Of a DNA stretch of 64,000 nt, positions 1-64,000 are shown piece after piece. Both the position numbers and the translations under genes were made by a program. Numbering within the stretch: position 1 is the stretch's first letter; the number at the start of each line of letters is the position of its first letter. The DNA comes from Luteimonas rhizosphaerae. Lineage in GTDB: Bacteria; Pseudomonadota; Gammaproteobacteria; Xanthomonadales; Xanthomonadaceae. The notes below the pieces were generated by a model. The model made no database searches. It was not told where the DNA came from and saw nothing but the letters and a program-made list of their open reading frames with translations. The stretch lies in contig NZ_NRQR01000002.1 in the NCBI RefSeq assembly GCF_002849595.1, positions 1-64,000 on the forward strand, in the 5' to 3' direction.

Positions 1-1204
1 GCAGCGCCCGCGCGCGCGCCGGCGCCGCCGCGACGCGCCCCGTCGGCGCAGGATGCGCCGCCTGCGGGTGCGCCGGCCGCGTCAGAGCGCGAACAGACGG
101 TGCGCGTCGACACCAAGCGCCTCGACGCCATCGTCGATCTGGTCGGCGAACTGGTGCTCGCGCGCAACCGCCTCAAGACCCTGCGCGCACGCCTGCGCGA
201 CGAGGATCTCGACCGCGCGGTCACGACGCGCGGTCATGCGCACGCGCATGCAGCCGGTCGGCAAGGTGTTCTCGCGATTCCCGAAACTCGCGCGCGACGT
301 CGCCCGGGCGCTGGACAAGGAAGTCGAACTCGAACTGCACGGCGCCGAGACCGAGCTCGACCGCAACCTGGTCGAGGCGCTGGCCGATCCGCTGATCCAC
401 CTGGTGCGCAACGCCATCGATCACGGCATCGAGATGCCCGCGCTGCGCGAGGCCACCGGCAAGCCGCGCGCCGGCACCGTGCGGCTGATCGCGCAGCAGC
501 AGGGCGATTACGTCGGCATCGAGGTGCAGGACGACGGCGCCGGCATCGACCCCGAGCGCCTGCGCACGAAGGCGATCGAGAAAGGCCTGATCGACGCCGA
601 AGCCGCCGCGCGTCTCGGCAGCGAGGAATGCCTGAACCTGATCTTCCTCGCCGGGTTTTCCACGCGGACCGAAGTCAGCGACATCTCCGGCCGCGGCGTC
701 GGCATGGACGTGGTGCAGTCGCGCATCCGCGAACTCGCCGGTCAGATCCAGGTGCATTCCGAACTCGGCCGCGGCAGCCGCTTCTCGCTGCGCGTGCCGC
801 TGACGCTGGCGATCCTGCCGGCGCTGCTGGTGCACACCGCCGACGACGCCTATGCGCTGCCGCTGGCCCGCGTGCAGGAAGTGCTGCACGCGCCGGCGCA
901 CACGGTGAACTGGTTCGACGGCCGCGCCGCGCTCGACCGCCGCTCGCACACGCTGTCGCTGCTCGACCTGCGCCACTGGCTGGGCCAGCCCGCCCTGCAG
1001 GCGCCGCTGCTGACGATCGTGGTGCTGCAGCGCGGCGACAGCCGCTTCGGCCTGGTCGTCGACGAGGTCCGCGGCCGCGAGGAAGTCGTCATCAAGCCGA
1101 TGCCCAAGGCGCTGCGCGGCCTGCCCGGCTACTCGGGCGCGACGCTGATCGGGGACGGCCGGCTGGCGCTGGTGCTCGATGTCGACGCGCTGCGCATCGC
1201 CTGA
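1..1204 (+). pseudogene. cheA: Chemotaxis histidine kinase CheA (first copy), C-terminal part, frameshifted
   Basis: This is the C-terminal part of a CheA kinase; the HPt and P2 regions lie before the window. Frame 1 is open from base 1 through an Ala/Pro linker into the P3 dimerisation start (RVDTKRLDAIVDLVGELV). It should continue into MRTRMQPVGKVFSRFPK, but that part lies in frame 2. Compared with the family, about 29 nt (roughly 11 codons of the LDxVTARLQS hairpin) are missing near 226-229, causing the shift. After it, the ATPase N-box (HLVRNAIDHGIE), the GRGVGMDVV box and the CheW-like regulatory domain are intact to the stop. The place before motC-motD-parA-cheW matches the main flagellar cheA of pseudomonads and xanthomonads. 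If the deletion is real the kinase is dead; a sequencing error is equally possible. Confidence 0.85.
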
Positions 1205-1230
1205 CGGCGCGCGCATCGCGACCTTTCCGT

Positions 1231-1257
1231 TCAAGTCGACGCCCCCCTCGCCGATAC
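1231..1257 (+). promoter_or_regulatory. Sigma-28 (FliA) promoter for motC
   Basis: TCAA at 1231-1234, exactly 15 bases, then GCCGATAC at 1250-1257. This fits the flagellar sigma-28 consensus TAAA-N15-GCCGATAA and ends 7 bases before the motC start codon, so the true transcription start would leave a very short leader. The same pattern recurs at seven other places in the island. Confidence 0.6.
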
Positions 1258-1264
1258 CGTCAGC

Positions 1265-2005
1265 ATGGATATCTTCAGCATCGTCGGACTCGTGCTCGCG
1301 CTCATCGCCCTGGTCGGCGGGAGCGTGCTCAAGGGCGCCGGTCTCGCGGCACTGTGGTCCCCGGCGGCGTTCGTCATTGTCATCGTGGGCACGGTCGCGG
1401 CGATCCTGCTGCACACGCCGCCCGACGTGTTCAAGCGCGCGATGCGCATCGTCAAGTGGACGATCAAGCCACCGGTCGGCGACCGCGGCGCGCTGGTCGC
1501 GCAACTGCTGGAGTGGAGCAACGTCTCGCGCAAGCAGGGCCTGCTGGGGCTGGAGCCGTACGTCGAGGCGCAACCCGATCCCTTCCTGCGCAAGGGCCTG
1601 CAGATGCTGGTCGACGGCGTCGAGCCCGAGGCGATCCGCCACATGCTGGAAATCGAACTGCACGGCGAGGAGCAGCAGGATCTCGCCGCGGCGAAGATCT
1701 TCGAGAGCATGGGCATCTACGCCCCGACCCTCGGCATCGTCGGCGCAGTGCTCGGCCTGATCGCGGTGATGAAGAACCTCGCCGATCCCAGCAAGCTCGG
1801 CCACGGCATCGGCGCGGCGTTCACCGCGACGATCTACGGCATCGCCTCGGCCAACCTGTTCTTCCTGCCGGTCGCGGCCAAGCTCAAGAGCGTGATCCAG
1901 CGCCGCTCCGGCGAGCGCGAACTCGCGATCGAAGGCCTGATCGCCATCGCCCAGGGCGAGAACCCGCGCAACATCGAAGCGCGCCTGGCCGGCTTCCTGC
2001 ACTGA
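1265..2005 (+). CDS. motC: Flagellar motor stator protein MotC (MotA family)
   Basis: 246-residue MotA/TolQ/ExbB-family proton-channel subunit of the inner membrane. Hydrophobic segments lie near residues 3-25, 30-50, 150-170 and 182-202, with the charged cytoplasmic loop between segments 2 and 3 that contacts the rotor FliG. The GIVGAVLGLIAVMKNL segment is typical of the channel. It overlaps the next gene by one base (TGATG), so stoichiometric translation with MotD is expected. Its position right after cheA and before parA identifies it as the second-stator MotC of the Pseudomonas/Xanthomonas arrangement rather than the separate motA. A FliA-type promoter immediately precedes it. Confidence 0.92.
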   Translation: MDIFSIVGLVLALIALVGGSVLKGAGLAALWSPAAFVIVIVGTVAAILLHTPPDVFKRAMRIVKWTIKPPVGDRGALVAQLLEWSNVSRKQGLLGLEPYVEAQPDPFLRKGLQMLVDGVEPEAIRHMLEIELHGEEQQDLAAAKIFESMGIYAPTLGIVGAVLGLIAVMKNLADPSKLGHGIGAAFTATIYGIASANLFFLPVAAKLKSVIQRRSGERELAIEGLIAIAQGENPRNIEARLAGFLH

Positions 2006-2988
2006 TGGGACGCAAGCGCCACCACGAGGAACACGCCAATCACGAGGCCTGGGCGATCCCCTACGCCGACCTGATGACGCTGCTGCTCGCCTTTTTCGTC
2101 GTCATGTACGCGATGTCCTCGCTCAACGAGGGCAAGTACCGGGTGCTGGCCGATTCGCTGGCCAATGCTTTCAGCGGCACGCCGCGCACGATCGATCCGA
2201 TCCAGGTCGGCGAGAACCGCCTGCGCGACGCCAGCCTGACCGAGCCGGTGCCGATTCCCGGGGGCGCCGGCCACGGGCCGGGTTCCTCGTCGCGGGTGCT
2301 CGATTCGCCGCTGACCCCGATGCTCGAATCGAAGATGCGCAGCGACCGCATCGGCGACCAGCAGGCCGACGCCGCGTCGATCGCCGCCTCGCGCCGGCAG
2401 CTGGCGCGCATCGCGGTCGAGCTGGAAGCGGCGCTGGCCGAGATGGTCGAAGCGAAACAGATCACGATCCGCCGGTCCGAGCTGTGGCTTGAGGTCGAGA
2501 TCAACAGCGACATCCTGTTCCCCAGCGGCTCGTCCGCGCTGGCGACCGGCGCGCGCGACCTGCTCGGCAAGCTCGCCAACGTGCTGCGCGACCTGCCCAA
2601 CCCGGTGCGCATCGAGGGCTATACCGACGACCAGCCGATCAACACCGCGCAGTTCCCGTCGAACTGGGAACTGTCGGCGGGTCGCGCGGCCAGCGTCGTG
2701 CATCTGTTCGTGCGCGAGCGCCTCGCGCCCGAGCGCCTGGTGATGGTGGGTTACGGCGAATACCGGCCCAAGGCCGACAACGCCAGCCACGACGGCCGCA
2801 ACGCCAACCGGCGCGTGGTGCTGATGGTGCTCGCGACCCCGGACAGCGAACGTGGCCGCCCGATCGGCGCACCCGCCGTCGCCGCGGCGCCGGCGGCACC
2901 GCAAGCCGCACCCCAGGCGCCCGCGGTCGCCGTCGTGATGCCGCCACCCCCGCCTCCCCCACAACCGACCCCGCAAGGAGAGACCTGA
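2005..2988 (+). CDS. motD: Flagellar motor stator protein MotD (MotB family)
   Basis: 327-residue partner of MotC. A short basic N-terminus leads into one membrane helix, PYADLMTLLLAFFVVMYA, whose Asp22 is the proton-binding residue of MotB proteins. A periplasmic OmpA/MotB peptidoglycan-binding domain follows at about residues 160-280 (GYTDDQPI, NWELSAGRA, GYGEYRPKADN). The C-terminus is a long Ala/Pro tail with a run of prolines, common in MotD. The ATG at 2005 overlaps the motC stop. The reading frame extends far upstream as an antisense-like shadow through cheA, but only this start is compatible with the motC overlap. Confidence 0.92.
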   Translation: MGRKRHHEEHANHEAWAIPYADLMTLLLAFFVVMYAMSSLNEGKYRVLADSLANAFSGTPRTIDPIQVGENRLRDASLTEPVPIPGGAGHGPGSSSRVLDSPLTPMLESKMRSDRIGDQQADAASIAASRRQLARIAVELEAALAEMVEAKQITIRRSELWLEVEINSDILFPSGSSALATGARDLLGKLANVLRDLPNPVRIEGYTDDQPINTAQFPSNWELSAGRAASVVHLFVRERLAPERLVMVGYGEYRPKADNASHDGRNANRRVVLMVLATPDSERGRPIGAPAVAAAPAAPQAAPQAPAVAVVMPPPPPPPQPTPQGET

Positions 2989-3767
2989 TGCGCGTCTGGG
3001 CGATCGCCAACCAGAAGGGTGGCGTGGGCAAGACCACCACCACGCTGGCCCTCGGCCGGGCGATGGTCGCGCGCGGCCTGCGCGTGCTGCTGGTCGACCT
3101 CGATCCGCACGCCTCGCTGACGCTGGCCTTCGGCGTGCCGGGCACGCCGCCGCCGGCCGGCGTGGCCGACCTGTTCGGCACGCCGCCGTCGAGCCTCGCC
3201 AGCCTGATGCGCCCGTCGAGCACCGAGGGCCTCGATTTCGTCTGCGCGCAGACCGCGCTGGCGACGATCGAACGTCGCAGCGCGACCCAGCCCGGCCTCG
3301 GCCTGGCGATGTCGCAGGCCATCACCCGCCACACCGGCGGCCACGACGCGATCCTGCTCGACTGCCCGCCGACACTGGGCCTGCTGATGGTCAATGCGCT
3401 GGCCGCCGCCGACCGCGTCATCGTCCCGACCCAGTGCGAACCGCTGGCGCTGTACGGCCTGGCCGGCATGGTCCGCACCGCGGAGATGGTCGAGCGCTCG
3501 CGCCAGCGGCCGTTGCCGGTGTCGGTGATCCCGACGATGTACGACCGGCGCACGCGCATCGGCCGCGACACGCTGGCCCAGCTGCAGGACGAATACCGCG
3601 ACCGGATCTGGGACCAGGCCGTGCCGGTCGACACCCAGCTCAGCAACGCCGACGCGCTGGCGCGCCAGGTCGTCGACGGTGCGCCCGCCGGACGTGCCCT
3701 GTCGGCCTACGGCCGCGCGCTCGACTGGCTGCTGGCCGAAGAGAAGGCCTTGGAGCTGGCGGCGTGA
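2988..3767 (+). CDS. parC: ParA-family ATPase for polar chemotaxis array positioning (ParC-like)
   Basis: 259-residue deviant Walker ATPase of the ParA/Soj/MinD family. The Walker A box KGGVGKTTTT is at the N-terminus (about residue 9), the A' region VDLDPHASLT near residue 36 and the Walker B-like LLDCPPTLGLLMVNAL near residue 120. It overlaps motD by one base (TGATG), preceded by an AAGGAG ribosome site at 2975-2980, and overlaps the next gene by 4 bases. In Vibrio and Pseudomonas the ParA homologue in this exact position (motC-motD-parC-parP-cheW) places chemoreceptor arrays at the cell pole together with ParP; that role is inferred here from context. Confidence 0.85.
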   Translation: MRVWAIANQKGGVGKTTTTLALGRAMVARGLRVLLVDLDPHASLTLAFGVPGTPPPAGVADLFGTPPSSLASLMRPSSTEGLDFVCAQTALATIERRSATQPGLGLAMSQAITRHTGGHDAILLDCPPTLGLLMVNALAAADRVIVPTQCEPLALYGLAGMVRTAEMVERSRQRPLPVSVIPTMYDRRTRIGRDTLAQLQDEYRDRIWDQAVPVDTQLSNADALARQVVDGAPAGRALSAYGRALDWLLAEEKALELAA

Positions 3768-4528
3768 ACGCGGCCGGCGTCGTCGACGACTATCTCGGCG
3801 TGCTGCTGTCCGGCGCGACGGCGGAACCGGCGCCCGTCGCAGCGCCGCTGCGCGCGGTGCCGGCGGCTACGGTCGACGTCGTGGCCGCACCGATGCCGCC
3901 GGCAGCCGCACCGGCCCCGGCGACGCCGCCACCCGCGCCTGCGGCACCGCCGGTCGACACCGGACACGCCGCGACCCCGCCGCTCTCGCGTCCTGCGCTG
4001 CCGCCGCGTCGCCTGCCGCCGCGCGGCCGTGCCGGCGAGGCGCAGAATTCCGATGCACCGGCCGCGCCGCTGCGCCGCGCCAACGAACGCAACGGCCGCT
4101 GGCTGCGCCTGCGCTGCGGCGACCAGGTCTACGGCGTGGAACTGCTGAAGATCCGCGAGGTCGTGCTGCCGACGCCGTTGCTGCCGCTGCGCGGCGCGGT
4201 GCCGAGCGTCGCCGGGATCATGAACCTGCGCGGCCAGGTGGTGCCGGTCATCGATCTCGGCGTGCAGCTGGGCGAACCGCCGATCGGCGAGTCGGCGACG
4301 ACCCGCGTCGTCGTGCTCGAGGAAGGCGGCGACGTGCTCGGCCTGCGGGTCACCGCGATCGAGGATGTGGTGCTGGTGGCCGATGCCGATGTCGAAGGCA
4401 CACACACCTCGCGCCTGGCGCCCGTCGGCGGCCACCGCATCCGCGGCATCGCGCGACTCAACGGCGCGGTGATGCTGCTGCTCGACGCCGCCCGGCTGCT
4501 GTCGGCGACGCTGCACACGCCGCGCTGA
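3764..4528 (+). CDS. CheW-domain protein with Pro/Ala-rich linker (ParP-like)
   Basis: 254 residues, starting at a GTG that overlaps the parA stop as GTGA. Residues 1-110 are a low-complexity Ala/Pro linker; residues 110-250 are a CheW-like domain (RCGDQVYGVELLKIREVV, IMNLRGQVVPVIDLGVQL). A CheW/AIF domain behind a disordered linker directly after ParC is the architecture of ParP, which links ParC to CheA and the receptor array, so that is the preferred reading. A simple CheW paralogue cannot be excluded. The longer open frame upstream of 3764 overlaps parA out of frame and is not used. Confidence 0.8.
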   Translation: MNAAGVVDDYLGVLLSGATAEPAPVAAPLRAVPAATVDVVAAPMPPAAAPAPATPPPAPAAPPVDTGHAATPPLSRPALPPRRLPPRGRAGEAQNSDAPAAPLRRANERNGRWLRLRCGDQVYGVELLKIREVVLPTPLLPLRGAVPSVAGIMNLRGQVVPVIDLGVQLGEPPIGESATTRVVVLEEGGDVLGLRVTAIEDVVLVADADVEGTHTSRLAPVGGHRIRGIARLNGAVMLLLDAARLLSATLHTPR

Positions 4529-4557
4529 GTCCCTCGGCCCGCTCACGGGCCGTCGGC

Positions 4558-4584
4558 TAAAGCTCGGCTCACCGGTGCCGCTAA
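4558..4584 (+). promoter_or_regulatory. Sigma-28 (FliA) promoter for the STAS-cheY-cheA operon
   Basis: TAAA at 4558-4561, 15 bases, GCCGCTAA at 4577-4584, one mismatch from the canonical GCCGATAA. It lies 29 bases before the STAS start codon. A short inverted repeat GGCCCGCTCACGGGCC just upstream (4537-4552) may end the preceding transcript. Confidence 0.65.
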
Positions 4585-4613
4585 TGGCAACGGACCCCCA
4601 CCGCGGAGACGCG

Positions 4614-4931
4614 ATGAACACGTTGGACCTCGGCGAAGATCTCGGCATCGAAGCGAGCGCGGAACTGCATGCGCGGCTGGCTCCGCACCTGGACGATGCG
4701 GTCGAGATCGTACTCGACGGCGCGCGCGTCTCGCGCCTGCACACCGCCGGCGTGCAGGTGCTCTGCGCCTTCTTCGCCAGCCGTCGCAGCAGCGGCCGCG
4801 CGACGTCGCTGCAGGGCTGCAGCGATGCGCTGCGCAATGCCGCCGCCCTGCTCGGCGTCGGCACGTCGCTGGGCCTGACCGGCGACGCCCCCCTCATTTC
4901 AAACGCAAGCACAGTGGAGAACCCCGCATGA
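4614..4931 (+). CDS. Small STAS-domain protein in a chemotaxis operon
   Basis: 105-residue single-domain STAS protein (anti-sigma-factor antagonist fold). The core strand-helix pattern is seen in VEIVLDGARVSRLHTAGVQVLCAFFASRR, where the usual phosphorylatable Ser position of SpoIIAA-like proteins reads as H-T-A-G, so Thr could take its place. The start at 4614 has GGAGACGC just upstream and leaves room for the sigma-28 promoter. It overlaps cheY by 4 bases (ATGA). Standalone STAS proteins next to CheY and CheA are known in xanthomonads and pseudomonads, but their function is not settled. Confidence 0.8.
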   Translation: MNTLDLGEDLGIEASAELHARLAPHLDDAVEIVLDGARVSRLHTAGVQVLCAFFASRRSSGRATSLQGCSDALRNAAALLGVGTSLGLTGDAPLISNASTVENPA

Positions 4932-5293
4932 GCGCACGCATTCTGGTAGTGGACGATTCGGCCTCGATGCGCCAGATGGTGTCCTTCGCCCTGACCTCCG
5001 CCGGCTTCACCGTCGACGAGGCCGAGGACGGCCAGGTCGCGCTGGGGCGCGCGCAGGGACAGCGGTTCAACGCCGTGGTCACCGACGTCAACATGCCGAA
5101 CATGGACGGCATCGCGCTGATCCGTGCGCTGCGCGGGATCCCCGACTACAAGTTCACGCCGATGCTGATGCTGACCGCCGAGTCCGCGGCCGACAAGAAG
5201 GCCGAAGGCAAGGCCGCCGGCGCGACCGGCTGGCTGGTCAAGCCGTTCAATCCGGACCAGCTCGTCGCCACCGTCCAGAAGGTCCTGGGCTGA
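4928..5293 (+). CDS. cheY: Chemotaxis response regulator CheY-like
   Basis: 121-residue single receiver domain. The acidic pair DD is at residues 10-11 of ILVVDDSASMRQM, the phospho-acceptor Asp is in VVTDVNMPNMDGI (about residue 54), the Thr switch in MLTAES and the Lys in LVKPFNPDQL. There is no output domain, so it is a diffusible CheY, or a phosphate sink for the CheA encoded just downstream. Start overlaps the STAS stop. Confidence 0.92.
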   Translation: MSARILVVDDSASMRQMVSFALTSAGFTVDEAEDGQVALGRAQGQRFNAVVTDVNMPNMDGIALIRALRGIPDYKFTPMLMLTAESAADKKAEGKAAGATGWLVKPFNPDQLVATVQKVLG

Positions 5294-5336
5294 GTCAGCC
5301 CCGCCCTCCCGCACTCCGATCGCAGGCCGAGTTCCC

Positions 5337-7310
5337 ATGAGCATGGACATGCAGCGCTTTCACGCCACCTTCTTCGAGGAAAGCCGGGAGGGACTCGAAG
5401 CGATGGAAGCGGGCCTGCTGCAGCTCGAGCAGGGCGACCGCGACGCGGAACTGATCAACTCGATCTTCCGCGCGGCGCATTCGATCAAGGGCGGCGCCGC
5501 GACCTTCGGCTTCGACGCCGTCGCCGCGCTGACCCACGTGCTGGAAACGCTGCTCGACGAACTGCGCGCCGGCAAGCGCGCGGTCACCGGGCCGGCGATC
5601 GACGCGATGCTGGCCTCGGTCGACGTGCTGCGCGCCCTGCTCGGCGAAGCGGAGACCGGCCAGCCCGCCGATCCGCAGGCCTCGCAGGCCGTGCAGGCGC
5701 GGCTCAATGCCGTGCTCTCGGGCACGGAGGCCCCCGGCCCCGTCGCCGTGGAAGCGACGGCGCCGCCGCAGGCCGACCCCAGCGGCTGGCAGATCGGCTT
5801 CACGCCGGCGCCCTCGCTGTTCATGAGCGGCAACGACCCCCTGCGCATCATCCGCGAGCTCGATGGCCTGGGGTCGCTCGCCGTCGCCTGCCGCACGGAA
5901 CGCCTGCCCGCGTTCGCGCAGCTCGATCCGCTCGAGGCCTACCTCGCCTGGGACCTGGGCCTGGTCGGAGCGGTGCCGCGCAGCGCCGTCGACGAAGTCT
6001 TCGCCTGGGTCGAGGACGACTGCGAACTCGACATCCAGCCGGTGTTTCCGGCAGCGGCAGTCGATGCCGGCGTCGCCACCGAAGCCGATCCGGCGAACGC
6101 CGCGCCCGGCGCGGCCGATGCGCGTGGCCCGCAGGAACCCGCCGAAAGCTCGATCCGCGTCAGCACCGACAAGATCGACGGCCTGATCAACCTGGTCGGC
6201 GAACTGGTCATCACCCAGGCCATGCTCAAGCAGGTCAGCAGCAATCTCGATCCGGTGCTCGCCGAGCGCCTGTTCGAAGGCCTCGACCAGCTCGAACGCA
6301 ACACGCGCGACCTGCAGGAAGCCGTCATCGGCGTGCGCATGCTGCCGGTCGAGGCGGTGTTCCGCCGCTTCCCGCGCCTGGTCCGCGACCTGTCGGCGCG
6401 GCTGGGCAAGCAGGTCCGCCTGCGCACGCTCGGCGAAGGCACCGAGCTCGACAAGGGCCTGATCGAGAAGATCGCCGATCCGCTGGTGCACCTGGTGCGC
6501 AACTCGATCGACCACGGCCTGGAACTGCCCGATGCGCGCGTCGCCGCCGGCAAGGACCAGACCGGCACGATCACGCTCGCCGCCTCGCACCAGGGGGGCC
6601 ACATCGTCATCGAGGTCGGCGACGACGGCCGCGGCCTGGACCGCGAACGCATCCTCGCCAAGGCGGCCGAACGGGGCCTCGCGGTTCCGGAGAAGCCGAC
6701 CGACGCGCAGGTCTGGGACCTGATCTTCCAGCCCGGTTTCAGCACCGCCGATGCGGTCACCGACCTGTCGGGGCGCGGCGTCGGCATGGACGTGGTCCGC
6801 CGCAACATCCAGGCGCTGGGCGGCGAAGTGCAGCTCGAAAGCGTGCTCGGCCGCGGCACGCGCGTCGTCATCCGCCTGCCGCTGACGCTGGCGATCCTCG
6901 ACGGCATGACGGTCGCCGTCGGCGAGGAAACGATGATCCTGCCGCTGTCGCACGTCATCGAGGCGCTGCAGCCGCAGGCCGAGGACATGCGCACGATGGC
7001 CGGCGACGGCCGCGTGCTGCGCGTGCGCGGCGAATACCTGCCGCTGGTCTCGCTCAACACCTATTACCGCTACGGCCAGCCGCGCCGCGAGGACCCGCTG
7101 GTCGTCGTCGTCGAAGGCGACGGCCAGAAGCTGGCGCTGGAAGTCGACGAGCTCGTCGGCCAGCAGCAGGTCGTGGTAAAGAACCTCGAGAACAACTACC
7201 GCCGCATCGACGGCGTGTCGGGTGCGACGATTCTCGGCGACGGCCGCGTCGCGCTGATCGTCGATGTCGGCGGCCTGGTGCGCTCGTTGCGGGTGCCGCA
7301 GGCCGCGTAA
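5337..7310 (+). CDS. cheA: Chemotaxis histidine kinase CheA (second, complete copy)
   Basis: 657 residues with the full CheA layout. HPt domain at about 5-105 with His48 in RAAHSIKGGAATFGF; a P2-like response-regulator docking region at about 155-235; P3 dimerisation from about 272 (VSTDKIDGLINLVGELV, then VRMLPVEAVFRRFPRLVRDL); HATPase with N-box HLVRNSIDHGLELP and G-boxes GDDGRGLD and GFSTADAVTDLSGRGVGMDVV; then the CheW-like domain to the end. The region deleted in the upstream cheA copy is intact here. It follows cheY by 43 bases, likely in one operon. Unlike the first cheA it sits with the receptor cluster and cheR-cheD-cheB, suggesting it serves these receptors. Confidence 0.95.
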   Translation: MSMDMQRFHATFFEESREGLEAMEAGLLQLEQGDRDAELINSIFRAAHSIKGGAATFGFDAVAALTHVLETLLDELRAGKRAVTGPAIDAMLASVDVLRALLGEAETGQPADPQASQAVQARLNAVLSGTEAPGPVAVEATAPPQADPSGWQIGFTPAPSLFMSGNDPLRIIRELDGLGSLAVACRTERLPAFAQLDPLEAYLAWDLGLVGAVPRSAVDEVFAWVEDDCELDIQPVFPAAAVDAGVATEADPANAAPGAADARGPQEPAESSIRVSTDKIDGLINLVGELVITQAMLKQVSSNLDPVLAERLFEGLDQLERNTRDLQEAVIGVRMLPVEAVFRRFPRLVRDLSARLGKQVRLRTLGEGTELDKGLIEKIADPLVHLVRNSIDHGLELPDARVAAGKDQTGTITLAASHQGGHIVIEVGDDGRGLDRERILAKAAERGLAVPEKPTDAQVWDLIFQPGFSTADAVTDLSGRGVGMDVVRRNIQALGGEVQLESVLGRGTRVVIRLPLTLAILDGMTVAVGEETMILPLSHVIEALQPQAEDMRTMAGDGRVLRVRGEYLPLVSLNTYYRYGQPRREDPLVVVVEGDGQKLALEVDELVGQQQVVVKNLENNYRRIDGVSGATILGDGRVALIVDVGGLVRSLRVPQAA

Positions 7311-7350
7311 CGGGGCGTCGCGTCCCGCCAGTTCCCTCCGTCATTGCGCA

Positions 7351-7380
7351 GTCCGCCACCAGCCGGGACCGGTGGTGGAC
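7351..7380 (+). terminator. Hairpin after cheA, possible terminator
   Basis: GTCCGCCACC at 7351-7360 pairs with GGTGGTGGAC at 7371-7380 (10 bp including one G-T) around a 10-base loop. There is no T-run, so it may be a weak terminator of the cheA operon or a leader structure of the porin gene. Confidence 0.4.
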
Positions 7381-7407
7381 CCAGTCGCACATCCGGAGAC
7401 CATATCC

Positions 7408-8595
7408 ATGACACCTCACGCCACCCTTTCGCTGGCCCTGCTGGCCCTGCTGGCGCTCGCCCCCTTCGCCGCCACGGCCGCATCCGACGGCGTCAGCGTC
7501 TGGCCGCCGAAGCTCACGACCGCCGCGGGCACCGAATTCGCCGCGACGGGCAACGTCGCCTACGACGGCAACACGTCCGACGGCGACGACTTCGACCGGG
7601 GCGCGACGCGCCTCGACGACGCGCACGGCTGGCGCCGCCGGGAATTCGGGGTGTCGCTGAAGCGCAAGGGCGTCTACGAAGCCGGGGTGGCGTTCGACTT
7701 CGAGGCCAAGACCTGGATGGACGTGTCGCTGCGGCTCGACAGCCAGGCCTTCCTGGGGCGCGATGCCGGCCGCGTTCGCGTCGGGCAGATGAAGCTGCCG
7801 CTCGGGTTCGAAGGCAACACCGCGACCCGCAATGCCAGCTTCATGGAGAACAGCCTCGCCACGCAGGCGTTCTACCAGGGCCGCCGGATCGGCCTCGACT
7901 GGGCGTTCGAGCGCCGGCACTACCTGGTCAACGCCGGTTATTACGGCCAGGACCTGCAGGGCAACAATCCCGGCAACACCCTCGCCGCCCGCGCCGCCTG
8001 GACGCCGCGCAAAGCGACCGGCGACGTCCTGCACCTGGGCGTGTCGGCCACCCGTGAACGCCTGCGCGGCGAGACCAACGGCCTCGGCGTGGAAGTGCCG
8101 CCGTCGGTGCGCTGGCGAGCCAAGCCCGAAGCGTCGCTGGCGCCGTTGCGGCTGGTCGATTCCGGCGCGCTGGCGGGTGTCGGCGACATCCACCGCAGCG
8201 GCGTGGAAGCACTGTGGATCCGCGGCCCGGTGTCGCTGCAGGGCGAATACCTGCGCCAGACCAGCGAACGCAATGGCACGCTCGGCGACTATTCGACGGA
8301 CGGCTACTACCTGTTCGCCAGCTGGCTGGTGACCGGCGGATCGCGCAGCTACAGCGGCGGCAACGTCAGCAATCCCGGGCCCGGCTCGGTCGAGCTGCTG
8401 CTGCGCCACAGCCACATCGACCTCGACAGCGACGGCATCGCCGGCGGCCGCGAGCGCAACTGGACCGCGGGCGCGAACTGGTATCCGTGGCGGCACCTCA
8501 AGCTGCAGGCCAACGTGGTATTCGTCGACGCCACGCGCGGGCCCCGCACCACCCGCGGACACGTCGGCGAGCTGCGCGCGCAGTTCAGCTTCTGA
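7408..8595 (+). CDS. Phosphate-selective porin O/P-family outer-membrane protein
   Basis: 395 residues. A signal peptide ([20 protein letters not shown], cleavage near AATAA) precedes alternating amphipathic beta strands and the C-terminal Phe (AQFSF) needed for Bam-dependent outer-membrane insertion. The strand [19 protein letters not shown] and the block [23 protein letters not shown] are typical of OprO/OprP-like porins. The start ATG has CCGGAGAC before it. It lies between cheA and the first receptor, but without a recognisable FliA promoter, so its role may be anion or phosphate uptake unrelated to motility. Substrate is not determinable from sequence. Confidence 0.8.
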
Positions 8596-8683
8596 GCCGC
8601 CGACGCGGCGCACGCGCGACCCGCGTGTCCGCGCCACGCGGCGGGTTCGCGCACGGGTCCGACGACGCCGGGCGCACCGCGCC

Positions 8684-8710
8684 TCAAGCATTCCTTCACG
8701 CGGCCGTTAC
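8684..8710 (+). promoter_or_regulatory. Sigma-28 (FliA) promoter for the first receptor
   Basis: TCAA at 8684-8687, 15 bases, GCCGTTAC at 8703-8710. It leaves a leader of about 105 bases before the receptor start at 8825. Confidence 0.55.
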
Positions 8711-8824
8711 TGGAGTGCAGACCCGCCACACGCACCACCACGCGTACGCATCCCGCACTGGCGACACGGGGCATCCGCCTGTCTGCGGATTGATCGTTCC
8801 ATCGCCCGTTCCCGGAGATGTCCC

Positions 8825-10987
8825 ATGCAGTGGTTCCAGAATCTCGCCATCGGCCGCAAGCTCGCCGTCGCCTTCACCCTGACCTCGCTGATGACGATCG
8901 CACTGGGCGTGTTCGCCCTGCTGCAGTTGCGCGCGCTCAACACCCAGTTGCAGAACGTCAGCGGACACGACGTCCCCGCCATGCAGTACACCGGCGAAAT
9001 CCGGGCGCAGCTCGGCGAGTTCCGCACCTTCGAAATGGCCCAGCTGACCCGACTCGACGAACCGGACGCGATCCTCGATTACGACAAGCGCATGGCCGAC
9101 AGCAAGGCCATCGTGCAGGCGCAGCAGGCGCTCTACGAGGCGCTGCCGCTGACGGCCGACGAACGCACGCTGTATGCCGACGTGACCGAGAAGCTGGCCG
9201 CCTACTTCGGCGCGCACGACGAGATCGCGGCGGCGCTCGCCGCCGGCGATCCGGTCGCGGCGCAGGCCGTGTCCGACGACAAGTCGCGCCCGATGCGGCG
9301 CGACCTGTTCGCCTCACTCAAGGAACTCGGCGAGCAGACCACGACCAAGCTGCACGGCGACATCGCCGAGACGGACGCGCTGTACAGCACGAGCAGCCAG
9401 GCGATCCTCGCCGGCATCGTGGCCCTGAGCGTGCTCGCCGGCCTGATGGGCTGGTTCATCGCACGTGCCATCGTCGTGCCGGTGCGCGATGCGGTGCGCG
9501 TCGCCAACGACGTGTCCGCCGGCAAGCTCGGCGGCGCGATCGACACCACGCGCCGGGACGAGGTCGGCCAGCTGCTGGGCGCGATGCAGGCGATGCAGAC
9601 GCAGGTGCAGTCGGTGATCACCGCCCAGAGCGACATGGCGGCCCGGCACGACGCGGGCGAGATCAGCTACCGCATGGACGACAGCCGGTTCCCCGGCGAG
9701 TACGGCCGCATGGTGCGCGACACCAACACGCTCGTCGGCGCGCACATCGACATCGAGATGCGCATGGTCGACATCATGCAGCGCTACGCGATCGGCGATC
9801 TCACCGTCGACATGGAAGCGCTGCCCGGCGAACAGGCCCGGCTGACCGAGGCCATGGTCACCACCAAGCGCAACCTGCTCGCGATCAACCACGAGATCCG
9901 CCATCTGGTCGATGCCGCGGCCGGTGGCGACTTCACCGTGCGCGGCGACGAGGCCGCGTTCCAGCACGACTTCCGCCTGATGGTCGAAGGCCTCAACGGC
10001 CTGATGGGCACGACCGACGCCAATCTCGCGGCCGCGTCCGCGCTGCTGCAGGGCATCGCGCGCGGCGACCTGACCGTGCGCATGGACGGCGAGTTCCACG
10101 GCGTGTTCGCCGCGATGCGCGACGACGCCAACGCCACAGTCGCCCAGCTGACCGGCATCGTCGCGCGCATCCAAGGCGCCTCCGATGCGATCGGGACCGC
10201 ATCGTCCGAGATCGCCGCCGGCAACGACGACCTGTCGCGGCGCACCGAACAGCAGGCGGCGAACCTCGAAGAGACCGCCGCGTCGATGGAAGAGCTGACG
10301 TCCACCGTGCGCCAGAACGCAGACCACGCCCGCGAAGCCAACCAGCTCGCCATCGGTGCGGCCTCGGTCGCGTCGCAGGGCGGCGACGTGGTCAGCCAGG
10401 TCGTCACCACGATGGCCGACATCGAGAAGTCCTCGCGCAAGATCGGCGACATCATCTCGGTCATCGACGGCATCGCCTTCCAGACCAACATCCTCGCGCG
10501 CAACGCCGCGGTCGAAGCGGCACGTGCCGGCGAGCAGGGGCGCGGCTTCGCGGTCGTCGCCTCTGAGGTCCGCACGCTGGCACAGCGCAGCGCGCAAGCC
10601 GCCAAGGAGATCAAGCAGCTGATCGACGACTCGTCGCACAAGGTGACCGATGGCGCGTTTCTGGCGGGTCAGGCCGGCAAGACGATGGGCGAGATCGTGT
10701 CGTCGGTGCAGCGCGTGACCGACATCATGGCCGAGATCGCCGCGGCGTCGCAGGAACAGGCCGCCGGGATCGAGCAGGTCAACCAGACCATCACCCAGAT
10801 GGACGAGACCACGCAGCAGAACGCCGCGCTGGTGGAAGAAGCCTCGGCCGCCGCGCGTGCCATGGAAGAACAGGCCGCCGGCCTGACCGAGACGGTCTCG
10901 GTCTTCCGCATCGACACGACGACGGTGCGGCTCGACACCGTGGCGCCGGCGGACCGGGACGCGCCGGTGATGCGGGCCGCTGCCTGA
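8825..10987 (+). CDS. Methyl-accepting chemotaxis protein 1 (4-helix sensor, stacked HAMP)
   Basis: 720-residue receptor: short cytoplasmic start, TM1 at about 12-32, a helical periplasmic sensor to about 190, TM2 at about 195-215, then a long HAMP stack (at least three HAMP-like segments, about 216-430), and the MA signalling domain to about 690. The hairpin tip reads [20 protein letters not shown]; residue 559 is Arg where all four sister receptors and the family have Leu (NILALNAA). The C-terminus ends in MRAAA with no CheR-docking pentapeptide. Its signalling domain is nearly identical to receptor 3 at DNA level. Ligand is unknown. Confidence 0.93.
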
Positions 10988-11156
10988 GACGGGGACGCGG
11001 GCGTGCTGCGCCCGCGTCGCCGGCAGGTGTTCTGAGCGAGTGACACGGAAGGGGGATCACCCGCGCGCATCGGATCGACACCGCAACGGAATTCACACCG
11101 TCAGCACGTTGCCGTCCGAGACATGAATCACATTGTGCGTTCCACCGGCATCTCAT

Positions 11157-11182
11157 TCAGAGCGCGTCCGCCGCGCCGTTAT
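11157..11182 (+). promoter_or_regulatory. Variant sigma-28-like promoter for the second receptor
   Basis: TCAG at 11157-11160, 14 bases, GCCGTTAT at 11175-11182. The spacer is one base short of the other sites. The same variant with the same spacing occurs before receptor 4 (18097-18122), and both are followed by matching leader sequence (ATCCG, GCCCGACGGTC, ACGCA/CGGGTG), so the pair was duplicated with its control region. Confidence 0.4.
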
Positions 11183-11255
11183 GGGATCCGACCGGTATGC
11201 CCGACGGTCGGCAGCGTGGCTGCACGCATCGGGTGCTCACGATGGATTCCTCCCC

Positions 11256-13415
11256 ATGAACTTCGGCAACCTCCGGATCGGCCAGCGGCTCGCGATCGGG
11301 TTCTCCTGCGTCATCCTGCTGATGGTGGTGCTCACCGCGATCGGCATCCACCGCGTCGGTCGCATCAGCGACGGCCTGCACACGATCAACGACGTCAACA
11401 GCGTCAAGCAGCGCCACGCGATCAACTTCCGCGGCAGCGTGCACGACCGTGCGATCGCATTGCGCGACGTGGTGCTGGCCGACGGCCCGGACGCCGTCGC
11501 CGCGGCCGAAGCGCAGATCGACACGCTGGCCGGCTTCTATGCGGATGCCGCCGCGCCGCTCGATACGCTCGTCGCAGGCTCGACCGACCAGCAGGAACGC
11601 GTGCTGCTCGACGGCATCCGGGCGATCGAGGCCGAAGCCCTGCCGCTGATCGCCCAGGTGCGGGCCCTGCGCGAGGCCGGTGACGCCGCCGGCGCGCAGC
11701 AGCTGCTGATGGCCGAGGCCGCGCCCGCGTTCGTCACCTGGCTGGCGCGCATCAACGCCTTCATTGATCTGCAGGAAGGCAAGAACCAGCAGGAAGCCGC
11801 CGCCGCGGTCGCGACGGCCGACGGATTCGCGCTGCTGATGCTGGCCCTGGCCGGCGTGGCGCTGGTCGCCGGCGGCACGATCGCCTGGCTGCTCACGCGC
11901 GGCATCACCCGCCCGCTCCGCCAGGCGCTGGACGCGGCGGACCGCGTCAGCCGCGGCGAACTGGCCGCACCGATCGAACGCGGACGCGGCGACGAGACCG
12001 GCGACGTGCTCGCCGCGATGCAGCGCATGCAGGACCAGCTGCGCGCAGTGATCGCCGCCCAGCGCGGGATGGCCCGCGAACACGACGCCGGCACGATCAG
12101 CTACCGCATGGACGCCGCCGCGTTCCCCGGCGAGTACGGCACCATGGTCGCCGGCACCAACGACCTCGTCGACGCGCACATCGCGGTCAAGATGCGCCTG
12201 GTCGACGTGATCCAGCGCTACGCGGTCGGCGACCTGCGCCAGGACATGGACCGCCTGCCCGGCGAGAAGGCCGTCATCACCGAGACCATGGACACCGCCA
12301 AGGCCAACCTCACCGCGATCAACGGCGAGATCCGCCGGCTGGTCGCGGCCGCGGCGCAGGGCGACTTCGCGGTGCGCGGCGATGCGGCGCGGTTCGAACA
12401 CGACTTCCACGACATGGTCGACGGCCTCAACCGCCTGATGCGGACCGCGGACGGCAACCTCGCCAGCGTATCCGGCGTGCTGCAGGCCATCGCCCGCGGC
12501 GACCTGACCGCGCGCATGGACGGGGACTTCCACGGCGTGTTCGCCGCGATGCGCGACGACGCCAACGCGACCGTCGCCCAGCTGACCGGCATCGTGTCGC
12601 GCATCCAGGACGCTTCGGGCGCGATCGGGACGGCATCGTCGGAAATCGCCGCCGGCAACCACGATCTGTCGCAGCGCACCGAGCAGCAGGCGGCAAACCT
12701 CGAGGAGACCGCGGCGTCGATGGAGGAACTGACCTCCACCGTCCGCCAGAATGCCGACAACGCCCGCCGCGCCGACCAGCTGTCGGCGAGCGCCGCGCAG
12801 GTCGCGTCGCAGGGCGGCGAGGTCGTCGGCCAGGTCGTCACCACGATGGCCGAGATCGAGCAGTCCTCGCGCCGGATCGGCGACATCATCTCGGTCATCG
12901 ACGGCATTGCCTTCCAGACCAACATCCTCGCGCTCAACGCCGCGGTCGAGGCGGCGCGCGCCGGCGAGCAGGGCCGCGGTTTCGCGGTCGTCGCCTCGGA
13001 AGTCCGCACCCTCGCCCAGCGCAGCGCGCAGGCGGCCAAGGAGATCAAGCAGCTGATCGATGACTCCACCGGCAAGGTGTCGGAAGGCGCGGCGCTCGCC
13101 GGCCAGGCCGGCCGCACGATGGGCGAGATCGTCGCCTCGGTGCAGCGCGTGACCGACATCATGGCCGAGATTTCGGCGGCCTCGCAGGAACAGGCGGCCG
13201 GCATCGAACAGGTCAACCAGACCATCACCCAGATGGACGCGACCACGCAGCAGAACGCCGCGCTGGTGGAAGAAGCCTCGGCGGCCGCGCGCGCGATGGA
13301 AGACCAGGCGGCCGCGCTGACCGACACCGTCGCCGTGTTCCGCCTCGACGCGACGACGACGCTGCTGCAGTCGATGGCCGGCGACGCGCGACGTCCGGTG
13401 GCCGAAGCGGCCTGA
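11256..13415 (+). CDS. Methyl-accepting chemotaxis protein 2 (4-helix-bundle sensor)
   Basis: 719 residues from the ATG at 11256; the longer open frame upstream runs through the promoter and is not used. TM1 at about 10-32, a 4HB_MCP periplasmic sensor ([21 protein letters not shown]) to about 185, TM2 at about 192-212, stacked HAMP segments ([35 protein letters not shown]), then the MA domain with a normal tip [18 protein letters not shown]. It ends RPVAEAA, without a DWAEF-type tail. It is a close paralogue of receptor 4 over its whole length, sensor included. Confidence 0.93.
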
Positions 13416-13436
13416 CCGGCGGGCGGCACGCGCGCC

Positions 13437-13463
13437 TCAATTTCCGGGGCGCGCTGCCGATAC
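13437..13463 (+). promoter_or_regulatory. Sigma-28 (FliA) promoter for the YcgR-like gene
   Basis: TCAA at 13437-13440, 15 bases, GCCGATAC at 13456-13463, 30 bases before the start codon at 13494. Confidence 0.65.
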
Positions 13464-13493
13464 CGCCAGCGACTGGACCTTTCCGCCTGGACG

Positions 13494-14264
13494 ATGACTG
13501 TCGCCGACGCACACTCGCTTCTGCTGGACGACGCCGAACAATCGCCCTTCGCGCTGCGCGAGCCGCGCGAGGTGGCCCAGGTGCTGCGGGCGCTGGTCAA
13601 CGCCCGCGCGATGATCAGCGCCAGCCTGCTGCCGGGCGGCCACCCCTGCCCGACCGCGCTGCTGGCGGTCCACGACGACGGCACGATGATCCTCGACGGC
13701 AACCGCCACGAGGGCATGAACCGCCGCGTCGCCGCGGCCACCCGACTGGTCTGCAGCACCCAGCTGGACCTGGTGCCGATCCGCTTCCGCCTGCCGACGC
13801 CGCTGCGCATCACCTGGGAGGGTTACCCGGCCTTCACCGTGCCCTGGCCCGAGACCCTGCTGCGCCTGCAGCGCCGCGAGATGTACCGCCTGCAGGTGTC
13901 GCCCACCGCGCCGGCCATCGTCCACGTCGGCGACGACGACACCCCGCCCGACCCCGGCCAGCCCGGCCTGCGCGTGCTCGACATCAGCGGCGGCGGCATC
14001 GCGATCGCCGTGCCCGACGGCAGCGAGCACCATTTCGCCGCGCAGACCCGCCTGCGCGCGTGCCTGCTGCGGCTGGCCGAGGCCGACCCCATGCCGGTCG
14101 TGCTCGACGTCGTCCACATCGGCCGGTTCGACGTGCGCGGTGCGCCGCACTGGCGGGCCGGCTGCCATTTCGTCGACATGCCCGGCGCGCACGAGAAGCG
14201 CGTGCTGCAGTACATCTTCCAGGTCGAGCGGCAGCGCAACGCGCGCCAGCGCCGCGGCGGCTGA
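13494..14264 (+). CDS. ycgR: YcgR-type flagellar brake protein with PilZ domain
   Basis: 256 residues. An N-terminal YcgR-type domain (about 20-120) is followed by a PilZ domain (about 125-240). The c-di-GMP-binding signature is complete: RREMYR (the RxxxR motif) near residue 127 and DISGGG near residue 163. YcgR proteins bind c-di-GMP and act on the motor or stator to slow swimming. A FliA promoter drives it and cheW follows, so it is expected to be co-expressed with the late motility genes. It offers a link to the GGDEF and HD-GYP proteins encoded further along the window. Naming rests on domain order, not on an alignment. Confidence 0.82.
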   Translation: MTVADAHSLLLDDAEQSPFALREPREVAQVLRALVNARAMISASLLPGGHPCPTALLAVHDDGTMILDGNRHEGMNRRVAAATRLVCSTQLDLVPIRFRLPTPLRITWEGYPAFTVPWPETLLRLQRREMYRLQVSPTAPAIVHVGDDDTPPDPGQPGLRVLDISGGGIAIAVPDGSEHHFAAQTRLRACLLRLAEADPMPVVLDVVHIGRFDVRGAPHWRAGCHFVDMPGAHEKRVLQYIFQVERQRNARQRRGG

Positions 14265-14271
14265 GCCGCCC

Positions 14272-14298
14272 TAAAGTTGTGGCCGCACCGGCCGATCT
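14272..14298 (+). promoter_or_regulatory. Sigma-28 (FliA) promoter for cheW
   Basis: TAAA at 14272-14275, 15 bases, GCCGATCT at 14291-14298; a CTAAAG context as in the best FliA sites. It starts 7 bases after the previous stop codon and leaves 54 bases to cheW. Confidence 0.65.
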
Positions 14299-14352
14299 CC
14301 TGCAGGTCACCCTCGCCGCACCGATCGCGGCACCGCAGCAGGAGCGCCCCGC

Positions 14353-14832
14353 ATGACCCGATCCACGCCCAGCGTCGCCGGCGAATATCTCAGCTTCACC
14401 CTCGGCGACGAGCATTACGGCGTCGACATCCTCAAGGTGCAGGAGATCCGCGGCTACGACGCGGTCACGCGCCTGCCCGACGCCCCGGACTACATCAAGG
14501 GCGTCATCAACCTGCGCGGCACCATCGTGCCGGTCATCGACCTGCGCCTGAAACTGCGCCTGGCCGAAGCGCGCTACGACAGCTTCACCGTGATGATCGT
14601 GCTCAACGTCGAGAACCGCGTCGTCGGCATCGTCGTCGACAGCGTGTCCGACGTCGTGCCGCTGGCCGATGAGCAGGTACGCGCGACGCCCGAGTTCGGC
14701 GCCGCGGTCGATACCCGCTTCATTGCCGGCATCGGCACGCTCGACGACAAGATGCTGATCCTGCTCGACATCGAGACGCTGCTCGACAGCGCCGACCTCG
14801 TCGACACGGCCGCGCTCGAGGACGCCGCCTGA
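14353..14832 (+). CDS. cheW: Chemotaxis coupling protein CheW
   Basis: 159-residue single CheW domain. Hallmarks are YGVDILKVQEIRGYDAVTRLP near the start, GVINLRGTIVPVIDLR in the middle and GIVVDSVSDVV toward the end. It couples CheA to the receptor signalling tips. It has its own FliA-type promoter and lies in the receptor cluster, so it is the dedicated coupler for these receptors, in addition to the ParP-like protein at 3764. Confidence 0.95.
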   Translation: MTRSTPSVAGEYLSFTLGDEHYGVDILKVQEIRGYDAVTRLPDAPDYIKGVINLRGTIVPVIDLRLKLRLAEARYDSFTVMIVLNVENRVVGIVVDSVSDVVPLADEQVRATPEFGAAVDTRFIAGIGTLDDKMLILLDIETLLDSADLVDTAALEDAA

Positions 14833-14847
14833 GTTGCCGACCGCCTC

Positions 14848-14874
14848 TAAAGTTCGTCGCCGCGTGGCCGCTAG
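14848..14874 (+). promoter_or_regulatory. Sigma-28 (FliA) promoter for the OB-fold-like gene
   Basis: TAAA at 14848-14851, 15 bases, GCCGCTAG at 14867-14874, 58 bases before the start codon. CTAAAG context as at 14271. Confidence 0.6.
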
Positions 14875-14932
14875 TAGGGCAACGGGCGCGCCGAACGTGT
14901 CGCCCGATATCCCCTGACTGGAGTAGATCGCA

Positions 14933-15316
14933 ATGTTGTCCAAGACCACGACCCGCCTGCTGGCCGCGCTGCTGCTGAGCGGCGCCGCGTCCGTCGCCAC
15001 CGCCCAGGATCCGATCCGCCCCGACCAGGCTGTCCGTTTCGTCGGTCAGAGCGGCATGGTCTGCGGCAAGGTGGAGAAGACCCGCTACGCCGAGAATTCC
15101 GAAGGCCAGCCGACCTTCCTGTACATGGGCGGCGCCTTCCCGCGCCACACGTTCTCCGCCCGCATCGGCAACGACCAGCGCGGCAAGTTTAGCCCGTCGC
15201 CGGAAGAACTCGAAGGCCGCGACATCTGCGTGCTCGGCACGATCCAGCGCGACGCGGGTCGCGCCGAAATCGCGGTCCGCACGCCGAACGACGTCAAGCT
15301 CGCCACGATCAAGTAA
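14933..15316 (+). CDS. Small exported OB-fold-like protein under flagellar control
   Basis: 127 residues with a Sec signal peptide (about 1-24, cleavage after ATAQ). The mature part of about 100 residues has the pattern AVRFVGQSGMVCGKVEKTRY ... QPTFLYMGGAFPRHTFSARI ... GRDICVLGTIQ ... AEIAVRTPNDVKL, resembling the small periplasmic OB-fold (nucleic-acid-binding-like) proteins annotated in xanthomonads. Two cysteines (in GMVCGKV and RDICVLG) could form a disulphide. The FliA-type promoter, strong terminator after it and position between cheW and a receptor tie its expression to motility, but I do not know its function. Confidence 0.75.
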   Translation: MLSKTTTRLLAALLLSGAASVATAQDPIRPDQAVRFVGQSGMVCGKVEKTRYAENSEGQPTFLYMGGAFPRHTFSARIGNDQRGKFSPSPEELEGRDICVLGTIQRDAGRAEIAVRTPNDVKLATIK

Positions 15317-15323
15317 GACCCCG

Positions 15324-15353
15324 GCCCGGTCGCCCACGCGACCGGGCTTTTTT
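15324..15353 (+). terminator. Rho-independent terminator after the OB-fold-like gene
   Basis: GCCCGGTCGC at 15324-15333 and GCGACCGGGC at 15338-15347 form a perfect 10-bp stem with a CCAC loop, followed by six T. It leaves only 26 bases before the next receptor start. Confidence 0.9.
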
Positions 15354-15379
15354 CCATCCCGTCAGAGGGACACCGCACC

Positions 15380-17737
15380 ATGCACTGGTTCTCGAATCTC
15401 AAACTCGCGCCCAAGCTGATGCTGGCTTTCGGCGTCGTCCTGCTCATCATGCTCATCCAGGGCATCGGCGCGTACACCGGCCTGCGCTCGATGGACGGCG
15501 TGACGACCAATCTCACCGCCGACGTGCTGCCCAGCGTGACGCTGACCGGCGAGACCCGCGGCCTGCTCGGCGAATACCGCACCGCCTCCTACCGCAGCCT
15601 GGTCCGCGCCAGCGAGGCGTCGAAGCAGCAGGCCCGCGAGCGCGCGGTCCAGATCGAGGGCCAGCTGGCCGAGAATTTCCAGGCCTACGGCCAGTACGCC
15701 AAGACCGACGAACAGCGCCGCCTGCTGATGGAGCTGGTCACCGCGTGGGACGCGGCCCGCGCCTCGTACGCATCGGTCAACGAAATGCTGGAACTCGAGC
15801 TGCCGGACGACGCGCTCGACACCTTCATCGGCGAGACCAGCGAACTGCACGACGCCACCAGCGCCGCCCTGGCCGCCCTGGCCGACGAGGCCAACCGCGT
15901 CGCCGCCGCCTCGCAGGAAGACGCCGACAGCGCCTACGCCACCTCCAGTGCACTGCTGGCGATCCTGCTGCTGGCCGGCATCGGCGGCGGCTTCGTCGTC
16001 GCCTGGTGGATGGCCCGTAGCCTGACCTCGTCGATGCGCGAAGCGGTCGGCGTGGCCGAGGACGTGGCCGGCGGCAAGCTCGACACCGTCATCGACACCA
16101 GCCGCGCCGACGAGATCGGCGACCTGCTGCGGGCGATGCAGCGCATGCAGCGCGACCTGCGCGAGCGCATCGAACGCGACCAGGCGGTCGCCGGCGAGAA
16201 CCTGCGCATCCGCACCGCGCTCGACAGCTCCGGCACCAGCGTCATGATCGCCGACCCGGACCGCAACATCATCTACGCCAACGGCGCGGTCACCCGCCTG
16301 CTGCAGCAGTACGACGAGCAGATCCACGTCGCGCTGCCCGAGTTCGAACTCGACGGCCTGCTCGGCACCCGCCTCGACACCTACCAGCCGCAGCCCGAAC
16401 GCGTCGCCGCCCTACTCGAGCAGCTGGAAGGCGTGCACCACGACGAACTGACGATGGGCGAGGCGCACTTCGGCCAGACCGTCGCCCGCGTCGACGACAC
16501 CGACGGCAACCTGCTGGGCTACGTCGTCGAGTGGCGCGACCGCACGCCGCAGGTCAACGTGGAAGTGGAACTGGCCCGCGTCATCCAGGCCGCCGCGGCG
16601 GGCGATCTGTCGCACCGCATCGGCCTCGAAGGCAAGGAAGGCTTCTACCTGCAGCTCGCCGAGCAGCTCAACGGCCTGCTCGACGCCAATGCCGCCAGCC
16701 TGGAGCAGGTCTCCAACGTGCTGACCGCACTCGCCGACGGCGACCTGACGGTGCGCATGGACGGCGATTTCCACGGCGTGTTCGCGACGATGCGCGACAA
16801 CGCCAACGCGACCGTCGCCCAGCTGACCGGCATCGTCTCGCGCATCCAGGACGCCTCGGGCGCGATCGGCACCGCGTCGTCCGAGATCGCCTCGGGCAAC
16901 AACGATCTCTCGCGCCGCACCGAGCAGCAGGCGGCGAACCTCGAAGAGACCGCCGCGTCGATGGAAGAGCTGACGTCCACCGTGCGCCAGAACGCCGACC
17001 ATGCCCGCCAGGCCAACCAGCTGGCGATCGGTGCGGCCTCGGTCGCGTCGCAGGGCGGCGACGTGGTCAGCCAGGTCGTCACCACGATGGCCGACATCGA
17101 GAAGTCCTCGCGCAAGATCGGCGACATCATCTCGGTCATCGACGGCATCGCCTTCCAGACCAACATCCTCGCCCTCAACGCGGCGGTCGAAGCGGCCCGC
17201 GCCGGCGAACAGGGGCGCGGCTTCGCGGTCGTCGCCTCGGAAGTCCGCACCCTCGCCCAGCGCAGCGCGCAGGCGGCCAAGGAGATCAAGGGTCTGATCG
17301 ACGATTCCACCGGCAAGGTCGCCGACGGCGCGGCGCTCGCCGGCCAGGCGGGCAAGACGATGGGCGAGATCGTGTCGTCGGTGCAGCGCGTGACCGATAT
17401 CATGGCCGAGATCGCCGCCGCGTCGCAGGAGCAGGCCTCGGGCATCGAGCAGGTCAACCAGACCATCACCCAGATGGACGAGACCACGCAGCAGAACGCC
17501 GCGCTGGTGGAAGAAGCCTCGGCCGCCGCACGCGCGATGGAAGAACAGGCGGCCGGTCTGGCGCAGACGGTCTCGGTGTTCCGCATCGAAGCCGTGCAGG
17601 CCGCGATGCAGGCCGCGATGACGGGACAGCGGGTGGCACCCGCCGCGCCGATCCCGCGTCGTGCGGCAGCGCCGGCCCGCCCCGTGGCCATCAAGGCAGT
17701 GCCGCCGGTGGCGGAGACGGACTGGGCGGAATTCTGA
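15380..17737 (+). CDS. Methyl-accepting chemotaxis protein 3 (4-helix sensor plus PAS)
   Basis: 785 residues: TM1 at about 12-32, helical periplasmic sensor, TM2 at about 190-212, HAMP (about 213-265), a cytoplasmic PAS domain at about 280-390 ([20 protein letters not shown] ... [10 protein letters not shown]), a second HAMP and the MA domain with the normal tip NILALNAA. It ends in TDWAEF, which fits the W-x-x-F tail used for CheR/CheB docking. The strong terminator 26 bases upstream leaves no room for a FliA site, so it must rely on read-through or on a promoter inside the preceding gene. The signalling domain is nearly identical in DNA to receptor 1. Confidence 0.93.
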
Positions 17738-17762
17738 CGACCCGCTCCATCGCAACACGTCC

Positions 17763-17789
17763 AACGCCCCGGTCCCCGACCGGGGCGTT
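17763..17789 (+). terminator. Terminator after receptor 3
   Basis: AACGCCCCGGTC at 17763-17774 and GACCGGGGCGTT at 17778-17789 form a perfect 12-bp stem with a CCC loop, followed by GTCGTTT. Confidence 0.85.
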
Positions 17790-18096
17790 GTCGTTTCGGG
17801 CCAGGCAGTGGGTTCAAGGCGCGTCGTGCCACACCGCGCAGCGCGCAGTCCAGGGAAACACGCGGGGCGTTGCGCCAGGCCGTCCGGAAGGCTGACGCCG
17901 CGACACCGACCTGCGGGGGCCCGTGCGGGCGTCCCTGCCCCGCCCGCCATTCGAAGGCGACGCGACGGACGCCGCCTGCCCGCGTGGCGAGACCCGTTCG
18001 CCAGGTGGCGCCCGTGCATCCCGCAAGCGACGCTACGTCGATCGCGGCCTGTTGGATCCCCGGAGAGCCCGCACGTATCGTTCTGTTCGTGGCTCC
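17790..18096 (+). other. Gene-free stretch between receptors 3 and 4
   Basis: About 300 GC-rich bases with no supportable gene. Short open frames here lack ribosome sites and codon structure like the neighbours. Nothing recognisable is seen until the promoter-like site at 18097. Confidence 0.5.
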
Positions 18097-18122
18097 TCAG
18101 GCGCCTTACCGCGTGCCGTTAT
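18097..18122 (+). promoter_or_regulatory. Variant sigma-28-like promoter for the fourth receptor
   Basis: TCAG at 18097-18100, 14 bases, GCCGTTAT at 18115-18122: the same short-spacer variant as before receptor 2, with a matching downstream leader. Confidence 0.4.
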
Positions 18123-18192
18123 TCCATCCGGACCGGAACGCCCGACGGTCCCGTAGATGGCGGTACGCACCGGGTGCAACGACGAGACCACC

Positions 18193-20424
18193 ATGCACAT
18201 CGGACACCTCCGGATCGGACAGCGCCTCGCTGCCGGCTTCTCATTCCTCATCCTGCTGATGCTCGTACTGACGGTCGTGGGCATCCAGCGCGTCAACCGC
18301 ATCAGCGACAGCCTGCACGCGATCAACGAGGTCAACAGCGTCAAGCAGCGTCACGCGATCAACTTCCGCGGCAGCGTGCACGACCGCGCCATTGCGCTGC
18401 GCGACGTGGTGCTCGCCGATGGACCCGAGGCGGTCGCGGGCGCCGAGGCGCAGATCGAGGCGCTCGCGGGCTTCTACGCCGAGTCCGCAGCGCCGCTCGA
18501 CGCCCTGGTCGCGGCGTCCACCGATGCGCGCGAGGCCGAGATCCTCGCCGGCATCCGGGCCATCGAAAGCGAGGCGCTGCCGCTCACCGCCCAGGTTCGG
18601 ACCCTGCGCGAGGCCGGCGACGTTGCCGGCGCGCAGCAACTGTTGATGACCGAGGCCGCGCCGGCCTTCGTCACCTGGCTCGCGCGGATCAACGCGTTCA
18701 TCGATCTGCAGGAACGCAAGAACCAGCAGGAAGCCGTAGCGGCCGTGCAGGCAGCGGACGGGTTCGCGATGTTCATGCTCACGCTCACCGTTCTGGCGCT
18801 GGTGGCGGGCGGCGTGATCGCCTTCATGTTGACGCGGAGCATCACGCGTCCGCTGCAGCGCACGCTGGTGGCCGCCGAGCGCGTCAGCCGCGGCGAACTG
18901 GATGCGCCCATCGAAGTCGGCCGGCGGGACGAGGTGGGCCAGGTGCTGGCCGCGATGGCGCGCATGCAGGACCAGCTGCGCGCGGTGATCGCCGCCCAAC
19001 GCGAGATGGCGCGCGAGCACGACGCCGGCGCCATAAGCTACCGGATGGACGCGGCGGCGCTGCCGGGCGATTACGGGGTGATGGTCGCGGGCACCAATGC
19101 GCTGGTCGCCGCGCACATCGCAGTGAAGATGCAGGTGGTCGAACTGGCCCGCCGGTATGCGATCGGCGACCTGTCGCAGGACATGGACCGCCTGCCCGGC
19201 GAGAAGGCGGTGATCACCGAGACCATGGATGCGGTCAAGTCCAACCTGACGGCGATCAACGTGGAGATCCGCCGCCTGGTCGAGGCCGCCGCGCGCGGCG
19301 ACTTCAGCGAACGCGGCGACGCGGACCGGTTCGAGTTCGAATTCCAGGACATGGTCGACGGCCTGAACCGGCTGGTGCAGACCGCGGATGCCAACCTGGC
19401 GGACGTCTCCGCCGTCCTGCGGGCGATCGCCCGCGGCGATCTCACCGCGCGCATGGAAGGCGATTACCAGGGCGTGTTCGCCGCGATGCGCGACGACGCC
19501 AACGCGACCGTCGCCCAGCTGACCGGAATCGTCTCGCGCATCCAGGACGCCTCGGGCGCGATCGGCACGGCATCGTCGGAAATCGCCGCCGGCAACCACG
19601 ATCTGTCGCAGCGCACCGAGCAGCAGGCGGCGAACCTCGAGGAGACCGCGGCGTCGATGGAGGAACTGACCTCCACCGTTCGCCAGAATGCCGACAACGC
19701 CCGCCGCGCCGACCAGCTGTCGGCGAGCGCCGCGCAGGTCGCGTCGCAGGGCGGCGAGGTCGTCGGCCAGGTCGTCACCACGATGGCCGAGATCGAGCAG
19801 TCCTCGCGCCGGATCGGCGACATCATCTCGGTCATCGACGGCATCGCCTTCCAGACCAACATCCTGGCGTTGAACGCGGCGGTCGAAGCGGCGCGCGCCG
19901 GCGAACAGGGGCGGGGCTTCGCGGTCGTCGCCTCGGAAGTCCGCACCCTCGCCCAGCGCAGCGCGCAGGCGGCCAAGGAGATCAAGCAGCTGATCGACGA
20001 CTCCACCGGCAAGGTGTCGGAGGGCGCGGCGCTCGCCGGCCAGGCAGGCCGCACGATGGGCGAGATCTTCGCCTCGGTGCAGCGCGTGACCGACATCATG
20101 GCCGAGATCTCGGCGGCCTCGCAGGAACAGGCGGCCGGCATCGAACAGGTCAACCAGACCATCACCCAGATGGACGAGACCACGCAGCAAAACGCCGCGC
20201 TGGTCGAGGAAGCCTCGGCCGCCGCGCGCGCGATGGAGGACCAGGCGGCCGCACTGACCGAGACGGTCTCGGTGTTCCGCATCGAAGCTGAGCAGGCCGC
20301 GATGCAGGCCGCGATGAACGCACCGCGTCCGGCCCCGGCCGCGGCCCGGCGTCCCGCGCCGGCTCGCCGGCCCGCGATCGAGTCGGCCCCGGCGGTGGCG
20401 GTGACCGACTGGGCCGAGTTCTGA
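18193..20424 (+). CDS. Methyl-accepting chemotaxis protein 4 (4-helix-bundle sensor)
   Basis: 743 residues from the ATG at 18193. Same layout as receptor 2: TM1, 4HB_MCP sensor ([20 protein letters not shown]), TM2 at about 192-212, stacked HAMP, MA domain. The sensor differs from receptor 2 at scattered positions, while long parts of the signalling domain are almost base-identical. Unlike receptor 2 it carries a C-terminal extension of about 35 residues, rich in Ala/Pro/Arg, ending VTDWAEF, a CheR/CheB docking-type tail. Likely a duplicate of receptor 2 that gained, or kept, the tail. Confidence 0.93.
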
Positions 20425-20531
20425 GGCCCCGCGTCACCGCGCGTCGGCGTGTATGCGGCGTGCGTCGACGCGCCGCCCGCCCGCCACCAACCCGGTCATC
20501 GGTCGTGACCCGGATCACGGAAAGGAATCGC

Positions 20532-20558
20532 TCAAGCCGCTCCGTCACGCGCCGATAA
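20532..20558 (+). promoter_or_regulatory. Sigma-28 (FliA) promoter for the fifth receptor
   Basis: TCAA at 20532-20535, 15 bases, GCCGATAA at 20551-20558: the -10 element is a perfect match to the FliA consensus. Leader of about 45 bases to the start codon at 20604. Confidence 0.7.
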
Positions 20559-20603
20559 CAAAGGCGTCCATCCAACACGGCCAGGCTGGCCGGAGCGCAC
20601 ACC

Positions 20604-23381
20604 ATGACCCGACCCCTCCAGCACGCATCGATCGGCACCAAGCTGTCGATCGCCGCCGCCCTTGCCGCGGGCCTCTGCCTGCTGCTGCTCGCGGTCATCG
20701 TCTACCGCGATTCCGCCGACGTCTACGAACGCGAAGCCAGCCTGGCGCTCGCCGATGCAGCCGGCGCGGTCGGCGAGAGCGTCGCCCTCTACGAAGGCAC
20801 CCTGGTCGACAACACCGAGCGGCTGGGCAGCGCGTTCGCGGCGATGCTCCCGGCCGAGGCGCCGACGCTGGATGCGGACCGCACGGTGCTGGTCGCCGAG
20901 CGCGACACCCCGCGCCTGGCCTTCGGTCGCCATGTCGCCAACCTGGACTTCGCCAGCGTCGACCGCTTCACCGGCAACACCGGCGCGGTGGCGACGATCT
21001 TCGCCCGCGACGCCGACGACTTCGTCCGCGTGACCACCTCGCTGACCAACGACGCCGGCGAGCGCGTCGTCGGCACCGCGCTCGACCTCGCGCACCCGGC
21101 GCACGCGCGCCTGCTCGCCGGCGAGTCCTACACCGGCCGCGCGCGCCTGTTCGGCCGCGACTACATGACCCACTACCGGCCGTTGCTCGACGCGGAAGGC
21201 GCCATCGTCGGCAGCCTCTTCATCGGCCTCGACTACACCGAAGGCCTGGCGGCGTTGACCTCGCGCCTGCGCGAGACCCGCATCGGCGGCGACGGCTACA
21301 TCGTCGTCGTCGACCGCAGCGGCGAGACCCCGGTGCTCGTCTCCCACCCCGCCGGCACCGAAGGTGATCCGCTGGCACTCGCGACCCCCGACGGGCACGA
21401 GGCCCTGAGCGCCCTGTTGGCCGCGGCCGAGGGCGATGCGCGCCTGGCGTTGTCGCCCGACGGCGCCGCGCCGGCGGCCGCTGCCGACCTGCACGCCGCC
21501 GCGTTCGCGCCGTGGAACTGGGTGCTGCTGGCAGTCAAGCCGCGGCAGCACGCGGAAGCCGCGTTGGCCGCGATGCGCTGGAAGATCGCCGGCGTGTCGC
21601 TGCTGGCCCTGGTCGCACTGGTGATCGCCATCGTCGTCGTCAGCCGCCGGCTGGTGTCGCGCCCGCTCGGCCGCGCGATCGCGATCGCGGACCGCGTCGC
21701 CGAGGGCGATCTCGACACCGCGATCGTCGCGTCCGGCCACGACGAGACCGCGCACCTGCTGCAGGCGCTGGCGCGCATGCAGGACGGACTGCGCCAGCGC
21801 GCCGAGCAGGACCAGGCGAGCGGACGCGAGAGCCTGCGCATCCGCACCGCGCTCGACAGCGTGACCACGCACGTGATGATCGCCGACACCGCGCGCGACA
21901 TCGTCTACGTCAACCGGCCGCTGCAGCGCATGCTCGCCGAGGCCCAGGACGACCTGCGCCGCGACCTGCCCGCGTTCGACGCGAGCGCGCTGGTCGGCAG
22001 CAACATCGACGGTTTCCACAAGGCGCCCGAACACCAGGCGACGATGCTGGCGCGACTGCGCGACACCCACCGCGCGCAGATCCGCATCGGCGGCCGCACG
22101 ATGCAGCTCATCATCAGCCCGATCCTGGACGCCAAGGGCACGTCGGAAGGGTTCGTCGTGGAATGGGCCGACCGCACCGCCGAGGTCCAGGTCGAGGCGG
22201 AAGTGTCGCGGATCGTCGCCGCCGCTGCGGCCGGCGACCTGTCGGGCCGCGTGCGCACCGACGACAAGCACGGCTTCCTGCTGCAGCTCGCGCAGCAGCT
22301 CAACGGCCTGCTGGACGCGAATGCGACCAGCCTCGACCAGGTGTCGGGCGTGCTGACCGCACTCGCCGAGGGCGACCTCACCGCGCGCATGGACGGCGAT
22401 TTCCACGGCGTGTTCGCGACCATGCGCGACGACGCCAACGCGACCGTCGCCCAGCTGACCGGCATCGTCTCGCGCATCCAGGACGCCTCGGGCGCGATCG
22501 GCACCGCGTCGTCCGAGATCGCCGCCGGCAACAACGATCTCTCGCGCCGCACCGAGCAGCAGGCGGCGAACCTCGAGGAGACCGCGGCGTCGATGGAGGA
22601 ACTGACCTCCACCGTGCGCCAGAACGCGGATCACGCCCGCCAGGCCAACCAGCTGTCGCTGAGCGCCGCGCAGGTCGCGTCGCAGGGTGGCGAGGTAGTC
22701 GGTCAGGTGGTGGAGACGATGGCCGACATCGAGAAGTCCTCGCGCAAGATCGGCGACATCATCTCGGTCATCGACGGCATCGCCTTCCAGACCAACATCC
22801 TCGCGCTCAACGCGGCGGTCGAAGCGGCACGTGCCGGCGAACAGGGCCGCGGCTTCGCGGTCGTCGCCTCGGAAGTGCGCACCCTGGCCCAGCGCAGCGC
22901 GCAGGCCGCGAAGGAGATCAAGGGCCTGATCGACGACTCCACCGGCAAGGTCTCGCAGGGCGCGGCCCTCGCGGGCGAAGCCGGCAGGACGATGGGCGAG
23001 ATCGTGTCGTCGGTGCAGCGCGTGACCGACATCATGGCCGAGATCGCCGCCGCGTCGCAGGAACAGGCCGCGGGCATCGAACAGGTCAACCAGACCATCA
23101 CCCAGATGGACGAGACCACGCAGCAGAACGCCGCCCTGGTCGAGGAAGCCACCGCCGCCGCACGCGCGATGGAAGAACAGGCCGCCGCGCTGACCGAGAC
23201 GGTGTCGATCTTCCGCACCGACGCGCTCGCCGCACCGGTGCTGCCCCCCGCACCCCTGCCTGCGACGCGCCCCGCACCGCCGGCACCGGCGCGCCGCGCC
23301 GCGCCGTCGGCACGTCCCACCCGCGTCGCGGCGGCACGCCCTGCGGTCGCCCTCGCCGAGGCGGACTGGGCGGAATTCTGA
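20604..23381 (+). CDS. Methyl-accepting chemotaxis protein 5 (Cache sensor, PAS, HAMP)
   Basis: 925 residues, the largest receptor. TM1 at about 14-35; a large periplasmic double-Cache (Cache_3/Cache_2-like) sensor at about 40-315 ([50 protein letters not shown]); TM2 at about 330-350; HAMP; PAS at about 415-530; second HAMP; MA domain with the normal tip. It ends EADWAEF. The signalling domain mixes blocks typical of receptors 2/4 ([17 protein letters not shown]) and 1/3 ([12 protein letters not shown]), pointing to recombination among neighbours. Cache domains usually bind small organic acids or amino acids, but the ligand cannot be read here. Confidence 0.93.
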
Positions 23382-23421
23382 CCACCGCCACGCGTGACGC
23401 GTGATCCCGGCCCCGGCACGG

Positions 23422-23448
23422 TCAACTTTCCGTCGCCGGGGCCGATAC
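23422..23448 (+). promoter_or_regulatory. Sigma-28 (FliA) promoter for cheR-cheD-cheB
   Basis: TCAA at 23422-23425, 15 bases, GCCGATAC at 23441-23448, 31 bases before the cheR ATG. Confidence 0.65.
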
Positions 23449-23479
23449 CCCTGCAGGCACCTTGCGCGAATCCGGCCCC

Positions 23480-24352
23480 ATGTCAGCGACCTTCCTGCCC
23501 CACCCGCCGATCGGCAAACGCGATTTCACGTTCTCGGATCGCGATTTCCGCCGCATCTGCCAGCTGATCCACGACCGCGCCGGCATCGCCCTCGTCGACA
23601 GCAAGCGCGACATGGTCTACGGCCGCCTGTCGCGACGCCTGCGCGCGCTCGGGCTGACCGGGTTCGGCGATTACCTCGACCAGCTCGAACGCGATCCCGA
23701 CGGCGAGGAATGGCAGGCGTTCACCAATGCACTGACGACCAACCTGACCGCGTTCTTCCGCGAGCCGCACCATTTCGACCACCTGCGGGCGCAGCTCGAG
23801 AGCAGCGGCGCGACCGCGCGTGCGCCGCTGACGCTGTGGTCGAGCGCGGCATCGACCGGCGAGGAGCCCTACTCGATCGCGATCACCGCCTGCGAGGCCT
23901 TCGGCACGATGACGCCGCCGGTGCGCATCCTCGCCACCGACATCGACACCCAGGTGCTGGCGACGGGGCAGCGCGGCGTCTACCCGGTCGAACGCGTGGC
24001 GGGGCTCGATGCCGAGCGCCGTCGTCGCTTCTTCCAGCGCGGCACCGGGCCGAACGAGGGCCAGTGCCGCGTGCATCCCGCGCTGCAGGCGCTGATCGAC
24101 TTCCGTCCGCTGAACCTGCTGAGCCCCCGCTACGACATCGGCGGCCCGTTCGCGGCGCTGTTCTGCCGCAACGTGATGATCTATTTCGACAAGCCGACCC
24201 AGCGCGGCATCCTCTCGCGCCTGGTCACGCACATGGATGCAGGCAGCCTGCTCTACACCGGCCATTCCGAGAACTACCTGCACGCCGCCGACCTGATCCG
24301 CCCCTGCGGCCGCACGCTCTACCGCCGCAACTTCGGGACGGACGCGCCGTGA
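23480..24352 (+). CDS. cheR: Chemotaxis protein methyltransferase CheR
   Basis: 290 residues. N-terminal helical domain, then the SAM-dependent methyltransferase domain with [31 protein letters not shown] (SAM loop) and [15 protein letters not shown]. It methylates glutamates on the receptors; the DWAEF tails of receptors 3, 4 and 5 are the likely tethers through its beta-subdomain. Start chosen at the ATG 23480; an in-frame TTG at 23462 is possible, and neither has a strong ribosome site. It overlaps cheD by 4 bases. Confidence 0.95.
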
Positions 24353-24948
24353 CCCGCGCGGCAGTGCGCGAGGACGAGGTGCTGCGGTATCGCGATCCGC
24401 AGTTCAAGGTGCCGGCCGCGAAACTGCTGCCGACCCAGTACCTCGTCGTCGACGACGCCACCGCACTGGTGACCGTGCTCGGGTCCTGCGTCGCCGCCTG
24501 CGTGCGCGACCCGCTGCTGCAGCTCGGCGGCATGAACCACTTCATGCTGCCCGAGGGCAACGTCGGCGACGGCGCGCCCGCGCGCTACGGCAGCTACGCG
24601 ATGGAACTGCTGATCAACGAGCTGCTCAAGCGCGGCGCCAGCCGGCGCCGGCTCGAGGCCAAGGTCTTCGGCGGCGCCAACGTGCTGCGCGGCTTCACCA
24701 GCAATCCGGTCGGCAGCCGCAATGCCGAGTTCGTGCGCGCCTACCTGCACGCGGAACAGATCCCGATCGTCGCCGAGGACCTGTGCGGCATCCATCCGCG
24801 CAAGGTCTGGTTCTTCGCCGACACCGGCCGCGTCGTCGTCAACCGCCTGCCGCATGCGCACGAGGCGGAGGTCGCGGCGACCGAGTCCGCGGTCCGCGCC
24901 CGCCTGTCGCGCGCGCCGGTCACCGGCGGCGTGGAACTGTTCGAATGA
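24349..24948 (+). CDS. cheD: Chemoreceptor glutamine deamidase CheD
   Basis: 199 residues starting at a GTG overlapping the cheR stop (GTGA). The catalytic Cys is in [12 protein letters not shown] and the His in [20 protein letters not shown] and [10 protein letters not shown] are further family marks. CheD deamidates receptor glutamines and can interact with CheY-P phosphatases. It is the middle gene of a tightly overlapping cheR-cheD-cheB operon. Confidence 0.94.
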
Positions 24949-26012
24949 CCGCCGCCCCGCCCTGCCGGGTGCTGATCGTCGACGATTCCGCAGTGGTCCG
25001 GCAGATGCTGACCGAGATCCTCGGCAACGACCCGGACATCGAGGTCGTCGGCACCGCCGCCGATCCGCTACTCGCGCGCGAGAAGATCAAGCGCCTGCGG
25101 CCGGACGTGATCACGCTCGACGTGGAAATGCCGCGCATGGACGGCCTGGCCTTTCTCGAGAACCTGATGCGCCTGCATCCGATTCCGGTGGTGATGGTGT
25201 CGTCGCTGACCGAACGCGGCGCCGACATCACCCTGCAGGCGCTGGCGCTCGGCGCGGTGGATTTCGTCTCCAAGCCCAAGCTCGACGTCGCCCGCGGCCT
25301 GCAGGGATACGCCGACGAGATCACCGCCAAGGTGCGGATGGCGGCGCGGTCGCGCGTGCGCGCCCTGGTCCGTCCGGCCGCGCCGCGGATCACCCTGGAC
25401 GCCGCCGCGCCGCCCGCCGCGCCCGCGCTGCGCTTCCGCACCACCGACCGCCTGATCGCGATCGGCGCCTCCGCCGGCGGTACCGAAGCCCTGCGCGTCG
25501 TGCTCGAAGCGATGCCGCCCGACGCCCCGGCGATCGTCATCACCCAGCACCTGCCGGCGGCCTTCAGCACGCCGTTCGCCGAACGCCTGGACCGGCATTC
25601 GGCGATGTCGGTCCGCGAAGCGCACGACGGCGAGGCGGTCGTGCCGGGCCACGTCTACCTGCCGCCCGGCGGTCGCCATCTGCGCATCATCCGCGACGGT
25701 GCCCGCTGGCGATGCCGCGTCGACGACGGTCCGGCGATCAACCGGCACAAGCCGGCGGTCGACGTGCTGTTCCGTTCGGTGGCGGGCAGCGCAGGCGCCA
25801 ATGCCATCGGCGTCATCCTCACCGGCATGGGCGACGACGGCGCGCGCGGCCTGCTCGAACTGCGCAACGCCGGTGCGCCGACGCTGGTGCAGGACGAAGC
25901 CACCAGCGTCGTCTGGGGCATGCCCGGCAGCGCGGTGCGCCTGGGCGCGGCGGAAGAACAGGTGCCGCTGGACAAGATCGCGGCGCGCCTGATGGCGCTC
26001 GCACGCGCCTAG
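24945..26012 (+). CDS. cheB: Chemotaxis methylesterase/glutamine amidase CheB
   Basis: 355 residues. N-terminal receiver ([12 protein letters not shown], phospho-Asp in [12 protein letters not shown], Lys in FVSKPK), linker, and C-terminal methylesterase with catalytic Ser in [10 protein letters not shown], His in TQHLPAAFS and Asp in [10 protein letters not shown]. It removes receptor methyl groups when phosphorylated by CheA. The ATG overlaps the cheD stop (ATGA). Confidence 0.95.
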
Positions 26013-26133
26013 TGCGCGATGCAGACAGTCAAGTTCTCCTGACGACCTAGCGCCCAGCCTTCTGGTTGCCGGACAGCCCGATGCTGCCAGCGGCATTCCG
26101 AGCCGTCGCGTCGCGAAGGCCATCGGCCCCATG

Positions 26134-26160
26134 AAAAACCCGGCACCAGGCCGGGTTTTT
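26134..26160 (+). terminator. Bidirectional terminator between cheB and acnB
   Basis: AAAAACCCGG at 26134-26143 pairs with CCGGGTTTTT at 26151-26160, extendable by one base pair. The A-run and T-run let it end both cheB (plus) and acnB (minus). Confidence 0.85.
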
Positions 26161-26181
26161 CATCTCCGCAAACCGCTGCCG

Positions 26182-26268
26182 TCAGGCCGCGGTCTTCTCG
26201 CCCGCGTCGACGTACTCCGGAATCTGGTCGAAGTTCATGTAGCGGTAGACCCCGTTCGCGGCGGAATC
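26182..26268 (-). other. Detached C-terminal tail of acnB after an in-frame stop
   Basis: In the acnB frame, after the TAA at 26271-26269, the reading continues DSAANGVYRYMNFDQIPEYV and ends AGEKTAA with a TGA at 26184-26182. VYRYMNFDQI is the conserved end of AcnB, and the spacing from the upstream ...YMADVGV matches the family, so a single sense codon (for instance TAC) appears to have become TAA. Confidence 0.75.
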
Positions 26269-28788
26269 TTACACGCCGACGTCGGCCATGTACTCGGCCT
26301 TGGTCGGAATGCGGCCCAGGCGCGAGCAGATCGCGGCGAGTTCCGCCGAACCCAGATACACGTTCGAGTTGCGGCCCAGACGGTTGGGGAAGTTGCGGGT
26401 CGACGTGGAAAACACCGTCGCGCCTTCCTTGACCTGCGCCTGGTTGCCCATGCACAGCGAGCAGCCCGGCATTTCCATGCGTGCGCCGGCCGTGCCGAAG
26501 GTGCCGTAATGGCCTTCTTTGGTCAGCTCCGCGGCATCCATCTTGGTCGGCGGCGCGACCCACAGCTTGGTCGGGATGTCGCGCTTGCCCTCGAGCAGCT
26601 TGGACGCGGCGCGGAAGTGGCCGATGTTGGTCATGCACGAACCGATGAACACTTCGTCGATGACCGCGCCGGAGACGTCGGACAGCGTCTTGACGTCGTC
26701 CGGATCGTTCGGGCACGCGACGATCGGCTCGTGCACGTCGGCCAGGTCGATCTCGATGACCGCGGCGTACTCGGCATCGGCATCGCCCTGCAGCAGCTGC
26801 GGATCGGCAAGCCAGGCGTCCATCTTCTCGATGCGGCGGGCCAGCGAGCGCGGGTCCTGGTAGCCCTCGGCGATCATCCACTTCAGCAGGGTGATGTTGC
26901 TGGTGATGTATTCGATGATCGGCGCCTTGTCGAGGTGCACGGTGCAGCCGGCGGCGGAGCGCTCGGCCGAGGCGTCGGACAGTTCGAACGCCTGCTCGAC
27001 CTTCAGATCCGGCAGGCCTTCGATCTCGAGGATGCGGCCGGAGAAGATGTTCTTCTTGCCCTGCTTGGCCACCGTCAGCAGACCGGCCTTGATCGCGTAC
27101 AGCGGAATCGCGTTGACCAGGTCACGCAGGGTGACGCCGGGCTGCATCTTGCCCTTGAAGCGGACCAGCACCGATTCGGGCATGTCGAGCGGCATGACAC
27201 CGGTCGCGGCCGCGAACGCGACCAGGCCCGACCCCGCCGGGAACGAGATGCCGACCGGGAAGCGCGTGTGCGAGTCGCCGCCGGTGCCGACGGTGTCGGG
27301 CAGCAGCATGCGGTTGAGCCAGCTGTGGATCACGCCGTCGCCGGGACGCAGCGAGATGCCGCCGCGGGTGGAGATGAATTCCGGCAGCGTGTGGTGGGTC
27401 TTGACGTCGACCGGCTTCGGATACGCGGCGGTGTGGCAGAACGACTGCATCACCAGATCCGCGGAGAAGCCCAGGCACGCGAGGTCCTTGAGTTCGTCGC
27501 GGGTCATCGGACCGGTCGTGTCCTGCGACCCCACCGAGGTCATCTTCGGCTCGCAATAGGTCCCGGGACGCACGCCCTGGCCTTCCGGCAGACCGATCGC
27601 ACGGCCGACCATCTTCTGCGCCAGCGAGAAGCCCTTGCCGGTATCGGCCGGCTGCTGCGGCAGGCGGAACAGTTCCAGCGTCGGCAGGCCCAGCGACTCG
27701 CGCGCCTTGGCGGTCAGGCCGCGGCCGACGATCAGCGGAATGCGGCCACCGGCGCGCACTTCGTCGAACAGCACTTCGGACTTGACCTGGAATTCGGCGA
27801 TCACATTGCCGTCCTTGAGTGCCTTGCCGTCGTAGGGACGCAGCTCGATCACATCGCCCTGCTCCATCTGCGACACGTCGAGTTCGATCGGCAGCGCGCC
27901 GGCGTCCTCCATCGTGTTGTAGAAGATCGGCGCGATCTTCGAGCCCAGGCAGACGCCGCCGAAGCGCTTGTTCGGAATGAAGGGAATGTCCTCGCCGGTC
28001 CACCACAGCACCGAGTTGGTCGCGGACTTGCGGCTCGAGCCGGTGCCGACGACGTCGCCGACGTAGGCGACCAGATGGCCCTTGTCCTTGAGATCGCGAA
28101 TGGCCTGGATCGGGCCTCGCTTGCCGTCTTTCTCCGGTACGAAGGGCGCACGTTCGCGCGCGTTGTTCAGCATCGCCAGCGCGTGCATCGGGATGTCGGG
28201 ACGCGTGGTCGCGTCGGGCGCCGGCGACAGGTCGTCGGTGTTGGTCTCGCCCGGCACCTTGAACACCGTCAGCGTCATCGACTGCGGCACTTCCGGCTTG
28301 CTGGTGAACCACTCGGCGTCGGCCCAGCTCTGGATCACGGCCTTGGCGTGGGCGTTGCCCGCCCTGGATTTCTCTTCGACATCGTGGAACGCGTCGAACA
28401 CCAGCAGCGTGTGCTTCAGGCCTTCGGCGGCGATCGCGCCGACCTCGGCATCGTCGAGCAGATCGACCAGCGGCTGCACGTTGTAGCCGCCGAGCATCGT
28501 GCCCAGCAGTTCGGTGGCGCGCGCGCGGGTGATCAGCGCGCTGCGCTCGGTGCCGAAAGCGATCGCGGCGAGGTACGAGGCCTTGACCTTGGCGGCGTCG
28601 TCGACGCCGGCCGGCACGCGGTGGGTCAGCAGGTCGAGCAGAAACGCCTGCTGGGACGCATGGTCCCCGCCCGCCGGCGGCGCCTTCAGCAGCTCGATGA
28701 CCTCGGCGGTCTGCTGCGGCGTCAGCGGCAGCGGCGGGATGCCGAGCGCGGCGCGCTCGGCTTCGTGGTGGCGGTAGGCTTCCAACAT
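26269..28788 (-). CDS. acnB: Aconitate hydratase B (RpfA homologue), ending early
   Basis: 839 residues as read; about 868 if the detached tail is included, close to the E. coli length of 865. HEAT-like N-terminal domain ([20 protein letters not shown]), swivel domain, then the catalytic domains with the cluster-binding region [33 protein letters not shown] and [11 protein letters not shown]. AcnB is the main TCA aconitase, and the xanthomonad homologue at this locus is called rpfA. A TAA at codon 840 removes the last 29 residues; the rest looks normal. Whether this form is stable is unclear. Start ATG at 28788 has GGAACTCC upstream on the coding strand (GGAGTTCCCCGC). Confidence 0.93.
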
Positions 28789-28849
28789 GCGGGGAACTCC
28801 AGATCGAGCAGTGGGTGCGCGCCCTCGCGGGCGGCGCGGATAACGGACG

Positions 28850-29251
28850 TCAGGCCGAAGGAACGATCAGCCTGAGGCCCTTGAAATAGGTGCGGAAGAA
28901 CGCGTCGTCGCGTGTGATCAGTCCATTGCACTGGAGCAGCGCGTGCGCGCCGACCAGAAAATCGGGCACCGCGCGCACCAGTCCGTCGTTGCGGCGCCAG
29001 TACCGGCGCTGCATCTCGCCGGCGCGCAGCGCGGACTTCGCCTCGATGCCGCTGAAGCGCACGCCCATGTCCTCGAGCACGGCCATGGTTTCGTCGCCGT
29101 CGTGCAGCGCGCTGCAGATCTCCGACAGCGCGATGTCGCAGACGACCACGGGCCCGCTGCTCAGGTGCTGGCGCAGGCAGGCCTCGGCGGCATCCGCGTT
29201 GGGGCCGTCGACCAGCAGGTCGATCAGCACCGGGGCATCGACGGCGATCAC
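28850..29251 (-). CDS. vapC: PIN-domain toxin (VapC-like)
   Basis: 133 residues with a PIN ribonuclease fold. The first Asp is in [12 protein letters not shown] (residues 1-13), a conserved acidic residue in ALSEICSAL, the third in [11 protein letters not shown] and the last in [13 protein letters not shown]. These are the metal-binding acids of VapC toxins, which cleave RNA. The GTG start lies 3 bases after the antitoxin stop, so translation is coupled. Located between the two aconitase genes, as in several xanthomonad genomes. Normally active-looking. Confidence 0.88.
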
Positions 29252-29254
29252 GGG

Positions 29255-29527
29255 TCAGTCGTCCGCGGGGCCGCCGGCGGCCGGATCGGCATCGGGCGGG
29301 GTGCCCTCGTGGCCGCGCGCCGCGCGCATCGCCGTATCGGTGGACGCGAACCCTTCGAGCCGGAAGCGGCCGCGTGCGCGCGACACCGCATCGTCGACAC
29401 TTTTCCGCAGCACGATACGGCTACCCTCGAGCTCGACCTTCAGGATCGTGCCCTTGCTGAGGCCCAGCGCATCGCGAACCGCCTTCGGCAGGGTGATCTG
29501 GCCGCGCTCGGCAACGGTGGCTTCCAT
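29255..29527 (-). CDS. vapB: AbrB/SpoVT-type antitoxin (VapB-like)
   Basis: 90 residues. The N-terminal 45 form a swapped-hairpin AbrB/MazE DNA-binding domain (ATVAERGQITLPKAVRDALG, GTILKVELEGSRIVLRK). The C-terminal half is a polar, Gly/Ala/Asp-rich tail that should bind and neutralise the toxin encoded next. It is expected to repress its own promoter: an inverted GTATG/CATAC repeat overlaps the -10 element just upstream. Confidence 0.88.
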   Translation of the reverse strand: MEATVAERGQITLPKAVRDALGLSKGTILKVELEGSRIVLRKSVDDAVSRARGRFRLEGFASTDTAMRAARGHEGTPPDADPAAGGPADD

Positions 29528-29544
29528 CGGACGACCCCTGTACG

Positions 29545-29583
29545 GTATGCATGAATCTTACATACTTCACCGTCCATACTCAA
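29545..29583 (-). promoter_or_regulatory. Promoter and likely operator of the toxin-antitoxin operon
   Basis: On the minus strand TTGAGT (29583-29578), 17 bases, TAAGAT (29560-29555). An inverted repeat GTATG (29545-29549) and CATAC (29561-29565) spaced by 11 bases straddles the -10, the expected place for antitoxin autorepression. It also lies about 120 bases before acnA on the other strand. Confidence 0.55.
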
Positions 29584-29683
29584 TCCGGCGGGCTCGTACT
29601 GAACGGGCTGAACACGTCGCGTTGACGACAATGCTGTTTTCGCGGCGCCCGGTCCTGGACGTCGCCAGCCACAGGAGCCTCCC

Positions 29684-32409
<2,726 letters not shown>

Positions 32410-32438
32410 CCGCTCCGCGTCTGTTTCAGCGGAAGCCC

Positions 32439-32461
32439 CGCCCGGCGCAGCGCGCCGGGCG
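32439..32461 (+). terminator. GC-rich hairpin after acnA (repeated at 32590-32612)
   Basis: CGCCCGGCGC at 32439-32448 and GCGCCGGGCG at 32452-32461, a perfect 10-bp stem with an AGC loop. No T-run. The second copy is 151 bases further on, as part of the tandem repeat. Confidence 0.5.
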
Positions 32462-32728
32462 TTCGGCGCATCGCGCGGCAATGCCGCGCAGGCGATGCGC
32501 CTCACCCACCACGGCGGTCTGCTGCATTACGTGCTGCGTCAGCTCGCGGCGAAGAAGTAACCGCTCCGCGTCTGTTTCAGCGGAAGCCCCGCCCGGCGCA
32601 GCGCGCCGGGCGTTCGGCGCATCGCGCGGCAATGCCGCGCAGGCGATGCGCCTCACCCACCATGGCGGTCTGCTGCATTACGTGCTGCGTCAGCTCGCGG
32701 CGAAGAAGCAACCGGTCCCGTTTTCGGA

Positions 32729-33187
32729 CTACAACGCCGGTTCCCAGCGGATGCTGAGCATCCGCCAGGTGTCGCCACGGCGCCGCCAGGTGCTGTCGAC
32801 GCGGTAGGCACGCGCGTTGTCGGGCAATAGCCGTCCGCTGCCACCTGTCAGGGCCGCCGTGGTGCGGACGGTCGCGCTGTCCTCGCCCTGCAACTGCACA
32901 TCGAGCGGGCCTGCCGTGACGCCGATAGCCTGCTGCCGCATCAGCATCAGGGTCGCCATGCGGCGCGCTGCCCGGCGGTCCATGCCGTCGGGACCGATGA
33001 AGTCCTCGTCGAGCAGCGCTTCCAGCGCCGACGCGTCGCGCGCTTCGAGACTCTGCTGCAGTGCAGCGACCTGCGCACGCAAGGCCTCTTCCGGCGGCGC
33101 CCTCGCGCAACCGGCCGCGAATGCGAGCACGAGCAGCGCGAACACGGTCGCCGCCATCCGCCGCACGTGCGGAATCTCGTGGCACAT
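32729..33187 (-). CDS. Putative lipoprotein with NTF2-like domain
   Basis: 152 residues from the ATG at 33187. An upstream ATG at 33241 would add 18 residues and an internal one at 33157 would remove 10; the start is uncertain. A basic n-region and VFALLVLAFAAGC form a lipoprotein signal peptide with the lipid-accepting Cys. The mature part resembles the SnoaL/NTF2-like ketosteroid-isomerase fold: LQQSLEARDASALEALLDEDF, then RVDSTWRRRGDTWRMLSIRWEP at the end. Such lipoproteins are often near acnA in xanthomonads. Function unknown. It ends 20 bases from the repeat block. Confidence 0.75.
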   Translation of the reverse strand: MCHEIPHVRRMAATVFALLVLAFAAGCARAPPEEALRAQVAALQQSLEARDASALEALLDEDFIGPDGMDRRAARRMATLMLMRQQAIGVTAGPLDVQLQGEDSATVRTTAALTGGSGRLLPDNARAYRVDSTWRRRGDTWRMLSIRWEPAL

Positions 33188-33370
33188 ACCGGCTCGTTCG
33201 GAACAGGACATCAGCGCGTCTCCCCGCGTTGCGACAGACACCGATTATCCACGCGCGCGAGCGGCCCGCGCTGCCTTGCCACTCCCTGGCCCCTATGCTC
33301 CAATCGATCGAATTGCACAGGTATGCGCACCGCATCGAGTGCCGACCTTCAATCTCTGGGAGAGGATTGC

Positions 33371-35021
33371 ATGACCGAACAACGTCCGTGGCTGGCGAAC
33401 TATCCTGCGGGCATTCCTGCGGAAATCGATCCGGAGCAGTACAGTTCGGTCCCTGCGATCCTCGACGAAGCGATCGCCCATCACCGCGACCGCCCCGCGT
33501 TCTCGAACATGGGCCGCACGATCACCTACGGTGAGCTCGATGCGCGCAGCCGTGATTTCGCCGCCTATCTGCTCGGCGAACTCAAACTCAAGAAGGGCGA
33601 TCGCGTCGCGATCATGATGCCCAACTGTCTGCAGTACCCGATCGCGACGTTCGGCATCCTGCGCGCCGGACTGACGGTGGTGAACACCAATCCGATGTAC
33701 ACCGCGCGCGAGTTGCGCCATCAGCTGTCGGATTCCGGCGCCGCCGCGATCCTGGTCATGGACAATTTCGGCAAGACCGTCCAGGACGTGCTCGCCGACA
33801 CGCAGATCAAGCAGGTGATCACGACCGGTCTCGGCGACCTGCTCGGATTCCCGAAGGGCCCGATCGTCAATTTCGTGCTGCGCTACATCAAGAAGATGGT
33901 GCCGGAGTACACGATCCACGGCGCCGTGCGTTTCCGCGACGCGCTGTCGCTGGGCGCGAAGCACCAGCTGCCCGAGGTCTCGATCACGCTGGAGGACATC
34001 GCGTTCCTGCAGTACACGGGCGGCACCACCGGCGTGGCCAAAGGCGCGATGCTGACCCATCGCAACCTGGTCGCGAACATGCAGCAGGCGTCTGCGTGGG
34101 TCGGCACCAACGTCAAGCCTGGCCAGGAAACCATCATCACGGCGTTGCCGCTGTACCACATCTTCGCGTTGACGGCGAACGGCCTGGTCTTCATGAAGTT
34201 CGGCGCCAAGAACGTGCTGATCACCAATCCGCGCGACATGCCCGGCTTCGTCAAGGAGCTCAAGCGCGAGCCGTTCACCGCGATCACCGGCGTCAACACC
34301 CTGTTCAACGGCCTGCTCAATACCCCGGGGTTCGCCGACATCGATTTCTCGCCGCTGCACCTCACGCTCGGCGGCGGCATGGCCGTGCAGCGTTCGGTCG
34401 CCGAGCGCTGGCAGAAGGTCACCGGCACGACGCTCGGCCGCCTGCATCAACCCGATGACGCTGGCCGAGTACAACGGCGCCATCGGCCTGCCCGTGCCGT
34501 CGACGGAAGCCTGCATCAAGGACGAGGACGGCAACGCATTGCCGGTTGGCGAAGTCGGCGAGCTGTGCATCCGCGGTCCGCAGGTGATGAAGGGCTACTG
34601 GCAGCGCCCCGAAGACACGGCCCAGGCGATCGACGCCGACGGCTGGCTGCACACGGGCGACATGGCACGGATGGATGAAGGCGGCTTCTTCTACATCGTC
34701 GACCGCAAGAAGGACATGATCCTGGTCTCGGGCTTCAACGTGTATCCCAACGAGATCGAGGACGTCATCGCGATGATGCCGGGCGTGCTCGAGGTCGCGG
34801 CGATCGGCGTGCCCGACGAGAAGTCCGGCGAGGCGGTGAAGGTCGTCATCGTGCGCAAGGATCCGTCGCTGACCGCCGAGCAGGTCAAGGCCCATGCGCG
34901 GGAGCAGCTGACCGGCTACAAGCACCCGCGGATCGTCGAATTCCGTGACGAGCTTCCCAAGACCAATGTCGGAAAAATCCTGCGTCGCGAACTCCGCGAC
35001 GAGCCGGCGCCAAAAAAGTGA
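33371..35021 (+). pseudogene. rpfB: Long-chain fatty acyl-CoA ligase RpfB (FadD), frameshifted
   Basis: Two frames together give a complete AMP-forming acyl-CoA ligase. Frame 1 runs from the ATG at 33371 (TEQRPWLANYPAGIPAEIDP) through the P-loop motif QYTGGTTGVAKGAM to about 34433 (VTGTT). Frame 2 resumes [15 protein letters not shown] to the end ([49 protein letters not shown]). About 29 nt encoding the conserved GYGLTET motif are missing, which shifts the frame. RpfB feeds or removes free fatty acids including DSF precursors, and sits directly before rpfF as in Xanthomonas. As written it would be inactive. Sequence error is possible. Confidence 0.88.
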
Positions 35022-35192
35022 CGTAATTCTCACTTTAGTGGGAACTGGTCGGTATTCGACCCCCAGGTCATTGAAATCCTTGCCCTTGTCATCGTTTGAG
35101 CGCATAGAAGCATGCATCGGGCGATAGATGAATAGATGGGGCTCCGTCGGATGCCCGGCCGGCGCGGCCCCTTCCCCAGGGGATCCAACACC

Positions 35193-36077
35193 ATGACCAA
35201 CGTCGAAATGCTGCACCGCGTCCGCCCGTATCCGACCATGCGCGTCGAGTCGGACCCGTCGAACCAGACACACTGGATGTACATGCACAGCAATCTCTCG
35301 GCAGGCGGCCGACCCTGTTTCCGCCCCGAGCTGATGGCCGACATGTGGAGTTTTCTCAACACCATCACCCTGCGCGAGAGCCAGCGGGAGCCCGGCAAGC
35401 TCCGGCACGTCGTGGTCGCGTCCGATGCCGACGCCTTCAACCTCGGCGGGGACCTCGCGCTGTTCGCGCAACTGATCCGCGAAGGTGACCGCGAGCATCT
35501 GCTCGCGTACGCACGCCAGTGCATCGACGGCGTGCATCACATCCACACCGGCCTGGGCGGCGACGTGCGCATGATCGCGTTGCTGCAGGGCGATGCGCTG
35601 GGCGGCGGTTTCGAACTCGCCCTCGCCTGCCAGACGATCGTCGCCGAGGAAGGCATCGACATGGGGCTGCCGGAGGTGCTGTTCGGCCTGTTCCCCGGCA
35701 TGGGCGCGTATTCGTTCCTGTGCAAGCGCGTCGCGCCGCAGCTGGCCGAACGCATCATCCTCGAAGGCAACATCTTCACCAGCGAGCAGATGCATGCGAT
35801 GGGCGTGGTCGACGTGCTGGTGCCCAAGGGCCACGGCGAAGCCGCGGTCGAGGATCTGATCCGCCGCCAGCAGCGCGCGCCGCATGCGCACGTCGCACTC
35901 AACGCGGTTCGGAATCTGTCCCAGCCCGTGGGCTACGACGAACTGATGGGGATCACCGAGGTCTGGGTCGACACCGCGCTGGCGCTCGGCGACCGGTCGC
36001 TGCGGACGATGGACCGCATCGTCAAGGCGCAGTCGCGGCGCACCTACGCGCTCAAGGCGAGCGGCACGGGCGGCTGA
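35193..36077 (+). CDS. rpfF: DSF synthase RpfF (enoyl-CoA hydratase/thioesterase)
   Basis: 294-residue crotonase-fold enzyme that makes the diffusible signal factor (cis-2 unsaturated fatty acids) from acyl-ACP. The two catalytic glutamates fall exactly at the Xanthomonas positions: Glu141 in GGGFELALACQ and Glu161 in IDMGLPEVLFGLFPGMGAYSF. Length is close to the 289 residues of X. campestris RpfF. Start at 35193 in AACACCATGACC; the open frame upstream is noncoding leader. The gene converges on rpfC with a gap of only 9 bases, the standard arrangement. Confidence 0.96.
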   Translation: MTNVEMLHRVRPYPTMRVESDPSNQTHWMYMHSNLSAGGRPCFRPELMADMWSFLNTITLRESQREPGKLRHVVVASDADAFNLGGDLALFAQLIREGDREHLLAYARQCIDGVHHIHTGLGGDVRMIALLQGDALGGGFELALACQTIVAEEGIDMGLPEVLFGLFPGMGAYSFLCKRVAPQLAERIILEGNIFTSEQMHAMGVVDVLVPKGHGEAAVEDLIRRQQRAPHAHVALNAVRNLSQPVGYDELMGITEVWVDTALALGDRSLRTMDRIVKAQSRRTYALKASGTGG

Positions 36078-36086
36078 GCCCGCGGG

Positions 36087-38273
36087 TCAGGGCTCCCGGC
36101 CTTGATCGCGCGCGACGGAATTCCGTCCGCGCGCGTTCAAGGCGATCCGCCCCAGATCGAGTTGCGCGTCCAGCACCGTCAACCGCTGGCGCCACTCGCG
36201 GCGCATCTGCCATTCGGCCATGCGCATCAGCTCGCCGCTCAGGTTCGACAGTTTCACCAGACCGACATTGCTGGCCACGCCCTTCAGGGCGTGCGCGTGA
36301 TCCCGCATCGCCGCCCAGTCTTCGGCCGCGCCCGCACGCTCGACGGCGGCCAGGCAGGTCTGCGCATCTTCCAGGCACTGGAGGATGAACCTGACGACGA
36401 AATCGTCGCCCATGCCCAGCGACGCGAGCTCGTCGAGCACATCGTCGTCGAGCAGTTCGTCGCTGCCGGCGCTCGCTACCGGCAGTGGATCCGGAACCGA
36501 AATGCGGGCGCCGGGCGTCGCGATGTCCGCCAGCAGATCCAGCAGCTTCGATGCGACGACCGGCTTGGCGAGGAATGCGTGTGCGCCCGCCTTGCGACAG
36601 CTGCCGATCGACTCGGGCGTCACATCCGCACTGAGCACGATGACCGGCGTGCGCGTCGCGCCGGCCTGCAGCGTCCTCAGCTCGCGCAGCATGTCCAGCC
36701 CGCTGACGCCCGGCATGTGCAGATCGACGACGATCGCGTCGTAGTCGCGGCCCGCGACCGCATCGAGCACGGCTTCCCCGCCCTCCACGCTGACCACGCT
36801 GTGGCCGGCCTTCTGCAGCAGGCGTTCGAGCACCATGCGGTTCGCCGCGTGATCGTCGGCGATCAGCACCTGCAGGCTGCGGACCCGCGCGCGATGGCGC
36901 AGGAAGGGGTCGCTGAACGCGATGACGTTGACCGCGCTGCGCGCGCCGCCGGCGGAACGCGCCGAGAACGTGTCGGACCGCCGTTCCGGCGCCGCCTCGG
37001 CCTCCATCGCCTCGACGTCGGCGAGTGCGAACGGCAACTCCACCCAGAACCGGCTGCCCGCATGCTCGGTGCTTTCGAAACCGATGGTGCCACCCATCGC
37101 CTCGGTCAGACGCTTGGCGATACTGGTGCCCAGGCCGGTACCGCCGAAGCCACGCGACAGGGTGGTATCCACCTGCTCGAAGGCTTCGAAGAGGCGATCA
37201 CGGGCCGACGCCGGGATGCCGATGCCGGTGTCGGTCACCGTGAACTTCAGGCGCGTCCCGGTGCCCGCCTCCGACGAGGCCTCGACGTCCAGCCGCACCG
37301 CGCCTTCGTGGGTGAACTTCACCGCATTGCCCACGAGGTTCGTCAGCACCTGGCGCAGATGCGCGGGATCGCCGCGCAGCAGATCCGGCACCGCGTCGGC
37401 GACATGTGACGCGTAGGCCAGCCGCTTGCCCCGCGCCGTGGGCTGCAGCATCAGATCGACGCCCTGGATGAGCTCGCGCACCGAGAACGGCTGGTCGGTC
37501 AGCTTGAGCTTGCCGGCCTCGATGGCCGAGATGTCGAGCACGTCCTCGACGATCGCCAGCAGGCTCCCGGTGGAGGCGCGGATCGTGGCGAGATATTCGC
37601 GTTGCTCGGGATCCAGGCGCGTCGTCGCCAGCAGTTCGGACACGCCCGCCAGCCCGTTCAGCGGCGTGCGGAATTCGTGGCTCATGTTCGCGAGGAAACG
37701 ACTCTTCGCCTCGCTCGCGCGCCTGGCCTCGTCGGTCGCGCGGGTGAGCTCGCGCAGCAGGCCGGACAGGTAAAGGGGAATCGCCGCCAGCCCGATCAGC
37801 AGGCCGATTCCGAGACTGAGGTTCGCGTGCCAGTACGGGCTGAGGACGATCGCGGAGCCGAAACTCACGACTGCCATGGTCATCGCGGCATACAGGTAGC
37901 GATTGCCGTAGCGAAGCCCGTTGCCGACCGTGACCCAGAGGATGAGCACGTAGACCCAGGCGATGGGACCGCCCATGACCGCCATGGCCGCCCCCATCAG
38001 GCCGTAGTCCGACAACATGCCCGCGATGCGGCGCGGGTGCGAGGTGCCGGGCGACGCCAGCAGCCACCCCACCAGTGCGGCGCCGACGCTGAAGCCGACG
38101 ACGACCATGGTCATGACTTCGACGTAGGCCGGCGGGCGTGTGCCGCTCGAGTCGACCCACAGCAGGAACAGCAGCACGACGAACAGCAGCGCCAGGCGGA
38201 TCAACGCCTGCCCGTGCTCGCTGTCCGGACGCCTGGCGAGACGCGCCTGCATCCATTGCAGCAGCGACGTCAT
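36087..38273 (-). CDS. rpfC: DSF sensor, hybrid histidine kinase RpfC
   Basis: 728 residues. Five hydrophobic segments in residues 22-172 form the membrane sensor. HisKA phospho-His199 is in NMSHEFRTPLNG, HATPase boxes in NLVGNAVKFTHEG, VTDTGIGIP and GFGGTGLG, receiver Asp in AIVVDLHMPGVSGLD, and the C-terminal HPt His in HAHALKGVASNVG. RpfC binds DSF and relays phosphate to RpfG; it also restrains RpfF. Start chosen at the ATG 38273 (TSLLQWMQAR), just 10 bases after the rpfG stop, giving near-identical numbering to the X. campestris protein (His198). No rpfH lies between rpfC and rpfG. Confidence 0.95.
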   Translation of the reverse strand: MTSLLQWMQARLARRPDSEHGQALIRLALLFVVLLFLLWVDSSGTRPPAYVEVMTMVVVGFSVGAALVGWLLASPGTSHPRRIAGMLSDYGLMGAAMAVMGGPIAWVYVLILWVTVGNGLRYGNRYLYAAMTMAVVSFGSAIVLSPYWHANLSLGIGLLIGLAAIPLYLSGLLRELTRATDEARRASEAKSRFLANMSHEFRTPLNGLAGVSELLATTRLDPEQREYLATIRASTGSLLAIVEDVLDISAIEAGKLKLTDQPFSVRELIQGVDLMLQPTARGKRLAYASHVADAVPDLLRGDPAHLRQVLTNLVGNAVKFTHEGAVRLDVEASSEAGTGTRLKFTVTDTGIGIPASARDRLFEAFEQVDTTLSRGFGGTGLGTSIAKRLTEAMGGTIGFESTEHAGSRFWVELPFALADVEAMEAEAAPERRSDTFSARSAGGARSAVNVIAFSDPFLRHRARVRSLQVLIADDHAANRMVLERLLQKAGHSVVSVEGGEAVLDAVAGRDYDAIVVDLHMPGVSGLDMLRELRTLQAGATRTPVIVLSADVTPESIGSCRKAGAHAFLAKPVVASKLLDLLADIATPGARISVPDPLPVASAGSDELLDDDVLDELASLGMGDDFVVRFILQCLEDAQTCLAAVERAGAAEDWAAMRDHAHALKGVASNVGLVKLSNLSGELMRMAEWQMRREWRQRLTVLDAQLDLGRIALNARGRNSVARDQGREP

Positions 38274-38283
38274 CGCCGGGCGC

Positions 38284-39339
38284 TCACTGCAGCGAACCGG
38301 CGACCGGACCGCCGTAGAGCGCGCTGATCTCGCGCAGCCGCTGGGTATTGCGCAGCATCGCATCGACACAGCGCGGATCGAAATGCCGGCCGCTGTTCTC
38401 GCCGATGTAGGCCAGCGCCTCTTCGATGGACCACGCGCGCTTGTACGGGCGCTTGGACATCAGGGCGTCGAAGACGTCAGCGATCGCGACGATGCGCGCC
38501 TCCAGCGGGATCTCGTCGCCGGCCAGGCCGTCCGGATAGCCGCTGCCGTCGTAACGCTCCTGGTGGCGGAGTGCGATCAGCGCGCTGAGCTGGATGAACC
38601 GGTTCTGGCTGTCGGCCAGCAGGTCGTAGCCGATCTGCGGATGCTGGCGCATCGTCTCGGTTTCCTCGGCCGTCAGCGGACCGGGCTTCATCAGGATCGC
38701 ATCGGGAATCGCGATCTTGCCGATGTCGTGCAGCGGCGCGGCGAGCTCGATCATCCGCACTTCTTCTTCGCTCAGGCCCAGTGCGTCGGCGACCATGCCG
38801 GCGACCGCAGCCACGCGTTCGAGATTCGCGCTGGTGCTGGCGTCCCGATAGGCGATCGCGCGGGCGAGCCGGATCAGGGTCTCGCGTTCGCGCTCCTCGA
38901 CCTCGTGCATGCTCGCCAGCAGCCGCTGCTCCAGCGACAGTGCCCGCTGCTTGATCGACTCCGACTGCTGGCGCAGCTGCAACAGGTTGCGGCAGCGGGC
39001 GCGCAGCTCGCGCGGCCGCACCGGCTTGACCAGGAAATCGATGACCCCGGCCTCGAGCGCCGCCTGGCGGATCGGCTCGTCGCCGACCACGGTGACCAGG
39101 ACGATCGGCACGTCGCGATGCAGCATCGGCCGACGGAAGCGCCGCGCGAACTCCAGCCCGTCGACGACCGGCATGCGGTAGTCGAGCAGCAGCAGGTCGG
39201 GACGATTGTCGTCACACCACTGCAGGGCGGTCTCGGGGTCGCCGAAATCGAACACTTCCATCTCGGGACTGATGTCCTCGAGGATGTGGCGCAGCATCGT
39301 CCGGGCGGACGTCTGATCATCGACGATGACGATGTTCAA
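38284..39339 (-). CDS. rpfG: Response regulator RpfG with HD-GYP phosphodiesterase domain
   Basis: 351 residues from a TTG start preceded by AGGAGAG. Receiver domain at 1-120 (IVIVDDQTSARTM, phospho-Asp in LLLLDYRMPVVDG, Lys in FLVKPVRP), then HD-GYP at about 180-340 with HDIGKIAIPD, a HQERYDGSGYPDGLAG block (the first His of the usual HHE is replaced: RHQE) and DVFDALMSKRPYK. It degrades c-di-GMP when phosphorylated by RpfC, coupling DSF to virulence, biofilm and motility. A longer frame to 39459 lacks a ribosome site at its ATG. It lies upstream of rpfC in one operon. Confidence 0.94.
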   Translation of the reverse strand: MNIVIVDDQTSARTMLRHILEDISPEMEVFDFGDPETALQWCDDNRPDLLLLDYRMPVVDGLEFARRFRRPMLHRDVPIVLVTVVGDEPIRQAALEAGVIDFLVKPVRPRELRARCRNLLQLRQQSESIKQRALSLEQRLLASMHEVEERERETLIRLARAIAYRDASTSANLERVAAVAGMVADALGLSEEEVRMIELAAPLHDIGKIAIPDAILMKPGPLTAEETETMRQHPQIGYDLLADSQNRFIQLSALIALRHQERYDGSGYPDGLAGDEIPLEARIVAIADVFDALMSKRPYKRAWSIEEALAYIGENSGRHFDPRCVDAMLRNTQRLREISALYGGPVAGSLQ

Positions 39340-39432
39340 GGCAGGCCTCTCCTGTTCCCCTGCACTGCCGGTGGCAGCGCGTGCGCACGATCTTAACGTG
39401 AAGCAAGCTCCGGGCCAGCCCTCGGGCGCGCC

Positions 39433-39452
39433 GGGGATGTGACGCCATCCCC
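39433..39452 (-). terminator. Small hairpin between lysS and rpfG
   Basis: GGGGATG at 39433-39439 and CATCCCC at 39446-39452, 7 bp with a 6-base loop, after the lysS stop on the minus strand. No T-run; weak call. Confidence 0.4.
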
Positions 39453-39518
39453 ATTCCAACGGGAAACGTGGGCGATGTCAGGCCAGCGCACCGCCGGCGC
39501 CGGCGTCGGAAACCGACG

Positions 39519-41039
39519 TCAGGCGTCGTTCTGCGGCCGCATGTAGGGGAACAGCAGCACGTCGCGGATCGACGAGGACCCGGTCAGCAGCATCACCAGA
39601 CGGTCGATGCCGACGCCGAGCCCGCCGGTCGGCGGCAGGCCGACCTCGAGCGCGCGGATGTAATCGGCGTCGTAGTGCATGGCTTCGTCGTCGCCGCCTT
39701 CGCGGGCGTCGACCTGGGCGCGGAAGCGGGCGGCCTGGTCTTCGGGATCGTTGAGCTCGGAGAAGCCGTTGGCGATTTCCTTGCCGCCGATGAAGAGCTC
39801 GAAGCGGTCGGTGATGCCCGGCTCGCCGTCGGATTCGCGCGCCAGCGGCGAGACCTCGACCGGGTAATGGGTGATGAAGGTCGGCTGGATCAGGCCGGTC
39901 TCCACGGTCTTCTCGAACAGCTCCAGCAGCAGCTTGCCCCAACCATAGCCGGCCTTCACGTGCACGCCGAGGCGCACGCAATGCGCGGCCAGGGCTTCGC
40001 GATCGCGGCAGTCGGCGACGCTGATCTCGGGATTCAATTCGCGCACGGCTTCTTCGAGTTTCCAGCGCCGGAACGCCGGGCCGACATCGATCGCGTTGCC
40101 GTCCCACGCCAGCGCCGTGGTGCCGACGGCCTGCAGCGCGACATCACGGATCAGGTGTTCGGTCAGGTCCATGACCTCTTCATAGGCCACGTAGGCCTCG
40201 TAGAGCTCGAGCATCGTGAACTCGGGATTGTGCCGTGTCGACACGCCCTCGTTGCGGAAATTGCGGTTGATCTCGTAGACGCGCTCGAACCCGCCGACGA
40301 CCAGGCGCTTGAGATACAGCTCGGGCGCGACGCGCAGGAACAGATCGAGGTCCAGCGCGTTGTGATGCGTGGTGAACGGCTTGGCCGCGGCGCCGCCGGC
40401 GATGTAATGCATCATCGGCGTCTCGACTTCGAGGAAGTCGCGAGTGTCGAGCCACTGCCGGATCGCGCCGATGATGCGCGAGCGCTTGACGAACACCGCG
40501 CGCGCCTCGGGCGAGACGATCAGGTCGACGTAACGCTGGCGATAGCGCTGTTCCACGTCGCTCAGGCCGTGCCACTTGTCCGGCAACGGCCGCAGCGACT
40601 TGGTCAGCAGCCGCAGCGATTCCGCCTTGATCGACAATTCGCCCGTCTTGGTGCGCATCATCGTGCCTTCGGCCGCGACGATGTCGCCGACGTCCCAGCC
40701 CTTGAATGCGTCGTAGCGCTCACCGAGTGTCGCCGACTGCAGGAACAGCTGGATGCGGCCGCTGACGTCCTGGATCTGCGCGAACGCGGCCTTGCCCATG
40801 ATCCGCTTCGCCATCAGACGCCCGGCCACGGCGACGCGCGCGCCATCGGCCTCCAGCGCCTCGCCCGTCCAGCGCTCGGCATCGGCGTAGGTCGCCTGCA
40901 GGGCACCGGCCTCGTCGCGACGGCGGAAGTCGTTGGGGAACGCGATGCCCTGCCCGCGCAGCGCGCCGAGTTTGCCGCGACGCTCCGCGATCAGGGCGTT
41001 CTCGTCGGCGGGCGTCTGCGGTGCGGGGGCGTCGGTCAT
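39519..41039 (-). CDS. lysS: Lysyl-tRNA synthetase, class II
   Basis: 506 residues (E. coli LysS 505). N-terminal OB-fold anticodon-binding domain ([20 protein letters not shown]), then the class II catalytic core: motif 1 region [12 protein letters not shown], motif 2 [15 protein letters not shown] and motif 3 [15 protein letters not shown]. Cytoplasmic; charges tRNA-Lys. It follows prfB by 92 bases, the same order as in E. coli and Xanthomonas. Confidence 0.97.
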
Positions 41040-41131
41040 GGGTGCGGTTCGTCAGTGTGCGAAGAGGAATCACGCGCGACCGGAGCGGCCGGTCGTGCCG
41101 GGCCGACGCGGCGCGTCGGCGGGTGGAGCGA

Positions 41132-42260
41132 TCAGACGGCGTCGCTGCGTTTGGCGCCGGCCTCGAGGCCGGACTTCAGGCTGGCCTCGACGAATTCGTC
41201 GAGATCACCGTCCAGCACCTTCTGCGTATCGCTGCGCTCGACGCCGGTGCGCAGATCCTTGATCCGGCTCTGGTCGAGCACGTAGTTGCGGATCTGGCTG
41301 CCCCAGCCGATGTCGGACTTGGTGGCTTCCAGCGCATCCTTCTCGACGTTGCGCTTCTGCACTTCCAGCTCGTAGAGCTTGGCGGCGAGCATCTTCATCG
41401 CGGTGTCGCGGTTCTGGTGCTGGCTGCGGCCGGTCTGGCAGGCGACGACGGTATTGGTCGGAATGTGCGTGATGCGCACCGCCGACTCGGTCTTGTTGAC
41501 GTGCTGGCCACCGGCACCGGACGCGCGGTACACGTCGGTCCGCAGATCCGCCGGATTGATGTCGATCTCGATGTTGTCGTCGACTTCCGGCGACACGAAG
41601 ACCGAGGTGAAACTGGTGTGGCGGCGGTTGTCCGAGTCGAACGGCGACTTGCGCACCAGCCGGTGCACGCCGATCTCGGTCTTCAGCCAGCCGAACGCGA
41701 ACTCGCCCTCGACGCGCACGGTCGCCGACTTGATGCCCGCGACTTCGCCGCCGCTGACTTCCATCAGTTCGGTCTTCCAGCCGCGGTGCTCGGCCCAGCG
41801 CAGGTACATGCGCAGCATCATCTCGGCCCAGTCCTGGGCCTCGGTGCCGCCGGCGCCGGCCTGGATGTCGACGAAGCAGTTCGCCGAATCGAGTTCGCCG
41901 GAGAACATGCGCTGGAACTCCAGCTTGTCGACCTCGGCGGCGAACCCGTCGACATCGTCGACGACGGCCTGCGCGGTGTCTTCGTCGCTTTCGGACTCGG
42001 CCAGTTCGAGCAGCTCGCTGGCGCCTTCCAGACCTTCGGTCAGGCTGCGGATGCCGTTGACGGTCTTGTCGAGCATCGAACGCTCGCGACCCAGCGCCTG
42101 GGCGCGCTCGGGATCGTTCCAGACGGTCGGGTCCTCGAGCTCGCGCTCGACTTCTTCCAGACGCTCGCGACGGGCGTCGTAGTCAAAGATACCCCCTGAG
42201 CGCATCCAGCCGACAGCGGAGGTCGACGATGCGCTGGCGGACGGGATTGAGTTCGATCAT
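41132..42260 (-). CDS. prfB: Peptide chain release factor 2, with programmed +1 frameshift
   Basis: The true start is the ATG at 42260-42258 ([14 protein letters not shown]). Translation reaches an in-frame TGA at 42185-42183 after 25 codons, then must shift +1 into [20 protein letters not shown] to give about 375 residues. The tRNA-mimic motif SPF ([14 protein letters not shown]) and the peptidyl-release GGQ motif ([15 protein letters not shown]) are intact. The frameshift autoregulates RF2 level: low RF2 pauses at UGA and favours shifting. Annotators that start at 42205 miss the first 25 residues. Confidence 0.95.
42182..42197 (-). promoter_or_regulatory. prfB programmed frameshift signal
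   Basis: On the coding strand AGGGGGTATCTTTGAC: a Shine-Dalgarno-like AGGGGG, a short TAT spacer, and the slippery CTT before the UGA followed by C. This matches the classic E. coli signal base for base. Confidence 0.95.
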
Positions 42261-42399
42261 GAAATGGGAACCGCGGAAAACCGTGGATTCTAACAAGTCC
42301 CCGTCCCCGCCGCGTCGCGTGCGGCCGGGCCGCGTCGATCCGGTAGACTCCCCGTCGCCATTGGGGGCACTGGCCACATCCACGACAATATTTAGACGC

Positions 42400-44337
42400 A
42401 TGCAGACACTTGGTGGGCGGATGTTCTGGCTGATCGCGACGCTGGCGCTGGGGAGCGCGGCGTCGATGCCCGTGGCGATCGCCGCGGTGGTGCCGCCCGT
42501 GGACGCGACGGCGACCGGCACGGCCACCGACGGGATCGACCGCTGCTTCGCGCTGCGGCAGACCGATCCGGCCGCCGCGCTGCGGGTGGCCGACGAGGTG
42601 CTGGCGCGTGGCGCCCTGGCCCACGACGACGAAATGAAGCTGCAGAGCTGCCTGGGCCGCGCCGCCGCGCTGCTCGGCGACAGCGCCCGCGCGGTCGCGT
42701 CGGTCGACCGGATCGACGCGCTGCTGCTGGCGCATCCGATGCCGCCGGATTTCGCGCTGCGGGCACTGTCCAATGCCGGCGCCACCCTGCACATGATCGG
42801 GCAGGTCCCGCGCGCCCTGGAGTTCTACGCCCGCGCCTACGAAGCCGCACAGACCGATGCCTCGCAGGAGGCGCAGGTCGCGATGCTGATCAATGTCGGC
42901 AGCATCCACAGCGAGGAACTCGAAGCCTTCGAGGCCGCCGAGCGCTTCTATGCCCAGGCGCAGGCGCTCGCGGCCGCGCACGACATCCGCAACCCGGTGC
43001 TGGCCTACAACCGGGGCACCAACCATGCGCGGATGGGCAACGACCTGGCCGCGCTCGCCGCGTTCGATACCGCGGCCCAGCTCGCGACCGGCGCGGATGT
43101 CGCCCTCGTCCACGACCGCATCCGGGCCGAACGCGTCGCCGCGCGTGCGCGGCTGGCGCCGGATCCGTCCGCGCGCGACATGCTGGTCGCGATGGCCCGC
43201 GACCAGCGCGACGCAGGCGATCCCTCCGGCGCGGCGACCACGCTGGTGCGCGCCTCGGCCCTGGCGCTGCGTGAGGGCGACGCGGCGGATGCGCTACGCC
43301 GTGCGGACGAGGCCCTGGCCGTCGTCGGCACGGGCGCGTTCCGCATCGAATACCGCGACGCGGCGCGCGCGCGGATCGCCGCCCTGCGCGCTGGGGGTGC
43401 GTTCGAGGACGCGCTCGACGCGCAGCAGGCGCTGCTGGCGCGCGAGCTCGGTGCACTGCGCGCGCAGAACCTCGAAAGCCTGGCCGGCCTGCAGGCGCAG
43501 TTGCAGGACAAGTCCAGCCAGCAGGAAGTGATGTCGATGCGCGAGGCCCGCCGGCTGGAAGCGGACAACCTCAGCAAGACCCAGCGCCTGCGCAACGCCG
43601 CGGTGCTCGGCTTCGTGCTGCTGGCGCTGGCGATGGTCGCGTTCGCGTTCTACCAGCGCAGGGTCAACCGGCGCCTGCACCAGCTGGGCTCGGTCGATGC
43701 GCTGACCGGCCTGGACAATCGCGGCGCCGCCACGCGCCGCCTGCGCGCGATGCCGGTGCCGACCGCGCCCGCGCTGCGCAATGCGGTGTTCCTCATCGAT
43801 GTCGACCACTTCAAGCACAGCAACGACCGCCACGGACACGGCACCGGCGACGAGATCCTGACCCAGATCGCCGCCCGCCTCGGCGAGTGCTGCCGACCGG
43901 GCGACATCGTCGCGCGCTGGGGCGGCGAGGAATTCCTGGTCGCCTGCCCCGGCCTCGACCTCGAGATCGCCACCCAGATCGCCGAGCGCCTGCGCAAGCG
44001 CATCGGCGACACGCCGTTCGCGATTCCCGAGGTGGGCGCCGTGCCGCTGACCATCTCGCTCGGCTTCGCCTGCTGGCCGTTCCTGCGCGACGGCGCCGAC
44101 GGCAGCGGTGGCTGGCAGGAAGCCGTGGCGCTGGCGGACCGGGCGCTGTACGCCTCCAAGCGCGGCGGACGCGATGCGTGGACGGCGCTCTGGAGCGGCA
44201 CGACGGCCGATGCGACGATCGCCGGAATCCTGCGCGACCCGGAGCCGGCCGTCGCCAGCGGCGGCGCACGCGCACTCAGCAGCCGCATGCCGATCCGCTG
44301 GCGCAGCGGCGACAGCGCGCCGGACGGCAGCGCCTGA
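42400..44337 (+). CDS. TPR-containing diguanylate cyclase (GGDEF)
   Basis: 645 residues from the ATG at 42400 (a second candidate is 42421). N-terminal hydrophobic segment as a signal peptide or anchor, then helical TPR-like repeats (about 60-350; ALEFYARAYEAAQTD, AAERFYAQAQALAAA), a coiled coil, one TM helix (RNAAVLGFVLLALAMVAFAF) and a C-terminal GGDEF domain. The active-site loop is RWGGEEF, and an I-site RPGD sits five residues before it, so it should make c-di-GMP with product inhibition. The TPR part is probably periplasmic and senses an unknown ligand or protein. Divergent from prfB. Confidence 0.88.
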   Translation: MQTLGGRMFWLIATLALGSAASMPVAIAAVVPPVDATATGTATDGIDRCFALRQTDPAAALRVADEVLARGALAHDDEMKLQSCLGRAAALLGDSARAVASVDRIDALLLAHPMPPDFALRALSNAGATLHMIGQVPRALEFYARAYEAAQTDASQEAQVAMLINVGSIHSEELEAFEAAERFYAQAQALAAAHDIRNPVLAYNRGTNHARMGNDLAALAAFDTAAQLATGADVALVHDRIRAERVAARARLAPDPSARDMLVAMARDQRDAGDPSGAATTLVRASALALREGDAADALRRADEALAVVGTGAFRIEYRDAARARIAALRAGGAFEDALDAQQALLARELGALRAQNLESLAGLQAQLQDKSSQQEVMSMREARRLEADNLSKTQRLRNAAVLGFVLLALAMVAFAFYQRRVNRRLHQLGSVDALTGLDNRGAATRRLRAMPVPTAPALRNAVFLIDVDHFKHSNDRHGHGTGDEILTQIAARLGECCRPGDIVARWGGEEFLVACPGLDLEIATQIAERLRKRIGDTPFAIPEVGAVPLTISLGFACWPFLRDGADGSGGWQEAVALADRALYASKRGGRDAWTALWSGTTADATIAGILRDPEPAVASGGARALSSRMPIRWRSGDSAPDGSA

Positions 44338-44382
44338 CGGCAACCGCAGCGCGAACGACACCTCGCCGGGCCGTCCAGCAAA

Positions 44383-44412
44383 AAGCCGCCGCATCCTGCG
44401 ATGCGGCGGCTT
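44383..44412 (+). terminator. Terminator shared by the GGDEF gene and the PPC gene
   Basis: AAGCCGCCGCATC at 44383-44395 and GATGCGGCGGCTT at 44400-44412 form a perfect 13-bp stem with a CTGC loop. An A-run precedes it, so it works best for the minus-strand gene that ends at 44440. Confidence 0.88.
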
Positions 44413-44439
44413 CTGCGTGGTCGACGCCGGTCGTACGGC

Positions 44440-45774
44440 TCAGCGGCGATCGATGCCGATCGTGTAGCGGCCGGTCGCGCCGGAATCCACCGACGTCGCT
44501 TCGATGACGTAGTCGCCGGGCTCGAGCCGGTGCTGGATGCGCGCATGCAGCGCGCCGCCGCCGTCGTCGTCCGATGCGACCTCCTCGGTGCCGCGCAGCA
44601 GCCGCAGGTGGCTGTCGAGGTCGTCGGCGCGCATGTCGACGGTGTAGTCGCCGGCGCTGCGCACCGACACCGTGTAGCGGTCGGTCATGCCGGGCAGCAG
44701 CGTGGCGTCGGTGCTGCGTCCGATCGCCAGGGGGCCGCCACCGACGTTGGCCGGCACCTCGGTCGCCGACAGCGCCAGCGTGAACAGCCCGGCGCCTTCC
44801 GTCGCCGTGCCGACCTCGAGATCGTAGTCGCCGGGCTCGAGCAGCATGACGATGCGCGAATCGAGCCCGTCGCCGCCGTCGTCGTCCTGCTTCTCGATGC
44901 CATTGCCGCGCAGCGTCAGCATCGAATCGAGTTCGCTGCTGCGCATGTCGATGCGCACCAGACGCCGCGCCGGCAGCGAGAACCGGAAGCGCTGCGCGCT
45001 GCCCTGGTAGAGCCCGGTGGCCTCGGTACCGAGTTCGATCGCCCCGCCGGCCGACAGGCCGCCTTCGGGCAGCTCGCGGCTCGCGACGCGCAGCTGGTAC
45101 ATGCCGTTGACCGAGCCTTCGTAGCCGTCGGCGGTCAGCGTATAGCGGCCCGGCTGCAGCTGCATGCTGATGCGCGCGTTGGTGCCGTCGCCGCCGTCGT
45201 CGTTGTTGAGCGACACGCCCTGGCCTTCGAGGGACAGCTTCGCGTCGAAGTCGTCGGACAGCATGTCGATGACATAGAGCCCCGCAGTGTCGATCTGCAG
45301 CGGCAGGCGACGCGGACCGTCGACCCAGTCGCTGATCGACGCGCCGACCTGCAGCGTGCCGCCGTCGTAGGCTTCGATCGCCTTGGCGCTCAGCGTGAAC
45401 GGACCGAACGCATTCGCGTCCAGGCCGCTGACCGCCAGCGTGTGCGCGCCGCTGCGCCTGGCGCGCACGACCAGCGTAGGATTCTCGTTGCCTTCGGGCG
45501 AGGCGCCGAGCAGCTCGCCGTCATGGAAGGCCGACAGCCGCGCGCGCAGCGGGCCGCTGGCCTGGAACGACACGACCTGGCCTTCGCGCAGGTCGACGCG
45601 GTACAGCGCGCTGCGCGAGCCGTCGCGGTAGTTGATCGCGGTGCGCGAGGTGATCTCGCCGCGCGTCTCGCTGCCGATGCTCAGCGACGCGGTCGCGGGT
45701 TCGGCGGCCTGCAGCGGTGCGCCCGTGCCGATCGCGAGCGCGATCCCCAGAGCCAGCGTATGGAATGCCTTCAA
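44440..45774 (-). CDS. Exported protein with four PPC-like repeats
   Basis: 444 residues. Signal peptide (KAFHTLALGIALAIGTGAPL, cleavage after QAA). The mature protein is about four pre-peptidase C-terminal (PPC)-like beta domains. Three carry a near-identical acidic loop followed by an Arg-Ile strand: NNDDGGDGTNARI, DDDGGDGLDSRI and DDDGGGALHARI, each followed by LEPGDY or LQPGRY. The acidic loops look like metal (calcium) sites. PPC domains are usually appended to secreted proteases; here there is no protease, so it may bind a partner or the cell surface. Function not known. Confidence 0.75.
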   Translation of the reverse strand: MKAFHTLALGIALAIGTGAPLQAAEPATASLSIGSETRGEITSRTAINYRDGSRSALYRVDLREGQVVSFQASGPLRARLSAFHDGELLGASPEGNENPTLVVRARRSGAHTLAVSGLDANAFGPFTLSAKAIEAYDGGTLQVGASISDWVDGPRRLPLQIDTAGLYVIDMLSDDFDAKLSLEGQGVSLNNDDGGDGTNARISMQLQPGRYTLTADGYEGSVNGMYQLRVASRELPEGGLSAGGAIELGTEATGLYQGSAQRFRFSLPARRLVRIDMRSSELDSMLTLRGNGIEKQDDDGGDGLDSRIVMLLEPGDYDLEVGTATEGAGLFTLALSATEVPANVGGGPLAIGRSTDATLLPGMTDRYTVSVRSAGDYTVDMRADDLDSHLRLLRGTEEVASDDDGGGALHARIQHRLEPGDYVIEATSVDSGATGRYTIGIDRR

Positions 45775-45892
45775 AGCGGATTCTCCTCATCCTGATGAGG
45801 CACGGCGCAATCGCGCGTGCCGGGCGCCCCCGGCGATCCGGCGGCGTCACATTCTGCCACCCGCATTCATCGAAAGGTGACGTGCGCGCGCG

Positions 45893-47626
45893 TCAGCGGG
45901 TGGCGAGCGGTTCCCGATGCTCGACGACGAGCTGCACGGCGTCGCCGCCGCGATAGTCGTCCGGGGCCAGACGGTAGACGACACGTTCGCGGGCAGCCGG
46001 TGCGAGCTCGCGCCAGCCGCCGAAGTGGATCGCCGACAGCGGTGCGCGACCGCCGTCCAGACGCAAGGTCAGCTTGAGGTGGCGCTGGCCGACGATGCGC
46101 CAGTCGACGACGGCGAACTCGCCGTCGAACAGCGGCTCGGGAAAGCCCTGTCCCCACGGCCCGGCGTCGCGCAGCCCGGCCGCGTGGACGATGTCGAACT
46201 CGTGCGGCGCCAGCGGGCCATCCGTGACCAGCTCGGCGCGCAGCAACGCGGGGTCGAGCATCGCCGACACCGCGGCGCGGAACGCGGCCGAGAACGCGTC
46301 GAGCAGGTCGGCGCGCAGGGTCAGGCCGGCGGCCATCGCGTGGCCCCCGAAACGCTCGATCAGGCCCGGATGCGCGCTGTCGACCGCCGCCAGCACGTCG
46401 CGGATGTGCAGCCCGGGAATCGACCGGGCGGAGCCGCGCAACTGCGGGCTGCCCGGTTCCGCCGGCGCGAACGCGATGACGGGCCGGTGCAGCGCGTCCT
46501 TCATCTTCGAGGCGACGAGACCGACGACGCCCGGGTGCCAGTCGGGATCGTGCAGACAGACGCCGGCATCCGAGGGATCCACCGGCGGCTGCCGCGCGAC
46601 GGCCAGCTCGGCATCGTCGAGCATCAGCTGCTGCACCGCGCGACGCTCGGCGTTGATCGCATGCAGCAGGCCCGCCAGCTCGCGCGCCTGCGCCGGGTCG
46701 TCGGTCAGCAGGCACTCGATGCCGATCGCCATGTCCTCCAGCCGGCCGGCGGCATTGATCCGCGGGCCGATCGCGAAGCCGATGTCGGTTGCGGTCAGGC
46801 GCGCGGCATCGCGGCCGGCGACCTCGATGAGGGCGCGCAGGCCGGCGCACCCCTGCCCCGCCCGCAGCCGACGCAGACCGGCGGCGACCAGCGCCCGGTT
46901 GTTCGCGTCGAGCGGCACGAGATCGGCGACGGTGCCGACGGCCACCAGATCCAGCAGCGTCGTCAGGTCCGGCACGTCGCGACCCGCGAACGCACCGGCG
47001 TCGCGCAGACGTCGCCGCAGCGCCAGCAGCACGTAGAAGATCACACCGACACCGGCCAGGGTCTTGCTCGCGAACGCGTCGCCGGCCAGGTTCGGATTGA
47101 CGATGACATCCGCGCCGGGCAGCGCGTCGCCCGGCAGGTGGTGATCGGTCACCAGCACGCGCCAGCCACGCGCCTTCGCCGCGGCGACGCCGGCGTGGCA
47201 GGCGATGCCGTGATCGACGGTCACCAGCAGGTCGGGCGCCAGCGGCGCGAGGGTCTCGACCAGGCCCGGCGACAGGCCGTAGCCATGGGTCACGCGGTTC
47301 GGCACGGCGTGCACGACATCGACCGCGCCAAGCATGCGCAGCCCGCGCACCGCGACCGCACAGGCCGTCGCACCGTCGCAATCGAAGTCGCCGACGACGA
47401 GGATGCGCTGGCCGGCGGCGACGGCGTCGGCGAGCAGCGCGGTGGCGGCATCGATATTGGTCAGCGCGTCGGGCGGCAGCAGGCGCGCGAGTCGCGGCTG
47501 GGCGGCCTCGACATCGTGGGCGCCGCGCGCGGCGTAGATCCGGCGCAGCAAGGGCGGCACGGTGTCCGGCCAGCCGGCACCGACGTCGCAGTCGCGACGG
47601 CGGATCGTCGGGGACGTTGCGCTCAC
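45893..47626 (-). CDS. recJ: Single-stranded-DNA-specific exonuclease RecJ
   Basis: 577 residues from a GTG overlapping the upstream gene's stop (GTGA). DHH phosphoesterase motifs: VVGDFDCDGATA (motif I), TVDHGIA, VTDHHLPG (the DHH motif) and GTVADLV; DHHA1 domain with RFGGHAMAAGLTL. Recombination and mismatch repair 5'-3' exonuclease. The open frame extends well upstream but that part overlaps the next gene in another frame. E. coli RecJ is 577 residues, the same length. Confidence 0.95.
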   Translation of the reverse strand: MSATSPTIRRRDCDVGAGWPDTVPPLLRRIYAARGAHDVEAAQPRLARLLPPDALTNIDAATALLADAVAAGQRILVVGDFDCDGATACAVAVRGLRMLGAVDVVHAVPNRVTHGYGLSPGLVETLAPLAPDLLVTVDHGIACHAGVAAAKARGWRVLVTDHHLPGDALPGADVIVNPNLAGDAFASKTLAGVGVIFYVLLALRRRLRDAGAFAGRDVPDLTTLLDLVAVGTVADLVPLDANNRALVAAGLRRLRAGQGCAGLRALIEVAGRDAARLTATDIGFAIGPRINAAGRLEDMAIGIECLLTDDPAQARELAGLLHAINAERRAVQQLMLDDAELAVARQPPVDPSDAGVCLHDPDWHPGVVGLVASKMKDALHRPVIAFAPAEPGSPQLRGSARSIPGLHIRDVLAAVDSAHPGLIERFGGHAMAAGLTLRADLLDAFSAAFRAAVSAMLDPALLRAELVTDGPLAPHEFDIVHAAGLRDAGPWGQGFPEPLFDGEFAVVDWRIVGQRHLKLTLRLDGGRAPLSAIHFGGWRELAPAARERVVYRLAPDDYRGGDAVQLVVEHREPLATR

Positions 47627-48585
47627 GGCGCGGCCGGCGGCGTAACGACGCGCGCGCGGCGCCAGAGCCGCCACCGGTGCCGGCGCCGCAGATGCAGCAC
47701 CTGGCCGTCTTCGTCGTCGACCGTCAGCGTGCGGAGCTCGCCCCGCGCCACGGCCGCGATCGCGGGCTGCAACCAGGCGGCCTGCAGCTGGCGCAGATCG
47801 CGCAGGCTGCTCAGGTCGGACAGCGTGTCGCCGTCGTCCGGCGTCCAGGAATCCGGCAAGCCCCCGACCTGCGCGACCGGCGATGCCAGCGCCTGCAGGG
47901 TCGCGTCGTCCGTCCGCACCGCGGCATAGCGGCCATCGGAGGCGGACCGCGCATCCGGCAGCGGCCCGCCGCCCCAGAACCACAGCGCATTGACCGGCGG
48001 CTTGCCGGCCGCAATCCGCGCCGCGTTCCAGGGATGGTTGTGCAACAGGATCTGGGCTTCGGTGCCGAGCGCGCGCCAGCGCCGCGCCTCGACGCTGTCG
48101 TCGTCCTCGTAACCGGCGAGGTCGGTGCCCAAGGCATCGCCGGGATCGGGAAAGTCCGGCAGCCGACTGGCGCGGCTCAGCCGCAGATACCAGCGCGACG
48201 GCACCGGCGCATCGAGCTGGAAACCGGCGTCGCCGAACACCGGCCGCAACACCGGCAGCAGCGCATCGCAATCGGCCCGGGTCAATCCCAGCGCATCGCC
48301 GTGCGCCATCAGCCGCACGCCGTTGATGTCGGGACGCAGCCACGCGGGATCGGCGCGCAACCACGCCGACTCGAGCGTGGCCGCATCACCGGCATCCACC
48401 TGCCGCGACAACGCCGCCAGCGGCCAGCGTCCGGCGGGAAGATCGAGGTGCCGGGCGAGCTGCGCGCGACGGCCGGCCGCCTGCGTGGCCGCATCCGCGC
48501 GCCCGAGCGCCTGCGCGATCTCCGGCAGCCAGCGCTGCGCGCCGAAGCGCGCGACCGCGGGCAGCAGGAACGTCGCCGCTGTCAC
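47623..48585 (-). CDS. Conserved hypothetical protein, phosphoglycerate-mutase-related (COG4255-like)
   Basis: 320 residues from a GTG at 48585, 4 bases after the greA stop; a longer frame to 48645 overlaps greA and is less likely. No signal peptide. Conserved-looking blocks are WLRADPAWLRPDINGVRLMA, WYLRLS, LGTDLAGY, LLHNHPWNAARIAAGKPPVNALWFWGGG. This is the family of uncharacterised proteins weakly related to bisphosphoglycerate-independent phosphoglycerate mutase. From memory, the gene between recJ and greA in Xanthomonas is rpfE, a minor member of the rpf cluster; I cannot verify that here, so no symbol is given. Translationally coupled to recJ. Confidence 0.72.
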   Translation of the reverse strand: MTAATFLLPAVARFGAQRWLPEIAQALGRADAATQAAGRRAQLARHLDLPAGRWPLAALSRQVDAGDAATLESAWLRADPAWLRPDINGVRLMAHGDALGLTRADCDALLPVLRPVFGDAGFQLDAPVPSRWYLRLSRASRLPDFPDPGDALGTDLAGYEDDDSVEARRWRALGTEAQILLHNHPWNAARIAAGKPPVNALWFWGGGPLPDARSASDGRYAAVRTDDATLQALASPVAQVGGLPDSWTPDDGDTLSDLSSLRDLRQLQAAWLQPAIAAVARGELRTLTVDDEDGQVLHLRRRHRWRLWRRARVVTPPAAP

Positions 48586-48589
48586 CGGC

Positions 48590-49066
48590 TCAGCCGAGAT
48601 ACTCGACGCTGACGATGTCGTATTCGCGCGTTCCGGCCGGCGCATCGATGCTGACGCTGTCGCCTTCGAGCTTGCCGATCAGCGCACGCGCGACCGGCGA
48701 CGAGATCGCGATCAGGCCCTGCTTGATGTCGGCTTCGAGGTCGCCGACGATCTGGTAGCGCTTTTCCTCGTCGGTCTCGACGTCGGCGATCGTCACCGTG
48801 GCGCCGAACACCACCTTCGAGCCCGCGTTGAGCTTGCTGACGTCGATGAGTTCGGCATGCGAGAGCTCGCCTTCGAGCTGCTTGATGCGGCCTTCGATGA
48901 AGCTCTGCTGTTCGCGCGCGGCGTGGTATTCGGCGTTCTCCTTCAGGTCGCCGTGCGCGCGCGCTTCGGCGATCGCCTCGATGACCGCCGGTCGCTTCAC
49001 TGACTTCAGTTCTTCCAGTTCCGCACGCAGGCGCACGGCGCCCTGCGTTGTCATGGGTGCGCGCAT
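48590..49066 (-). CDS. greA: Transcription elongation factor GreA
   Basis: 158 residues. N-terminal coiled coil with the acidic tip ([20 protein letters not shown]) that reaches into the RNA polymerase channel to stimulate transcript cleavage, and a C-terminal FKBP-like domain ([24 protein letters not shown], ending VEYLG). Follows carB by 12 bases, as in E. coli-related and Xanthomonas operons. Confidence 0.96.
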
Positions 49067-49078
49067 GGCGTCCCTCCT

Positions 49079-52345
<3,267 letters not shown>

Positions 52346-52346
52346 G

Positions 52347-53501
52347 TCAGCGGCTCCCGGCGTTCGTGTTGTGCTGCATGGACGCGACGAACCGATCGAA
52401 CAGCGGCGCGACATCGTGGGGACCGGGCGAGGCTTCCGGATGGCCCTGGAAGCTGAAGGCGGGCGCATCGGTGAGTTCGATGCCCTGGTTGGTGCCATCG
52501 AACAGCGAGCGATGGGTCACGCGCACGTTGCCCGGCAGCGAGGCTTCGTCGACGGCGAAGCCGTGGTTCTGCGAGGTGATCATCACCTTGCCCGGGCTTC
52601 CATCAGGCCCGCTGAGGTCCTGCACCGGATGGTTCGCACCATGATGGCCGTGCGGCATCTTCAGCGTCTTCGCGCCGGCGGCGAGCGCCAGCAACTGGTG
52701 GCCGAGGCAGATGCCGAAGGTCGGCACTTTGGCGTCGATGAAGCTGCGGATCGCGTCGATCGCGTAATCGCAGGGTTCCGGATCACCGGGGCCGTTCGAC
52801 AAGAACACGCCGTCGGGCTTCAGCGCGAACACATCGGCGGCGGGCGTCTGCGCCGGCACCACCGTCAGTTCGCAGCCGCGCTCGGCCAGCATGCGCAGGA
52901 TGTTCGTCTTCACGCCGTAGTCGTAGGCCACGACCTTGAACTTCGCCGGCGCGGTGACGAAGGCGTTGCGGTCGAGATCGAGCTGGCCATCGCTCCAGCC
53001 GTAGCGCTCGGTGGTGCTGACGACCTTCGCCAGGTCCATGCCCTTCAGGCCGGGGAACTTGCGCGCGGCCTCCAATGCCTGTTCGACATCCACATCACCC
53101 GCCATCACCGCACCGTTCATCGAACCGCGGTCGCGCAGCAGGCGCGTCAGCTTGCGGGTGTCGATCTCGGAAATCGCGACGATGCCGCGTGCGCGCAGCC
53201 ACTCGGGCAAGGACACCTGGCTGCGCCAGCTGCTCGGGCGGCGCGGCACGTTGCGCACGATCAGTCCGGCCGACCAGATCTTCGACGCTTCGTCGTCCTG
53301 GTCGGTGCAGCCGGTGTTGCCGATGTGCGGATAGGTCAGCGTCACCAGCTGGCGCGCGTACGAGGGGTCGCTCAGCACTTCCTGGTAGCCGGTCATCGCG
53401 GTGTTGAACACCACTTCGCCGACGGACAGGCCAACGGCGCCCACGGAAACGCCCTCGAATACGGTGCCGTCTTCAAGGACGAGGATTGCGGAATCTGTCA
53501 C
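52347..53501 (-). CDS. carA: Carbamoyl-phosphate synthase, small (glutaminase) subunit
   Basis: 384 residues. N-terminal CPSase domain ([32 protein letters not shown]), then class I glutamine amidotransferase with the catalytic Cys in [15 protein letters not shown], and His/Glu in [13 protein letters not shown]. Delivers ammonia to CarB. The gene follows dapB with a 149-base gap (53502-53650) in which I see no gene; a promoter or attenuator could lie there. Confidence 0.97.
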
Positions 53502-53650
53502 GAGGTCTTCGCCTACGTCAGGTTGCAGGAAACCGCCAGAGCGGTGGAGACCGGTCCGGAGGTTATGGGTTCAGGCGAGCGAGAATTGTACCGATGCACC
53601 CCACCCGGCGCCAGCGACCCGCGCGCCTCGTTCAGTGCCGATGGCGCCGC

Positions 53651-54376
53651 TCAGGCCCCGGAGCCGCCCAGCAGGTCCGCGATGGCGTAGCGGCCCGGCG
53701 CGCGTCCGGCCAGCCGCCCGGCCACGTGCAGCGCACCGCCGGCGAAGATGTCGCGGTTGGTGGCCCGGTGCACCAGCTCGATGCGCTCGCCGGCGCTGGT
53801 GAACTGCACCAGATGCTCGCCGACGATGTCGCCGGCGCGGATCGACGCGTAATGCGGCGTCGCGCCCTGCCCCGCGGCGGCGTCGCCGAGGGTCAGCGCG
53901 GTGCCGGACGGCGCATCCAGCTTGCGCGTGTGATGCGATTCGACGATGTCGCAGTCCCAACCGGGCAACACCGCCGCCGCGCGCGCGACCAGATCCTGCA
54001 GCACGGCGACACCGAGACTGAAGTTCGATGCCCACACGAGCGGAATCGTCGCGGCGGCCGCATCGAGTGCGCGGCGCTGCGCATCGTCGAGCCCGGTGGT
54101 GCCCGACACCAGCCCGGCGCCGCGCTTGGTGCACAGCGCCAGCAGCGGGTCGAATCCGGCCGGCAGGCTGAAATCGATCGCGACGTCGAACGGCGGCGCC
54201 CCACCCAGTTCGGACGCGCCGAAATACGGCACGCCGTCGATGACCCGCTGCTTCGGCGCACGTCCCGAGACCGCTGCGACGATGGCGAGGTCCTCGCGTC
54301 CAGCGGCCAGCCGCAACAGCGCCTGGCCCATGCGCCCCGACGCACCGTGCACGAGGATCCGGGGTCGCGCGCTCAT
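53651..54376 (-). CDS. dapB: 4-hydroxy-tetrahydrodipicolinate reductase
   Basis: 241 residues. N-terminal Rossmann domain (ILVHGASGRMGQALL) and the catalytic signature ESHHTRKLDAPSGTA, with catalytic His and Lys. NAD(P)H-dependent step of lysine and diaminopimelate synthesis. Slightly shorter than E. coli DapB (273) because of deletions in loop regions, as is usual for this family in xanthomonads. Confidence 0.95.
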   Translation of the reverse strand: MSARPRILVHGASGRMGQALLRLAAGREDLAIVAAVSGRAPKQRVIDGVPYFGASELGGAPPFDVAIDFSLPAGFDPLLALCTKRGAGLVSGTTGLDDAQRRALDAAAATIPLVWASNFSLGVAVLQDLVARAAAVLPGWDCDIVESHHTRKLDAPSGTALTLGDAAAGQGATPHYASIRAGDIVGEHLVQFTSAGERIELVHRATNRDIFAGGALHVAGRLAGRAPGRYAIADLLGGSGA

Positions 54377-54567
54377 GCCTGCGGCTCCATCGAGGGGATG
54401 CGGCGCGCGCGGTGCGGGACGACGGAGGGTGCGGACCGGGGTCGGAAGATGCTCATGCCTCGCATTCTAGCGATGCGCCCCGAGACGGGAAGATGGCGCG
54501 CGCCGGGAGCCGGGGAGTCCGGACAGCCGGGCGTTACGCTGGCGCTCCCCTTGCCGCGAGTCCTGCC

Positions 54568-55329
54568 ATGCAGCTGTCCGACCAGATCGTCCTCGTCACC
54601 GGCGCCGGCCGCGGTCTCGGCCGCGAGATTGCCCTCGCCTTCGCCCGCGAAGGCGCGCGCGTCGTCGTCAACTACCGGCGCAGTCGCGAGGCCGCCGAGG
54701 CGCTCGCCGCGCAGCTCGGCGACCGCGCGATCGCGCTGCAGGCCGATGTCACCGTCCGCGCCCAGGTCGACGCGCTCCATGCGCAGGCGCGCGCGTACTT
54801 CAACGCCGACCTCACGACGGTCGTCAACAACGCGCTGGTCGATTTCGCCTTCGACGGCGATGCGCGCGCGCATGCGGACACGATCGACTGGCCGGCATTC
54901 GCGACGCAGTTCGAAGGCAGCGTGCGCGGCGCTTTGAACACCGTGCAGGCCGCATTGCCGGGCATGCGCACGCAGCGCTTCGGCCGCGTCATCAACATCG
55001 GCACCAACCTGTTCCAGAACCCGGTCGTGCCCTACCACGACTACACCGCGGCCAAGGCCGCCCTGCTGTCGCTGACCCGCACGCTGGCCGGCGACCTCGG
55101 GCCGGACGGCATCACCGTCAACATGCTCTCCGGCGGCCTGCTGCGCACGACCGATGCCAGCGCCGCCACGCCGGACGCGGTGTTCGACTACATCGCCGCG
55201 AACACGCCGTTGCGCAGCGTGACCACGCCGGCCGAGTTCGCCGACGCCGCGCTTTTTTTCGCATCGCCCTGGTCGCGCGCGATCACCGGCCAGAACCTCG
55301 TCGTCGACGGCGGACTGGTCCGCGACTGA
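54568..55329 (+). CDS. Short-chain dehydrogenase, FabG-like
   Basis: 253 residues. NAD(P)-binding TGAGRGLG near residue 12, VVNNALVDF in place of the usual NNAG, and the active site YxxxK in YHDYTAAKAALL. Thirteen residues before the Tyr, where most members have Ser, is Thr (INIGTNLFQNP); this variant occurs in a subfamily of 3-oxoacyl-ACP-reductase-like proteins. A complete Rossmann fold and C-terminal GQNLVVDGG. Substrate unknown. It is the only plus-strand gene between dapB and recN and borders the module array on its 3' side. Confidence 0.88.
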   Translation: MQLSDQIVLVTGAGRGLGREIALAFAREGARVVVNYRRSREAAEALAAQLGDRAIALQADVTVRAQVDALHAQARAYFNADLTTVVNNALVDFAFDGDARAHADTIDWPAFATQFEGSVRGALNTVQAALPGMRTQRFGRVINIGTNLFQNPVVPYHDYTAAKAALLSLTRTLAGDLGPDGITVNMLSGGLLRTTDASAATPDAVFDYIAANTPLRSVTTPAEFADAALFFASPWSRAITGQNLVVDGGLVRD

Positions 55330-55383
55330 GCGGCAGGCGCGACGCGTGTCGAAACGCGTCCCGGGTCGCTGAAGAACGACGGA

Positions 55384-55560
55384 TGCGCAAGTCAAGCGTC
55401 ATCGGCGGCGCATCCGGACGCGCTGGCTAGATTTTGACCAGAGCTCCGCTCCCCGCTGGCGGCGCGCCTTCGGCCCGCTTATCCACACGTTTGTCATCCA
55501 ACCATCCACACCGGCTGTGGATGACGGCGCGGCTAGACCCTGCGGACACGCCGGTCAAGC
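55384..55560 (+). repeat. Module copy 1 of a spaced motif array with a DnaA box
   Basis: TGCGCAAGTCAAGC at 55384-55397 (GTCAA from 55391), TTGACCA at 55434-55440, perfect DnaA box TTATCCACA at 55479-55487, TTTGTC at 55490-55495, inverted repeat ATCCACA-ccggc-TGTGGAT at 55504-55522, CTAG at 55533-55536, closing GTCAAGC at 55554-55560. Spacer bases differ from the other copies; distances do not. Confidence 0.85.
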
Positions 55561-55630
55561 GGTGTGTTCGCGTCGCCCATGGGCGACATCGCGCATCGAT
55601 CGTTGGAAACCAGCGCGACCCCCAGACGCG

Positions 55631-55806
55631 TGCGCAGGTCAAGCCCGATGTGCCGCGCCTTCGCATCACCTGGTCAAGAATTGACCACTCGCAATGCGCA
55701 CGCTCGTGGCGCGGTTGCGGGCGCTTATCCACAGTTTTGTCGACTGACGATCCACACCGCCTGTGGAGAACCCGCGGACTAGCGCGTCGGCGATGCCGGG
55801 TCAAAC
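55631..55806 (+). repeat. Module copy 2 of a spaced motif array with a DnaA box
   Basis: TGCGCAGGTCAAGC at 55631-55644, TTGACCA at 55681-55687 (here part of the palindrome TGGTCAAGAATTGACCA, 55671-55687), DnaA box TTATCCACA at 55725-55733, TTTGTC at 55736-55741, inverted repeat TCCACA-ccgcc-TGTGGA at 55751-55767, CTAG at 55779-55782, closing GTCAAAC at 55800-55806. Confidence 0.85.
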
Positions 55807-55946
55807 GCCGCGTTGGATCCCGGCGATCGGGTCGACTGCCCGCAGCTCGCGCCGAGGCAAGCACGCACGCGACGAGCGGACGCAGGTCGAATCGGCGTCT
55901 GCGCGCGCCGCACGCGGTGCAGAGAATTCCGCCACACGCGCATGGC

Positions 55947-56123
55947 TGCGCAAGTCAAGCGCGACGATGGCCCGATTCCACGCCACTGGCGAAACTTTGA
56001 CCACCCTGGAACGACCCGGTCGCCGCACGGCTTCGTGACGCTTATCCACACCTTTGTCATTCGTTGATCCACACCTGCTGTGGATCGATCCGCGACTAGC
56101 CGACCCGGGCAACGCAGTCAAAC
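55947..56123 (+). repeat. Module copy 3 of a spaced motif array with a DnaA box
   Basis: TGCGCAAGTCAAGC at 55947-55960, TTGACCA at 55997-56003, DnaA box TTATCCACA at 56042-56050, TTTGTC at 56053-56058, inverted repeat ATCCACA-cctgc-TGTGGAT at 56067-56085, CTAG at 56096-56099, closing GTCAAAC at 56117-56123. The rest of 55330-56215, outside the three modules, shows no gene. Confidence 0.85.
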
Positions 56124-56164
56124 GCGACCCGGTCGACACGCGCCCCACGCGACCGCCGGATACG

Positions 56165-56191
56165 ACGACGCCCGGCATCGCCGGGCGTCGT
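56165..56191 (-). terminator. Terminator after dnaJ
   Basis: ACGACGCCCGGC at 56165-56176 and GCCGGGCGTCGT at 56180-56191 form a perfect 12-bp stem with an ATC loop, 24 bases beyond the dnaJ stop on the minus strand. No T-run follows. Confidence 0.75.
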
Positions 56192-56215
56192 GGTGTTGAA
56201 GCGAGTGACGTGCGC

Positions 56216-57355
56216 TCAGGAGGTCATGCGTTCCCAGAAGCTCTTGACGCCGTCGACGAAGGTGCTCGAACGCGGCGAATGCCGGCGTGCGTTCTCGCCC
56301 GTGAACGTCGCCTCGAACTGGTCGAGCAGCTCGCGCTGGTCCGACGTCAGGTTGACCGGCGTTTCCACGACGACCTTGCAGTACAGGTCGCCCGACGCGC
56401 GGCTGCGGACCGACTTGACGCCCTTGTCGCGCAGACGGAACACCTTGCCGGTCTGGGTCTCGGCCGGCACGCGGATCTCGGCCTCGCCGCCCAGCGTGGG
56501 CACGCGGACCGTGGCGCCGAGCGCGGCCTGCGACAGCCGGATCGGCACTTCGCAGTGCAGGTCGTCGCCATCGCGTTCGAAGATCGGATGCGGACGCACG
56601 CGCACTTCGACGTAGAGGTCGCCCGGCGGCGAGCCGGCCGGCCCGGCCTCGCCCTCGCCGGTCAGGCGGATGCGATCGCCCGAATCGACGCCGGACGGAA
56701 TCTTGACCGACAGGACCTTCTCTTCCTCGACCCGGCCGGCGCCGTGGCAGGACTTGCACGGGTGGGCGATGATCTGCCCCTGCCCGCCGCAGTGCGGACA
56801 CGCCTGCTGCATCGTGAAGATGCCGCGCTGCATGCGCACCTGGCCGCGGCCCGCGCACGTCGAACAGGTCTCGCGCCGACCGTCTTCCGAGCCCGTGCCC
56901 TTGCACTCGCCGCAGCCGACCAGCGTCGGCATCTCGATGCGCTTCTCGACGCCGGCCACGGCTTCCTCAAGATCCAGCTCCATCACGTAGCCGACATCGG
57001 CGCCGCGACGCGGACCGCCGCGCCCGCCGGCGCCCGCGCCGAAGATGTTGCCGAAGATGTCGCCGAAGATGTCGCCCATGTCGGCACCACCGCCGAAGCC
57101 GGGGCCTGCATTGCCGCCGCCCATGCCGTGCTCGAACGCGGCGTGGCCATGCTGGTCGTACATGCGGCGCTTGCCGCCGTCCGACAGCACTTCATAGGCT
57201 TCCTTGCACTCCTTGAACGCAGCCTCGGCATTGGCATCGCCGGGATTGCGGTCGGGGTGGTGCTTCATCGCGCAGCGGCGATAGGCCTTCTTGAGTTCGT
57301 CCTCGCTGGCGCTGCGGGTGACACCGAGCACCTCGTAATAGTCGCGTTTGCTCAT
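56216..57355 (-). CDS. dnaJ: Co-chaperone DnaJ
   Basis: 379 residues. J-domain with HPD ([12 protein letters not shown]) at residues 1-70, Gly/Phe-rich linker, four CxxCxGxG zinc repeats ([32 protein letters not shown]) and the substrate-binding C-terminal beta domains ([20 protein letters not shown]). Stimulates DnaK ATPase and delivers substrates. Separated from dnaK by 144 bases that hold hairpins, so its transcript level may be tuned there. Confidence 0.97.
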
Positions 57356-57468
57356 GGGGAACCGGTCGCTGGGGTCGCCTGTCCGACGACCTCGATAAAA
57401 ACGGAAGCCGGTCGCCCGGCACCGGTCCGCATCGCGTGCGTCACCGGTGCCGGGGTTCCGGCCGAAAC

Positions 57469-57490
57469 GCCGCGGGACCGAGCCCGCGGC
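57469..57490 (-). terminator. Hairpin between dnaK and dnaJ
   Basis: GCCGCGGG at 57469-57476 and CCCGCGGC at 57483-57490, 8 bp, loop ACCGAG, 10 bases after the dnaK stop. A second stem GCACCGGT/ACCGGTGC flanks it at 57419-57450. Likely partial terminator or mRNA stabiliser giving more DnaK than DnaJ. Confidence 0.5.
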
Positions 57491-57499
57491 GGCAATGGC

Positions 57500-59413
57500 T
57501 TACTTCTTGTCGTCGTCCTTGACCTCGGTGAACTCGGCATCCACCACGTCGTCGGACTTCGGCGCGTCGGCGCCCGGCCCCCCATCGGCCTGACCGGCCG
57601 CACCGGCAGCGGCGAACAGCTGCTGCGCCACTTCTTCCAGCGCCTTCGACTTGGCTTCGATCTGGCCCTTGTCGTCGCCCTTCATCGCGGTCTCGACTTC
57701 GGCGATCGCGCCTTCCGCTCGGCCGATCACGTCGCCGGGCACCTTGTCGCCGTTGTCCTTGATCGCACTGCGCGTGGCGTGCACCAGCGCGTCGGCCTGG
57801 TTGCGGGCCGCGACCAGTTCCTGGAACTTGCGGTCGTCGTCGCGGTGCGCTTCGGCATCGGCGACCATCCGGGCGATCTCGTCGTCCGACAGGCCGGAAC
57901 CGGCCTTGATCTCGACCTTCTGTTCCTTGTTGGTCTTCTTGTCCTTGGCCGACACGTGCAGGATGCCGTTGGCGTCGATGTCGAACGAGACCTCGACCTG
58001 CGGCATGCCGCGCGGCGCGGCATCGATGCCGGTCAGGTCGAAACGGGCCAGCGACTTGTTGAAGCGGGCCTGCTCGCGCTCGCCCTGCAGCACGTGCACG
58101 GTCACGGCCGACTGGTTGTCGTCGGCGGTGGAGAACGTCTGCGAGGCCTTGGTCGGGATCGTGGTGTTCTTCTCGATGATCTTGGTGAACACACCGCCCA
58201 GGGTCTCGATGCCGAGGCTCAGCGGGGTCACGTCGAGCAGCAGCACGTCCTTGACGTCACCGGCCAGCACGCCACCCTGCACCGCCGCGCCGATCGCCAC
58301 GGCCTCGTCGGGGTTCACGTCCTTGCGCGGCTCCTTGCCGAAGAACTCGGCGACCGCCGCCTGCACCTTGGGCATGCGGGTCTGGCCACCGACGAGGATC
58401 ACCTCGTTGATGTCGGACGCGCGCAGGCCGGCGTCGTTGAGCGCGGTGCGGCACGGCTCGATCGTCTTGCGCACGAGTTCCTCGACCAGCGACTCGAGCT
58501 TGGCCCGCGTCAGCTTGATGTTGAGGTGCTTCGGGCCTGACGCGTCGGCGGTGACGTACGGCAGGTTGACTTCGGTCTGCTGCGAGGACGAGAGCTCGAT
58601 CTTCGCGCGCTCGGCCGCGTCCTTCAGACGCTGCAGCGCCAGCGGATCCTTGCGCAGGTCGATGCCCTGGTCCTTGTTGAACTCGTCGACGAGGTAATCG
58701 ATGACGCGCGCGTCGAAGTCTTCACCGCCGAGGAAGGTGTCGCCGTTGGTGGCCAGCACTTCGAACTGCTTCTCGCCGTCGACTTCCGCGATCTCGATGA
58801 TCGACACGTCGAAGGTGCCGCCGCCGAGGTCATACACCGCGATCTTGCGGTCGCCGCCGGACTTGTCGAGACCGTAGGCCAGCGCAGCCGCAGTCGGTTC
58901 GTTGATGATGCGCTTGACGTCGAGACCGGCGATGCGGCCGGCGTCCTTGGTCGCCTGGCGCTGGCTGTCGTTGAAGTAGGCCGGCACCGTGATCACGGCC
59001 TCGGTGACCTTCTCGCCCAGGTAATCCTCGGCGGTCTTCTTCATCTTCTCGAGGATGCGCGCGGAGACCTCCTGCGCGGACAGGCGCTTGCCGTCGCTGG
59101 TCGACACCCAGGCGTCGCCGTTGTCGTGCTCGAGGATCTTGTACGGCACCAGGCCGATGTCCTTCTGGACTTCGCCGTCCTTGAACTTGCGGCCGATCAG
59201 GCGCTTGACCGCGAAGAAGGTGTTGTGCGGATTGGTCACCGCCTGTCGCTTGGCCGAGGCGCCGACCAGCACTTCGCCGTCCTTGGTGTAGGCGACGATC
59301 GACGGCGTGGTGCGATCGCCCTCGCTGTTCTCGATGACCTTGGCCTTGCCGCCGTCCATGATCGCCACGCACGAGTTCGTCGTGCCCAGGTCGATGCCGA
59401 TGATCTTTGCCAT
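57500..59413 (-). CDS. dnaK: Chaperone DnaK (Hsp70)
   Basis: 637 residues from the ATG at 59413 ([20 protein letters not shown]). Actin-like ATPase domain with phosphate loops [11 protein letters not shown] and [13 protein letters not shown], the linker [19 protein letters not shown] and the substrate-binding domain, ending in the acidic DDDKK tail typical of bacterial DnaK. A sigma-32 promoter lies about 60 bases upstream. The longer frame to 59485 runs through that promoter and is rejected. Confidence 0.98.
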
Positions 59414-59473
59414 TGCGGTGCTTCCTCTAGAAAAGATGTGTCTGGGGGACGGCCGACGCCGTCGATGACCGTG

Positions 59474-59502
59474 ATCTGGGGACACGCAACACAGCGTTCA
59501 AG
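59474..59502 (-). promoter_or_regulatory. Sigma-32 heat-shock promoter for dnaK
   Basis: On the minus strand CTTGAAC (59502-59496), 14 bases, CCCCAGAT (59481-59474). This fits the RpoH consensus CTTGAAA-N13/14-CCCCATNT with two differences. It gives dnaK its own heat-shock start downstream of grpE. Confidence 0.75.
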
Positions 59503-59548
59503 CGGTGTCGCGTATCGGGATTGCGTCCCGGGCGGTGCCCGGCGCGCG

Positions 59549-60091
59549 TCAGTCGGCCTTGGCGACGACGACCATGGCCGGGCGCAGCAGGCGCTCGTTG
59601 AGCAGATAGCCCTTCTGGAACACCTGGGCCACCGCGCCGGGCGGCACGCCGGGCACCTCGACGATGCTCATCGCCTGGTGGTGCTCGGGGTTGAACGGGT
59701 CGCCGGCGGACGGCGCGACGGTCGTCAGGCCATGGGCCTCGGTCGCCTTGACCAGCTCGCGCAGGGTCAGCTCGACGCCCGAGCGCAGCGGATCGCTCTC
59801 GGTGGCATTCGCCAGACCCGCTTCGAGAGCGTCGAACACCGGCACCAGGCCGGACAGCAGACGCTCGTTGGCGAAACGGCGGGCGGTCTCGATCTCGCGG
59901 GTCAGGCGCTTGCGCTGGTTCTCGAGGTCGGCGCGCTCGAGCAGCATCTGCGCCTTGGTGTGCTCGAGCTCGGCCGACAGCACTTCGATGTGCTCGGCGA
60001 GCCGGGTCTCGGCCGACAGCGGCGCGTCGGCGTCCTCGGCGTGGATGTCGTGGGAGCCGGGGTGCTGCGGATCGGGGGTCTGCTGGGTCAT
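59549..60091 (-). CDS. grpE: Nucleotide exchange factor GrpE
   Basis: 180 residues. Acidic N-terminus, long coiled coil ([32 protein letters not shown]), then the beta-wing domain ([39 protein letters not shown]). Releases ADP from DnaK. Between hrcA (41 bases upstream) and dnaK, as usual. Confidence 0.96.
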
Positions 60092-60132
60092 GTCGGATTC
60101 CGGGGCGGTCGTCGAGCCGCCGACCCGCCCAG

Positions 60133-61185
60133 CTATGGGGCTGCCTGATCCGGATTCAAGGCGGCGCCGAGCACGCTGGCTGCGGCCTGCACCACCGGGA
60201 TGACCCGCTCGTAGGCCATCCGGGTCGGCCCGATGACACCCAGCACGCCCAGCACACGGCCCCCTGCGGAGTACGGCGCAGTGACCAGCGACACACCTTC
60301 CAGCGGCGCGAGCCCGGTTTCCTCGCCGATGAAGATGCGCACGCCCGGCGCGTGGATCGTGCGTTCGAGCAGTTGCAGGATCTCGCGCTTGCGCGCGAAG
60401 GCCTCGAAGAGATCACGCAGGCGGTCGAGGTCCGACAGGTCCTGCATCCCGATCAGCCGGTTCTGGCCCGACAGCAGCATGTCGTCGTCGCCGGGCGCCA
60501 GCGCCTGCTCGGCCAGCTCGACAGTCTGCGACAGCAGCAGCTCCATCTCGTCGCGGGCGTTGCGCATGTCCTGCACGAGGGTCGCGCGGATGTCGGCCAG
60601 CGAGCGGCCGGCGAAATTCTGGTTGAGGTAGTTCGCGACGCGTTCCAGCTCGCCGGGTTCGAAACTGCGCCGGGTCTGGAAGATCCGGTTCTGCACGTCG
60701 TGATCGGCGAACACCAGGATCGCCATGATCCGCTGGCCGTCGAGCGGCACGAAGTCGATGTGCCGGAAGGCGAACTGCTCGCGCCGCGGCACCGAGACCA
60801 CGCCGACGAAATGGGTCATCGCCGAGACCAGCTCCGACGCGCTCCCCAGCAGCGACTGCTGGCCGACGCTGCCGGCGAGCTCGCCGCGCAATCGGGTCAG
60901 TTCCAGCTCCGGCAGCGGTTTGACCTGCAGCAGCGAGTCGACGAACACGCGATAGCCCTGCGCCGTCGGAATGCGACCGGCCGAGGTGTGCGGCGACGAC
61001 AGCAGGCCCGCGTCTTCCAGATCCGAGAGGATGTTGCGGATCGTCGCCGCGCTGACATCCAGGCCCGCGTGCCGCACCAGGGTCTGCGAGCCCACCGGGC
61101 CGCCCTCCTGGATATGCCGCGAGATCAGCGTGCGCAGCAGGTGGCGCGCGCGCGGATCGAGCGGATGGCTGGGTTCGGTCTGCAT
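60133..61185 (-). CDS. hrcA: Heat-inducible transcription repressor HrcA
   Basis: 350 residues from the ATG at 61185. N-terminal winged helix ([39 protein letters not shown]) and a GAF-like domain. HrcA represses class I heat-shock genes at CIRCE elements (TTAGCACTC-N9-GAGTGCTAA); I find no CIRCE near it here, so its targets are probably elsewhere (groESL). The longer frame to 61317 overlaps the recN promoter region. Confidence 0.95.
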
Positions 61186-61334
61186 GGGGGCGGTATACGG
61201 GCGCCCGGGCCCCGATGCAAGCACGCTGCGCGGCCGGCGACGCGGCGTCTCGCGGCGTGCGACCGCCCTGCGGTATCCAGTCGCGCCCGCGCCCGCTATC
61301 CGTCCTCCAGCCACCAAGGCACAATCCGCCGCTT

Positions 61335-63002
61335 ATGCTGACCCATCTCGCCATCCGCAATTTCGCCGTCGCCACGACCTCCGATCTGGAGTTCGGCCCC
61401 GGCCTGACCGTCATTTCCGGCGAGACCGGTGCCGGCAAGTCGCTGCTCGTCGACGCCCTCGGCTTCCTGTCCGGCCAGCGCGCCGACAGCGGCATCGTCC
61501 GCCATGGCGCCGACCGCGCCGAACTGCATGCCGAGTTCGCGCTGGACGACGCCGCGCCGGCGCTGCGCTGGCTGCGCGACAACGAGCTCGACGACGCCGC
61601 GACCTGCCAGTTGCGTCGCACGCTGCGCGCGGACGGCGGTTCGCGCGCCTGGATCAACGGGCGTCCGGCGACCATCGGCCAGCTGTCCGAACTCGCCTCG
61701 CACCTGGTCGAGATCCACGGCCAGCACGAACACCAGGCGCTGCTGGCGAAGTCCAGCCAGCTGGCGCTGCTCGACGCCCAGGCCGGCAACGGCGCCCGGC
61801 TCGCAGCCGTGCGCGAAGCCGCCCAGACCTGGCGCGCCCTGCAGGACGAACGCGAGACGCTGTCGAAGATCGGCGACGTCGCCGAGCGTCGCGACTGGTT
61901 GCGCCACCAGCTCGACGAACTCGACGGCGAAAATCTCGATGTCGAGGCGATCGCCGAGCTGCACGCCACGCACAAGCGCCAGGCCAATGCCGCCGGTCTG
62001 ATCCAGACCTGCGACAGCGCGCTGGAGCGGATGAGCGGCGACGACGCGCTCGGCCTGCCGCAGGCGCTGCAGGCGCTGCGCCACGACCTCGGGCGCATGC
62101 GCGCCCACGAACCACGACTCGGCGATGTCGACGCGATGCTCGACGCCGCCGCGATCCAGCTCGACGAAGCCACGCTCCTGCTCGGCCAGGTTCGCGACGA
62201 TCTCGACATCGATCCCGAACAACTGGAGCTGCTCGAACAGCGCCTGGCGCGGCTGCACGAACTGGCGCGAAAGCACCGCGTGACGCCCGAGGAACTGATC
62301 GAGGTGCAGGCGCGGCTGTCGACCGAACTCGAGCAGCTCGACGGCGCCGGCGACCGGTTGAAGCGCCTCGACGGCGAGATCGCCGAGGCCGTCGCGCGCT
62401 GGCGCGCGGCCGCGGACGTGCTGGGCAAGTCGCGTGCGAAGGCCGCCAAGGCGCTGTCGAGCGCGACCACCGGCCTGATCCACGAACTGGGCATGGGCGG
62501 CGGCACGTTCGCGATCGCGATCGAACCGGTCGACGGCGACCGCCCGGATCCGCAGGGCGCCGAGCGCGTCGAATTCCTGGTGTCGGCGAACGCCGGGCAG
62601 CCGCCGCGGCCGCTGCGCAAGGTCGCGTCGGGCGGCGAACTCTCGCGCATCTCGCTGGCGATCGAAGTCGCCGCCCTCGGCCACGATGCCGTGCCGACGA
62701 TGGTGTTCGACGAAGTCGATTCGGGCATCGGCGGCGCGGTCGCCGACATCGTCGGCCGCAAGTTGCGCGCGCTCGGCGAGAACCGCCAGGTGCTGTGCGT
62801 GACCCACCTGCCGCAGGTCGCGTCCAAGGGCCACACGCATTACCGCGTGCACAAGTCGACAGCCGACGGCGCCACCGAGAGCCGCGTCTCGCGCCTCGAC
62901 ACCGGCGAGCGCACCGAGGAACTGGCGCGGATGCTGGGTGGCGTGGACGTCAGCAAGGAAGCACGCGCGGCGGCGCGCAAGCTGCTGCAGGACGTGGTCT
63001 GA
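61335..63002 (+). CDS. recN: DNA repair protein RecN
   Basis: 555 residues. SMC-like ATPase: Walker A SGETGAGKSLLVDA near residue 30, coiled coil in the middle, ABC signature VASGGELSRISLA and Walker B TMVFDEVDSGIGG. Acts in double-strand-break repair. Divergent from hrcA, with 149 bases between; I could not see a convincing LexA box in this gap. Confidence 0.96.
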   Translation: MLTHLAIRNFAVATTSDLEFGPGLTVISGETGAGKSLLVDALGFLSGQRADSGIVRHGADRAELHAEFALDDAAPALRWLRDNELDDAATCQLRRTLRADGGSRAWINGRPATIGQLSELASHLVEIHGQHEHQALLAKSSQLALLDAQAGNGARLAAVREAAQTWRALQDERETLSKIGDVAERRDWLRHQLDELDGENLDVEAIAELHATHKRQANAAGLIQTCDSALERMSGDDALGLPQALQALRHDLGRMRAHEPRLGDVDAMLDAAAIQLDEATLLLGQVRDDLDIDPEQLELLEQRLARLHELARKHRVTPEELIEVQARLSTELEQLDGAGDRLKRLDGEIAEAVARWRAAADVLGKSRAKAAKALSSATTGLIHELGMGGGTFAIAIEPVDGDRPDPQGAERVEFLVSANAGQPPRPLRKVASGGELSRISLAIEVAALGHDAVPTMVFDEVDSGIGGAVADIVGRKLRALGENRQVLCVTHLPQVASKGHTHYRVHKSTADGATESRVSRLDTGERTEELARMLGGVDVSKEARAAARKLLQDVV

Positions 63003-63116
63003 GGGCAACGCGTCGTCGGCACGCCGCGCGCCGGTCAGCCGGTCGGCGGTGCGGTGCGGACCAAATGACGCGCCGGCTTCGTCGTCGCTGGCGCGCTTCG
63101 CGCCGCGCGTGGTGCG

Positions 63117-63521
63117 TCAGCGCTTCTTGCGGACGTACAGCACCAGCGAATGTTCCTCGAGGATGTAGCCGTACTGCTCGGCGATCTCGGCCTGCAGCTT
63201 CTCGATCTCGACGCTTTCGAATTCGATGATCTTGCCGGTGTCGACGTCGACCATATGGTCGTGGTGGCCGCCGCGGTCGAGTTCGTAGACCGCGTGTCCG
63301 CCTTCGAAGTTGTGCTTGAGCACGAGGCCCGCGGCTTCGAACTGGGTCAGCACCCGGTACACCGTCGCCAGGCCGATCTCGTCGCCCTGCTCCAGCAATT
63401 GCCGGTAGATGTCTTCGGCGGTCATGTGCTGGCGCGGCGTGCGGTGTTCGAGCAACTGCAGGATCCGCATGCGCGGATGCGTCACTTTCAGTCCGGCTTT
63501 GCGCAGGTCGAGCGATTCCAT
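63117..63521 (-). CDS. fur: Ferric uptake regulator Fur
   Basis: 134 residues from the ATG at 63521 (ESLDLRKAGLKVTHPRMRIL); an upstream ATG at 63554 would add 11 residues. Winged-helix DNA-binding N-terminus (DEIGLATVYRVLTQFEAAGL) and the metal-binding GGHHDHMVDVDTGKIIEF. The CxxC structural-zinc motif of E. coli Fur is absent; there are no cysteines at all, as in other xanthomonad-type Fur. Iron-dependent repressor. Divergent from bamE. Confidence 0.95.
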   Translation of the reverse strand: MESLDLRKAGLKVTHPRMRILQLLEHRTPRQHMTAEDIYRQLLEQGDEIGLATVYRVLTQFEAAGLVLKHNFEGGHAVYELDRGGHHDHMVDVDTGKIIEFESVEIEKLQAEIAEQYGYILEEHSLVLYVRKKR

Positions 63522-63652
63522 CGAGGGCTCCAAGACGACAGGCTGGCTGTTCACAGATGGTTTAGCGCCAACGGTGCGAATCGCGGTTGCGGCGTGGTGC
63601 AGAGTGTATCATCGGCCCGGTCTCCGCAGCCCCCGGCCCGCCGCATTCCGCC

Positions 63653-64000
63653 ATGCAGAAAGTCATTCTCGTCACCGTGCTCGCCCTCGCCACGACAGGT
63701 TGCGGCCTGCTCTACAAGCAGCCGATCTACCAGGGCAATCTGATCGATGCATCGGCGGTCGAACAACTGCAGGCCGGCATGGGCAAGGCGCAGGTCGAAG
63801 CGTTGCTGGGCACGCCGTCGATCACCGACCCCTTCCACCAGCAGCGTTGGGACTACACCAGCACGCAGCGCGTGGACCGCCGTGGCCGCACCGAGAACCG
63901 TGTTCTTCGAGAACGACGCGGTGGCGCGCTGGGAAGGCGAGTATTTCCCGAAGCGGGACGAAGAGCTGGCCGCGGAAATGCGCAAGTTCGGCAACCTGCC
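63653..64000 (+). pseudogene. bamE: Outer-membrane assembly lipoprotein BamE (SmpA), frameshifted and cut by the window end
   Basis: Lipoprotein signal with lipobox TTGC (LALATTGCGLLYKQPIYQGN), then the BamE fold (VEQLQAGMGKAQVEALLGTP, DPFHQQRWDYTSTQR). After TENR at about 63898 the frame changes: the conserved continuation TVFFENDAVARWEGEYFPKR is in another frame. By family comparison about 11 nt are missing. The C-terminus continues past base 64000. BamE is part of the outer-membrane beta-barrel assembly machine; as written the protein is broken. Confidence 0.85.

Follow-up and report, generated by a model that had tools for sequence, protein, structure and literature searches.

Between the 3' ends of dnaJ and a convergent SDR oxidoreductase gene of Luteimonas rhizosphaerae lies an array of three noncoding copies of one fixed layout, and we consider it fairly probable that these copies are three DARS-type DnaA-control sites that would recharge ADP-DnaA, probably with the aid of Fis. 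The array sits inside an 886-base gap, faced from both sides by gene ends, in the stretch of 64,000 nucleotides of contig NZ_NRQR01000002.1 that was analyzed here (the window). Geometry, conservation, family, copy number and position, as well as the layout that the array has in common with a standard site, can be read from the sequence itself. We call the array DARS-like rather than a member of DARS, since its gap between boxes II and III differs from that of the E. coli sites and an IHF site of the DARS2 type was not found.

Three copies in the dnaJ-SDR gap

Read on the minus strand, each copy consists of DnaA box I, 5 bp, an inverted box II, 14 bp, box III, a spacer and a palindrome (Table 1). 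Box III is an exact TTATCCACA in each of the three copies, and with at most one mismatch this sequence occurs eight times in the window against 1.84 expected, a number that none of 100 shuffles reached. A 43-base core pattern with up to three mismatches finds three matches in the whole 3.64-Mb genome, all in the array, with none for the reversed control, and a profile search of the genome recovers the same three copies at E values of 5e-19 to 7e-17. The next-best profile match (E 0.0175) overlaps copy 1 on the opposite strand, and neither the strict pattern nor the profile found a further copy in the genome. The dnaA gene lies on a different contig from the array.

The initial annotation had described three copies with a set of motifs in fixed order, all of which we reproduced exactly together with its start-to-start distances: 43, 43 and 43 from GTCAA to TTGACCA; 45, 44 and 45 from TTGACCA to the DnaA box; and, identically in all three copies, 11 from that box to TTTGTC, 25 from the box to the inverted repeat, 29 from the repeat to CTAG and 50 from the repeat to the closing GTCAA. 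Its statement that the sequence between motifs is not conserved holds for two pairs of copies, which agree at 15/45 and 16/45 spacer positions, and is loose for the third pair (27/45); the motifs agree at 30-31 of 34 positions. A feature beyond that description is a 17-bp palindrome in each copy, TGG-N11-CCA, with TTGACCA as its right half. The proposal of a second protein on GTCAA/TTGAC had merged two things, a palindrome half that is family-wide and CTTGAC flanks that belong to genus-type copies. These outer motifs (TTGAC, the GCGCA flank and CTAG) are real at the genus level. Among 39 copies from 17 loci picked as belonging to the window's genus or alike, with positions counted from the TCCACA of box I, a proximal TTGAC stands at -37 (22 counts) or -36 (10), a distal CTTGAY-GCGCA flank at +123/+124 in 23 copies, and CTAG at -15 in 16, and the outer-flank columns are not conserved in the family-wide profile.

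Table 1. Features of the array and its flanking genes, in window positions.
Feature	Position	Strand	Remarks
SDR oxidoreductase gene	54412..55329	+	flanking; 3' end toward array
Copy 1, module	55384..55558	-	box I to palindrome reads on minus strand
Copy 1, distal flank	55384..55397	-	GCTTGAC-TGCGCA type (TGCGCAAGTCAAGC on +)
Copy 1, Fis-type palindrome	55424..55440		TGG-N11-CCA; 6/6 to GNNYANNNNNTRNNC
Copy 1, DnaA box III	55479..55487	+	TTATCCACA
Copy 1, DnaA box II	55502..55510	+	7/9 to TTATCCACA
Copy 1, DnaA box I	55516..55524	-	head-to-head with box II, 5-bp gap
Copy 1, CTAG	55533..55536
Copy 1, proximal flank TTGAC	55554..55558	-	closing GTCAA
Copy 2, module	55631..55804	-
Copy 2, Fis-type palindrome	55671..55687		6/6 to Fis consensus
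Copy 2, DnaA box III	55725..55733	+
Copy 2, DnaA box II	55748..55756	+
Copy 2, DnaA box I	55762..55770	-
Copy 3, module	55947..56121	-
Copy 3, Fis-type palindrome	55987..56003		5/6 to Fis consensus
Copy 3, DnaA box III	56042..56050	+
Copy 3, DnaA box II	56065..56073	+
Copy 3, DnaA box I	56079..56087	-
dnaJ	56216..57355	-	flanking; 3' end toward array

DnaA regulates promoters in E. coli, according to passages of the literature, and the array could on that precedent be a DnaA-dependent promoter region for dnaJ-dnaK or the SDR gene. The array is downstream of both flanking genes, however, a scan of its region for E. coli-type promoters returned no promoter-like site, and arrays at other loci have different neighbours, which together make this reading highly improbable. 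A terminator scan of the same region gave one terminator-like site against 0.7 expected. Separately, window positions 56162-56194, past copy 3 and before the 3' end of dnaJ, form a strong inverted repeat with 93% complementarity and a 3-nt loop; it may be a terminator that keeps transcription out of the array. An auxiliary origin, one of the options raised initially, was ruled out as unlikely for want of an AT-rich unwinding element: the dnaJ-SDR gap is 66.6% GC, and its lowest 40-nt window is still 45% GC.

Core geometry, the priA-linked site and the palindrome

Passages of reviews describe DARS box I as opposed to boxes II and III, with the same spacing in DARS1 and DARS2, and name the head-to-head box I/II pair as characteristic of DARS and functionally essential. 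When the DARS1 and DARS2 regions of E. coli K-12 were scanned for box I, 5 bp and an inverted box II, with box III allowed at a gap of 0-19, each region yielded exactly one site, between bioD and uvrB for DARS1 and in mutH-ygdT for DARS2, and both had a box II-III gap of 3. Each window copy has three DnaA boxes, of which box I faces the opposite way from the other two, and 5 bp separate the head-to-head pair in all three copies; their box II-III gap is 14 bp rather than 3 bp. The array thus shares the essential box I/II pair exactly and carries box III 11 bp, or one helical turn, further out. The initial annotation knew of no described element with this layout, which is only partly true, the core layout being that of DARS.

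The 5-bp gap also emerges when it is left free. A search of 24 genomes for head-to-head boxes at gaps of 0-30, with counts taken from the 18 genomes listed in full, placed 63 of 105 pairs at gap 5 and 24 at gap 28, the latter being box III to box I; the remaining 18 were spread over ten of the 29 other gap lengths. The eight of these 18 genomes that lack a strict match had 15 places at gap 5 and 10 elsewhere. At 15 of 20 loci with gap-5 places outside strict copies, box III stands at gap 3, as in E. coli. This standard core, with at most one mismatch, was found in 191/200 genomes of the order, usually once, and never in the reversed control. All 24 complete genomes have one such core, which lies at 0.17-0.37 of the dnaA-to-terminus distance, with genome sizes partly rounded, and points with the replication fork in 24/24. 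A single protein cluster, two representatives of which are PriA by NCBIfam, flanks the core, by rough gene calls, at 34/34 loci examined, including that of the window's genome, where the only standard core lies beside priA on another contig (G000:C33:103801-103832, locus L153) with a box II-III gap of 3 bp and a palindrome at +85. Several genomes of families f8 and f9 have two to four standard cores rather than one.

The standard core has the box I/II geometry of the array and, in most sites of the family, the palindrome at equal distance; it differs in its box III gap of 3 and in that its boxes I and II are perfect while box III is the weaker one, the reverse of the array. The array copies look like a derivative of the priA-linked standard site in which box III was moved outward and the unit multiplied. 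In nine genomes compared, standard site and array are 7-11 kb apart in four and at least 0.49 Mb apart in the other five; the four close pairs (G476, G479, G454 and G482) are from the second family.

In the three window copies the palindrome begins at +84, +83 and +84 relative to box I. Among 139 distinct window-type copies, TGG-N11-CCA occurs at the matching place in 97, at +85 in 71 of them, with 0 to 25 copies for other palindrome spacings. The standard sites were chosen by their boxes alone, without reference to the palindrome (45 loci, minus 5 without a standard core and with 3 duplicates merged, leaving 37), and 29/37 have it at +84..+86, counted from where box I begins, with 26 of these at +85; spacings of N6-N10, N12 and N13 are absent from the region, and N14, N15 and N16 occur 1, 1 and 4 times. 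The exact palindrome is present in 27/27 standard sites of the window's family and in 2/10 of the second family, which accounts for all 8 standard sites without it and in which it looks degenerate. Since the palindrome keeps its place in both types of site, its distance is kept from boxes I and II despite the shift of box III, and the palindrome shared at 84-86 bp means that the standard and shifted types are probably related. Loci here were picked by boxes, so box columns in family-wide alignments are invariant by construction, and our statements about spacing rest on the free-gap search and on the palindrome counts in window-type and standard sites. For other families of gammaproteobacteria we looked at 20 of 25 listed profile places. 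Nine of the 20 combine a box III at gap 3 (at least 6/8) with a palindrome of 10-12/12 at +84..+86, and 6 have neither, these palindrome scores being biased by a model that itself contains the palindrome.

The palindrome fits the Fis consensus GNNYANNNNNTRNNC quoted in a passage of PMC4585315 and is a candidate Fis site. Matches of 6/6 occur at +81..+84 from the box I TCCACA in 40/139 copies and of 5/6 in 59/139, so that 99/139 reach at least 5/6 against 5.7% of control windows (6/6 in 0.3%, 5/6 in 5.4%). The six-position consensus is loose, with a mean of 4.32/6 at the palindrome versus 4.24 at the box I/II region. Against a longer, 13-position form of the Fis consensus the palindrome leads clearly, at 8.65/13 versus 6.48 for the next region. 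All 28 genomes tested have a Fis homologue, whether arrays are present or absent. Another dimeric protein is possible, because GG/CC are conserved outside the Fis positions, CG often replaces YA (left halves are CG in 48 of 139 copies and TC in 33) and the consensus is loose. IHF was dropped as a candidate: no IHF consensus stands out in the array copies, with at least 8/9 positions matched in only 2 and 1 of 139 copies on the two strands, and DARS1 has no 8/9 IHF match either.

Inverted repeats at fixed spacing could also belong to a structured RNA, and the palindrome halves do match above expectation at two positions (59 vs 45.9 and 54 vs 39.3 of 139). Within the 139 ungapped copies, however, the halves are often unpaired: a left CG is joined to a right half of TC type in 21 copies and of TG type in 14, while TC/TC occurs in 26. 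Halves that are often mismatched yet matched above expectation are more readily explained by the binding site of a dimer than by a stem in an RNA. There is no Rfam match or E. coli-type promoter-like site, and the consensus fold of 54 diverse copies, a check proposed with the original description, consists of the box I/II stem alone, which is fixed by the selection of copies and shows no compensatory change. We find the RNA reading scarcely credible. The 5-bp head-to-head boxes, the near-fixed Fis-type palindrome and, in relatives, spacing kept while spacers drift instead support the initial suggestion of a multi-protein DNA complex, and the same evidence speaks for its DARS-like option.

Distribution, position and age in relatives

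The xanthomonad pattern search that the initial annotation had proposed found the strict pattern, with at most three mismatches, in 102/297 genomes of the family and 6/18 of the window's genus, and the reversed control had no match in the listed rows. Arrays of this kind are not essential, because 12/18 genomes of the genus lack a strict match and the distribution is patchy. A scan of named genomes returned at least 118 stretches, and the 80 among the matches listed were all from Xanthomonas, Stenotrophomonas, Pseudoxanthomonas, Luteimonas or Lysobacteraceae/Lysobacterales. A sequence-only profile built from the 54 diverse copies detected at least 209/298 genomes of the order at E ≤0.001, a lower bound since at most 12 candidates were scored per genome, and 27/323 genomes of the class at E ≤1e-4, 5 of the 27 being in the order. 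Where a genome from outside the two main families gave a single weak profile hit, that hit may be a standard site.

In 24 complete genomes the profile gave 145 matches, some of them partial, at 73 loci with a median position of 0.75 of the dnaA-to-terminus distance, in which loci shared by descent are counted repeatedly and genome sizes are partly rounded. The profile matched 15 times in genome G476 and 12 times in G479, some of these matches being partial, and the copies there follow one another closely in tandem, at distances of about 113-233 bp. If the strong box III merely held DnaA off oriC, without nucleotide exchange, the array would be a titration site, for which the perfect TTATCCACA in each copy and the up to 15 matches per genome would be well suited. 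Titration, however, requires no fixed head-to-head gap, no near-fixed palindrome and no kept phase of box III, and it would be less effective at the low dosage of the terminus half, where 59/73 loci lie. We regard titration as unlikely.

The same 73 loci are oriented with the fork in 60 cases, against it in 12 and mixed in one, and among the nearest flanking genes of 40 loci, by rough gene calls, 42 run with the fork and 38 against it, without a comparable bias. Together with the 24/24 standard sites pointing with the fork, these counts could indicate a polar, replication-oriented site near the terminus, either a fork barrier or a guide for segregation or a translocase. When the 40 loci, from 15 of these genomes, are grouped by shared neighbours, though, 11 groups run with the fork, 4 against and 2 are mixed (p 0.12), and symmetric inversions keep such an orientation by descent. 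Moreover, E. coli DARS2, on the strand given by the K-12 scan, points against its own fork in view of the position of oriC. The fork orientation of the arrays, strong in raw counts and not significant after grouping, is a lead only; the statistics do not establish the segregation role suggested initially, and we think a polar site very unlikely.

Copy number that differs among species, multiple copies and a location between convergent genes at 20/40 loci (by a rough gene caller at relatives' loci) would suit a passive or mobile intergenic repeat of the REP or MITE kind that carries DnaA-box-like motifs by chance. Against such a repeat, motif geometry is kept while spacers drift, positional counterparts are conserved between species, many loci, by rough gene calls, have common neighbours across genomes, and there is a single-copy relative with a constant place beside one gene. 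The relaxed exact pattern matched 0 viral contigs and blastn gave 0 plasmid matches, on which grounds a phage or plasmid element was dropped as well; a mobile repeat seems to us very unlikely indeed. The age of the copies can be judged from their spacers. Among relatives' arrays at the dnaJ locus, three species have four copies each, and positional counterparts share 68-91% of spacer columns, with the best counterparts in two further species at 0.52-0.65. Copies inside any of six dnaJ-locus arrays share at most 48%, and the relatives' copies reach at most 0.46 to their own array. By this comparison the relatives' copies are old duplicates in which mainly the motifs were kept. The three window copies have no clear positional counterparts (at most 0.48 either way).

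Proposed mechanism and comparison with E. coli sites

If the array copies are DARS-type sites, they would by analogy with E. coli hold ADP-DnaA in head-to-head orientation on their boxes I and II. This ADP-DnaA would be steadied by DnaA at the strong box III and, at the palindrome some 84 bp away, by Fis or a different dimeric protein. The bound DnaA would then release ADP, leave as apo-DnaA and reload ATP, and copy number together with late replication could set the amount of ATP-DnaA that is regenerated ahead of the next initiation. We infer from the analogy that DnaA and Fis bind, that ADP is released and that initiation timing is affected.

Among the open-licence papers listed by our searches we found no description of such elements in Xanthomonas and relatives, nor of the box III-shifted multicopy form or of the palindrome at +85. 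One review, with reference to Fujimitsu et al. 2009, states that many proteobacteria have conserved sequences resembling DARS1 and DARS2, and the standard priA-linked site may already be known. DnaA reactivation has so far been studied mainly at two single-copy E. coli sites, and a lineage with one standard site at priA and an amplified, shifted variant is a natural test of how initiation timing depends on the spacing of box III, on the number of copies and on where in the chromosome they lie. The +85 palindrome was found in sites that had been selected regardless of it and extends the DARS layout by one specific, testable element.

Genomic context offers no link to E. coli: searches with the DARS neighbours UvrB, BioD, YbhK, MutH, RppH and YgdQ gave no match at the array loci searched, and synteny was dropped as a lead, the only matches among these neighbour queries being of PtsP type (23-26% identity, five loci). 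The likeness lies in the sites themselves. DARS1 has the same head-to-head boxes I and II with a 5-bp gap and a box III oriented as box II, it is of about equal size (101 bp in a published passage), and at +85 from box I it has TGGCG, which matches the xanthomonad palindrome at 8/12, a score that 1.7% of positions in 11.6 kb of E. coli background equal. It differs in its box II-III gap of 3 versus 14 in the array, in being single-copy and in the degenerate right half of its palindrome. The palindrome may also be relevant to the accessory flank of DARS1, whose role in vivo is undetermined according to a 2017 review. According to a passage of one paper, the flank needed in vitro comprises 42 bp after the last box. 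If this flank starts right after box III, it may end near +76, short of +85.

One can tentatively extend the DARS-type reading to the ancestry of these sites. In that case gammaproteobacterial DARS would originally have had a Fis-type palindrome at a fixed distance of about 85 bp from box I, and the half-site of DARS1 would be what is left of it. Xanthomonads would have gained a second, box III-shifted form, multiplied into late-replicating, fork-oriented arrays whose own replication would release ATP-DnaA for the following round in a pulse set by their dosage. We hold this extension to be possible and rather unlikely; we weigh it lower because the 42-bp flank of DARS1 may stop short of +85.

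DARS2 has the same core of boxes I, II and III as DARS1 and, in published passages, needs Fis. It has TGGCGAAAGATCAACCA at +185, a 10/12 match to the palindrome that is the only match of at least 9/12 in the 610 bases scanned and a score reached by 0.05% of background positions. A consensus DnaA box stands near it, at +211, and the essential Fis site of DARS2, FBS2-3, is placed beside DnaA box V in a published passage; TGGCGAAAGATCAACCA is probably FBS2-3. In DARS2, however, the palindrome is 100 bp further out, the site is single-copy, and IHF is needed according to a published passage, whereas no IHF site was seen in the array copies. The third E. coli element, datA, can be set beside the array by published description only: both are noncoding clusters of DnaA boxes, that of datA acting with a nucleoid protein, but datA works through IHF and ATP-DnaA, by hydrolysis, where the array would recharge ADP-DnaA.
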